Source of the DNA: Candidatus Uhrbacteria bacterium
GTDB lineage: Bacteria > Patescibacteriota > Patescibacteriia > UBA9934 > GWF2-40-263
Assembly: GCA_013204385.1 (NCBI GenBank)
Contig: JABMNY010000008.1
Span: forward strand, 1 to 39,412
Reading direction: 5' to 3'
Length of the DNA stretch: 39,412 nucleotides
Under the pieces are notes generated by a model that was not told where the DNA came from, did no database searches, and saw nothing but the letters and a program-made list of their open reading frames with translations. Made by a program: the position numbers and the translations under genes. Positions 1 through 39,412 of the stretch are shown here, in pieces (position 1 is the stretch's first letter; every line of letters begins with the position of its first letter).

Positions 1-273
1 ATTTCATCTATTGTGCGCAGATATAGAGAGGAAGAAGGAGAAGAGCAATACGAAGATATAAAAGGCAGATGTAAGGTAGCAACACTTGAAGAAATAAAAG
101 AAAATGACTACTCGCTCAATCCTGGTCGTTATGTGGAGATAATCGAAAAAGTAATGAGCGATGTTGATTTTGAAGCACGAATGAAAGAATTGATGGGTGA
201 ATTTACAGATCTGACAGACGAAGCGCATGGGCTAGAAAAGAAAATCCAAGAGGACTGGAAAACTATTTTATAA
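1..273 (+). CDS. hsdM: Type I restriction-modification methyltransferase subunit HsdM (3' end only)
   Basis: This is the C-terminal end of the DNA adenine methyltransferase subunit of a type I restriction-modification system. The frame is open from the first base (codons for I-S-S-I precede a GTG), so the gene begins before the window. The visible ~90 residues contain the SLNPGRYV stretch typical of the end of HsdM catalytic domains, followed by a charged helical tail (EARMKELMGEFTDL) of the kind that packs against HsdS. The catalytic NPPF motif and SAM site lie outside. It ends seven bases before hsdS, with which it should be cotranscribed. The family call rests on this tail and on the hsdS and hsdR genes that follow. 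The internal GTG at 13 is not a credible gene start. Confidence 0.88.
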   Translation: MSSIVRRYREEEGEEQYEDIKGRCKVATLEEIKENDYSLNPGRYVEIIEKVMSDVDFEARMKELMGEFTDLTDEAHGLEKKIQEDWKTIL

Positions 274-280
274 AAAAAAT

Positions 281-1381
281 ATGGCAACTTGGACTAAACA
301 AAAATTAGGAGATATAGCAGAAATGAAGTACGGGAAAATGCCTTCAAAAAAAAAGGTTGGTTTAGGAAACTATAAAATATTTTCAGGCTATAGATATTTC
401 GATGCGTATCCTGAAAGTAATTGTAAAAAAGGTGATGTTATTATTGTCGCTCGTGGAGTTGGTGGGACAGGTGATATTAAAATATCGAAATGTGATTGCT
501 ATTTAACCAATCTCTCAATAAAAATTTTATTAGATCAAACACAAGTTAATAATAGGTATTTTTACTATAAATATCTATTAAGCACTTTAAGATATCTAGA
601 TAGTGGGAGTGCACAGTCGCAGATAACAATTAATGATTTAGAAAAACTTCAAGTTAATCTTCCGGACCTCCCAACTCAAACCTGTATCGCCTCTGTCCTC
701 TCTGCCTACGACGATCTCATCGAAAATAACGAAAAGCGCATCAATGCATTGGAAGAAATGGCTCAACTTCTTTATACAGAATGGTTTGTGAAGTTTAAAT
801 TTCCCGGGCATGAAAAAGTGAAAATGGTTGAGAGTGGTACTGAGTATGAAATGATGCCGGAGGGGTGGGAGGTTAAAAATGTTGAAAGTTTAATTAAGCG
901 AATCCCTGTCGGTAAAAAATACGAAAATAAAAGCGTTTTTGAAACTGGAAAAGTTCCTGTATTAGACCAAGGAAAGACGGGATTAATCGGATACCACAAT
1001 GATGAACCTGGTGTGAAGGCTTCAGTTGAAAATCCTGTAATTGTTTTCGCAAATCACACTTGTTATCAAAATATTATAATGTATCCATTTTCAGCCATTC
1101 AAAATGTATTGCCATTTATACCAAATGATAAAAGAGATATTTTTTGGCTCAATTGGGCGACAAAAGATTTAATCAAGTTCAATGACTACAAGGGGCATTG
1201 GCCAGAATTTATGGCAAAGAAACTTGTTGTCCCTCCTGCTGATCTAACTAAAATATTTGGCGTTTTGGTGGGTAAATATGTTGCGTTGAGATATGAGCTA
1301 GAGATGAAGAATAAGAACCTATCAAAAAACCGCGATCTTTTAATTCCCCAATTAGTCACAGGGAAACGGGAGTTAAAATAA
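281..1381 (+). CDS. hsdS: Type I restriction-modification specificity subunit HsdS
   Basis: HsdS is the DNA-recognition subunit that places the HsdM methylase and HsdR nuclease on a bipartite target site. At 366 aa it has the usual two-half design. Target recognition domain 1 covers about residues 1-127. A central conserved helix follows at about 128-178 (LPDLPTQTCIASVLSAYDDL, then NEKRINALEEMAQ and TEWFVKFKFPGH). Recognition domain 2 starts near MPEGWEVKN (192-200), and a second conserved helix ends the protein (LSKNRDLLIPQLVTGKREL). The start ATG is seven bases after the hsdM stop with no clear Shine-Dalgarno. A run of nine A at 346-354 lies in the first recognition domain and could allow slippage. 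The gene is strongly A+T rich (20 G+C among bases 301-360), unlike the core genes downstream. Confidence 0.95.
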   Translation: MATWTKQKLGDIAEMKYGKMPSKKKVGLGNYKIFSGYRYFDAYPESNCKKGDVIIVARGVGGTGDIKISKCDCYLTNLSIKILLDQTQVNNRYFYYKYLLSTLRYLDSGSAQSQITINDLEKLQVNLPDLPTQTCIASVLSAYDDLIENNEKRINALEEMAQLLYTEWFVKFKFPGHEKVKMVESGTEYEMMPEGWEVKNVESLIKRIPVGKKYENKSVFETGKVPVLDQGKTGLIGYHNDEPGVKASVENPVIVFANHTCYQNIIMYPFSAIQNVLPFIPNDKRDIFWLNWATKDLIKFNDYKGHWPEFMAKKLVVPPADLTKIFGVLVGKYVALRYELEMKNKNLSKNRDLLIPQLVTGKRELK

Positions 1382-1385
1382 TTTT

Positions 1386-2405
1386 ATGGCAAAAACGTCT
1401 AATCAAGCTTTGAGTTTTACAAAAACTGCTATAAGTGCAGCAAAGCTTAGTATTGAGATGTTTAATAGAGTCGAACCACTACACTGGAAAGAATCTGTAC
1501 TAATGCTTAATGCGCACGCATGGGAGTTACTACTTAAAGGATCACTTTTAAAGAAGAAACAATCTATCCGCGAATCAGATGGGAAAACCATTACTGCCGA
1601 AAAAGCTTTGAATAAAGTATTTCATGAACAGAAATTAATAACAAAAGAAGAGGCAAAAACGATTGCACAGGTAATTTCATTGCGCAATGAGGCAACACAT
1701 GATCTGCTGCCTAATATTGAAGATGAAATCATGGCACACTTGATGTACTTTTCAATAACTAGTTTCAATCAATTAGTGAAGAAAGAGTTTAGATCACTAA
1801 GCGGTTCATTTGAAAAAAATTATTTGTCCATCGCTCTCGGAAATCATACCTTTTATTCCAACAAAGTTGAAAAGCTATTTAAATATTCCCGCAAGAAAAG
1901 CACAGAACAAAATCGGGTTCTATTCCTTCTGGATAGAGGTTGCGAATTTGTAGACAATGCTGCGAACACGCAAATGAAAACCAAGAAGCTTTGGGATGCG
2001 AAAGTCAAATCTTTACCTAGAAAATCCCGGGTTGCAATGCATCTCTCAGTTTACGACTATATTAATACTCAGGAAAATGTTCGTCTTCTTCCAGTTCATG
2101 TAGCTAGAGGATATACTGCATCTGTAGATGTTCATCCGTCAAAAAATCCTAATGCGCCAGTAGTTATCAAAAAGACTGACCCAAACAAAGACTTTCCACA
2201 TTTTACGAGTGATGTGGCAAGAATACTTGAAAAAGATCAAAGTTTTATTGCAAAGATGGCAAGAAAACTTGGTATTCGCCAAAATGAGGAGTACTGCTAC
2301 TTGCACAAGTTAAAAAAAGGCGAAAACCCGAAATATTCAGATAAGGGGCTGAATTATATGAAAAGTTATTTAGAAACACACCCTACGTTTAATCCATATA
2401 AATAA
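1386..2405 (+). CDS. DUF3644 protein with HEPN-like R-N-x3-H motif
   Basis: A 339-aa protein starting four bases after hsdS. I recognise the N-terminal ~135 residues as the DUF3644 type: a helical domain beginning KTAISAAKLSIEMFNRVEP, with NAHAWELLLKG at about 42-52. Residues 100-105 read R-N-E-A-T-H, which fits the R-(N/polar)-x3-H signature of HEPN ribonucleases. The C-terminal ~200 residues are basic and unassigned. DUF3644 genes are often seen in defence loci and HEPN proteins are frequently RNases, so an abortive-infection or accessory role beside the restriction system is plausible; that role is inference. It takes the slot between hsdS and hsdR, is A+T rich like its neighbours, and ends three bases before the truncated hsdR copy. 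Confidence 0.75.
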   Translation: MAKTSNQALSFTKTAISAAKLSIEMFNRVEPLHWKESVLMLNAHAWELLLKGSLLKKKQSIRESDGKTITAEKALNKVFHEQKLITKEEAKTIAQVISLRNEATHDLLPNIEDEIMAHLMYFSITSFNQLVKKEFRSLSGSFEKNYLSIALGNHTFYSNKVEKLFKYSRKKSTEQNRVLFLLDRGCEFVDNAANTQMKTKKLWDAKVKSLPRKSRVAMHLSVYDYINTQENVRLLPVHVARGYTASVDVHPSKNPNAPVVIKKTDPNKDFPHFTSDVARILEKDQSFIAKMARKLGIRQNEEYCYLHKLKKGENPKYSDKGLNYMKSYLETHPTFNPYK

Positions 2406-2408
2406 TCT

Positions 2409-2492
2409 ATGAACCAATTTTCAGAAGACAACTTAGTCGAGCAAACCGTCATTAAACTCATCAAGAAAATATAGGGTGATTCGGCGTGTCAT
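2409..2492 (+). pseudogene. Truncated duplicate of the 5' end of hsdR
   Basis: Bases 2409-2492 match the first 84 bases of hsdR (3803-3886) at 76 positions by hand alignment. The first 40 bases are identical and mismatches begin at position 42. The reading frame starts identically (MNQFSEDNLVEQTVIKLIK) but the tryptophan codon at residue 22 is TAG, so only a 21-aa peptide (2409-2474) could be made. Similarity ends abruptly near 2492. It lies directly after the DUF3644 gene, where an intact hsdR would be expected, and fic plus a full hsdR follow. The simplest reading is that an older hsdR start was left behind when a fic-hsdR segment entered. Confidence 0.9.
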
Positions 2493-2550
2493 AAATTCAG
2501 ATGGAAGCGGATGTTTTCAGAAATAGCAACAGTTAAAAGCAAAATTGCAC

Positions 2551-2646
2551 TTTGTTAAATAGAAAAGATAGAGATATTGCAAAAATGGCTAATCTGTGCT
2601 AAAATAATAGCATATTTGTTAAATGCTAAACCTAGATTTGTTAAAT
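2551..2646 (+). repeat. Three direct copies of TTTGTTAAAT around the fic promoter
   Basis: The ten-base word TTTGTTAAAT occurs exactly at 2551-2560, 2615-2624 and 2637-2646. It therefore flanks the fic promoter and fills its leader. An inverted repeat, TGCTA-N6-TAGCA, lies at 2597-2612 over the -10 box, and TGCTAAA recurs at 2624-2630. The arrangement resembles an operator region of a self-regulated cassette. The regulator is not identified; the Fic protein's own C-terminal region is one candidate. Confidence 0.55.
2577..2605 (+). promoter_or_regulatory. Sigma70-type promoter of fic
   Basis: TTGCAA at 2577-2582, a 17-base spacer, and TAAAAT at 2600-2605 preceded by TGC (extended -10). Transcription would start near 2612, leaving a leader of about 43 bases before the ATG at 2655. 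It lies between the hsdR remnant and fic, so fic and the coupled hsdR can be expressed apart from hsdM and hsdS. Confidence 0.55.
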
Positions 2647-2654
2647 CTTTTTCT

Positions 2655-3806
2655 ATGGACTACCCAAAAATCGACATCCCACAATTCAATTTTGACTCAC
2701 CTCTCACCAATTTGGTGATTCGTCTGGACCATCTACGGACAAAACAGCTTACCGGCACCACCCCTGCCCCTGTATTTTTTGACCTCAAACGTCTATTTCA
2801 TATATTGGAAAGTGTCCAATCTGCCAGAATTGAGGGCAACCGCACTACCATTGCCGAGATCATCGATTCTCGTATAGAAAAAAAACCTGTAGGCAATGAT
2901 GAACAATTTCGTGAGATTGAGAATATTGAAAAAGCATTACAATTTATCGATGAGAATGTTATTGATTTTTCTATCAACAGACTGTTTATATCGCATCTGC
3001 ATAAGCTTGTGGTAGACGGTCTGACGCGCGAAGGCAGTAGTACACCTGGGCAATATAGAAAAGGAGCAATTGCTATTCAAAACTCCCCTCACCAGCCACC
3101 AGATGGCATCCATGTACAAGATTTGATGGATGAGCTTGTTGTGTTTATCCACAAAGAGGACGATAAAAAATATGATTTGCTGAAAATTGCCATTGCTCAT
3201 CACCGCTTTACATGGATTCATCCGTTTGATAATGGCAATGGGAGAATGTCTCGCCTCATAACCTACGCAATGTTAGTCAAGTTTGGATTTAATGTAGATA
3301 AAAGCGGTCGAGTGCTCAACCCAACTGGACTGTTTTGCACTGATCGGCAAAAATATTACGATATGCTGGGCGATGCCGATGTAAATGGTAACGCAGGCAT
3401 GGTTAATTGGTGTATTTATGTATTGGAAGGATTGGTAGTGGAGATGGAAAAAATAGATAAACTTGCGAATTACGAATACCTATCAACACATATTTTGACC
3501 CCCGCTATACAGTACGCCCAGAAAGTCGGATCAGTGAGTGCAGAAGAATATCTCGCCCTCAAATATGCAGTGGACAAAAGCGTCTTGACCGCAGGTGGTC
3601 TTAAAGAGGTTTTTCCTGATTACTATCCGGTAAAATTATCTCGCTTTATCGCTGATATGAAACAAAAGCACTTTCTTTTGGCATACCCAAATCCAAACAG
3701 CAAATCGTATGTCATGAGTTTTTCTCAAAACAAACTACTCCGATACGTGGCGCGTGAACTGATGGATAAAGGCTTTATTCTTTCTGAAGATAAAGAAAGT
3801 TTATGA
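2655..3806 (+). CDS. Fic-family protein (predicted AMPylase) with N-terminal inhibitory motif
   Basis: A 383-aa Fic/DOC-fold enzyme, a family that usually transfers AMP from ATP to a hydroxyl side chain of a target protein. The active-site motif is complete: HPFDNGNGRMSR at 189-200, with the catalytic His at 189. An inhibitory (S/T)xxxE(G/N) motif, SARIEG at 56-61, lies N-terminal as in class II Fic proteins, so activity should be self-restrained. The C-terminal ~100 residues look like a winged-helix region. The ATG at 2655 is preferred over a TTG at 2577, because the extra 26 residues are unlike the family and the TTG is part of the predicted -35 box. The stop overlaps the hsdR start (ATGA at 3803-3806), which couples their translation. 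Its target is unknown; it could modify HsdR, or guard or silence the restriction system. Confidence 0.93.
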   Translation: MDYPKIDIPQFNFDSPLTNLVIRLDHLRTKQLTGTTPAPVFFDLKRLFHILESVQSARIEGNRTTIAEIIDSRIEKKPVGNDEQFREIENIEKALQFIDENVIDFSINRLFISHLHKLVVDGLTREGSSTPGQYRKGAIAIQNSPHQPPDGIHVQDLMDELVVFIHKEDDKKYDLLKIAIAHHRFTWIHPFDNGNGRMSRLITYAMLVKFGFNVDKSGRVLNPTGLFCTDRQKYYDMLGDADVNGNAGMVNWCIYVLEGLVVEMEKIDKLANYEYLSTHILTPAIQYAQKVGSVSAEEYLALKYAVDKSVLTAGGLKEVFPDYYPVKLSRFIADMKQKHFLLAYPNPNSKSYVMSFSQNKLLRYVARELMDKGFILSEDKESL

Positions 3807-6800
3807 ACCAATTTTCAGAAGACAACTTAGTCGAGCAAACCGTTATCAAACTCATCAAAGAAATATGGGATGATTCGGCTTGCCATATCAATGCTTATTC
3901 TGATACCGAGGACGCTAAACTCGGGCGTGAGCATCGTGGTGAAGTGGTGCTAAAAAAATATTTATTACCCGCCCTTCAAAAAATCAATCCAACATTGCCA
4001 AATGATGCACTTGAACAAGCAATCGAAATCATCACTCGTGATAGATCAAACCTTAATTTGGTAAAAGCCAATCAAGGAATTTATAAACTTTTGCAAAATG
4101 GCGCAAATGTAAATGTAGCCAAAGAGAATGGCGACACGGATACAGAGCGAGTTCAATTTTTTGATTTTGAAAAACCAGAGAATAATAATTTCTTGGCTGT
4201 ATCTCAGCTTTGGATTGTTGGCGAAATGTACACACGCAGACCTGACGTAATTCTTTATGTAAATGGTATTCCTTTAGTTTTATTAGAACTCAAAGCGTCA
4301 CACAAAAGCCTGGTAGATGCTCATCACGACAATATTCGTGATTATAAAGACACTATTCCAAAGCTCTTTTGGTATAACATGGGAATTATTATCAGTAATG
4401 GTATTGAAAATAAATTTGGATCACTTACTGCACCTTATGAATTTTTTAATGAATGGAAAAAATCCGCAAGTGAAGATGAAAAACCAAAAACTGATTTACA
4501 AACAATTCTCTCTGGGATCTGTGACAAAACTAGATTATTGGATATCTTTGAAAACTATATTTTGTTTGATGAGGCTAAAAGCGAAGTAAAAAAGATTGTA
4601 CCGCGTTATTTTCAATATTTGGGGGTAAATCGTGCCTTTAAAAATGTGGTGAACCGAGAGAATCTAGATGGAAAACTCGGCGTATTTTGGCACACGCAAG
4701 GCTCTGGAAAATCATATTCTATGTTATGGCTCTCACAAAAAGCCCTCAGAAAACTTACTGGGAATTTTACATTTGTGATTGTAACAGACAGAACACAGCT
4801 TGATACTCAAGCGTACAAAAATTTCGTTAATGTTGGTGTTATTCACGAATCAAAAATACATGCTGACAGCATTGTCCATCTAAAAGAATTGCTGGCACAA
4901 GATCATCGCCAAATATTCACCACAATTCAAAAATTTCAGGATATTTCAGGCGCCATATCTGAACGTAAAGACATTATTGTGATGACTGACGAAGCGCATC
5001 GTACGCAATATGACCGCATGGCTCTCAACATGCGTAAATCTTTACCAAACGCCTCTTTTATTGGCTTTACAGGAACACCACTTATGGCAGATGGCGAAGC
5101 CGAGACGGAAAGGACTTTTGGTAAATATGTTTCAGTTTATAACTTTGGTCAATCAGTAGCAGATGGGGCAACAGTGCCACTCTATTACGAAAATCGAGTA
5201 CCAAGCTTGAAGAATGTTAATGAAAATCTTGAAGAACAAATGGGACAACTCATGGATAGATATGACCTAGATGAAGACGAAGAGGAAAAGATAGAGCAAG
5301 AATTCTCAACTTTTTATGAGATTATTACCCGTGAAGATCGCTTAAACACCATTGCTCGCGACATTGTGGAACATTATGTGGGAAGAGGATATGACGGGAA
5401 AGCAATGGTGGTGTCTCTCGACAAAAAAACCACTTTTCGCATGTATGACAAAGTTAAAAAGGAGTGGGATCGCTATATCGCCAAATTACGCATGGATCTC
5501 TCGCGTACAAAAGATGAACGAGAACAAGAAAAGATTTTGGCAAAATTAGAACAACACGAAAATGTTGATATGGCCGTCATGGTGAGTCTTGGTGGCAATC
5601 AAAACGAAATTGCCGACATGGAAGAATATGAAATTGATGTAAAACCAATTCGAGAAAGAATAATTCACGAAGATTTGGAGAAAGAATTCAAAGACCCTGA
5701 TAGTAATCTGCGAATTATATTTGTTTGTGCAATGTGGCTTACAGGTTTTGACGTTCCAAATCTATCAACTTTGTATCTTGATAAACCGTTAAAAAATCAC
5801 ACGTTAATGCAAACCATTGCGCGTGCCAATCGCGTAGCAGATGAAGGCAAAAAGAACGGACTTATTGTTGATTATATTGGTGTATTCAAAAACATTGAAC
5901 GTGCTTTAGCTTTGTATGCAGCCAACGGACTTTATGAGGATGAAATAATCAAAAGTAAAGATGAACTGTTAAATGACTTGAAGAACACATTACGTACTGT
6001 TAAAGAATTTTTGAGAGCTGAACAGATTGAACTTGAGCCATTATTGTTAGCGCCAGCTGAACAAAAACTGTTGTTGCTTGAAAAATACGCCAATACAATT
6101 ATTGGGGGGCAGGAAAAGAAAAAGAAGTTTTTAAACCTTGCCAGTGATTTACATAGTGCATACCGCTCAGTATTACCTGATCCAGATGCAGAAGATTATT
6201 ATCATGAAGTTACAGCTGTTCGTGTACTTGCTTCCCGGATTCGCGATGTGGGTTCACAAAGTATTGATGTTTCCCAAGTTAAAAAAGATTTGGAAGATCT
6301 ACTAAATAAATCGATCCAAACAGGAGAATATGTAATATCTGCCCACAAAAAAATAAAAGACCTAAGTGCACTTGATGCTGATGCATTGCAAGCATTTTTT
6401 GCAGGCCTAGACAACAAAAATTTACAAGTTGAAGCAATGACAGCTGAGCTAGAAAAGAAGATTACAGAAATGGTAAAGAGAAACAAGAAGCGTGCAAAAT
6501 TTATGGAAAGGCTTATGTCACTTTTGAAGGAATATAATAGTGGCGCACATGACGTTGATCAACTCTTTGATGATCTAGTCACCCTTGCAAAAGATTTGGA
6601 TGAGGAAGAACAACGAGCTGTAAAAGAAAATTTGAATGAAGATGAATTGGCAATTTTCGATCTATTAGTTAAAGAAAATCTGAATCCAGATGAGGTGTCT
6701 AGTATTAAAAATTCAACTCATGAATTGCTAGAAAACCTTAGACCACTTTTAGTGCCACACTGGAGAGATTTTGAAGTAAATCGGGCTGGAGTGAAAATCG

Positions 6801-6934
6801 TAATATCAGATTTATTATTCACAAAATTGCCAGAGCCAACATATACAGAAAAAGAATGTGAACTGAAAGGCTTGGAGGTTTACAATTTTGTTTATGAACA
6901 TTATCAAGATGCTAGAAGCTTGGCATACGCTTAA
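3803..6934 (+). CDS. hsdR: Type I restriction enzyme ATP-dependent endonuclease subunit HsdR
   Basis: A 1043-aa motor and nuclease subunit that translocates DNA and cuts it when the HsdS target is unmethylated. The PD-(D/E)xK nuclease is visible as RRPDVILYV with D148, then E162-L-K164. The superfamily 2 helicase follows: Walker A TQGSGKS at 298-304, DEAH at 396-399, GFTGTPL near 423, then LTGFDVPNL and QTIARANRV as later motifs. A long helical C-terminal region should contact the methylase. All catalytic motifs are intact and the length is normal. The start overlaps fic by four bases. Its first 84 bases are duplicated upstream at 2409-2492. A terminator follows at 7033-7060. Confidence 0.97.
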   Translation: MNQFSEDNLVEQTVIKLIKEIWDDSACHINAYSDTEDAKLGREHRGEVVLKKYLLPALQKINPTLPNDALEQAIEIITRDRSNLNLVKANQGIYKLLQNGANVNVAKENGDTDTERVQFFDFEKPENNNFLAVSQLWIVGEMYTRRPDVILYVNGIPLVLLELKASHKSLVDAHHDNIRDYKDTIPKLFWYNMGIIISNGIENKFGSLTAPYEFFNEWKKSASEDEKPKTDLQTILSGICDKTRLLDIFENYILFDEAKSEVKKIVPRYFQYLGVNRAFKNVVNRENLDGKLGVFWHTQGSGKSYSMLWLSQKALRKLTGNFTFVIVTDRTQLDTQAYKNFVNVGVIHESKIHADSIVHLKELLAQDHRQIFTTIQKFQDISGAISERKDIIVMTDEAHRTQYDRMALNMRKSLPNASFIGFTGTPLMADGEAETERTFGKYVSVYNFGQSVADGATVPLYYENRVPSLKNVNENLEEQMGQLMDRYDLDEDEEEKIEQEFSTFYEIITREDRLNTIARDIVEHYVGRGYDGKAMVVSLDKKTTFRMYDKVKKEWDRYIAKLRMDLSRTKDEREQEKILAKLEQHENVDMAVMVSLGGNQNEIADMEEYEIDVKPIRERIIHEDLEKEFKDPDSNLRIIFVCAMWLTGFDVPNLSTLYLDKPLKNHTLMQTIARANRVADEGKKNGLIVDYIGVFKNIERALALYAANGLYEDEIIKSKDELLNDLKNTLRTVKEFLRAEQIELEPLLLAPAEQKLLLLEKYANTIIGGQEKKKKFLNLASDLHSAYRSVLPDPDAEDYYHEVTAVRVLASRIRDVGSQSIDVSQVKKDLEDLLNKSIQTGEYVISAHKKIKDLSALDADALQAFFAGLDNKNLQVEAMTAELEKKITEMVKRNKKRAKFMERLMSLLKEYNSGAHDVDQLFDDLVTLAKDLDEEEQRAVKENLNEDELAIFDLLVKENLNPDEVSSIKNSTHELLENLRPLLVPHWRDFEVNRAGVKIVISDLLFTKLPEPTYTEKECELKGLEVYNFVYEHYQDARSLAYA

Positions 6935-7032
6935 ACACAAGAAGAAGTTTTTGGTCGGGGCAATTCACCTCTTTAGTTCCCCTCTGCCCGCCGCCCAAAA
7001 CGAAACAAGAAAATCGTTTTAATTTTTCCACT

Positions 7033-7060
7033 AAAAAATCACCGTTGCCGGTGATTTTTT
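7033..7060. terminator. Bidirectional terminator between hsdR and clpB
   Basis: A perfect 12-bp stem, AAAAAATCACCG paired with CGGTGATTTTTT, has a TTGC loop and gives U-rich tails in both directions. It can end the convergent hsdR (plus) and clpB (minus) transcripts. Bases 6935-7032 hold nothing else that I recognise. Confidence 0.9.
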
Positions 7061-7071
7061 GAACTCTTTTT

Positions 7072-9735
7072 TTACTTCACCTTCTTCCCCTTACTCACTT
7101 TCAACGTAATCTCTTCTCCCTTTGCCCCAATTGTAACCACAGAATCTTCCACGATATCACCAGAAATAATCTTCATGGCGAGGGGGTCGAGGATTAATGA
7201 CTGGATGACTCTTTTTAATGGTCGGGCTCCGTAGGCGGGGTCGAAGCCTTCTTTGGCGAGGAGTTTTTTGGCGGTGTCGGAGATGTTTATGGAGATGCCT
7301 CGTTGCTCGAGGAGGCGGTTGCTGACGATTTCCATTTGGAGCTCCACGATCTTTTCGATTTCCGTTTCTTTGAGTCCGTGGAAGACGATGGTGTCGTCGA
7401 TGCGGTTCAAGAATTCTGGGCGGAAGTGGTCTTTGAGCATGCCCATGATATGGTCGCGGGTGTCGTCTTCTTGGCTCTTGGCTTGATCGCCGTCTTCAAA
7501 GCCCATTTCACCGTTTGCTGTGCCTGAACTCAAAATGTATTCAGAGCCAATGTTACTGGTCATGATGATAATGGTGTTTTTGAAATTGATCTTGCGACCC
7601 TTTGCGTCCGTCAGTTGTCCGTCATCAAGAATCTGAAGGAGGAGATTGAACGTGTCAGGGTGCGCTTTTTCGATCTCGTCGAACAATAAGACAGAGTACG
7701 GCTTGCGTCGAACAATCTCGGTGAGTTGTCCGCCTTCGTCATAGCCGACGTAGCCAGGAGGGGAGCCGATGATTTTGCTTGTGGAGTGCTTCTCCATGTA
7801 CTCGCTCATATCGAGTCGGATAAGCGAAGACTCTTCGTTGAACATGAACGCAGCAAGCGCCTTGGCAAGTTCTGTTTTTCCTACACCAGTTGGACCTAGG
7901 AAGATGAAGGAACCGATTGGTCGCTTCTCTTCTCCAATCCCTGCACGAGAGCGTCTAAGCGCGTTTGAGACCGCGGTGATGGCTTCTTCTTGTCCGACGA
8001 CACGCTTCTGAAGCTCTTCTTCCATGCGCGCAAGTTTCACCATTTCAGACTCGAGCATTTTTGAAACAGGAATGTGTGTCCATCTTGAAACAACAAGTGC
8101 AATATCTTCTTCACCCACCACTTCTTTAAGGAGTCCACGTTCTTTTTGGAGACCTGTAAGTTCTTTTTCCGCCTTATGTAGAGCCTTTTCTTTTCCAGGA
8201 ATCTGCGCGTACCGAATCTCTGCGACTTTTTCGAGATCTCCACGACGTTCTTCCATCTCCGCATTTGCACGGAGTTGATCGATTTCTGCTTTGATTGCTT
8301 GGATCTCTGTGATCTTTGCTTTCTCATTTTGCCAGCGACCTTCCAGACCTTCTGTTTGTTCCTTGAGGTCAGCTATTTGCTTTTCGATGTCGGCAAGACG
8401 TGCCTTTGAGTCTTTGTCATCTTCCTTTTCAAGGGCTTTCGTTTCAATTTCAAGACGCATCAGATCACGCTTTAAGACGTCGAGTTCTTCTGGCATGGAA
8501 TCAATCTGCATACGCAACATGGAACCCGCCTCGTCCATCAAATCCACAGCCTTGTCAGGGAGAAAACGGTCAGTGATATAGCGATGAGAAAGTTCAGCGG
8601 CTGCCACAATGGATGGGTCAGAAATACGTACCCCATGATGAACCTCGTACTTCTCTTTAATTCCACGCAAAATAGCGATCGTGTCCTGTACGGTTGGTTC
8701 TTCTACCATGACCGGTTGGAATCGACGTTCAAGCGCTGGATCTTTTTCGATGTACTTCTGGTATTCCTTCAATGTCGTTGCTCCAACCGCTCGAAGTTCA
8801 CCGCGCGCAAGAGCAGGTTTGAGCATATTCGATGCGTCGAGTGATCCACCTTCAGTAGTTCCGGTTCCAACGAGTGTATGAAGCTCATCAATAAACAAAA
8901 TAATCTTCCCGTTTGAGGCTTCAATTTCTTTAATGACCGCTTTCAGACGATCTTCAAATTCTCCGCGGTACTTTGTTCCCGCGACCATGGATCCGATGTC
9001 TAGCGCGATCACCAACTTTTCTTTGAGCATTTCAGGAACGTCTCCTGAGGCAATGCGTTGTGCAAGTCCTTCAATAATTGCGGTCTTTCCGACACCCGCT
9101 TCTCCAATGAGAACAGGGTTATTTTTGGTGCGACGAGACAATACCTGCATGACGCGACGAATTTCAGAATCTCGTCCAATAATTGGATCGATCTTTCCGT
9201 TGCGCGCAGCCTCTGTCAGGTCATTCCCGTACTTCTCAAGCGCTTGGTAGCGACCTTCTGGTTCAGGAGAATCGACACGTTGGCTTCCTCGAATTTCTTT
9301 GAGTGCAATCATGATGCGCTCTTCAACAATCTCATAGCTTCCAAGAAGGCGTGCGATCGCTTTATTACCAAGAAGTCCAAGTAAGAGATGTTCAGTTGAA
9401 ATAAAATCATCCGTGAAAGACTTTGCTTTTTTATCCGCCAAAGAAAGAACATCCGCCATTTGCTGGCTCATGTAAATTTGCGACATCCCTCCTCCTTGAG
9501 ATGAAGGTCCTGGAGTTGAGGGGAGGGTAGAGAGTATTTTGTCGACCTCGCCACGCAATTTTGCGCGATGCGATGTGACCTTATCAATAACTGCACCCAC
9601 AACACCGTCGTCTTGTTCAAGAAGAGCAGCGAGGAGATGAATAGGCTCAAGTGCTTGCTGACCATGATCCACCGCGATACGATGCGCCATCTGCAAAGCT
9701 TCTTGAGATTTGTGGGTAAAATTGTTTGGAAGCAT
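7072..9735 (-). CDS. clpB: ATP-dependent disaggregase ClpB (Hsp100)
   Basis: An 887-aa hexameric AAA+ chaperone that pulls apart protein aggregates with DnaK. The Clp N-domain (two repeats) covers about 1-150. Nucleotide domain 1 has Walker A GEAGVGKT at 211-218 and Walker B ILFIDELH at about 279-286. The coiled-coil middle domain spans about 410-530, which separates ClpB from ClpA and ClpC. Nucleotide domain 2 has Walker A GPTGVGKT at 614-621 and a [12 protein letters not shown] Walker B. Length and order are typical. It is a single-gene unit with its own promoter and a perfect CIRCE operator just upstream (9751-9777), so HrcA-type heat-shock repression is predicted. The leader is only about 20 bases and has no Shine-Dalgarno. 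Confidence 0.98.
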
Positions 9736-9750
9736 ACTGTTTTGAATACG

Positions 9751-9777
9751 TTAGCACTCACAAGTGTAGAGTGCTAA
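9751..9777 (-). promoter_or_regulatory. CIRCE operator (HrcA binding site) of clpB
   Basis: The sequence is TTAGCACTC-N9-GAGTGCTAA, the exact consensus of the CIRCE inverted repeat bound by the heat-shock repressor HrcA. It covers the clpB -10 box and predicted start site, so bound HrcA would block RNA polymerase. Its edge is about 35 bases from the divergent glycosyltransferase promoter, which might feel it weakly. No hrcA gene is in the window. Confidence 0.97.
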
Positions 9778-9791
9778 AATGGAACTGTCAA
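9763..9791 (-). promoter_or_regulatory. Sigma70-type promoter of clpB
   Basis: On the minus strand TTGACA (9791-9786), a 17-base spacer and TACACT (9768-9763) form a near-consensus promoter. Transcription would begin near 9756, inside the CIRCE repeat, about 20 bases before the clpB ATG. Confidence 0.8.
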
Positions 9792-9811
9792 TGTGAAAAA
9801 AAACGAATATT

Positions 9812-9820
9812 TGTTATACT
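9812..9820 (+). promoter_or_regulatory. Extended -10 promoter of the glycosyltransferase-gltX-M23 operon
   Basis: TGT followed by TATACT (9815-9820) makes an extended -10 element. No good -35 lies 17 bases upstream (TGTGAA). The start site would be near 9827, giving a leader of about 19 bases before the ATG at 9846. A six-codon reading frame begins at 9832 within that leader. Confidence 0.55.
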
Positions 9821-9845
9821 AAAGTCGACTCATGAACCTGTCTGT

Positions 9846-10658
9846 ATGACCCACGAACTCTTTGGGGTAAGAATTGACGATGAACCAATAGACAAGCTTA
9901 CACATCTCTTTGCGACTTGGTTGAAAGGGGATCAAGCGCGTGTGGTTGTAACTCCGAATGCTGAGTTTATTCTTGAGGCACGGAAGAACCCAGCGTTCAA
10001 AGCGTTGCTCAACAAGAGCGATCTCTCTGTCGCAGATTCGATTAGCTTGCACTACGCAATTATTGCGTTGACCAAAAACCGTCTTGAGCATCGCTATCCA
10101 GGAGTAGATCTCCTTCCTATAATATGCGAACTCGCAGAGAAACAAAAGTCACATGTGCTATTGCTTGGAGGAGATCGTGGATCAGCAGATACATCCGCAG
10201 AAGTTCTCGGTAATCAATTCAAAGATCTATCCATTGCAGGAATGGATCCCGGAATGATTGCGTGGAATGGAAACACGCTCAATATTTCGAAACATCTCAT
10301 CGAGCAAATCCAAAAAGAAGAGCCTGTTGTGATAGCTGTTGGACTTGGGCAAGTGAAACAAGAACAGTTCATTAATCAAATCAAGCCCCAATGTCCTTCT
10401 GTGAAAATTTGGATCGGTGTGGGAGGGTCGTTTGAAATGATTTCGGGTCAAAAAAAGCGTGCTCCAAACTTTTTCTCCCGCATCGGAATTGAGTGGCTGT
10501 GGCGACTCTTCATCGAACCAACAAGATGGCGCCGGATTATGCAAGCTGTGGTGATCTTCCCGATCGTCGTAGCATTGAGTACACTGAGGCGTAGAATATT
10601 TCTTAAATCAACTTTTCGAGTTTTCTCTGAAATTCTGAGACATTTCCGTACTGTATGA
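9846..10658 (+). CDS. WecG/TagA/CpsF-family glycosyltransferase
   Basis: A 270-aa protein of glycosyltransferase family 26, which in characterised members moves N-acetylmannosamine (or a related sugar) from its UDP form onto an undecaprenyl-linked acceptor for teichoic acid, capsule or enterobacterial common antigen. The signatures are VVVTPNAEFILEARKN near 31-46, ADSISLHYAI where the family has a conserved aspartate, VLLLGGDRGSA, and a C-terminal GGSFEMISGQKKRAPNFFSR followed by WLWRL. The start MTHELFGVRIDD fits family N-termini; a longer reading frame from 9726 would overlap the clpB start and its promoter, so I reject it. It overlaps gltX by ATGA. The real sugar and acceptor cannot be told from sequence. 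Confidence 0.9.
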   Translation: MTHELFGVRIDDEPIDKLTHLFATWLKGDQARVVVTPNAEFILEARKNPAFKALLNKSDLSVADSISLHYAIIALTKNRLEHRYPGVDLLPIICELAEKQKSHVLLLGGDRGSADTSAEVLGNQFKDLSIAGMDPGMIAWNGNTLNISKHLIEQIQKEEPVVIAVGLGQVKQEQFINQIKPQCPSVKIWIGVGGSFEMISGQKKRAPNFFSRIGIEWLWRLFIEPTRWRRIMQAVVIFPIVVALSTLRRRIFLKSTFRVFSEILRHFRTV

Positions 10659-12121
10659 ACATTGTTACACGCTTTCCTCCATCGCCAACCGGTTTCCTTC
10701 ACGTAGGCTCATTGCGTACCGCACTTTATAATTATCTGTATGCAAGAAAGCATCAAGGAACGTTTATTGTGCGTGTGGAAGATACAGATCGTGAGCGTCT
10801 TGTTGAAGGAGCTGTCGAATCTTTGATTCATACATTAGAAAAGGTGGGGCTTGAATATGATCAAGGTCCAATCATTAAAGACGGCATTCTTTCTGAAAAA
10901 GGAGAGAACGGTCCATACACCCAGTCGCTTCGACTCCCAATCTATCAAGAATACGTCAAAACGCTTCTTGAGAAGGGGAATGCGTACTACTGTTTTTGCT
11001 CGAAGGACCGTTTAACGCAATTGCGATCAACACAACAACTTGCCAAACTCCCAACAAAGTACGATCGACACTGTGTGGGATTGAAAAACGAGGAAGTAAA
11101 AAAACGTCTCGAGGCAGGGGAGTCATCGGTGATTCGGTTACGTGTCCCAGAAGGTGAAACAACCTTCATCGACGAGATTCGGGGATCGATCAAGATCAAC
11201 AATGCGGAAATCGATGACCAAGTCCTCATGAAAGCAGATGGCTACCCAACGTATCATCTAGCGGTTGTGGTAGACGACCATCTCATGGGTGTCACACATA
11301 TTATTCGTGGAGAAGAATGGATCTCGAGCGTGCCTAAACATGTGATGTTATACAACGCATTTGGATTTCCCATGCCAGCGTTCGCACACCTTCCACTCAT
11401 TCTGAATCCTGACAAATCAAAACTCTCAAAACGCCAAGGGGATGTTGGCATAGAAGACTTTCTTGAAAAAGGCTATCTCCCTGAAGCGCTGGTAAACTTT
11501 GTGACTTTGCTTGGATTTAACCCTTCAGGGGATCGAGAAATTTATAGCATGCAGGAACTCATCGACACATTCGAACTCTCAAATGTAAACAAGAGTGGTG
11601 CTGTTTTTGATAAAGATAAGTTGAACTGGATGAACGGCCAGTATATTCGTGCCATGGATCCAGCGGAACTGTATGAGCGTGCAAAGTCGTTCTTTGGGGA
11701 GGCACAAACACTTCCAGAATCACAAAAGAAGCGTATCCTTGAAGTCGAAAAGGATCGTCTTGTGATGCTTCTCGATCTTGAGGAACGTGTTGGGATGTAT
11801 CTCACCCTTCCTCTATACGACGCACAGATGCTTGTTTGGAAAAAGGCAGACACACAGGATTCACTCATGCATCTTGGAGCACTCTCTCAGCTTCTAACTG
11901 GAGTTGACGAATCTATTTTTCAAGATCGGGTATTGATCGAAGAGGTCATAAAGAAGTATATTGAAGAGGGAGGTTTTCAAAATGGAAATGTCCTTTGGCC
12001 ATTACGAGCCACACTCTCTGGACAACAGCAGTCCGCCGGACCTTTTGATTTACTCTGGGCGCTTGGAAAAGAAGTCGCACTCTCGCGTCTCGCTATCGCG
12101 ATAGAAAAACTTTCTACATGA
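10655..12121 (+). CDS. gltX: Glutamyl-tRNA synthetase
   Basis: A 488-aa class I aminoacyl-tRNA synthetase that charges tRNA-Glu, and perhaps tRNA-Gln if the organism uses the GatCAB route. The HIGH-type motif is seen in FPPSPTGFLHVGS (7-19) and the KMSKS-type motif as KLSKR (256-260). A CFC pair at 113-115 with YDRHC at 136-140 resembles the zinc-binding insert of some bacterial GluRS. The C-terminal helical anticodon-binding region is present and length is normal. The start overlaps the upstream glycosyltransferase stop (ATGA) and its own end overlaps the M23 gene, so the three are translationally coupled. Specificity for tRNA-Gln cannot be judged here. Confidence 0.97.
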   Translation: MNIVTRFPPSPTGFLHVGSLRTALYNYLYARKHQGTFIVRVEDTDRERLVEGAVESLIHTLEKVGLEYDQGPIIKDGILSEKGENGPYTQSLRLPIYQEYVKTLLEKGNAYYCFCSKDRLTQLRSTQQLAKLPTKYDRHCVGLKNEEVKKRLEAGESSVIRLRVPEGETTFIDEIRGSIKINNAEIDDQVLMKADGYPTYHLAVVVDDHLMGVTHIIRGEEWISSVPKHVMLYNAFGFPMPAFAHLPLILNPDKSKLSKRQGDVGIEDFLEKGYLPEALVNFVTLLGFNPSGDREIYSMQELIDTFELSNVNKSGAVFDKDKLNWMNGQYIRAMDPAELYERAKSFFGEAQTLPESQKKRILEVEKDRLVMLLDLEERVGMYLTLPLYDAQMLVWKKADTQDSLMHLGALSQLLTGVDESIFQDRVLIEEVIKKYIEEGGFQNGNVLWPLRATLSGQQQSAGPFDLLWALGKEVALSRLAIAIEKLST

Positions 12122-13314
12122 AACGCACTCTCATTATCAGTCTTACACTGAGTCTCTTCCTTGTTGCAGGAGCGAGTTTTTCTGTCTATGCGCAAGAGGG
12201 ATCATCGAGTGAAATCAACGATCTCAATAAAGAAATCGATCAAAAACAACAGTCCATTGATCAACTAAACAGACAGATTGAGACCTACAGAGCAAAGATA
12301 GATCAAAAACAAGGGGAAGAAGCTTCATTATATGGTGAGCTTGATCTTCTCGAGAATCGTATTGCAAAGACAGAGTTGGATATTGAAGCAACCGAAGCTG
12401 AAATTGATCTTGTAAATGCAGAAATTTCGCTCATCGAACGTGAAGTCCATAACATGGAGGAGGAGATGGAAAAGAATCGTGCTTTTGTTGTAGAAATCCT
12501 TCAAGAAATCGAAATCCAAGATAATACACTCCCCATTCAGCTCCTTTTTGGAACTGATTCCTTTTCTGAGTTTTTTAATGATCTTGAGCAACTCGAAGCA
12601 ATAAGCACAGATCTTAAGAGTGCTGTAGAAGCAGCAAGATCATCAAGAGATCTTCTTCTTCAAAAACGAGAAAGCCAGGAAGGAAAAAAGAAACAGTTGG
12701 TTGTGTTAAGTGAATCACTCGAGCAAGAAGGAAAACACCTAGAAAGTTCTGTTGGAGCGAAGTCTTCGCTTCTTTCCATTACGCAACAGTCTGAAGCACA
12801 ATTTCAAATGCTTCTTACAGATTTGAAACAGGAGCAGGCGTATGTCAATCAACAAATCTCACTACTTCAAAAAGAAATTGAGGGAAAGCTCGATGCCTCA
12901 GATGTATTAGGTGATTCTTCAATCCTTTCTTGGCCTGTTGATCCAACGATACGTGGGGTCTCTGCGTATTATCACGATATAAGTTATCCATTTCGTCATC
13001 TGTTTGAACACTCGGGTCTAGATTTACCAGCTCCGACTGGAACGGCAGTGACTTCTGCTGCTCCCGGATACGTTGCTTGGACAAAGCAGGGGACACAGTA
13101 TGGAAATTACATCATGATCATTCATTCAAACGGACTTGCGACGCTCTACGCCCACTTATCACGTATTGATGTGTCAGCTGACCAGTTTGTTTCACGAGGT
13201 GATCAAATCGGTGCAGTCGGGAGCACAGGGCTTTCTACGGGGCCACATTTACACTTTGAAGTACGAAAAAACGGAATCCCAACGAATCCTATGGACTATC
13301 TTATCTCTTATTAA
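12118..13314 (+). CDS. Secreted coiled-coil M23-family peptidoglycan endopeptidase (EnvC/NlpD-like)
   Basis: A 398-aa exported protein. Residues 1-25 form a signal peptide with a VYAQ cleavage region. Two long coiled coils follow (about 33-135 and 155-258), then a C-terminal LytM/M23 zinc endopeptidase domain. The zinc ligands are present: H298-x3-D302 in EHSGLDL, H346 in LYAHL, and H377-L-H379 in TGPHLHF. The domain should therefore be active on cell-wall cross-links, not a degenerate activator. The layout resembles EnvC and PcsB-like proteins that act at division under FtsEX control; no ftsEX is in view. It overlaps gltX by four bases, so a wall-remodelling enzyme and a tRNA synthetase share one transcript. 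Confidence 0.94.
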   Translation: MKRTLIISLTLSLFLVAGASFSVYAQEGSSSEINDLNKEIDQKQQSIDQLNRQIETYRAKIDQKQGEEASLYGELDLLENRIAKTELDIEATEAEIDLVNAEISLIEREVHNMEEEMEKNRAFVVEILQEIEIQDNTLPIQLLFGTDSFSEFFNDLEQLEAISTDLKSAVEAARSSRDLLLQKRESQEGKKKQLVVLSESLEQEGKHLESSVGAKSSLLSITQQSEAQFQMLLTDLKQEQAYVNQQISLLQKEIEGKLDASDVLGDSSILSWPVDPTIRGVSAYYHDISYPFRHLFEHSGLDLPAPTGTAVTSAAPGYVAWTKQGTQYGNYIMIIHSNGLATLYAHLSRIDVSADQFVSRGDQIGAVGSTGLSTGPHLHFEVRKNGIPTNPMDYLISY

Positions 13315-13316
13315 CT

Positions 13317-13520
13317 ATGACTCTTCTTTTAGCACTTAAAATTTTTGGATGGCTTTTTACGCTTATTCCCTTAACAGTGTTTTTGATTATTAGTGTCAAC
13401 CTCATCAAGGGGGTAGGGAAGGATGATGCGTTAATCCTAGCGCTCGCATTACTTGGTCTTACAATATTTTTAATGGGAGTGATCACACTTGTTTTTGTCT
13501 ACCTCACAAATTTTTTATAA
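13317..13520 (+). CDS. Small two-helix membrane protein
   Basis: A 67-aa hydrophobic protein beginning two bases after the M23 gene. Two membrane segments are visible, about 5-28 (IFGWLFTLIPLTVFLIISV) and about 40-65 (ILALALLGLTIFLMGVIT), joined by a short polar loop, GVGKDD. I recognise no family. Its position as the last cistron before the terminator and its clean start support it as a real gene. A link to the M23 peptidase or to membrane maintenance is only a guess from adjacency. Confidence 0.6.
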   Translation: MTLLLALKIFGWLFTLIPLTVFLIISVNLIKGVGKDDALILALALLGLTIFLMGVITLVFVYLTNFL

Positions 13521-13554
13521 TGTGAATAAAGAATAAGCAGAATAGAATGCGTCA

Positions 13555-13591
13555 CAAAAAATTCACTCCGGTTAGGGGAGTGAATTTTTTG
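13555..13591 (+). terminator. Rho-independent terminator of the gltX-M23 operon
   Basis: A perfect 15-bp stem pairs CAAAAAATTCACTCC (13555-13569) with GGAGTGAATTTTTTG (13577-13591) around a 7-base loop, with a T run on the plus strand. It lies 34 bases after the last gene of the operon. Confidence 0.92.
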
Positions 13592-14225
13592 TTTGACTGA
13601 CTATGCACCTTAATTCCTTGTGTCGTACAATAAACCTTATGCGACATCAAACACCATTTTTTAGCATAAACATTAGATATTTGTTACTAAATAACGGTAT
13701 TTTTAACTCAACCTACCCTAAATACTCCTCAAACCTCACAGTATAAGCTTGTTCATTCTCTTATCTGTGCAAAATCTTCATTCATCTCGTTTCCCTAAAC
13801 GCTTTACGTCATGAGTCATGATTCACATGCATTGTAGTTCAAGTAGGTCTCATACAATGCGCTGTATCGATTTCACTGGTACTAACATACCAACATATTT
13901 CATCTGAGCAATCCACAGGTGTCCTAGTACCTGTGGATTTCATCTGAGCGATTCTACAAGGTGTCTCAGTACGCGTAGAATCGATCTGAGTGATTCTGTG
14001 AGTATGCTCGTGCCTGTAAATTTGATCTGAGTGATTCTGCAAATTCATTTTTATTGTGACTGCGCTTTAAAGGATGGATTAATAAGAAAGTTCAATGAGG
14101 AAGTAATCATTCGTTCCCAGTTCTAAATCAAACTGCTATGCACTTCCTTATTGCCACCTCAACTCCTCACCCCTTCCCTCCCTATCTCGCTCTGCATTAA
14201 TTTTACGACACTAAAGGGTTGGGTG
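13592..14225. other. Gene-free region with hairpins and tandem repeats
   Basis: I see no credible gene in these 634 bases. The segment has a small hairpin with TGTCG and CGACA ends (13621-13646), a hairpin with 8-bp arms GCATTGTA and TACAATGC (13829-13836 and 13853-13860), the tandem repeat array described separately, and a pyrimidine-rich stretch near 14150-14190. GTGTCGTA at 13620-13627 and its reverse complement at 14204-14211 bound most of it, with matching extension (13 of 15 bases), which recalls the ends of a small non-coding mobile element. No flanking target duplication is evident. It separates convergent operons. Confidence 0.6.
13902..14040 (+). repeat. Tandem ~41-bp repeats, two or more units with hairpins
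   Basis: The word ATCTGAG starts units at 13902, 13942, 13984 and 14025, spaced 40, 42 and 41 bases; the last unit is cut short. Each is followed by a (C/T)GATT(C/T)-like stretch. Unit 1 holds a perfect 11-bp hairpin, AATCCACAGGT with ACCTGTGGATT (13910-13920 and 13929-13939). Unit 2 holds an 8-bp hairpin, GATTCTAC with GTAGAATC (13950-13957 and 13975-13982), in which both arms changed together. Unit 3 is degenerate. Spacing that is not a multiple of three argues against coding. Confidence 0.8.
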
Positions 14226-15089
14226 TTATTTATAATACACCTTATCCCCGAATCTCAGATCGATGTACTCGAGGGTTGATGTGTCCTTTACTTGATCTGT
14301 TAGGATCAGTGCAAGGTTGTCATATTGACTTTGAATGTCCCCCGTAAGATCAATGAGAATACCAAAATCATCTTTTGCGACAATCTTAACCCACTTCCCT
14401 GCTACACGATCCACTTCCGTGTAAGAATATTCAATCCCAGCCTCTTGTAAATAGGTTAGAAAAATAAATGCTTGATCAACCTCATTCTTTTGCAAGACAA
14501 CAGAACCAATCTCTACACGCACGTCATTTTTGTCGATAAAGATAGGGAGCTCAGATACGTTTGTTTGTGTGAAAATTTCATCTTCCTCATTAATAACCTC
14601 TCGAATAACGATCCCCTGAAGATCAACCACATAGAGCTTTCCTTGCGTTTTCCAAAGCAGATTTGAGGTGCGTTCCTCAAGACGGATGGAGAGATGCCCC
14701 TCAGTCACACCAATCGAAATGGATGCCAAGGCAAAATTCTTGAGCAGTTCCTCAGATAAGGATTCTGAAGAAAAGAGAAACTGGTTAGACTTTTTAAAAA
14801 AGAAGCCAACATGTTCATTCATGTAGCTCGTGACATCCCCCTCAAAATCTGTTCTGTGAAGATATTCTGTTCCATACACATCAACCTGTTCAATACGGAA
14901 CCATGGATGCATCAGAAAAAAAGAACTACATCCAAAAATGACTATGGGACAAAGGACAAGCAAGATGGCAACTTTCCAATTCACGTTTCTCTTGTCGCGA
15001 ATATGAGGATTTCTATAATTGCGTGTTTTGTACCGTCTCTGTTGTGTTCTTTTGAAAAAGTCTCTACGAGCCATACGTTTAGACAACAA
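14226..15089 (-). CDS. ftsQ: FtsQ/DivIB-like cell division protein
   Basis: A 287-aa bitopic membrane protein of the divisome, which in characterised bacteria links FtsB/FtsL and FtsA at midcell. A basic cytoplasmic tail of about 37 residues comes first, then one membrane helix at about 40-60 (VAILLVLCPIVIFGCSSFFL), a POTRA domain starting FRIEQVDVYGTEYL, and the beta-rich FtsQ domain (LYVVDLQGIVIRE, with LPIFID). Length and order fit the family although identity looks low. The ATG at 15089 overlaps alr by 11 bases; an ATG five codons later (15074), just past the alr stop, is an equally good start. It is the last gene of the lysS-alr operon. I see no convincing terminator after it. Confidence 0.88.
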   Translation of the reverse strand: MLSKRMARRDFFKRTQQRRYKTRNYRNPHIRDKRNVNWKVAILLVLCPIVIFGCSSFFLMHPWFRIEQVDVYGTEYLHRTDFEGDVTSYMNEHVGFFFKKSNQFLFSSESLSEELLKNFALASISIGVTEGHLSIRLEERTSNLLWKTQGKLYVVDLQGIVIREVINEEDEIFTQTNVSELPIFIDKNDVRVEIGSVVLQKNEVDQAFIFLTYLQEAGIEYSYTEVDRVAGKWVKIVAKDDFGILIDLTGDIQSQYDNLALILTDQVKDTSTLEYIDLRFGDKVYYK

Positions 15090-16218
15090 TGCGAGGAAGT
15101 AATGGATTTATGCGTGCAAGAACCTCATATGGAATGGTCTGGGTCTTTTGCGCAATTTCACTTGCCGAAATTCTCTGACTTCCATCTGTTCCTAATAATA
15201 CCACTTCATCCTCTTTTTGGGGGTTTGGAACTTGCGAGACATCAACCATCATCATATTCATACAGATGCGTCCCATGACCTTGCAACGTGTTCCTTTGAT
15301 TAGTACTTCCCCAACCGAGGAAAGAAGTCGGTCATAACCATCCCAATACCCCACAGGCAACACAGCAATGCGACCACTACGCTTCATGACTTCTGTAAGC
15401 CCATATCCGATAGGTGTTCCCATCGGGACAGATTTGATTTGCGCGATGCGTGTTTTCCATGTCAAAACCGGTTGGAGATCGCAGGAGAATCCTTGTGTGC
15501 GAACCGTATTCTGAACGAGTTCAGAGGACCATATTCCGTAGAAAGATATTCCTGCCCGAACAAGTGTTAGATGGGTTTGTGGATAGAGAATAATGGCTGC
15601 CGAACAGGCACAATGTTTCCAAGGCGGACTAATCCCCTGTTGCTCAAACAGATTTAACGCGTCCTGAAATCGCGTGAATTGCTGTTCTGCGTAATCAGGA
15701 TTGTGCGAGTCTTCAATGCTTGCAAAATGTGTTGAGATTCCTGCAACTTCCACCATTTCTGACCGTTGCAAAAGACGAATGATATCCTCCAAATCTTCTC
15801 GAAGTATCCCCTGTCGTGTCGTTCCCGTTTCAATTTTTAGATGAATTGGAAATGATTGAGCATATTCCTTTCCAATTTGGTGTGCATGTTCAATCCCTTC
15901 CCGGTCGTAGAGAGTCAGGTGAATATCGTGACGAAGTGCATCTTTGTATCGATCAAACAAAGTGAATCCAAGGACAAGGATCAGTGACGATGGATAGAGT
16001 TCACGAAGAAGAATCGCATCATCGATATGATCTACAGCAAACGCATCGACTCCGGCTTCACGAGCAATAGAAGCGACTTCCGTTAATCCATGGCCATAGG
16101 CATTTGCCTTTAAGACAGCACAAAATTTGACATCATTATCCAGTAAAGAGGTTAGTGTCTGTATGTTAGATGTAAGTGCACGTGCATTAATTTCTACCCA
16201 CGTTCGATTGACTTGCAT
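15079..16218 (-). CDS. alr: Alanine racemase
   Basis: A 379-aa PLP enzyme that interconverts L- and D-alanine for peptidoglycan. The N-terminal barrel has WVEINARAL (7-15) and the PLP-binding lysine K38 in AVLKANAYGHG. The C-terminal domain has GYG (271-273), holding the likely catalytic tyrosine, then PVGYWDGYDR (288-297) and GRICMN (316-321). Length and motifs are standard. Its start overlaps the NUDIX gene by 25 bases and its end overlaps ftsQ, so these are coupled. The WVEIN motif seven residues from the start confirms the start codon. Confidence 0.97.
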   Translation of the reverse strand: MQVNRTWVEINARALTSNIQTLTSLLDNDVKFCAVLKANAYGHGLTEVASIAREAGVDAFAVDHIDDAILLRELYPSSLILVLGFTLFDRYKDALRHDIHLTLYDREGIEHAHQIGKEYAQSFPIHLKIETGTTRQGILREDLEDIIRLLQRSEMVEVAGISTHFASIEDSHNPDYAEQQFTRFQDALNLFEQQGISPPWKHCACSAAIILYPQTHLTLVRAGISFYGIWSSELVQNTVRTQGFSCDLQPVLTWKTRIAQIKSVPMGTPIGYGLTEVMKRSGRIAVLPVGYWDGYDRLLSSVGEVLIKGTRCKVMGRICMNMMMVDVSQVPNPQKEDEVVLLGTDGSQRISASEIAQKTQTIPYEVLARINPLLPRIVV

Positions 16219-16628
16219 GTGATATAAAAATCAAGAATATCCAGATTCGCGGAAAGACTGTCATAGGCAAGGGCCTCTTCAAGTGTTGCCCAAGCATGTC
16301 TATACGCTTTCTCTTCCTCAAGTGTTATCTCCCCTTCCCCTACCTGACACTGAAAACAGTGAAGGTGTACGCGCAGAATAGTCTCTGGGAGATCCCAATC
16401 ATGATGATGAAGATGGAAGAATGAGGCTTCTAAGACATTAAGTCCTGTTTCTTCAAGAACTTCTCTTTTTACTGCTTCTTCGGGGGACTCCCCAGTCTCA
16501 ATTTTTCCACCTGGAAATTCCCATTTTTTATCCCACATGGGATTATTGTCTTTGCGTTGGATAAGTAAAATGGATTCATTTCGTTCACATAAGGCAACAG
16601 CAATCGTAACTTCCTTTAGTGGCTTCAT
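16194..16628 (-). CDS. NUDIX hydrolase (MutT-like)
   Basis: A 144-aa enzyme of the NUDIX family, which cleaves nucleoside diphosphates linked to another group X. The full Nudix box is present: G41-x5-E47-x7-REVLEETGL (55-63), preceded by WEFPGGKIETGE. The fold and the IAVALCERNESILLIQR start resemble MutT, which removes 8-oxo-dGTP, but the family's substrates vary and none is certain here. The ATG at 16628 is chosen because it overlaps the stop of the upstream nucleotidyltransferase (ATGA). A start 51 bases further upstream would lie inside that gene. It overlaps alr at the other end. Confidence 0.92.
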   Translation of the reverse strand: MKPLKEVTIAVALCERNESILLIQRKDNNPMWDKKWEFPGGKIETGESPEEAVKREVLEETGLNVLEASFFHLHHHDWDLPETILRVHLHCFQCQVGEGEITLEEEKAYRHAWATLEEALAYDSLSANLDILDFYITCKSIERG

Positions 16629-16996
16629 AATTTTTTCACACGAACCATCGGAACATAGTGGTCGTGTTCGCTCATCCAAGATAAGAGGGCTTGTTCAAGG
16701 TCTGTTTGATCATGTCCAAGAACAATCATATCTGGATGAGTGTATTCGACTATTTGAAAACTATTCAATCGTTCATCACACAGATGAGCGTCATCGACAG
16801 TAGAGAGCTTCTGAATCGCCGTTAGACGCTTTTGTTCGGGGATATGAGGTCTCCTATCCTTTAACTCTTCTACGTGCACATCACGAGCAACTCCGACAAT
16901 TAAATACGTTCCACGTGATTTTGCAGATCGAAGAAAGAATTCGTGCCCCGGATGAATCCCATCGAATGTTCCAAATACAAGTACGCGCTTCTCCAT
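16625..16996 (-). CDS. Cytidylyltransferase-like nucleotidyltransferase (HxGH family)
   Basis: A 123-aa Rossmann-like nucleotidyltransferase. The signature VFGTFDGIHPGHEFFLRSA gives the HxGH motif at H15-P-G-H18 that binds the NTP phosphates. The family includes TagD glycerol-3-phosphate cytidylyltransferase, archaeal RibL-type FAD synthetase and others. The sequence ends VPMVRVKKL without the usual STSxIK-type C-terminal motif, so the substrate is unclear and the protein is slightly short. It lies between lysS (two-base gap) and the NUDIX gene (ATGA overlap) on one transcript. FAD, a CDP-alcohol precursor of wall or lipid, or a cofactor are all possible products. Confidence 0.85.
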   Translation of the reverse strand: MEKRVLVFGTFDGIHPGHEFFLRSAKSRGTYLIVGVARDVHVEELKDRRPHIPEQKRLTAIQKLSTVDDAHLCDERLNSFQIVEYTHPDMIVLGHDQTDLEQALLSWMSEHDHYVPMVRVKKL

Positions 16997-16998
16997 AT

Positions 16999-18465
16999 CT
17001 ATTCTTGTTCTGATCGCAAAATTGGAAACAGAATAACTTCTTTTAAGTTTGGGGCATTTACGAGAAGTTTCACAAAACGATCGATCCCTAGTCCCAAACC
17101 TGTTGTTGGTGGCATTCCGTGTTTGAGCGCTGTTATATAATCTTCATCGTAAGGCATCCCCTCTTCATCTCCTGCTTCCACCAAACGCGCTTGTTCTTTG
17201 AAACGTTCTTCTTGGTCCAAGGGGTCATTCAGCTCAGAGAATGCGTTACATAATTCATTTCCTCCAACACACAGAAGCTGGAAACGCTCTACATATCGAG
17301 CGTCATCTGGTTTTCGTTTCGCAAGAGGTGAGAGATCAACTGGATGATCGATCATGAATAGAGGATTTTTGATATGTGGACGAACGAACTTCTTGTAGAG
17401 TTCATCAATCATCTTTCCACGTCCATCAAAGGATTCGACATGCACCTGAAGTGACTTTACTTTTTCATACATGGAAGCTTGATCTGGAAAATCTTCAATA
17501 TCAACATCGGCATACTCCATAATGAGCGCACGCATTGTTTTTCTTGGGTAAGGAGGAGTGAAGTCTATTTCCCCTTCTTCTGTTTGGAGTTTGAGATCAA
17601 GTCCAATCGATTTAAAGAGAAATGGAATAAGCTCTTCTACAAGATTCATAGAATCTTCATAGTTTGCATACGCCCAATAATACTCAATTTGGGTAAATTC
17701 TGGATTATGATTGTGATCGATTCCTTCATTTCGGAAGCAACGTGCGATCTCGTACACTTTCTCAAATCCTCCGACAATCAATCTCTTTAGATAAAGTTCT
17801 GGAGCAATTCTGAGATAGAGTTTCATGTCTAACGCATTGTGGTGCGTAACAAATGGTTTTGCATTCGCTCCTCCATACAATGGCTGAAGGATAGGAGTTT
17901 CTACTTCAAAGAATCCCTTGTCATTGAAAAATTCCCGAAGATATCGAACGAGAATACTTCGAAGCTTAGCGATTCGCATTGATTCTTCGTTTCCAAGAAG
18001 ATCGAGGTAACGCTGACGATACCGTTGCTCGATGTTTTGAAGTCCATGCCATTTTTCTGGAAGAGGTAGCAATGTTTTTGTGAGGAGTCGGTATGTTGTG
18101 GTGTCTACAGAACGTTCTCCCTTTCTTGTCAGAAACGCTGTGCCTGTAACTTCAATAAAATCTCCCAAATCGATAGTCTCTTTCAAAAAGGCGTAAGCCT
18201 CTTCTCCCATGTGGTCCTTGCGAAAGGCAACTTGAACAGTTCCGCTTTCGTCCTGGAGTTGCGCAAAAGTAAGTCCACCATGAGGTCGAAACAGCCGAAC
18301 GCGACCGACGAGCGTTATTGAATCTTTTGACTGTTCAAGGGATTCAAAACGATCAAGAAATTCTTGTGTAAGGAGTGTTCGTTCCCCTTTTGTTGGGTAA
18401 GGATCAACTCCTGCGTCTTTGAGTTTTTGAAGTCTATTCAGTCGATCTTGTTCTTCTTGAGTCAT
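16999..18465 (-). CDS. lysS: Lysyl-tRNA synthetase, class II
   Basis: A 488-aa class II synthetase that charges tRNA-Lys. The N-terminal OB-fold anticodon-binding domain is followed by the catalytic core: motif 2 in ARCFRNEGIDHNHNPEFTQ and motif 3 in GLGLGIDRFVKLL near the C-terminus. An ATG at 18492 would add nine residues, but the predicted promoter (-10 at 18498-18493) puts the transcript start near 18486, beyond that ATG, and the MTQEEQDRLNRLQKL start fits the family. The leader is then about 21 bases without Shine-Dalgarno. It heads a five-gene operon reaching ftsQ. Confidence 0.96.
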   Translation of the reverse strand: MTQEEQDRLNRLQKLKDAGVDPYPTKGERTLLTQEFLDRFESLEQSKDSITLVGRVRLFRPHGGLTFAQLQDESGTVQVAFRKDHMGEEAYAFLKETIDLGDFIEVTGTAFLTRKGERSVDTTTYRLLTKTLLPLPEKWHGLQNIEQRYRQRYLDLLGNEESMRIAKLRSILVRYLREFFNDKGFFEVETPILQPLYGGANAKPFVTHHNALDMKLYLRIAPELYLKRLIVGGFEKVYEIARCFRNEGIDHNHNPEFTQIEYYWAYANYEDSMNLVEELIPFLFKSIGLDLKLQTEEGEIDFTPPYPRKTMRALIMEYADVDIEDFPDQASMYEKVKSLQVHVESFDGRGKMIDELYKKFVRPHIKNPLFMIDHPVDLSPLAKRKPDDARYVERFQLLCVGGNELCNAFSELNDPLDQEERFKEQARLVEAGDEEGMPYDEDYITALKHGMPPTTGLGLGIDRFVKLLVNAPNLKEVILFPILRSEQE

Positions 18466-18492
18466 ATAAAAAAATACAGCAAAATATGCCAT

Positions 18493-18522
18493 ATTTTAGT
18501 CTAAATGTGTGTGATCTGTCAA
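18493..18522 (-). promoter_or_regulatory. Sigma70-type promoter of the lysS-alr-ftsQ operon
   Basis: On the minus strand, TTGACA (18522-18517), an 18-base spacer and TAAAAT (18498-18493). It fits exactly in the 32 bases between the greA stop and lysS. It decides the lysS start at 18465 over the ATG at 18492. Confidence 0.78.
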
Positions 18523-18524
18523 AG

Positions 18525-18980
18525 TTACTTCAGTTCTAAAATACGATACTTAATAACTCCAGATGGAGCATTGAAGGTTACTTCATCACCAGACTTTGCC
18601 CCAAGAAACGCAACTCCTATTGGAGATTCGTTACTAATTTTACCTTCAAGTGGATTTACCTCACTTGATCCAACAAGAGAAAAGGTTTTCTTAACTCCTT
18701 CTGTCTCTACAATAAATGTTGTTCCTAATCCAATCTCAACAGCACCAATTTCTTCAACCACAACAACAATGTCGTGAAGCATGGCTTCGAGTTCAAAGAT
18801 ACGTGTTTCATTTACAGCTTGCTCTTCCTTTGCTGTTTGATATTCAAAATTTTCGGAAAGGTCTCCCATTTCTTTTGCATGCAAAATCTTTTCAGAAATT
18901 TCCATTCGTTCAATTTTTTTTCTATATTCAAGCTCTTTCTTCATTTCTTCAAGAGCTTCTGCGGACAAATACGTTGGCAT
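18525..18980 (-). CDS. greA: Transcription elongation factor GreA
   Basis: A 151-aa factor that enters the RNA polymerase secondary channel and triggers transcript cleavage to rescue backtracked complexes. The N-terminal coiled coil covers about 1-74 and carries the acidic tip DLSEN (40-44), with D40 and E43 placed to help catalysis. The FKBP-like C-terminal domain includes NPLEGKISNESPIGVAFLGAKSGDEV. Length is slightly below the usual ~158. Only about ten bases separate its ATG from the T run of a strong terminator that ends the upstream mre-yibE/F unit, and no clear promoter is seen there, so partial read-through may supply its transcript. Confidence 0.96.
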   Translation of the reverse strand: MPTYLSAEALEEMKKELEYRKKIERMEISEKILHAKEMGDLSENFEYQTAKEEQAVNETRIFELEAMLHDIVVVVEEIGAVEIGLGTTFIVETEGVKKTFSLVGSSEVNPLEGKISNESPIGVAFLGAKSGDEVTFNAPSGVIKYRILELK

Positions 18981-18991
18981 ATATTCACGTT

Positions 18992-19027
18992 AAAAAATCA
19001 ACACCCGCGCGACTGATCGCACGAGTG
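18992..19027 (-). terminator. Terminator after the YibE/F-like gene
   Basis: On the minus strand CACTCGTGCGA (19027-19017), loop TCAG, TCGCGCGGGTG (19012-19002) pair over 11 bp with two G-T wobbles, followed by TTGATTTTTT. It lies 11 bases after the YibE/F-like stop and 11 bases before the greA start. Confidence 0.8.
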
Positions 19028-19038
19028 GTCTATTGAGA

Positions 19039-20133
19039 CTACGTGCTATTCTTTCCGTTGTCAATAACCCGATGTGGAAGTGTTGCAAACCAGGTACTGA
19101 TGGGAACAGTAAGAACAAGTGCGCATGTTCCAGCAAGTGTACGTACAAGTTCCTCTGCAATAATTTCGTTATTGAAAAAAGCTTGATATCCAATTGATTG
19201 ATTCATGTAGAGAAGAAAAGCGGGAAGGGCCGCACCTGCATAGACAAGAATCAACGTATTTACAATGGATGCAATGTGGTGACGCCCAATGCGTATCCCC
19301 TTCTTAAAGAGTTCTTGTCTTGTGCTAGATGGATCAGCAATATACAACTCATGAATCACTTCAGTTTGAGTAATCGCAATATCATCTAAGACACCTGAGG
19401 CTCCAAGGATAATTCCTGCTGAAAGAATTCCGACAGGAATCTGGATTTTGCCTAACTCTAAAAAAAGAAGCGCACCCTCTTCTGAAGCAATACCTGAAAG
19501 TTGGGCGATCGATATAAAGATGTCTGTAAACAAGACGACTAAAACAAGTCCACTGAGTGCGCTTAGAAACGCATAGAACGTCTGTTTACGAAATCCATGA
19601 GAAAGATGCATGTTTATTCCGAGAATAGCAGCAGATGCAAGGGTAGAAGCTATTACAGGATCTGTTCCATTCAGAATGGCTGGAAACAGTATAAAAAGTA
19701 AAATGACAAGAGTGATTAAGAGTCCCAGAAGTGATAAAAATCCCCTCATGAGACCAATAATGAGTGTGAGTAGAACGAAAACTCCGACAATAAATAGCAA
19801 CCTTGATTCTCGATGTACATCATCAAGATATACATCTGTTCCCGTCTGCGTATCGATGAGTCGTAGAGAAACAGAATCTCCCGTATTGATTGTATATCCT
19901 ACACCATAGGCGAAAGAATTTTGCGTGTCGACTTCATAGACCTCTCCTGAGAGTGTGAGTACGCTAAACACATAACGACGTACTCCCCCTTCCAACATTT
20001 CATCGATGGATATTGATTGAATGGTCGCATCAACAGCGCGCGCCTCAAAACCATCCTGGGCAAATATAACCGAAGGAAGAAATAGGCATCCAACAATCAT
20101 TGCTAGTGCGTAAGATCGATATTTTTTGAACAT
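19039..20133 (-). CDS. YibE/F-like multipass membrane protein
   Basis: A 364-aa membrane protein with a signal-like first helix ending VIFAQ (about 1-25), an extracytoplasmic beta-rich domain (about 28-108), then seven or so membrane helices. I recognise the YibE/F type from the helix run after ESRLLFIVGVFVLLTLIIGLMRGFLSLLGLL and from GASGVLDDIAITQTEVIHEL, a conserved segment of that family. The biochemical function of YibE/F proteins is not established. It is the last gene of the mreBCD-mrdA operon, 21 bases after mrdA and just before a terminator, so a role at the envelope is likely; that is inference. Confidence 0.85.
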   Translation of the reverse strand: MFKKYRSYALAMIVGCLFLPSVIFAQDGFEARAVDATIQSISIDEMLEGGVRRYVFSVLTLSGEVYEVDTQNSFAYGVGYTINTGDSVSLRLIDTQTGTDVYLDDVHRESRLLFIVGVFVLLTLIIGLMRGFLSLLGLLITLVILLFILFPAILNGTDPVIASTLASAAILGINMHLSHGFRKQTFYAFLSALSGLVLVVLFTDIFISIAQLSGIASEEGALLFLELGKIQIPVGILSAGIILGASGVLDDIAITQTEVIHELYIADPSSTRQELFKKGIRIGRHHIASIVNTLILVYAGAALPAFLLYMNQSIGYQAFFNNEIIAEELVRTLAGTCALVLTVPISTWFATLPHRVIDNGKNST

Positions 20134-20154
20134 AGTCAGATGTGCACAAGCTTA

Positions 20155-22128
20155 TTATTGACCGAACTGGAACCACCAATCAAGAATCGTTCGTGCAAGT
20201 GGAACGGCGGCTTCATTACTTTCTCCTCCTTCTTCAACCAAGACAACAAGAGTGATGTTTGGATCCTCATACGGACCGAATCCAGTAAACCAAGAGTGAT
20301 AAGGCTTATTTCCTGGAGTTTGAGCGGTCCCTGTTTTCCCTGCAACTTCCTCTGTTAGTGAGTTTAAAGATCTTCCACTTCCCGTTGTGATCGTCTGTCT
20401 CATTCCTTGACGAACAATGTTAAGAGCATTGGAATCCAGATTCTCGATGGCAAGCGGTTGTGTGTGTTCAATGAGTTCAGTTGCGAATCCATCTGCACTC
20501 TCCACAACATATGGAATAACTTTAGATCCTTGATTTGCAAGAACAGCTGTCGCAACAGCCATCTGCAAGGGGGTCGTTAAGAAATCCCCCTGCCCAATAG
20601 CTAGATGATATGTATCCCCTACATACCAACGCTCTCCTTTTACGTCCTCCTTCCATTCTTTTGAAGGAAGAAAGCCGTCGGCTTCATTTGGAAGATCAAT
20701 CCCTGTAGCTTCTCCAAAACCGAAACGTTTCGCATAATCTGTAATCCGTTCAACCCCGAGACCTGTGACGGTATCAAATCCACCTCCAATAATGTAGAAA
20801 AACGTATTCACAGAATCGGAAATTGCTTTTCGGACATCTGTCACGCCATGACCTCCCGCTTTCCAGTCTGGAAAAAACCATTGTCCAATACGGAGCCCTC
20901 CTGTCGAAAGAAAGGATGTATGCTCTGAGATAATTCCTTCTGCGAGGGCAGCATAAGCCATGATTGGTTTAAACGTGGATCCAGAAGCGAATTCTCCAGA
21001 AATAGCTCTAAAGAAAAGTGGGTGATCTTTATCTTCTAAAAAGGCTGTGTAGCGCTCTGATGAAATTCCCCCGATGAATTCATTCGCATCATAAGTAGGA
21101 AGACTTACAATTGCACGCACTGCCCCAGAACGTGGATCTAGAGCGACAACAGATCCTCTTGTAGCTTTGACACGGTCCAGTGTTTCTTGAAGTTGTTGTT
21201 CGATATATTTTTGAAACTCCGCATCTATACTCAAGGTCAAATTTGAGCCCAGCACAGGATCCTCTTTTGAAAGAATTGATAATTTATCTCCAAGCGCATC
21301 TACCTCATAGGCAAGCCTTCCTGGAACACCTCTTAAGTAAGCTTCATAGATTTGCTCTGTTCCTGTTTTTCCAATGGAATCGATCAAACGATATCCATCT
21401 CCGTCATGTGCCTCAAAATCCGCGTCACTTAAGGATCCTGTATATCCTAAGACATGTGAAAGTGAGGGAGCTGAGGAGGAGTAGATCCGTTTCGTGCGCG
21501 TAGTGAGCGTAAAACCAGGAAGCGTTGATACCTCAATAGCCAACCGGATCGCTGACTCGTAGGGAAGATCATCCATAATAGGAATGGAGTCATAGGGTCT
21601 ACGCGCATACGCGGCGATTAATAAGTCTAGGTCTGTTGGTTGTATCCCTATTAAATTTGAAACGTGCTCAAACAAAACTTTTCTCACCTCTTCCTCGTCT
21701 GGAAGATCTGCGCCTGTCATAGTGAGAACAAAGGCAGGCTCATTCCATGCCAAAGGAATCCCATAACGGTCAGTAATGATTCCTCTTGTCGGAGTAATGA
21801 GCTCAACTCGTTCTTTATTTTGGTGTGAAAGATCTGCATAGTGCTCCCCTTCGATAATCTGAAGATGAGCAGATCTCACCCCAAACAACGAAGTGATTCC
21901 AAAAATAAGAAGGACACCTAAGCGAATACGACTAGGACGAATTGACGTGGTGAGAGGGATAGGACCTCTTCCCTGGCTCGAGGTCCCATCGCCAGAAGCA
22001 ACAAAATGTTCTAAATCTGAGTCAGATCCATCCCATCCAACCTCGCCTAAACGACCATCTTGCTGGAGATGGAAAACATGCGTCGAAGTTTTTTTTCTGT
22101 GAAATAACACAAGATTATATACGATCAA
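20155..22128 (-). CDS. mrdA: Penicillin-binding protein 2 (elongasome transpeptidase)
   Basis: A 657-aa class B transpeptidase that cross-links peptidoglycan during side-wall growth with RodA and MreBCD. After an unusually long, hydrophilic cytoplasmic tail (about 1-66) comes one membrane helix (about 68-86), then the dimerisation/pedestal domain (TPTRGIITDRYGIPLAWN at 112-129), and the transpeptidase domain with S384-T-F-K387 (nucleophile S384), S439-V-N441 and K598-T-G600. All three catalytic motifs are intact. It starts 14 bases inside the end of mreD. No methionine offers a shorter start before the helix, so the tail appears real. No rodA is in the window. Confidence 0.95.
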   Translation of the reverse strand: MIVYNLVLFHRKKTSTHVFHLQQDGRLGEVGWDGSDSDLEHFVASGDGTSSQGRGPIPLTTSIRPSRIRLGVLLIFGITSLFGVRSAHLQIIEGEHYADLSHQNKERVELITPTRGIITDRYGIPLAWNEPAFVLTMTGADLPDEEEVRKVLFEHVSNLIGIQPTDLDLLIAAYARRPYDSIPIMDDLPYESAIRLAIEVSTLPGFTLTTRTKRIYSSSAPSLSHVLGYTGSLSDADFEAHDGDGYRLIDSIGKTGTEQIYEAYLRGVPGRLAYEVDALGDKLSILSKEDPVLGSNLTLSIDAEFQKYIEQQLQETLDRVKATRGSVVALDPRSGAVRAIVSLPTYDANEFIGGISSERYTAFLEDKDHPLFFRAISGEFASGSTFKPIMAYAALAEGIISEHTSFLSTGGLRIGQWFFPDWKAGGHGVTDVRKAISDSVNTFFYIIGGGFDTVTGLGVERITDYAKRFGFGEATGIDLPNEADGFLPSKEWKEDVKGERWYVGDTYHLAIGQGDFLTTPLQMAVATAVLANQGSKVIPYVVESADGFATELIEHTQPLAIENLDSNALNIVRQGMRQTITTGSGRSLNSLTEEVAGKTGTAQTPGNKPYHSWFTGFGPYEDPNITLVVLVEEGGESNEAAVPLARTILDWWFQFGQ

Positions 22129-22633
22129 GAAAAAATTTCTCTAAAAGTGAGATCCTTCTTTGCATAAACGGGAATACAAAAAGAAGTAGAAGAGAGGCAA
22201 AACCTCCTGCCCAAAGATTTGTGTATAGCACGTTTTGCCATAGAAAATCAGAGGAACTGGTTAAATTAAACACAGACATTAACATGAGTTGAGATATTGA
22301 GAGAGTGACCAAACCTATAAGTGCTGTTGCTGTGACTGAGTAGAAAGACTTATTGGTAAAAACACGATTAGCAAGTAGCATAATCACGAGACTGACAAGC
22401 GCATAGGAAAACACTTCAAATGGAGCATAAGAGATCGCAAGTATATCAAGAATGAGCCCGTAACAAATAAGCCACCACCACGAATCTGTTTGATTTTTAT
22501 ACTGATACGTATAAATCATGAAAATCAGTACGAATGGAATACGGTCCAACGGAAACGGAAGAACCTGAATGAAGCTCACTTGAATAATGAAAAGAAAAAT
22601 GAGCATTAGGAGGTGAAGCATGATTTTAATCAT
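22115..22633 (-). CDS. mreD: Rod shape-determining membrane protein MreD
   Basis: A 172-aa integral membrane protein with five or six helices (for example IKIMLHLLMLIFLFIIQVSF near the start). MreD sequences are poorly conserved. The call rests on size, hydrophobicity, the PFPLDRIPFVLIFMIYTYQYKN segment, and its place between mreC and mrdA. Its ATG overlaps the mreC stop (ATGA) and its end overlaps mrdA by 14 bases, as is usual for this operon. Confidence 0.88.
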   Translation of the reverse strand: MIKIMLHLLMLIFLFIIQVSFIQVLPFPLDRIPFVLIFMIYTYQYKNQTDSWWWLICYGLILDILAISYAPFEVFSYALVSLVIMLLANRVFTNKSFYSVTATALIGLVTLSISQLMLMSVFNLTSSSDFLWQNVLYTNLWAGGFASLLLLFVFPFMQRRISLLEKFFLDRI

Positions 22634-23439
22634 GAATCTTCGTCAGAAGGAATAAGAACAAGAACCGTGGAAATACGACGTATATCCCCCAAAGGTTCCA
22701 TGATCGCTTTTTGAAACGGTGCTCCTGTCTCTTGGATAACAGTGTTAATGATCCCTACAAGTAAACCGCTTGGAATTGGTGCCTCTAATCCAGATGTCAC
22801 GACAAGATCATTCTGTTCGATCTGTTCATCAATAGGAATAAGTTCGATTGTCATAAGATCTCCAACGGATCCTGTCGCAACACCAATCGTCCGACTTTCG
22901 TTCAACAAGCTTACTGCCACAGAATGTGTTGGATCGGTAATCGTCGTAACTGTTGAGGAATATTTTCCAAGTTCTGTAACTTTTCCAATAAAGATCCCTT
23001 CCCCAACTACAACTGCCGATCCTGAAATAACTCCATCAGCAGAACCAACATCGATAACAAATCGACTCACTGAATTTGAGATGCTTTTTGAGAGAATCTG
23101 TGCAGAAATATGGGAAATACTTGTTCGTTCGACAAAATCCAAGACCTCTCGTAATTGACTATTTTCTTCCTGAAGTCGTTCAAACTCTACTCGATCAATA
23201 AGTAGATCTTCTCGCTGTTGATAGAGAAGTTCCAAATCTTCACTGTCTAGATCCCCAATTTGATGCCACCAAAAAACTCTTTCAGATATCCAAGTTCCAA
23301 AACTGACAAGTGGAGATGCGATCGGAGCAATCATTGATGTGAGAAACCCCTGTAATGAAAAAAAGATCGCAAGAATAAAAAATCCCACCAGGGCAAGGAG
23401 ACGTCTAGAGCGTTTCTTTCCTGATTGGGATGATTTCAT
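22630..23439 (-). CDS. mreC: Rod shape-determining protein MreC
   Basis: A 269-aa bitopic protein that scaffolds the elongasome in the periplasm or outside the membrane. It has a short basic start (KSSQSGKKRSRR), one membrane helix at about 14-34, a coiled coil at about 64-98 (LELLYQQREDLLIDRVEFER), and the paired beta-barrel domain with SNSVSRFVIDVGSADGV and GLEAPIPSGLLVGIINTV. Length is normal. It starts eight bases after mreB and overlaps mreD. Confidence 0.94.
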   Translation of the reverse strand: MKSSQSGKKRSRRLLALVGFFILAIFFSLQGFLTSMIAPIASPLVSFGTWISERVFWWHQIGDLDSEDLELLYQQREDLLIDRVEFERLQEENSQLREVLDFVERTSISHISAQILSKSISNSVSRFVIDVGSADGVISGSAVVVGEGIFIGKVTELGKYSSTVTTITDPTHSVAVSLLNESRTIGVATGSVGDLMTIELIPIDEQIEQNDLVVTSGLEAPIPSGLLVGIINTVIQETGAPFQKAIMEPLGDIRRISTVLVLIPSDEDS

Positions 23440-23447
23440 AATAGATG

Positions 23448-24500
23448 TTAAATGATGCTTCCCTCTGTTGTTGATGGGAGAGAAATATCTTTCAGGAGGA
23501 CTGGATCTTCTAAAAGAAGTCCAGCTCCTCGAACGACACAGGTTAACGGGTCGTCAGCCACACGAACAGGGATTGCTGTTTGTCTGGCAATAAGCGTATC
23601 CATACCTCTTAAAAGGGCTCCTCCCCCCGTAAGAACGATTCCTCGTTCATAAATATCCGCAACGAGTTCAGGTGGAGTGGTTTCAAGAGTCGCTTTAATG
23701 TTTTCAACAATGATACGAACAGATCTTTGTATGGCTTCTCTTACCTGCGTATCATTTATAATGATTTCTTTCGGAAGACCTGTAAGGAGATCTCTTCCAC
23801 GCATTTCGCTCACAAGTGGTTCGTCAGGTTCGATAGCGGTTCCTATTCGAATCTTTAAACGTTCAGCAATTCGTTCTCCTAAAAGAAGGTTAAAGGAGTC
23901 TCGTGCGTATTGAATAATATTTTTGTTCATCTCCTCTCCTGCAATGTCCAACGATTTCCATGTCACAACTCCAGCCAGCGACATCACAGCAATCTCTGTT
24001 GTTCCACCTCCGATATCAACAACCATCATCCCAACAGCTTCTGTGAGTGGAAGGCGAGCGCCTAAAGCAGCAAGAAGTGGATTTTCAACAAGATGCACTT
24101 TGCGTGCTCCAGCAGACAGTGCCGCATCCTCAATCGCTTTGCGTTCAACTTCTGTTGTTTCAAGTGGAACACCAATTACTACACTCGGTCTTGGAACGAT
24201 AGTGAATGATTCGTCGTGAACCTTATCAATAAAAAACTTAAGCATTTTTTCCGTCACCTCGAAGTCTGAAATGACCCCGTTTGCAAGAGGTTTAGAAATA
24301 AGGATATGAGGAGGAGTTTTCCCTAGCATGTCCTTCGCGTCCTTTCCAACAGAAAGAATTTGATCAGTCCGTGTATTAATGGCCACGATTGATGGTTCAT
24401 TAATAACGATCCCCCCATCTCGTGAATAGACGAGTGTATTGGAGGTTCCAAGATCAATTCCAAGATCCTTTGAAAACTTTCCGAGTAACTTATTGAACAT
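23448..24500 (-). CDS. mreB: Actin-like rod shape protein MreB
   Basis: A 350-aa bacterial actin that forms membrane-bound filaments directing wall synthesis. The phosphate 1 loop is DLGIDLGTSNTLVYS (12-26), followed by PSIVAIN; phosphate 2 is VVDIGGGTTEIAVMS; the adenosine motif is IVLTGGGALLRGMD near the C-terminus. Length and motifs are standard. It heads the mreBCD-mrdA-yibE/F operon. Its leader of about 18 bases has no Shine-Dalgarno, and a 10-bp palindrome lies over the predicted transcript start. Confidence 0.98.
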   Translation of the reverse strand: MFNKLLGKFSKDLGIDLGTSNTLVYSRDGGIVINEPSIVAINTRTDQILSVGKDAKDMLGKTPPHILISKPLANGVISDFEVTEKMLKFFIDKVHDESFTIVPRPSVVIGVPLETTEVERKAIEDAALSAGARKVHLVENPLLAALGARLPLTEAVGMMVVDIGGGTTEIAVMSLAGVVTWKSLDIAGEEMNKNIIQYARDSFNLLLGERIAERLKIRIGTAIEPDEPLVSEMRGRDLLTGLPKEIIINDTQVREAIQRSVRIIVENIKATLETTPPELVADIYERGIVLTGGGALLRGMDTLIARQTAIPVRVADDPLTCVVRGAGLLLEDPVLLKDISLPSTTEGSII

Positions 24501-24510
24501 AAAAAAGATA

Positions 24511-24554
24511 GGGTTAACCCCTAGATTCTACCAGGCGTAGGTCCTTTACGACAA
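24511..24554 (-). promoter_or_regulatory. Likely mreB promoter with palindrome GGGTTAACCC at the start site
   Basis: On the minus strand TTGTCG (24554-24549), an 18-base spacer and TAGAAT (24530-24525). Transcription would start near 24518, inside the perfect palindrome GGGTTAACCC (24511-24520). The -10 box is good, the -35 weak. The palindrome could be an operator but may be chance. Confidence 0.5.
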
Positions 24555-24579
24555 GCAGTTTGATGGATAGTTTTAGTGT

Positions 24580-24957
24580 TCATGACTTACGAGAAGAAAG
24601 AAAGGTTAATTCAACCAAACCAACAATCACAACCACAAGAAACATTGTCCACCATCGAAACCAACCTTGGGAAAATAGCAAAAGCGAGCTTACAAAGAGG
24701 GTTGTCAACAAGACTCCCTGACGAAAAGATCGAACCGCAATGCGAGAGGCAATTTCCCCTCTAGAAACCCACAATCGGATGAGCATCCCCAGAAGTGAGA
24801 TTGATCCAAAAAGGGCCATGGTGAGTGTTATATAAAACAATAAAAGCCCAAGTGCGCCAGCTCGTGTTGGATCAACTCCATGCAGGACAACAGCCCATGT
24901 CATCCATGCAGTAAGAGTCCCAAGAGTCATGAAAATAAGATAACTACGAAAGCTCAT
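24580..24957 (-). CDS. Small four-helix membrane protein of unknown function
   Basis: A 125-aa hydrophobic protein with four predicted membrane helices: about 3-25 (SYLIFMTLGTLTAWMTWAVVL), 35-60, 78-97 and 100-118. I recognise no family. The ATG at 24957 is preferred since it sits just inside the end of the DUF721 gene (14-base overlap), as in other coupled pairs here; a start 42 bases upstream would overlap more. It is the last gene of a short unit with the DUF721 gene, directly before the mreB promoter. No function can be stated. Confidence 0.7.
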   Translation of the reverse strand: MSFRSYLIFMTLGTLTAWMTWAVVLHGVDPTRAGALGLLLFYITLTMALFGSISLLGMLIRLWVSRGEIASRIAVRSFRQGVLLTTLFVSSLLLFSQGWFRWWTMFLVVVIVGLVELTFLSSRKS

Positions 24958-25273
24958 AGCGAGATGGTTCTTTTGAAAGAAAGACGGAAATTTTATCAAA
25001 TGTAACGGAAGGAAACTCTTGTCGAAGTTTTTCGAGTAATTGCTTCTCTATTCCTTTTACTCCATGTCGTGCGGCAGCACTCTTTACACGCAGTCTGAGA
25101 ATACCATCCTTAAATGAGATCGCAACCACGTCATAGACAAGCATTCCTGTTAAGTATCCTGGGATATTTCTATTTGCTGCCTCGACAACCATAGATGCAG
25201 CAATAGAACGCCGTACACCAGGTCGATTGAACGCAGAACCAGAGAGCAAATCTCGTATAGACGAAGTGGACAT
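24944..25273 (-). CDS. DUF721/DciA-like protein
   Basis: A 109-aa protein of the DUF721 type; in many bacteria such proteins (DciA) help load the replicative helicase DnaB. The body resembles the DciA KH-like fold, with VYDVVAISFKDGILRLRVKSAAARHGVKGIEKQLLEKLRQEF matching the family's strand-strand-helix pattern. The ATG at 25273 is chosen over a TTG at 25282, because the latter is part of the -10 box and the predicted transcript begins near 25275. The message would be practically leaderless. It precedes a small membrane-protein gene with overlap. The helicase-loading role here is inferred from the family only. Confidence 0.75.
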   Translation of the reverse strand: MSTSSIRDLLSGSAFNRPGVRRSIAASMVVEAANRNIPGYLTGMLVYDVVAISFKDGILRLRVKSAAARHGVKGIEKQLLEKLRQEFPSVTFDKISVFLSKEPSRYELS

Positions 25274-25281
25274 ACAAGACA

Positions 25282-25290
25282 ATTATAGCA
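25282..25290 (-). promoter_or_regulatory. Extended -10 promoter of the DUF721 gene
   Basis: On the minus strand TGC-TATAAT (25290-25282), a perfect extended -10 without a recognisable -35. The start site would be about two bases before the ATG at 25273, so the mRNA is predicted to be leaderless. Confidence 0.7.
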
Positions 25291-25301
25291 GATAACCGTA
25301 C

Positions 25302-28202
25302 CTACTGACGAAATTCGCAAATATCAGCGAAATCACAGAACGAACAATGAAAACCAGGTGTTGGGTCAAACTTCGAAGCACGAATACCCTGAACACGCTC
25401 GATAATGGATTCCTCGAGCGTAAGGAGTTGATCTCCTGTCCCCAAAAACGAAACCTGACTGTTGTCCTGCAGATAATGATAGGTCAAACGCTTCGGTACC
25501 AATCCAAGCACATCGCGTGCAGCAAGCTGATAGAGAAGTAACTGCTCCTTGTCCTCTTTTGAGATGGTTTTACTTGTCTTTGGTTTACCGGTCTTATAAT
25601 CAATAATCTCCACCCCGCCCTCAAAATGGTCTATGCGGTCAATTCTTCCTTTGAGCACGACATCTCCAAACTTTATCGTGAAACCCTGCTCAACAGAAAA
25701 CGGTTTTGGAGGTTCATGTTGAATCTTCTTATAAAAGTCGTTTATGCAAGAGAGGCCTTGTGTTCGATACTCTTCTCGTTGTCGATCGTTCACAAACCAA
25801 TCATCCTGCCAGCACCGATGATACATCTCGTTTAGCTCTTCTAAGGTAACTGGGACAGTGGTCTTTGTTTCCTGACGTTCAAGCCAGACAGAAAAGAACT
25901 CCTGAAGCGTATTATGCATGGTCTTTCCGTAGGAAAACTTCCACTTCCCCATCACGGGCACTTTGAGAATGTGCGCAAACTTATATTGGAGTGGACAGGA
26001 TCGAAACGCGGCAAGTTGAGTGAATGAGAACTGCTTTGGAACAGCAAATGCAACAGCTGATTCTTGTACTTCTTCTAAAGGTCCAAAATCCTCATCAAAT
26101 ACTTCAAGCACACGGGATTGGGTTTTGGGAGATTCGAACCCGAGTTCATGGAGAAAACGCGAAATTTTGCGTTTACGTGCACCTCCATAATCTTCAGCAG
26201 AAGTAAGATACAACCCTTTCTTAGCTCGAGTCATGGCAACATAAAACAACCGACGCTCCTCTTCTAGATGCGCTTCTTTGTCAGAACCTCCAACTGAACC
26301 GAGTCCTTCAGGAAAAACAATGGCGTCTTTCTTTGCAGTGGTTGGAAACCGTTGATCAATAAGATTTACAACAAAGACATATTTGAATTCAAGCCCCTTT
26401 GACGCATGGATTGTCATGATTCGGACCACATCAGGCCCCGACTCAAGATCAACAGATAAAGAACCTTCTTCTCCTGCATCTCTTTCATGTGTGTACTCAA
26501 GCAAAAACGCGTGAAGAATCGGATGCTCGCACCTATCTTCAAACGACTTAAGACGTTGATAAAATTGCTGGAGGTAACTAAAGCTATCAAGTTTCTTTTG
26601 TTCAGAAAGTTGATTGAGGGTTTCAAGATATCCTGACTCCTTTGCGACAATCACAAAAAGCTCTCCTACAGGACGGGTACGAGCATCTTCCTGAAAGGAA
26701 GCGATCTGAATGAGAAGTTTGTTTAAAAGCTCCTGTTCTTCCGAAGAGATTTCTTGAATGGATGCGACTTGCTCACATGCTTCAAAAAGCGACTTTCCCA
26801 ACTTTAATGCCAGACGATTGAGCTCCATAATCGTTCGATCGCTCACTCCACACAGTGATGATGTGAGGAGACGATACATGCTCGGACTCTCAAACGGAGT
26901 ATCAATGACGCGCAAATACGCCATGAGATCAAGGATAGGCTTTTTTGTGTAGAGGCCACTTAATGCAAGAAATTGGTATGGGACCCCATGCCGATCCAAC
27001 GCCGAGGCAAAATCGCCTCCTGCAGCATTTGACCGGACAAGAATCGCAAAATCACTCCATCTTGTTTCTGCATCTTCTTCGCGTAGCGTTAAAATGCGCT
27101 CCACAACTTGCGTCACTTCCTCTGATACGGTCGAGGCATGTAGATGTTCTACCTGGGCCTCATATTCAATCATTCCTTCCAGTTTTTTTGAGAGATTGCG
27201 CGTCTTTGAAGCCTCAAGTCGATTTGGATTATTGTGCTGAATAAACGCATGTGCTGTATCCAAGATCTTTTGTGCGGATCGGTAGTTTTTTGTGAGTACC
27301 ACACGTTTTGCCTCTGAAAAATCCACTTCAAATTTCAGAATATTTGTGAGGGATGCCCCACGGAATTTATAAATTGACTGATCATCATCTCCAACGATCG
27401 TAAGATTGCGCAGTGGATCTGAAATCTCTTTTACAATTTCATACTGTGCATCATTCGTGTCTTGAAACTCATCCACGAGCACAAACTTATATTGAGCACG
27501 GATCTTTTCACGAATTGCTGGACGTCTTCTTAAAAGTTGTAATGTATAGAGTATAAGGTCTCCAAAATCAAGGACATCGTTCTCATGAAGGATCTCTTGA
27601 TAGGTTGCATACGCCCCCGCAAGCTCCTCAAGACGCTTCTGCTCGCTTAGGACAGCTTCATCTGTTTCATCGAACTCAGGAGCGATTCTCTTCCCTTCTA
27701 CGAACGATTGGTACTCAACAGGATCGATTCCAACATCTTTTGCGCGCGAAAAATGTGTAAGAAGGGACTTAATATATTTTGTCGGATTCCCAAGGGGTCG
27801 ATAGTGATCTAGTTTAAACCGTTCAAGATGTTGACGGGCAAGAAGCCACGCATCAAGCTCTGTCACAAGACGAAAATCTCGAGACAGTCCGAGCTCCGCG
27901 CCATATTGTCGAAGAAGCTTTTCCGCAAACGCATGGAATGTCGAGATCTGAAGATCAACATACCCATATGGTAATAGCGCATCGACTCGCTCCTCCATTT
28001 CAGCCGCTGCTTTCTCCGTAAACGTCAACGCAAGGATCTCCTCTGGCTTTGCGTGACCTTGATCAATCAGCCAGGTAATTCGATGTGTCACTACGGTCGT
28101 TTTCCCAGTCCCCGCCCCTGCCACAATCATAAGCGGACCTTCCACATGGCAGACCGCCGCACGTTGCTCCTCATTCAGTTTTGAGAGGAAATCTTCTTCC
28201 AT
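25302..28202 (-). CDS. UvrD/PcrA-type helicase fused to a RecB-type nuclease with Fe-S cysteines
   Basis: A 966-aa repair protein. The N-terminal superfamily 1 helicase has LNEEQRAAV (Q motif), Walker A AGAGTGKT (28-35), DEFQDTN as Walker B, then VLTKNYRS, TIHASKGLEFKYVF and RRLFYVAMTRAKKGLY. The C-terminal PD-(D/E)xK nuclease shows GRIDRID (852-858) and EIIDYKTG with D868 and K870. An upstream cysteine in FRSCPLQYKF (near 733) and C953, C956, C962 at the end fit the 4Fe-4S clasp of AddB and Cas4-like nucleases. The start MEEDFLSKLNEEQ is supported by a promoter ending just upstream; 25 more residues would be needed for the longer frame. A role in double-strand-break repair or recombination is likely. 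Confidence 0.93.
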   Translation of the reverse strand: MEEDFLSKLNEEQRAAVCHVEGPLMIVAGAGTGKTTVVTHRITWLIDQGHAKPEEILALTFTEKAAAEMEERVDALLPYGYVDLQISTFHAFAEKLLRQYGAELGLSRDFRLVTELDAWLLARQHLERFKLDHYRPLGNPTKYIKSLLTHFSRAKDVGIDPVEYQSFVEGKRIAPEFDETDEAVLSEQKRLEELAGAYATYQEILHENDVLDFGDLILYTLQLLRRRPAIREKIRAQYKFVLVDEFQDTNDAQYEIVKEISDPLRNLTIVGDDDQSIYKFRGASLTNILKFEVDFSEAKRVVLTKNYRSAQKILDTAHAFIQHNNPNRLEASKTRNLSKKLEGMIEYEAQVEHLHASTVSEEVTQVVERILTLREEDAETRWSDFAILVRSNAAGGDFASALDRHGVPYQFLALSGLYTKKPILDLMAYLRVIDTPFESPSMYRLLTSSLCGVSDRTIMELNRLALKLGKSLFEACEQVASIQEISSEEQELLNKLLIQIASFQEDARTRPVGELFVIVAKESGYLETLNQLSEQKKLDSFSYLQQFYQRLKSFEDRCEHPILHAFLLEYTHERDAGEEGSLSVDLESGPDVVRIMTIHASKGLEFKYVFVVNLIDQRFPTTAKKDAIVFPEGLGSVGGSDKEAHLEEERRLFYVAMTRAKKGLYLTSAEDYGGARKRKISRFLHELGFESPKTQSRVLEVFDEDFGPLEEVQESAVAFAVPKQFSFTQLAAFRSCPLQYKFAHILKVPVMGKWKFSYGKTMHNTLQEFFSVWLERQETKTTVPVTLEELNEMYHRCWQDDWFVNDRQREEYRTQGLSCINDFYKKIQHEPPKPFSVEQGFTIKFGDVVLKGRIDRIDHFEGGVEIIDYKTGKPKTSKTISKEDKEQLLLYQLAARDVLGLVPKRLTYHYLQDNSQVSFLGTGDQLLTLEESIIERVQGIRASKFDPTPGFHCSFCDFADICEFRQ

Positions 28203-28211
28203 AATGGGGCT

Positions 28212-28220
28212 ATGATAGCA
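28212..28220 (-). promoter_or_regulatory. Extended -10 promoter of the helicase-nuclease gene
   Basis: On the minus strand TGC-TATCAT (28220-28212). The start site would be near 28205, three bases before the ATG at 28202, predicting an almost leaderless message and supporting that start codon. Confidence 0.6.
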
Positions 28221-28238
28221 TAAAAATATTTGGGAAAA

Positions 28239-28268
28239 GAAAAACCACCTAGCGTGAAGATTAGGTGG
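28239..28268 (-). terminator. Terminator after the first carbonic-anhydrase-like gene
   Basis: On the minus strand CCACCTA (28268-28262), a 10-base loop, TAGGTGG (28251-28245), then TTTTTCTTTTC. It stands 38 bases beyond the stop of the gene at 28307 and before the helicase promoter, so the two genes are separate units. Confidence 0.8.
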
Positions 28269-28306
28269 AATGAGCATCGAAGAGGGGTGGACTAGAAGAC
28301 AACGAG

Positions 28307-29203
28307 CTAGTCTTCGTCCTCACCTCCAATTGCGAGCAGGGTGTCGCTGAGGCCCTTGTTCGAAAAGAACGAGGTCAAAGGATTCATGTCGAGTGGGGTT
28401 TTGACCACAGGTGCAAGAGGTTGATCTCCTCCAGGTGAAGCTACGCTGGGCATTGGATTCCTGAGAACCATTTGTGCACGTGGCGAGCTGACATCAGGGT
28501 ACGGATCTTCGTTGAAGAGATGTCTCCAGAATTTGCGACCATGTGACGCCCAGAAGGCGACCCATTTGGCGTATGAAATGAAGTAGGTTCGACGTCTATG
28601 AGTGTCGAACGGAGGAACTTCGATACGAACACCCAGTTCTTTTGCCAGCTGACGAATGCGCTTCTCGCTGCCCAGACGAACGGGGTCGTCGACCTGAGCA
28701 AGTAATCCTTCATCCACTCCGTAGTCGACATGGATGAAGCAACAAACTTTGTTGGTCGTATCGATTGCCTTCACACGCTCCTTGGCGCGCATGAGGTAAA
28801 CGATCTGATGAATGATCGTGAGATTTGCCAGCCCAGCTGCACCACAAGGTGCGTGGACGTACAGAACGACAGTACCGATTCCCTTGAGGTCTGGGCCTTC
28901 TGCCTCACGAATGTGCTGGAGAAGCAGTTCCCCGCCATGGGGATCTCGATAGAGCGGACACTCTTCAGCGATGAGCATCGCTCCACCGTGAAGACTTGGC
29001 ATATGTGGACGAACAGGCCATCCACCATCGTAGGCGAGTTGGCACTGGTGAGTAAAGACGTCCGGCATCTGATCGCCATCCGAACACGGAATGACGATCA
29101 CACCATCGGGTGATTCAAGCTTCCCAGCATCATCATTCTCGAGAACACCCTGTTCGCGAAGAAATTTGATGACACGGAGATCTTCGTTGGAAAGAGACCC
29201 CAT
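28307..29203 (-). CDS. Protein with beta-carbonic-anhydrase-like motif pair
   Basis: A 298-aa protein of no family I can name with certainty. Two motifs recall the zinc ligands of beta-carbonic anhydrases (C-x-D ... H-x2-C-G): C40-S-D42 in VIVIPCSDGD, and H117-A-P-C120-G in VLYVHAPCGAAGL. Each follows a hydrophobic strand as in that fold. The Arg that normally pairs with the Asp (CxDxR) is not seen. Other cysteines (C54, C82 and a CC pair in NKVCCFIHVDYG) add metal-binding potential. The last ~70 residues are low-complexity and Pro/Ser rich. It has its own promoter and a strong Shine-Dalgarno (AAAGGAGG, six bases before ATG), rare in this window, and a more G+C-rich codon choice. It follows the second carbonic-anhydrase-like gene, with which it shares CGAAGL. 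Confidence 0.55.
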   Translation of the reverse strand: MGSLSNEDLRVIKFLREQGVLENDDAGKLESPDGVIVIPCSDGDQMPDVFTHQCQLAYDGGWPVRPHMPSLHGGAMLIAEECPLYRDPHGGELLLQHIREAEGPDLKGIGTVVLYVHAPCGAAGLANLTIIHQIVYLMRAKERVKAIDTTNKVCCFIHVDYGVDEGLLAQVDDPVRLGSEKRIRQLAKELGVRIEVPPFDTHRRRTYFISYAKWVAFWASHGRKFWRHLFNEDPYPDVSSPRAQMVLRNPMPSVASPGGDQPLAPVVKTPLDMNPLTSFFSNKGLSDTLLAIGGEDED

Positions 29204-29248
29204 CGATTCCTCCTTTAGTTCATGTCCTAGTTTGACCAGAACGGCACA

Positions 29249-29277
29249 AAATTACTCCCGTTCGGCTATTTTGTCAA
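29249..29277 (-). promoter_or_regulatory. Promoter of the gene at 28307
   Basis: On the minus strand TTGACA (29277-29272), a 17-base spacer and TAATTT (29254-29249). The -35 is perfect and the -10 weak. Inverted arms GAACGG and CCGTTC (29239-29244 and 29258-29263) flank the -10 and might be an operator. Confidence 0.5.
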
Positions 29278-29278
29278 T

Positions 29279-29309
29279 TCAAAAACTCGGTAGAGTACCG
29301 AGTTTTTGA
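29279..29309 (-). terminator. Terminator of the ATP synthase/carbonic-anhydrase-like operon
   Basis: A perfect 14-bp stem, TCAAAAACTCGGTA with TACCGAGTTTTTGA, closes on a 3-base loop. It starts three bases beyond the stop of the gene at 29313 and is symmetrical enough to work on either strand. No terminator is seen between atpC and that gene. Confidence 0.88.
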
Positions 29310-29312
29310 GGA

Positions 29313-30119
29313 TCATGCAGCAATTTGCTTTTCTGACTGTGATTCTTGTTTTGATGAATAGTTCCACGAGTCCATCTTCACTGGAGCATCCGTATGGAAC
29401 ACAAGAAGCTGTTCCATCTCTGACTGAATCTTTTCAACAGAACATTCGCCTCCATTTGACTCCCCAATTACGACGATGAGGAGCGGTTCTTTGTGCGTAA
29501 ACTTTTTTCCAAATCCGTGATCTCCCAAAGCGATACTCATGGCAATCCCAGCTTCCGCAGATGCTTGAGTTGGCGTCATGAAACGTCTGCTGATCACAAA
29601 ACCCTGAGGAAGTCCTTCAAGAGCGGATGGATTAAACGAGCCAGTTCCATCGATATAAATCACGCGCGCGTTGTGAAAATCCATTGGGCGCGTCAGCTTT
29701 TCGATATGCCCCTTGTACGGAACACCAAGATCTTGTGCCATGCGCTGTGCGCCTTCTACGGCAACTTCTTTGACAGACTTATCTGTAATCCCCTTCTGTT
29801 CCCGGTAAAGTCCAGCTGCGCCACAAGCCTCATGACTGGTGACCTCTTTCACTCCTGCGTCTTTCAATTTTTGGATAAATACCGTTCGCTCTTCTCCCTC
29901 AAGAAGGATCCCAGATCCAGCACTTCGCATATCGCCAAATGGGGCCCCTTCATCAATGCAGCACAGGGTGTGATCTTCCGTTTCAAACGCCTTTGAGAGA
30001 CCTTCAAGAGAAGCGGTATACGCTTCAATCCCTTGATCAAGAACGGAACGAATAACACGTTCCTGTTCTTCCCAACTTGCCTCCATCTCCTTATGAAGAC
30101 CCTTGTGTTCAATGCTCAT
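29313..30119 (-). CDS. Divergent beta-carbonic-anhydrase-like protein, last gene of the ATP synthase operon
   Basis: A 268-aa protein. Its N-terminal half fits a beta-carbonic anhydrase pattern: C54-I-D56 (C-x-D), GDMRSAGSG at 62-70 resembling the RNAGN segment, and H96-E-A-C99-G (H-x2-C-G). Spacing between the ligands (42 residues) is shorter than in classical enzymes, and the Asp-Arg pair is split by an insertion. The C-terminal half (HNARVIYIDGTGSFNPSALEGLP, with PLLIVVIGESNGGE) is unassigned. Carbonic anhydrases convert CO2 and bicarbonate, but activity here is unproven; another zinc-dependent role is possible. It begins 14 bases after atpC with no terminator between, and a strong terminator follows, so it should be cotranscribed with the ATP synthase genes. 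Confidence 0.6.
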   Translation of the reverse strand: MSIEHKGLHKEMEASWEEQERVIRSVLDQGIEAYTASLEGLSKAFETEDHTLCCIDEGAPFGDMRSAGSGILLEGEERTVFIQKLKDAGVKEVTSHEACGAAGLYREQKGITDKSVKEVAVEGAQRMAQDLGVPYKGHIEKLTRPMDFHNARVIYIDGTGSFNPSALEGLPQGFVISRRFMTPTQASAEAGIAMSIALGDHGFGKKFTHKEPLLIVVIGESNGGECSVEKIQSEMEQLLVFHTDAPVKMDSWNYSSKQESQSEKQIAA

Positions 30120-30133
30120 AAAAATTCTGATAC

Positions 30134-30574
30134 TTATCTCTGTTTCCCAACATCTTTATACTTTTTGCTCTTTAAAGCCACTCGATATCGAGCAAGTTCT
30201 CGCTCCATCATAGCGGCCGCATCAACAAATGCAACATCGTTTGCATTTCGTTTTTCTTCAAGAAGTTTTCGTGCACGATCTCGTGCTTCTTCAATTTTTT
30301 CAAGTTCAAGCTCATCTGCGCGTTCGGCAGAATCGGCTAAGATTACGATCTGATTTCCTGGACGGACCTGGAGAAACCCAGTGGACGCTACCATGAGACG
30401 TTCTAATCCATCTTTCTTGAGACGTAACTCCCCTGCTCGCAAGTTTGCGATAAGCGGAACATGTCCAACAAGGATGGTTACTTCACCCATATCCGTCATC
30501 ACAGAAACTGAATCAACCTCGTCTTCAAAAACAATGCGTTCAGGAGTCACAATGGAAAGATGGAGTTTTGACAT
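30134..30574 (-). CDS. atpC: ATP synthase F1 subunit epsilon
   Basis: A 146-aa central-stalk subunit that couples gamma to the c-ring and can restrain ATP hydrolysis. The N-terminal beta sandwich is clear (LHLSIVTPERIVFEDEV, then GEVTILVGHVPLIANLRAG), and a C-terminal helical hairpin rich in charged residues follows (about 86-140), longer than strictly needed. Three bases separate it from atpD. It is the last of the nine ATP synthase genes, followed after 14 bases by the carbonic-anhydrase-like gene. Confidence 0.96.
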   Translation of the reverse strand: MSKLHLSIVTPERIVFEDEVDSVSVMTDMGEVTILVGHVPLIANLRAGELRLKKDGLERLMVASTGFLQVRPGNQIVILADSAERADELELEKIEEARDRARKLLEEKRNANDVAFVDAAAMMERELARYRVALKSKKYKDVGKQR

Positions 30575-30577
30575 AGG

Positions 30578-32882
<2,305 letters not shown>

Positions 32883-32884
32883 AC

Positions 32885-34390
32885 TTAAGCTTCAAATTGC
32901 AAATTAAATTCTTCGATCATCTTTTTAAGAGAAGCCTCAATTTCATCAGTAATTGCTTTTTCTTGTTTCAAACTCTCCATCACTTCAACCCCAGATGAAC
33001 GCATGTAGTTTTGGAAACTCGCCTCCCAAGCAACAATATTCTCAACAGCGACTTGATCCAAAAGACCATTTGTTGCCGCAAACAACACAGCAACCTGTTC
33101 TTCAAACGGCATCGGGTGATACTGAGGTTGTTTGAGAAGTTCTGTGAGTCGTCGTCCGCGTTCAATTTGTTGACGTGTTCCAGCGTCCAGGTCCGTTGCA
33201 AACTGTGCAAACGCCTCCAACTCTCGGAACACCGCGAGTTCAAGACGAAGTTTTCCAGCAACTTTCTTCATGGCTTTTGTCTGAGCAGCTGATCCCACAC
33301 GAGACACAGAAAGTCCGACGTTGAGTGCTGGTCGAATACCACGATAGAAGAGATCTGTTTCAAGATAAATTTGACCGTCTGTAATAGAGATCACGTTTGT
33401 CGGAATGTACGCAGAAACGTCTCCAGCTTGTGTTTCAATAATTGGGAGAGCTGTAAGAGATCCTCCTCCGTTTTCCTCGTTTAAGCGAGCCGCTCGTTCA
33501 AGAAGTCGAGAATGGAGATAAAACACATCTCCTGGATACGCCTCACGTCCTGGTGGACGTCGAAGAAGAAGAGAGATTTCACGATACGCCCAGGCTTGTT
33601 TAGAAAGATCGTCGTAAATCACCAGAGCATCTTCTCCCTTAGCCATGAAGTATTCTCCGATCGTACAACCGGTAAATGGCGCAATGTAAGAAAGTGCTGC
33701 TGGATCAGATGCTCCAGCCACAACAACGGTGGTGTATTCCATCGCTCCCGCTTCTTCAAGACGCGCAACAATTTTAGCGATCTTTGATTCTTTCTGACCA
33801 ATCGCCACGTAAATACATTTTACGTTCTGCCCCTTTTGATTGATGATCGTGTCGATTGCAATGGCGGTCTTTCCTGTCTGACGGTCTCCAATGATAAGCT
33901 CGCGTTGACCTCGTCCAATTGGGATCATTGCGTCAACGGCTTTAATTCCTGTCTGCAATGGAACACCAACAGATTTTCGTGTCATGACTCCAGGAGCCAC
34001 TTTTTCAATCGGATAAAACTTCTTTGCGTTTAATTTCCCTTTTCCATCGATTGGCGCACCAAGTGGATCAATGACGCGTCCAAGAACATCATCTGAAATT
34101 GGAACAGAAAGAATACGTCCTGTTGTCTTTACGGTGTCACCTTCCTTGATCTTTGAAGCCTCACCAAGAATAACAGCTCCAACGCCGTCTTCTTCAAGGT
34201 TCAATACAACGCCGAAAACTCCTCCAGGAAATTCAAGCATCTCGGAAGCTTTTGCTCCAGAGAGTCCAGACATGCGTGCGGTTCCATCCCCCACAGCCAC
34301 AACCGTTCCAACTTCTTCCTGCTTGGCTTCGGTGTGAAAGTTTTCTAGCGCACCTTTCAATGCGTCAATAATGTCAGTTTTTGTAGCCAT
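32885..34390 (-). CDS. atpA: ATP synthase F1 subunit alpha
   Basis: A 501-aa non-catalytic nucleotide-binding subunit. The P-loop is GDRQTGKT (168-175). The N-terminal region contains [20 protein letters not shown], followed by [10 protein letters not shown], and the arginine-finger segment is [21 protein letters not shown]. Length and motifs are normal. Four bases separate it from atpH. Confidence 0.99.
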
Positions 34391-34394
34391 AGGA

Positions 34395-34781
34395 TTATAC
34401 GTTTCTAAATGCGTGATTCAATTGGATAAGTTGGCCTTCGATAGACCCGTCAATAATGGTTTCGTCAATGCGGAGTCGTGCCCCTCCAATGATTTCTGGT
34501 CGAATTTTTTCTCGTATCTCTGCTCCAGGAGCAAGCGAGGCGAGTTCTTTGCGCAGAGTTGCCGTGATTGGATACGCTGTCTCGATGGTGACAGTCGATG
34601 CACCATAGCGTTCTCTCCAAACCGTTTCGATTGCCTCCATAACTCCTTTTACTCGATGCACCTCATTTCTGGAGGCAAGAAGTTCAACGAGTTCTCTTGA
34701 GGCTTTCTCGATGACGGCAGATGTTGCTCCATCTAACTGCTCAACAAAGGTTGAGGCTAATTGTTTCTCAGAACGTTTCAT
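34395..34781 (-). CDS. atpH: ATP synthase F1 subunit delta (short)
   Basis: A 128-aa peripheral-stalk subunit; typical delta subunits are ~175-180 aa. The C-terminal half shows the family's pattern around [20 protein letters not shown] and [20 protein letters not shown]. The N-terminal helical bundle is reduced to about 60 residues. The reading frame is clean and its neighbours are close (two bases from atpF, four from atpA), so this is a short form and not a broken gene. Confidence 0.9.
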
Positions 34782-34783
34782 AA

Positions 34784-35344
34784 TTATTTACTCATGGAGT
34801 CCACAACCTTTTGAGCAAGAACTCCTGCCTTCTTTTCATCAACGCCCTCCGTCAGAATTTTTCGTGCAGCTTCAACGGCAATCAACGCGATATCTTCACG
34901 AGCATCCCGAATCATTTGTTCCTTTTCTGCCTGAAGCTGTGCTTTTCCTTGCAACACGACACCCTGTACTTCTTTTTTAGCGGCTTCAAGAAGCATCTTC
35001 TTTCGATCGTCTGCACTCACACGTGCTTCTTCTAAAATTTTTGTGGCTTCAGATTTTGCCGTTGCAATCAACTGCTTTTGCTCAACTTCAAGATCTTGAA
35101 CACGTTTTTCAACCTCTTCAGCCTGTATGACGCTTTTGGCAACCTTTTCTTGTCGCTCCTCAAGAAGTTTTACAATCGGACCATACGCCCACTTCCATAG
35201 CACAAGCAACACAAGCGTAAAGTTGATGAGCTGAGCAATAAAAATCTTCAGGTTAATCCCGAGCGTTCCGATTCCTCCTGTCGCTTCCGTAACAGAAGCA
35301 ACTTCTTGCGCGACTTCCGCCGCTTGTTGTATTTCTTGTGACAT
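34784..35344 (-). CDS. atpF: ATP synthase Fo subunit b
   Basis: A 186-aa peripheral-stalk subunit. After a polar start with an Ala/Glu-rich stretch, one membrane helix (about 31-53, IFIAQLINFTLVLLVLWKWAYG) leads into a long alpha-helix/coiled coil to the C-terminus (KLLEERQEKVAKSVIQAEEVE and on). The pattern NFTLVLLVLWKWAYGPI with LLEERQ is typical. No Shine-Dalgarno is seen. A single b gene is present. Confidence 0.96.
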   Translation of the reverse strand: MSQEIQQAAEVAQEVASVTEATGGIGTLGINLKIFIAQLINFTLVLLVLWKWAYGPIVKLLEERQEKVAKSVIQAEEVEKRVQDLEVEQKQLIATAKSEATKILEEARVSADDRKKMLLEAAKKEVQGVVLQGKAQLQAEKEQMIRDAREDIALIAVEAARKILTEGVDEKKAGVLAQKVVDSMSK

Positions 35345-35393
35345 ATTTTTTTACCAACCTCTATTCACGAACATTCATGAAGAGAAGTCGGGC

Positions 35394-35413
35394 CATTCAC
35401 TAAAGAGTGAATG
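35394..35413. other. Hairpin at the end of atpE
   Basis: CATTCACT (35394-35401) and AGTGAATG (35406-35413) pair over 8 bp with an AAAG loop, spanning the atpE stop codon. No T run follows on the minus strand, so it is more likely an mRNA stability or processing structure between atpE and atpF than a terminator. Confidence 0.5.
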
Positions 35414-35618
35414 CAACCACGAGAGAGTAAATGGCAATCGCTTCCGCAAACGCCATACCAAGAAGCATAGGAACAAACAATTTTCCGGCTGCTTCTGGAT
35501 TGCGTCCGATGGCTTCCATGGCCTTGAACCCAATGAGTCCAATTCCGATAGCTGGGGCGAACCCACCAACTGACATAGTGATACCCTTTGTAAGGATAGC
35601 AAGTGTTTCTGCGTCCAT
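35400..35618 (-). CDS. atpE: ATP synthase Fo subunit c
   Basis: A 72-aa two-helix proteolipid that forms the ion-carrying ring. Helix 1 holds the glycine-rich GGFAPAIGIGLIG (18-30), the polar loop is RNPEA (39-43), and helix 2 carries the ion-binding E59 in GMAFAEAIAIYSLV. There is no helix 1 glutamine near the site and no Ser or Thr after E59, so proton coupling is more likely than sodium. Hairpins lie on both sides of the gene, which may help raise c-subunit output relative to its neighbours. Confidence 0.98.
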   Translation of the reverse strand: MDAETLAILTKGITMSVGGFAPAIGIGLIGFKAMEAIGRNPEAAGKLFVPMLLGMAFAEAIAIYSLVVAFTL

Positions 35619-35660
35619 AGGATCAATACTTAGTGAATAATTGATTCAAACTGCGATAGT

Positions 35661-35700
35661 CGCAGGCCTTAATTCAGTTCATTCTGAGCTAAGGCCTGCG
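35661..35700. other. Strong hairpin between atpB and atpE
   Basis: A perfect 11-bp stem, CGCAGGCCTTA (35661-35671) with TAAGGCCTGCG (35690-35700), encloses an 18-base loop with a further TCAG/CTGA pairing. It is the only stable structure in the 90 bases between atpB and atpE and has no T run. It could stabilise the atpE message or block read-back by nucleases. Confidence 0.7.
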
Positions 35701-35708
35701 CACATCAA

Positions 35709-36548
35709 TTAGATTGCGTGAACGGGTTCTGGATGCGCTTCGTGAGACTCTTCTTCATGACCATGTTCATCCGTTGCAACAGTCAAGTATGCAAGTGTCA
35801 ACATGGCAAACACGGTTGCTTGAATTACTCCTACGAGAAGTTCAAGGAACATAAACGGGATCGGGAGAACGTATGCAAGGAGTCCCATCATTACTGTCAA
35901 AAGTACCTCACCTGCAAAGATATTTCCAAATAATCGGAGAGAGAGAGAAACAACTTTTGCAATTTCAGAAACAATTTCAATGAGACCTACTCCAAACTCG
36001 ATAATCGCCACCACAATGGCAACTGGACCCTTTTTAATTGAACGAAAAATACCTCTAATGTTGATGAACTTACTGATATGTGACATCGGTCCAATACTCA
36101 GAAGCCCGAAGACATGGGAAGCAAGTACAGCAAACACGGCAATGGCAAGAGTTAGATTTAAATCACTTGCAGCAGGACGCAGAAGTGGAATAAGCGCCGT
36201 ATGCCCTTCATGAATTCCCCACACACCAATCGATCCTGTTCCTGGAAAGAGTCCTAGCCAGTTTGAAAACAAAATGAATAGAAAAATGGTTCCCACTAAT
36301 GGCAAAAACTTCTTTGCACGTTGTTCGTCCCCTGTAACCTTCTGAATCTCTTTCAACATGAACTCAATGACTGCCTCGATGACATTGTGAACTCCCTTTG
36401 GAACAAGTCCTTTACGACGGCTTGCCACGAATGCCACAACAACAAAAAACACGACGGCAATCCACCCATTCACCATAGCATTGGTAATTGGGAATGATCC
36501 GACGTGAAACAATGGTTCAGCGGCAGCTGGTGGCAGAAGCAATTCCAT
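35709..36548 (-). CDS. atpB: ATP synthase Fo subunit a
   Basis: A 279-aa membrane subunit that, with the c-ring, makes the proton path. The essential arginine is R205 in SLSLRLFGNIFAGEVLL (201-217), and FSNWLGLFPGTGSIG (94-108) is also characteristic. Six or so helices are predicted. The C-terminus ends in a His/Glu-rich tail (EHGHEEESHEAHPEP), which is unusual and could bind metal. It starts four bases after the AtpI/AtpZ-like gene. Confidence 0.97.
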   Translation of the reverse strand: MELLLPPAAAEPLFHVGSFPITNAMVNGWIAVVFFVVVAFVASRRKGLVPKGVHNVIEAVIEFMLKEIQKVTGDEQRAKKFLPLVGTIFLFILFSNWLGLFPGTGSIGVWGIHEGHTALIPLLRPAASDLNLTLAIAVFAVLASHVFGLLSIGPMSHISKFINIRGIFRSIKKGPVAIVVAIIEFGVGLIEIVSEIAKVVSLSLRLFGNIFAGEVLLTVMMGLLAYVLPIPFMFLELLVGVIQATVFAMLTLAYLTVATDEHGHEEESHEAHPEPVHAI

Positions 36549-36551
36549 AGA

Positions 36552-36797
36552 TTAGTTCTTACGATTCATCAGGGATTCGTACTGGACAGTATACTTCTTT
36601 GCTTTCTTCACGATTGCAAAGGCCGTGATGACCAGTGCGAGAGTAAGGAAAATAAGCAAATATCTTGGCTCTGTCCCGTAGCGAGTATCTAGCCATTTTC
36701 CAAAAAGTGCCCCTGCGACAGCAGGGATCGCAATCGTACCGCTAAAGTCAGCGAAGATTCGTCCGGCTAATCGATAATAGGGTGCGTCACTTGACAT
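36552..36797 (-). CDS. AtpI/AtpZ-like small membrane protein
   Basis: An 81-aa protein with two membrane helices (about 13-33 and 44-64). It heads the ATP synthase operon, the usual place of AtpI/AtpZ proteins, thought to aid c-ring assembly or carry magnesium. The GTIAIPAVAGALFGKWLDTRYGTEP segment, with the GxxxGxWLD-type pattern, agrees with that family. The predicted promoter leaves a leader of about 17 bases and no Shine-Dalgarno. Confidence 0.82.
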   Translation of the reverse strand: MSSDAPYYRLAGRIFADFSGTIAIPAVAGALFGKWLDTRYGTEPRYLLIFLTLALVITAFAIVKKAKKYTVQYESLMNRKN

Positions 36798-36820
36798 AAG
36801 CTTTTAAGAAAGGCGCCGAT

Positions 36821-36849
36821 AGTATATGTAAAAAACGCCCTCAGGTCAA
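36821..36849 (-). promoter_or_regulatory. Sigma70-type promoter of the ATP synthase operon
   Basis: On the minus strand TTGACC (36849-36844), a 17-base spacer and TATACT (36826-36821), a near-consensus promoter starting transcription near 36814. It lies just after the terminator of the upstream unrecognised gene. Confidence 0.82.
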
Positions 36850-36880
36850 TATCATCGCAAAAAGTTGTCCCCATTTCAAA

Positions 36881-36907
36881 GAAAAAGACGCAAATTTTCA
36901 TTGCGTC
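36881..36907 (-). terminator. Terminator of the gene at 36936
   Basis: On the minus strand GACGCAA (36907-36901), a 7-base loop, TTGCGTC (36893-36887), then TTTTTCTTT. It lies 28 bases past the stop of the gene and insulates the ATP synthase promoter from it. Confidence 0.8.
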
Positions 36908-36935
36908 GCGTAGCCAATCCCATTCCTGAGATGGC

Positions 36936-37733
36936 TTATGTGTATGTTCCGGTCACGTAGTTCGCCTGGAACCATTCAGACTTTGTCACATCCTTCTGTT
37001 CCTCAAGAGCCTCGATGAGGCGCATGAGATGTGCCACGATCATGGTTCGCTCAGGATTCTCTCGTTGATGATTGAGGTATTCCCGCGTATCAGCCAGCTC
37101 ACCAGTTTTCGTCACCTTCTCCGCAGGGGTTCCATTACGAACAGTGACGTACGCCTCGATGAACCACACTCGATACCCTTGGTAGAACGAATCCACCAGG
37201 ATCTTTTGTGTGACAGCTGGGATGTCGCGAGAAGGGATGAAGAGCAGTTTGGGCGGAGGTGGTGGTTCCCGTTCCCGTCCACGCTCATCAGTTGGAGGCT
37301 TACGATCTTGTTTCGTGCGCCTTCCTCGATCTTCTCGGTTCGAACCTTCTTCACTACGCGGTGCGACCGCAAACCCATCAAGGGAAGGTCCTGAATCGGT
37401 ATCGCCACTTGCGTTGATGAGTGCACTTGCGCTCAAACCAGTGCTTGTTGACTCATTTGTTTCTGCATCAACTGGAGCAGATTCTTCGAACGATTCACCG
37501 ATTGATTCTGCATGTTGCTTCCAATAAGCAACTCGCACATCGCCAGCATGCGATGTTATAAATCGAGGAGGCTTGGTCAAGTATTCATCCGCACGCTTCA
37601 GAATCTCTGGTTCAAGAACGATCGCAGGATCGACTTCATCGACGCCATCAAGTGCGTCAACAGCCTCATCAAAATCTGTTTTTGAGGGTGCCTGTTTAGA
37701 AAACAGGACTTCCCAAGCCATTTTTGGATTCAT
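36936..37733 (-). CDS. Unrecognised protein with a disordered charged middle
   Basis: A 265-aa protein of no family that I recognise. It has a folded-looking N-terminal part (about 1-78, acidic), a low-complexity middle (about 80-160, rich in Ser, Glu, Arg and Asp, ending in five prolines at 157-161), and a C-terminal folded part (about 162-265) with PPKLLFIPSRDIPAVTQKI, GYRVWFIEAYVTVRNG and helical MIVAHLMRLIEALEEQ. There is no signal peptide or membrane helix. It has a good promoter, a Shine-Dalgarno AGGAGA before the ATG, and its own terminator, so it is an independently expressed gene. Its codons are richer in G+C than those of the core genes. It is divergent from the gene at 37988. Confidence 0.75.
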   Translation of the reverse strand: MNPKMAWEVLFSKQAPSKTDFDEAVDALDGVDEVDPAIVLEPEILKRADEYLTKPPRFITSHAGDVRVAYWKQHAESIGESFEESAPVDAETNESTSTGLSASALINASGDTDSGPSLDGFAVAPRSEEGSNREDRGRRTKQDRKPPTDERGREREPPPPPKLLFIPSRDIPAVTQKILVDSFYQGYRVWFIEAYVTVRNGTPAEKVTKTGELADTREYLNHQRENPERTMIVAHLMRLIEALEEQKDVTKSEWFQANYVTGTYT

Positions 37734-37768
37734 GGGTTCTCCTGAAGTTGCAGACTTAGCAACTGCTT

Positions 37769-37797
37769 AAAATAACAGGAATATAGCCGATTGTCAA
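37769..37797 (-). promoter_or_regulatory. Sigma70-type promoter of the gene at 36936
   Basis: On the minus strand TTGACA (37797-37792), a 17-base spacer and TATTTT (37774-37769); transcription would start near 37762 and give a leader of about 29 bases including AGGAGA just before the ATG. Confidence 0.7.
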
Positions 37798-37867
37798 CAG
37801 ACTTTGACGTTGATATTCGCATTTACAATACAAAGTGTTACTAATTAGCATCATCTGATTAGAATCG

Positions 37868-37896
37868 TTGACAATCTATTAAATTACTGATAATCT
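37868..37896 (+). promoter_or_regulatory. Promoter of the gene at 37988
   Basis: TTGACA at 37868-37873, then TAATCT at 37891-37896 after 17 bases (or GATAAT after 15). The -35 is perfect, the -10 moderate. The leader is about 85 bases and ends in AAGGAG seven bases before the ATG. The 254-base intergenic region is A+T rich with short palindromes (CTAATTAG near 37840) and no gene. Confidence 0.6.
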
Positions 37897-37987
37897 CCAT
37901 CCCTGGCGTTTATACGACCAGTCGTTCAAAACACAAACCCCCGCATACCGCAGGGCGGTCACTGCATCAACCAGAAGGAGTGTCTCC

Positions 37988-39412
37988 ATGGCTCAACCTG
38001 CCAGAACAACTGCATTGGCAATCCCAGAGAAGGGATCTGCTATCGCACGCATCGTCAGCGACTGCAAGATGATCATCGTGGACATGCTTCCTGACAAGAT
38101 CGGACGGCGTCGCCTCCGCAACACGAGTGATCGTCTCCGCATGACGGAAGAGCTTCTCGTGATGTCTCCGACGTCTGTGGGGAGCCCATTCATTGCACAA
38201 GTCATCTTCCGAGGATCGAAGATCCGCGTCGGAAGCACGCTTGTTGAAAAGCAGGTCAATGGCGCACCGCAATATGGTGAGGACGGAAAGCCATTGATGG
38301 AGTTCGCTCCTGACTTCGATCGAGTGATCGTTGGGCTCTGTGAGCTTCCAGACCCGAACGATCCCAGCAAGAAGATCAAGGTTGAAGTGCGACCCTTGAA
38401 GACGTGTGATGAGCGTGGAAACCTCATTCCCTACGTCAAGATCGATCCGATCACTGGAGAGATTCGTGCAGGAGAATCCATGCACTGTCTCTTCATCCTG
38501 GACATCAGCTTCAAGACAGGAGAGTTCACTGGCTACGTCTATGCAGTTCCACTGGGAATCGCAAAGACAAGCAACATCACCCGCTACAACGACATCGTGA
38601 ATCGGCTCGCAGCTGGGAACTCAACTTTGGCCTGGGAAGAGATCAAGGCAATCGGAAACAACATCGGTCGGGCTGTGCGCTTCCTGACGCTGACTCCGAA
38701 AGGAAATGTCGCCACCAAGGGGCTGACCCCTGTGTGGAAGGACTTCCACTTCGCCAATCTTGACCCGAGAAAGTGTGATTACTGGATCGTAGCTCGACTT
38801 GGAGGCAAGGTCGCAACACTCAGCGATCAGAGTGAGTCAGTCATCATCATTGATGGGAAGATTCCTGAGCAGACCTTCACCATGCAGGAAAAGTGGAAGT
38901 CGGTTGAGTTGACCGTCTTGGGAATCCCTGGTGAGATCGGCAACCTGGAGCTCAGGGAGTTGGATCAAGGAGAAGTGACCGTCGACTGGCTGACGCTTTT
39001 CGGAGTCAGTCTCTACAGCGTGAATCCACGTTCGGGAGCAAGTCTTCTGCGACGCGCGCTGAGAAATCCACCAATGGACGAAATGATCTCTCTGGGTATC
39101 CTTCCTCCTGGTGGAACACGAGAGATGGCAATCAACACCTTGGATGGATTCGCTCCCAAGATCCGTGCTGAGATCGGTATCACTGTCACTCAATCAGTCA
39201 GTGACCTGGTTCACAACCTGAGTCCCGCGGGAACGGATGCTCTCAGTCTGCCCTTCGCGGACGTGCTCGGTGGTGAACCCACGGGTGAACTGCTCGAGCA
39301 GGTGCTCAACAACCCGACCGAGGACAACCTCCTCGTCATCGGGATCCTGGCCAGCCAGACGGCTTCCAACCTCGGTCTCGAGGTCTGGGATCCGAAGTGC
39401 TGGGTTCTGAGG
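37988..39412 (+). CDS. Unrecognised large protein, 3' end beyond the window
   Basis: An open frame of at least 475 codons runs from the ATG to the window edge without a stop. I recognise no family. The N-terminal ~190 residues read like soluble beta-rich sequence (FIAQVIFRGSKIRVGSTLVE, then FDRVIVGLCELPDP); around 205-235 and after 355 it is more helical. There is no signal peptide or membrane helix. A loose similarity between SLLRRALRNPPMDEMISLGIL and LLEQVLNNPTEDNLLVIGIL suggests an internal repeat near the visible C-terminus. Codon choice favours C endings (ATC, CTC, GTC, AAC), and the last 172 bases are markedly G+C rich (76 of 120 bases at 39241-39360), unlike the rest of the window. The strong AAGGAG supports expression. 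Confidence 0.8.
   Translation, partial: MAQPARTTALAIPEKGSAIARIVSDCKMIIVDMLPDKIGRRRLRNTSDRLRMTEELLVMSPTSVGSPFIAQVIFRGSKIRVGSTLVEKQVNGAPQYGEDGKPLMEFAPDFDRVIVGLCELPDPNDPSKKIKVEVRPLKTCDERGNLIPYVKIDPITGEIRAGESMHCLFILDISFKTGEFTGYVYAVPLGIAKTSNITRYNDIVNRLAAGNSTLAWEEIKAIGNNIGRAVRFLTLTPKGNVATKGLTPVWKDFHFANLDPRKCDYWIVARLGGKVATLSDQSESVIIIDGKIPEQTFTMQEKWKSVELTVLGIPGEIGNLELRELDQGEVTVDWLTLFGVSLYSVNPRSGASLLRRALRNPPMDEMISLGILPPGGTREMAINTLDGFAPKIRAEIGITVTQSVSDLVHNLSPAGTDALSLPFADVLGGEPTGELLEQVLNNPTEDNLLVIGILASQTASNLGLEVWDPKCWVLR

What the first reader, a model, noticed from the sequence alone, without database searches (positions are those of the whole stretch)
2409..3886. Fic gene sits between a dead copy and a live copy of the 5' end of hsdR
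The first 84 bases of hsdR are duplicated just after the DUF3644 gene (76 of 84 identical by hand count), and the copy is killed by a TAG at codon 22. Between the two copies lie only a promoter region and fic, whose stop overlaps the live hsdR start. This suggests that the ancestral order was hsdM-hsdS-DUF3644-hsdR and that a fic-hsdR segment replaced or displaced the old hsdR. Fic placed as a translationally coupled partner of HsdR is worth study as a control or guard module of a type I system. The sequence scar is directly seen; the history is inferred.
Basis: partly seen in the sequence, partly recalled or inferred. Interest (0 to 1): 0.78.

Follow-up and report, generated by a model that had tools for sequence, protein, structure and literature searches.

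The report
Swapped toxin gene left restriction scar
A bacterial DNA-restriction locus keeps a swappable slot just before its cutting-enzyme gene, and here a self-regulated Fic toxin gene was added to it behind an older accessory gene, leaving a dead stub of the cutting-enzyme gene that records how such slots change hands.

Summary
Window 2409-2492 repeats the first 84 bases of hsdR (76/84 identical, TAG at codon 22), and the own genome holds no other copy.

(1) The stub is probably a different hsdR allele, not a decayed copy of the live gene: its differing bases are mostly ones found in other natural hsdR genes.

(2) The locus belongs to a type I family in which 22 of 23 related loci carry exchangeable accessory genes between hsdS and hsdR (PARIS-like, AbiP2-like, NucC-like, OLD-like, PrrC-like, HEPN and others). 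Both junctions here (DUF3644|stub and fic|hsdR) are typical slot junctions, so two cargo genes are stacked.

(3) Fic is not a plain operon gene. It is a class II Fic related to Yersinia CccR, an AMPylating toxin that represses its own promoter. It carries its own promoter with repeated TGTTAAAT sites, conserved before related fic genes. One of these, in an unrelated EcoEI-type locus (L066), again lies between hsdS and hsdR.

I propose that an autorepressed Fic promoter now also feeds hsdR. This is inferred, not shown. New variant of a known kind.

The parts
1..273 (+). 3' end of hsdM (methyltransferase subunit); the contig begins inside it
   Evidence: Pfam N6_Mtase E 8.3e-7, PADLOC MTase_I E 7.6e-20
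281..1381 (+). hsdS (specificity subunit)
   Evidence: Pfam Methylase_S E 5.4e-24
1386..2405 (+). older slot gene: DUF3644 HEPN-type predicted RNase, Rx4H motif RNEATH at residues 100-105
   Evidence: Pfam DUF3644 E 9.1e-15, PADLOC PDC-S19 E 1.1e-26; motif
2409..2492 (+). dead stub of a former hsdR 5' end (different allele), TAG at codon 22; homology ends about 2493
   Evidence: 76/84 identity; nhmmer E 1.8e-25; allele test
2493..2654 (+). fic promoter region; sigma70-like promoter 2577-2605 (TTGCAA-17-TAAAAT)
   Evidence: no related sequence in the fetched loci
2553..2560 (+). TGTTAAAT box 1, candidate Fic operator
2617..2624 (+). TGTTAAAT box 2
2639..2646 (+). TGTTAAAT box 3, 16 bases before the fic ATG
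2655..3806 (+). fic: class II Fic (predicted AMPylase), inhibitory helix SARIEG at residue 56, FIC motif HPFDNGNGRMSR at residue 189, C-terminal region homologous to the HTH part of CccR
   Evidence: Pfam Fic E 8.7e-15, PADLOC SoFic E 3.4e-43; PDB 7xux E 7.3e-100 over residues 11-375; motifs
3803..3806 (+). ATGA: hsdR start overlapping the fic stop
   Evidence: same +3 overlap class in six other loci
3803..6934 (+). hsdR, intact, 1043 aa
   Evidence: Pfam HSDR_N, SWI2_SNF2, T1RH-like_C; close relatives mostly 68-86% identical

Best explanation
The locus is a type I restriction-modification operon with an exchangeable accessory-gene slot between hsdS and hsdR. The slot first held a HEPN-type DUF3644 gene placed directly before hsdR. 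A second accessory unit, an autoregulated class II fic gene already joined to an hsdR start, then entered by recombination at the hsdR 5' end. This left the old start as a dead 84-base stub between the two cargo genes. SHOWN: the slot and its turnover in relatives, native-type junctions on both cargo genes, the stub's differences following natural allele states, and the conserved box pattern before fic. INFERRED: the direction of the event and its route. One route is replacement anchored by homology on one side. The other is a single crossover in the 41 identical bases, which would explain why those bases are identical and the next 43 are not. INFERRED function: DUF3644 (RNase) and Fic (AMPylation of host proteins) act as growth-arresting back-up effectors to restriction. 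Because a Fic relative represses its own promoter and no terminator was found between fic and hsdR, the Fic-repressed promoter probably also sets part of HsdR output.
For: Stub real and unique in the genome. The 8 differences match states seen in natural hsdR alleles: simulation p <= 5.5e-4 against neutral decay of the live copy, and 0.003-0.023 if 20-50% of the changes arose in the live copy. Of 67 allele pairs about equally diverged over bases 42-84, only this pair shares 41/41 in bases 1-41. Slot census: 22/23 loci filled, cargo ending -17 to +3 from the hsdR start; DUF3644|stub (-4) and fic|hsdR (+3) are the two commonest junction classes. Cargo families differ locus to locus. Exchange: L028/L029 have HsdR 90% identical but unrelated slot genes, while L024/L028 have slot genes 78% and HsdR 72.5% identical. 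DNA similarity stops at the hsdS 3' end and resumes at -6 of hsdR. Fic: TGTTAAAT boxes 64-66 bases apart before the window fic and four relatives; related doubled boxes in two more. L066: hsdS stop, boxes, fic, small Zn-ribbon-like ORF, EcoEI-type hsdR. Homolog CccR AMPylates FtsZ and represses its own promoter (PMC9755527). DUF3644 overlaps an R-M-linked HEPN family (PMC3710099).
Against: Only one locus of 26 shows a stub, so this route of exchange is seen once. 84 bases cannot be placed on a tree, and the allele argument is statistical. The donor fic-hsdR locus was not found. The TGTTAAAT boxes are direct repeats, unlike the inverted 10-base boxes of CccR, and binding is untested. The window is a fragmented-assembly contig that starts inside hsdM, and reads are not available.
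Confidence: 0.7

Rival explanations
1. Simple local duplication: the live hsdR start was copied upstream, for example when fic inserted with a flanking duplication, and the copy decayed.
For: The first 41 bases are identical, as a recent copy would be; own hsdR is the best single match to the whole stub.
Against: Differences are clustered in bases 42-84 and follow natural allele states rather than random sites. The stub sits at a native-type slot junction.
Confidence: 0.14
2. Fic is a guard, like PrrC in EcoprrI: held inactive by the restriction complex and released when a phage inhibits it, with no part in transcription control.
For: Position between hsdS and hsdR as in type I loci with embedded effectors; R-M-linked HEPN and DOC toxins were proposed as multi-level defence (PMC3710099; review PMC12707154).
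Against: The fic lineage is mostly solitary, has its own inhibitory helix, and brings its own promoter and boxes, so it does not need HsdR partners to be silent. No interaction was tested.
Confidence: 0.3
3. Fic is an independent self-inhibited toxin or single-gene defence that merely landed in a permissive slot; HsdR is expressed by read-through from the hsdM promoter.
For: No + strand terminator found between DUF3644 and hsdR; relatives solitary; PADLOC model SoFic.
Against: The same lineage entered the same position in an unrelated type I locus, L066; the ATGA overlap suggests coupled translation.
Confidence: 0.35
4. The stub is a functional leader: a 21-codon ORF coupled to DUF3644 that regulates downstream genes.
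For: It has an intact start 3 bases after the DUF3644 stop.
Against: Absent from all 25 other loci examined; its sequence is the hsdR start itself.
Confidence: 0.03
5. Assembly artefact joining loci of two strains through the 41-base identity.
For: The contig starts inside hsdM and several relatives' contigs end inside hsdR, a sign of hard-to-assemble variable loci.
Against: A join through the identity would skip or swap fic, not create a stopped stub followed by unrelated DNA; any such join still needs a broken copy in some strain.
Confidence: 0.07

Closest known systems
Accessory genes inside type I loci: E. coli prrC (EcoprrI), Campylobacter rlo genes, EPEC DarTG2
   Same: An effector or other non-hsd gene lies inside the hsd locus (for DarTG2 exactly between hsdS and hsdR) and is carried with the restriction system (PMC12255303; PMC12707154; PMC2928727).
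   Different: Here two cargo genes are stacked with a stub of hsdR between them, and the second cargo carries its own box-bearing promoter.
CccR, Yersinia Fic toxin and transcription factor (PDB 7xux)
   Same: Near full-length homology over residues 11-375, same class II inhibitory motif SARIEG, same unusual N in the FIC motif (PMC9755527).
   Different: CccR is a secreted effector next to T6SS genes with inverted operator boxes; here the gene is embedded in a type I locus with direct TGTTAAAT repeats.
SoFic single-gene anti-phage defence
   Same: Best PADLOC model (E 3.4e-43); Fic protein of similar size.
   Different: Closest solved relative is CccR (E 7e-100), SoFic only 2e-9; defence activity of this protein is untested.
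RptR repressor of type I loci
   Same: A DNA-binding protein encoded in the locus represses a type I restriction promoter (PMC12255303).
   Different: RptR is a small repressor encoded first in its island; here the candidate repressor is a Fic enzyme directly ahead of hsdR.

Membership tests
Type I restriction-modification system | hsdM, hsdS and hsdR subunits in one locus | tested here: met
   Pfam and PADLOC hits; hsdM only partly in the contig
Type I restriction-modification system | methylation and cleavage activity | not testable with these tools
   no activity data
Type I accessory (embedded) gene slot | non-hsd gene between hsdS and hsdR, exchanged among related loci | tested here: met
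   22/23 relatives filled, cargo families differ, flanks conserved
Class II Fic protein | (S/T)xxxE(G/N) inhibitory motif N-terminal to the FIC motif | tested here: met
   SARIEG at 56, FIC motif at 189
Class II Fic protein | FIC motif HxFx(D/E)GN(G/K)R in the strict form | tested here: not met
   HPFDNGNGRMSR has N where the consensus has D/E; the active toxin CccR (HPFGNGNGR) has N there too (PMC9755527), so activity is not excluded
CccR-like autoregulated Fic | C-terminal HTH that binds the gene's own promoter | tested here: inconclusive
   homology including the HTH region and conserved boxes; binding not measured
PrrC/RloC anticodon nuclease | ABC-ATPase fused to HEPN nuclease | tested here: not met
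   neither DUF3644 nor Fic has an ABC/AAA domain hit in Pfam
SoFic defence system | protection against phage by AMPylation | not testable with these tools
   model hit only
HEPN ribonuclease | Rx4-6H motif | tested here: met
   RNEATH at 100 in the DUF3644 protein; motif definition PMC3710099

The most novel reading that the evidence does not exclude
Fic acts as a controller of a type I restriction enzyme. A self-inhibited Fic enzyme that represses its own promoter has been placed twice independently (window, L066) between hsdS and hsdR, so that HsdR is made only when Fic leaves its operators. That would separate restriction from methylation in time and link restriction output to a growth-arresting enzyme.
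Probability: 0.3. Interest if true: 0.75.

Novelty: new variant of a known kind. Interest (0 to 1): 0.55.

Why it matters
Embedding of toxins and defence genes inside type I loci is known, but how the cargo is exchanged is rarely visible. Here the exchange has left a readable scar at the hsdR start, the point where similarity between relatives also resumes. The locus further suggests a testable link between a Fic enzyme's autorepressed promoter and expression of a restriction subunit.

Tried and rejected
A third degenerate hsdR start near 2513-2545 (shared TTTTCAGAA): not convincing, shuffle p 0.03-0.24 by scoring scheme. Extension of the stub beyond base 85: not significant (68 of 200 shuffles reach the score). 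Other hsdR or hsdS stubs in the related loci: none for hsdR; the hsdS extras were only mispicked true ends. IMG/VR scans with HsdR and Fic: no relatives. Sliding nearest-neighbour scan of hsdR for one clear recombination breakpoint: nearest relative changes along the gene, no single breakpoint. Fic tree: inner order unresolved. Plasmid Fic relatives: not in type I loci, though one lies beside a KilA-N gene and a phage tail gene.

Full report
CHECK. The repeat is as described. 2409-2492 matches 3803-3886 at 76 of 84 bases, with the first 41 identical and a TAG at codon 22. The whole genome (G000, 48 contigs) holds only these two places. Homology ends near base 85 of hsdR. The gene calls hold: HsdM end, HsdS, DUF3644, Fic, HsdR. 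The window is the whole contig C46, and it begins inside hsdM.

RELATIVES. One scan of genome contigs with HsdR gave 31 loci, most of them roughly 68-86% identical to the window protein, mainly from Patescibacteria but also from Elusimicrobia, Omnitrophica, WOR-1 and Bacteroidetes records. In 22 of 23 loci with hsdS and hsdR both present, one or more genes sit between them and end between 17 bases before the hsdR start and 3 bases into it. The cargo differs: PARIS-type AriAB (L024, and L028 by 78% identity), AbiP2-type reverse transcriptase (L032), NucC-like DUF6602 (L027, and L029 by Pfam), OLD/AriA-type ATPases (L022, L038, L045, L049), split PDC-S06 AAA genes (L026, and L030 by identity), UvrD (L031), ClpP-like (L035), HEPN plus KAP NTPase (L040), DUF4145 (L036), DUF3644 (L033). 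A second slot between hsdM and hsdS holds RhuM, Bro-N, KilA-N, DUF3800 or Fic.

EXCHANGE. L028 and L029 have HsdR 90% identical but unrelated slot genes. L024 and L028 have slot genes 78% identical with HsdR only 72.5%. In L028 versus L029, DNA similarity runs to the last 54 bases of hsdS, is lost across the cargo, and resumes 6 bases before the hsdR start. The hsdS end and hsdR start are therefore the borders of exchange, and the stub is exactly such a border.

WHAT THE STUB IS. DUF3644 ends 3 bases before the stub's ATG, the same spacing as in six other loci; fic overlaps the live ATG by ATGA, as in six other loci. Both cargo genes thus sit at native-type hsdR junctions. Of the 8 differing bases, 7 are states found in other hsdR genes, and only the stop is not. 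Random mutation of the live copy reaches this score in at most 5.5e-4 of simulations. Allowing 20-50% of the changes to have arisen in the live gene gives 0.003-0.023. The stub is therefore most likely another allele. Its first 41 bases equal the live gene more closely than for any other pair of comparable divergence, which suggests recombination or conversion there. Two routes fit: one-sided homologous replacement by a fic-hsdR piece, or a single crossover within the 41 bases by a circle carrying the other hsdR start and fic. I cannot choose between them. No other locus has a stub.

FIC. The protein is a class II Fic with SARIEG before HPFDNGNGRMSR. Its closest solved relative is 7xux (E 7.3e-100, residues 11-375), which is CccR of Yersinia pseudotuberculosis: it AMPylates FtsZ and represses its own promoter through its C-terminal HTH (PMC9755527). 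Before the window fic, TGTTAAAT occurs at 2553, 2617 and 2639; six copies exist in 39 kb, 2.3 expected. Relatives L059-L062 have two or three copies with 65-66 base spacing and the last copy just before the start codon. L070 has TGTTAATT and L071 TGCTACAT repeated in similar places. Most relatives are solitary genes. L066 is an exception: hsdM, a Schlafen AlbA_2 gene, hsdS, then boxes beginning 2 bases after the hsdS stop, fic, a small Zn-ribbon-like ORF and an EcoEI-type hsdR. Its Fic is 62% identical to that of L067, a solitary gene from the same taxonomic family, and about 45% to the window's, so the two captures look independent; the tree itself is unresolved.

FUNCTION (inferred). DUF3644 carries an Rx4H HEPN motif and Fic an AMPylation domain, so the locus combines DNA, RNA and protein attack, a design proposed for R-M linked HEPN and DOC genes (PMC3710099). 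No + strand terminator was found between DUF3644 and hsdR, and the promoter-like matches in that stretch are about as many as chance gives. I therefore think the Fic-regulated promoter contributes to hsdR transcription. Guard and passenger readings remain open; the confidences of the functional rivals overlap with the best explanation because they concern its last step only.

NOVELTY. Genes embedded in hsd loci are known (prrC, rlo genes, DarTG2; PMC12707154, PMC2928727, PMC12255303). The stacked cargo with an hsdR stub and the repeated placing of an apparently autoregulated Fic before hsdR are, as far as the searched library shows, not described. Papers in subscription journals and preprints were not searchable.

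Noticed in passing
L024:8486-9994 and L028:8497-9993: AriAB (PARIS)-type fusion genes sit in the hsdS-hsdR slot of two Peregrinibacteria loci; the L024 protein matches the PADLOC AriAB model at E 5e-114.
   Followed up: partly
L066:4463-11427: Unrelated EcoEI-type type I locus with a Schlafen AlbA_2 gene between hsdM and hsdS and the same Fic lineage plus a small Zn-ribbon-like ORF between hsdS and hsdR.
   Followed up: partly
L035:8537-8599: hsdR of this Peregrinibacteria locus, 86-88% identical in DNA to the window's, is broken by a net loss of about 145 bases after codon 246.
   Followed up: no
L037:6724-8223: hsdR interrupted by about 1.5 kb holding two reverse-strand ORFs of unknown family; this is also the only locus with an empty hsdS-hsdR slot.
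   Followed up: no
L025:8522-9985 and L041:8523-9986: A 488-aa slot protein shared at 77% identity by two loci; no Pfam and no PADLOC hit for the L025 copy, a candidate new defence gene.
   Followed up: no
L200:3465-6982: On an E. coli conjugative plasmid the same slot before a related hsdR holds RecQ helicase and DprA genes.
   Followed up: no
L197:4728-7131: Pasteurella plasmid with a phage tail gene carries a KilA-N gene followed by a CccR-like Fic (46% identical to the window's).
   Followed up: no
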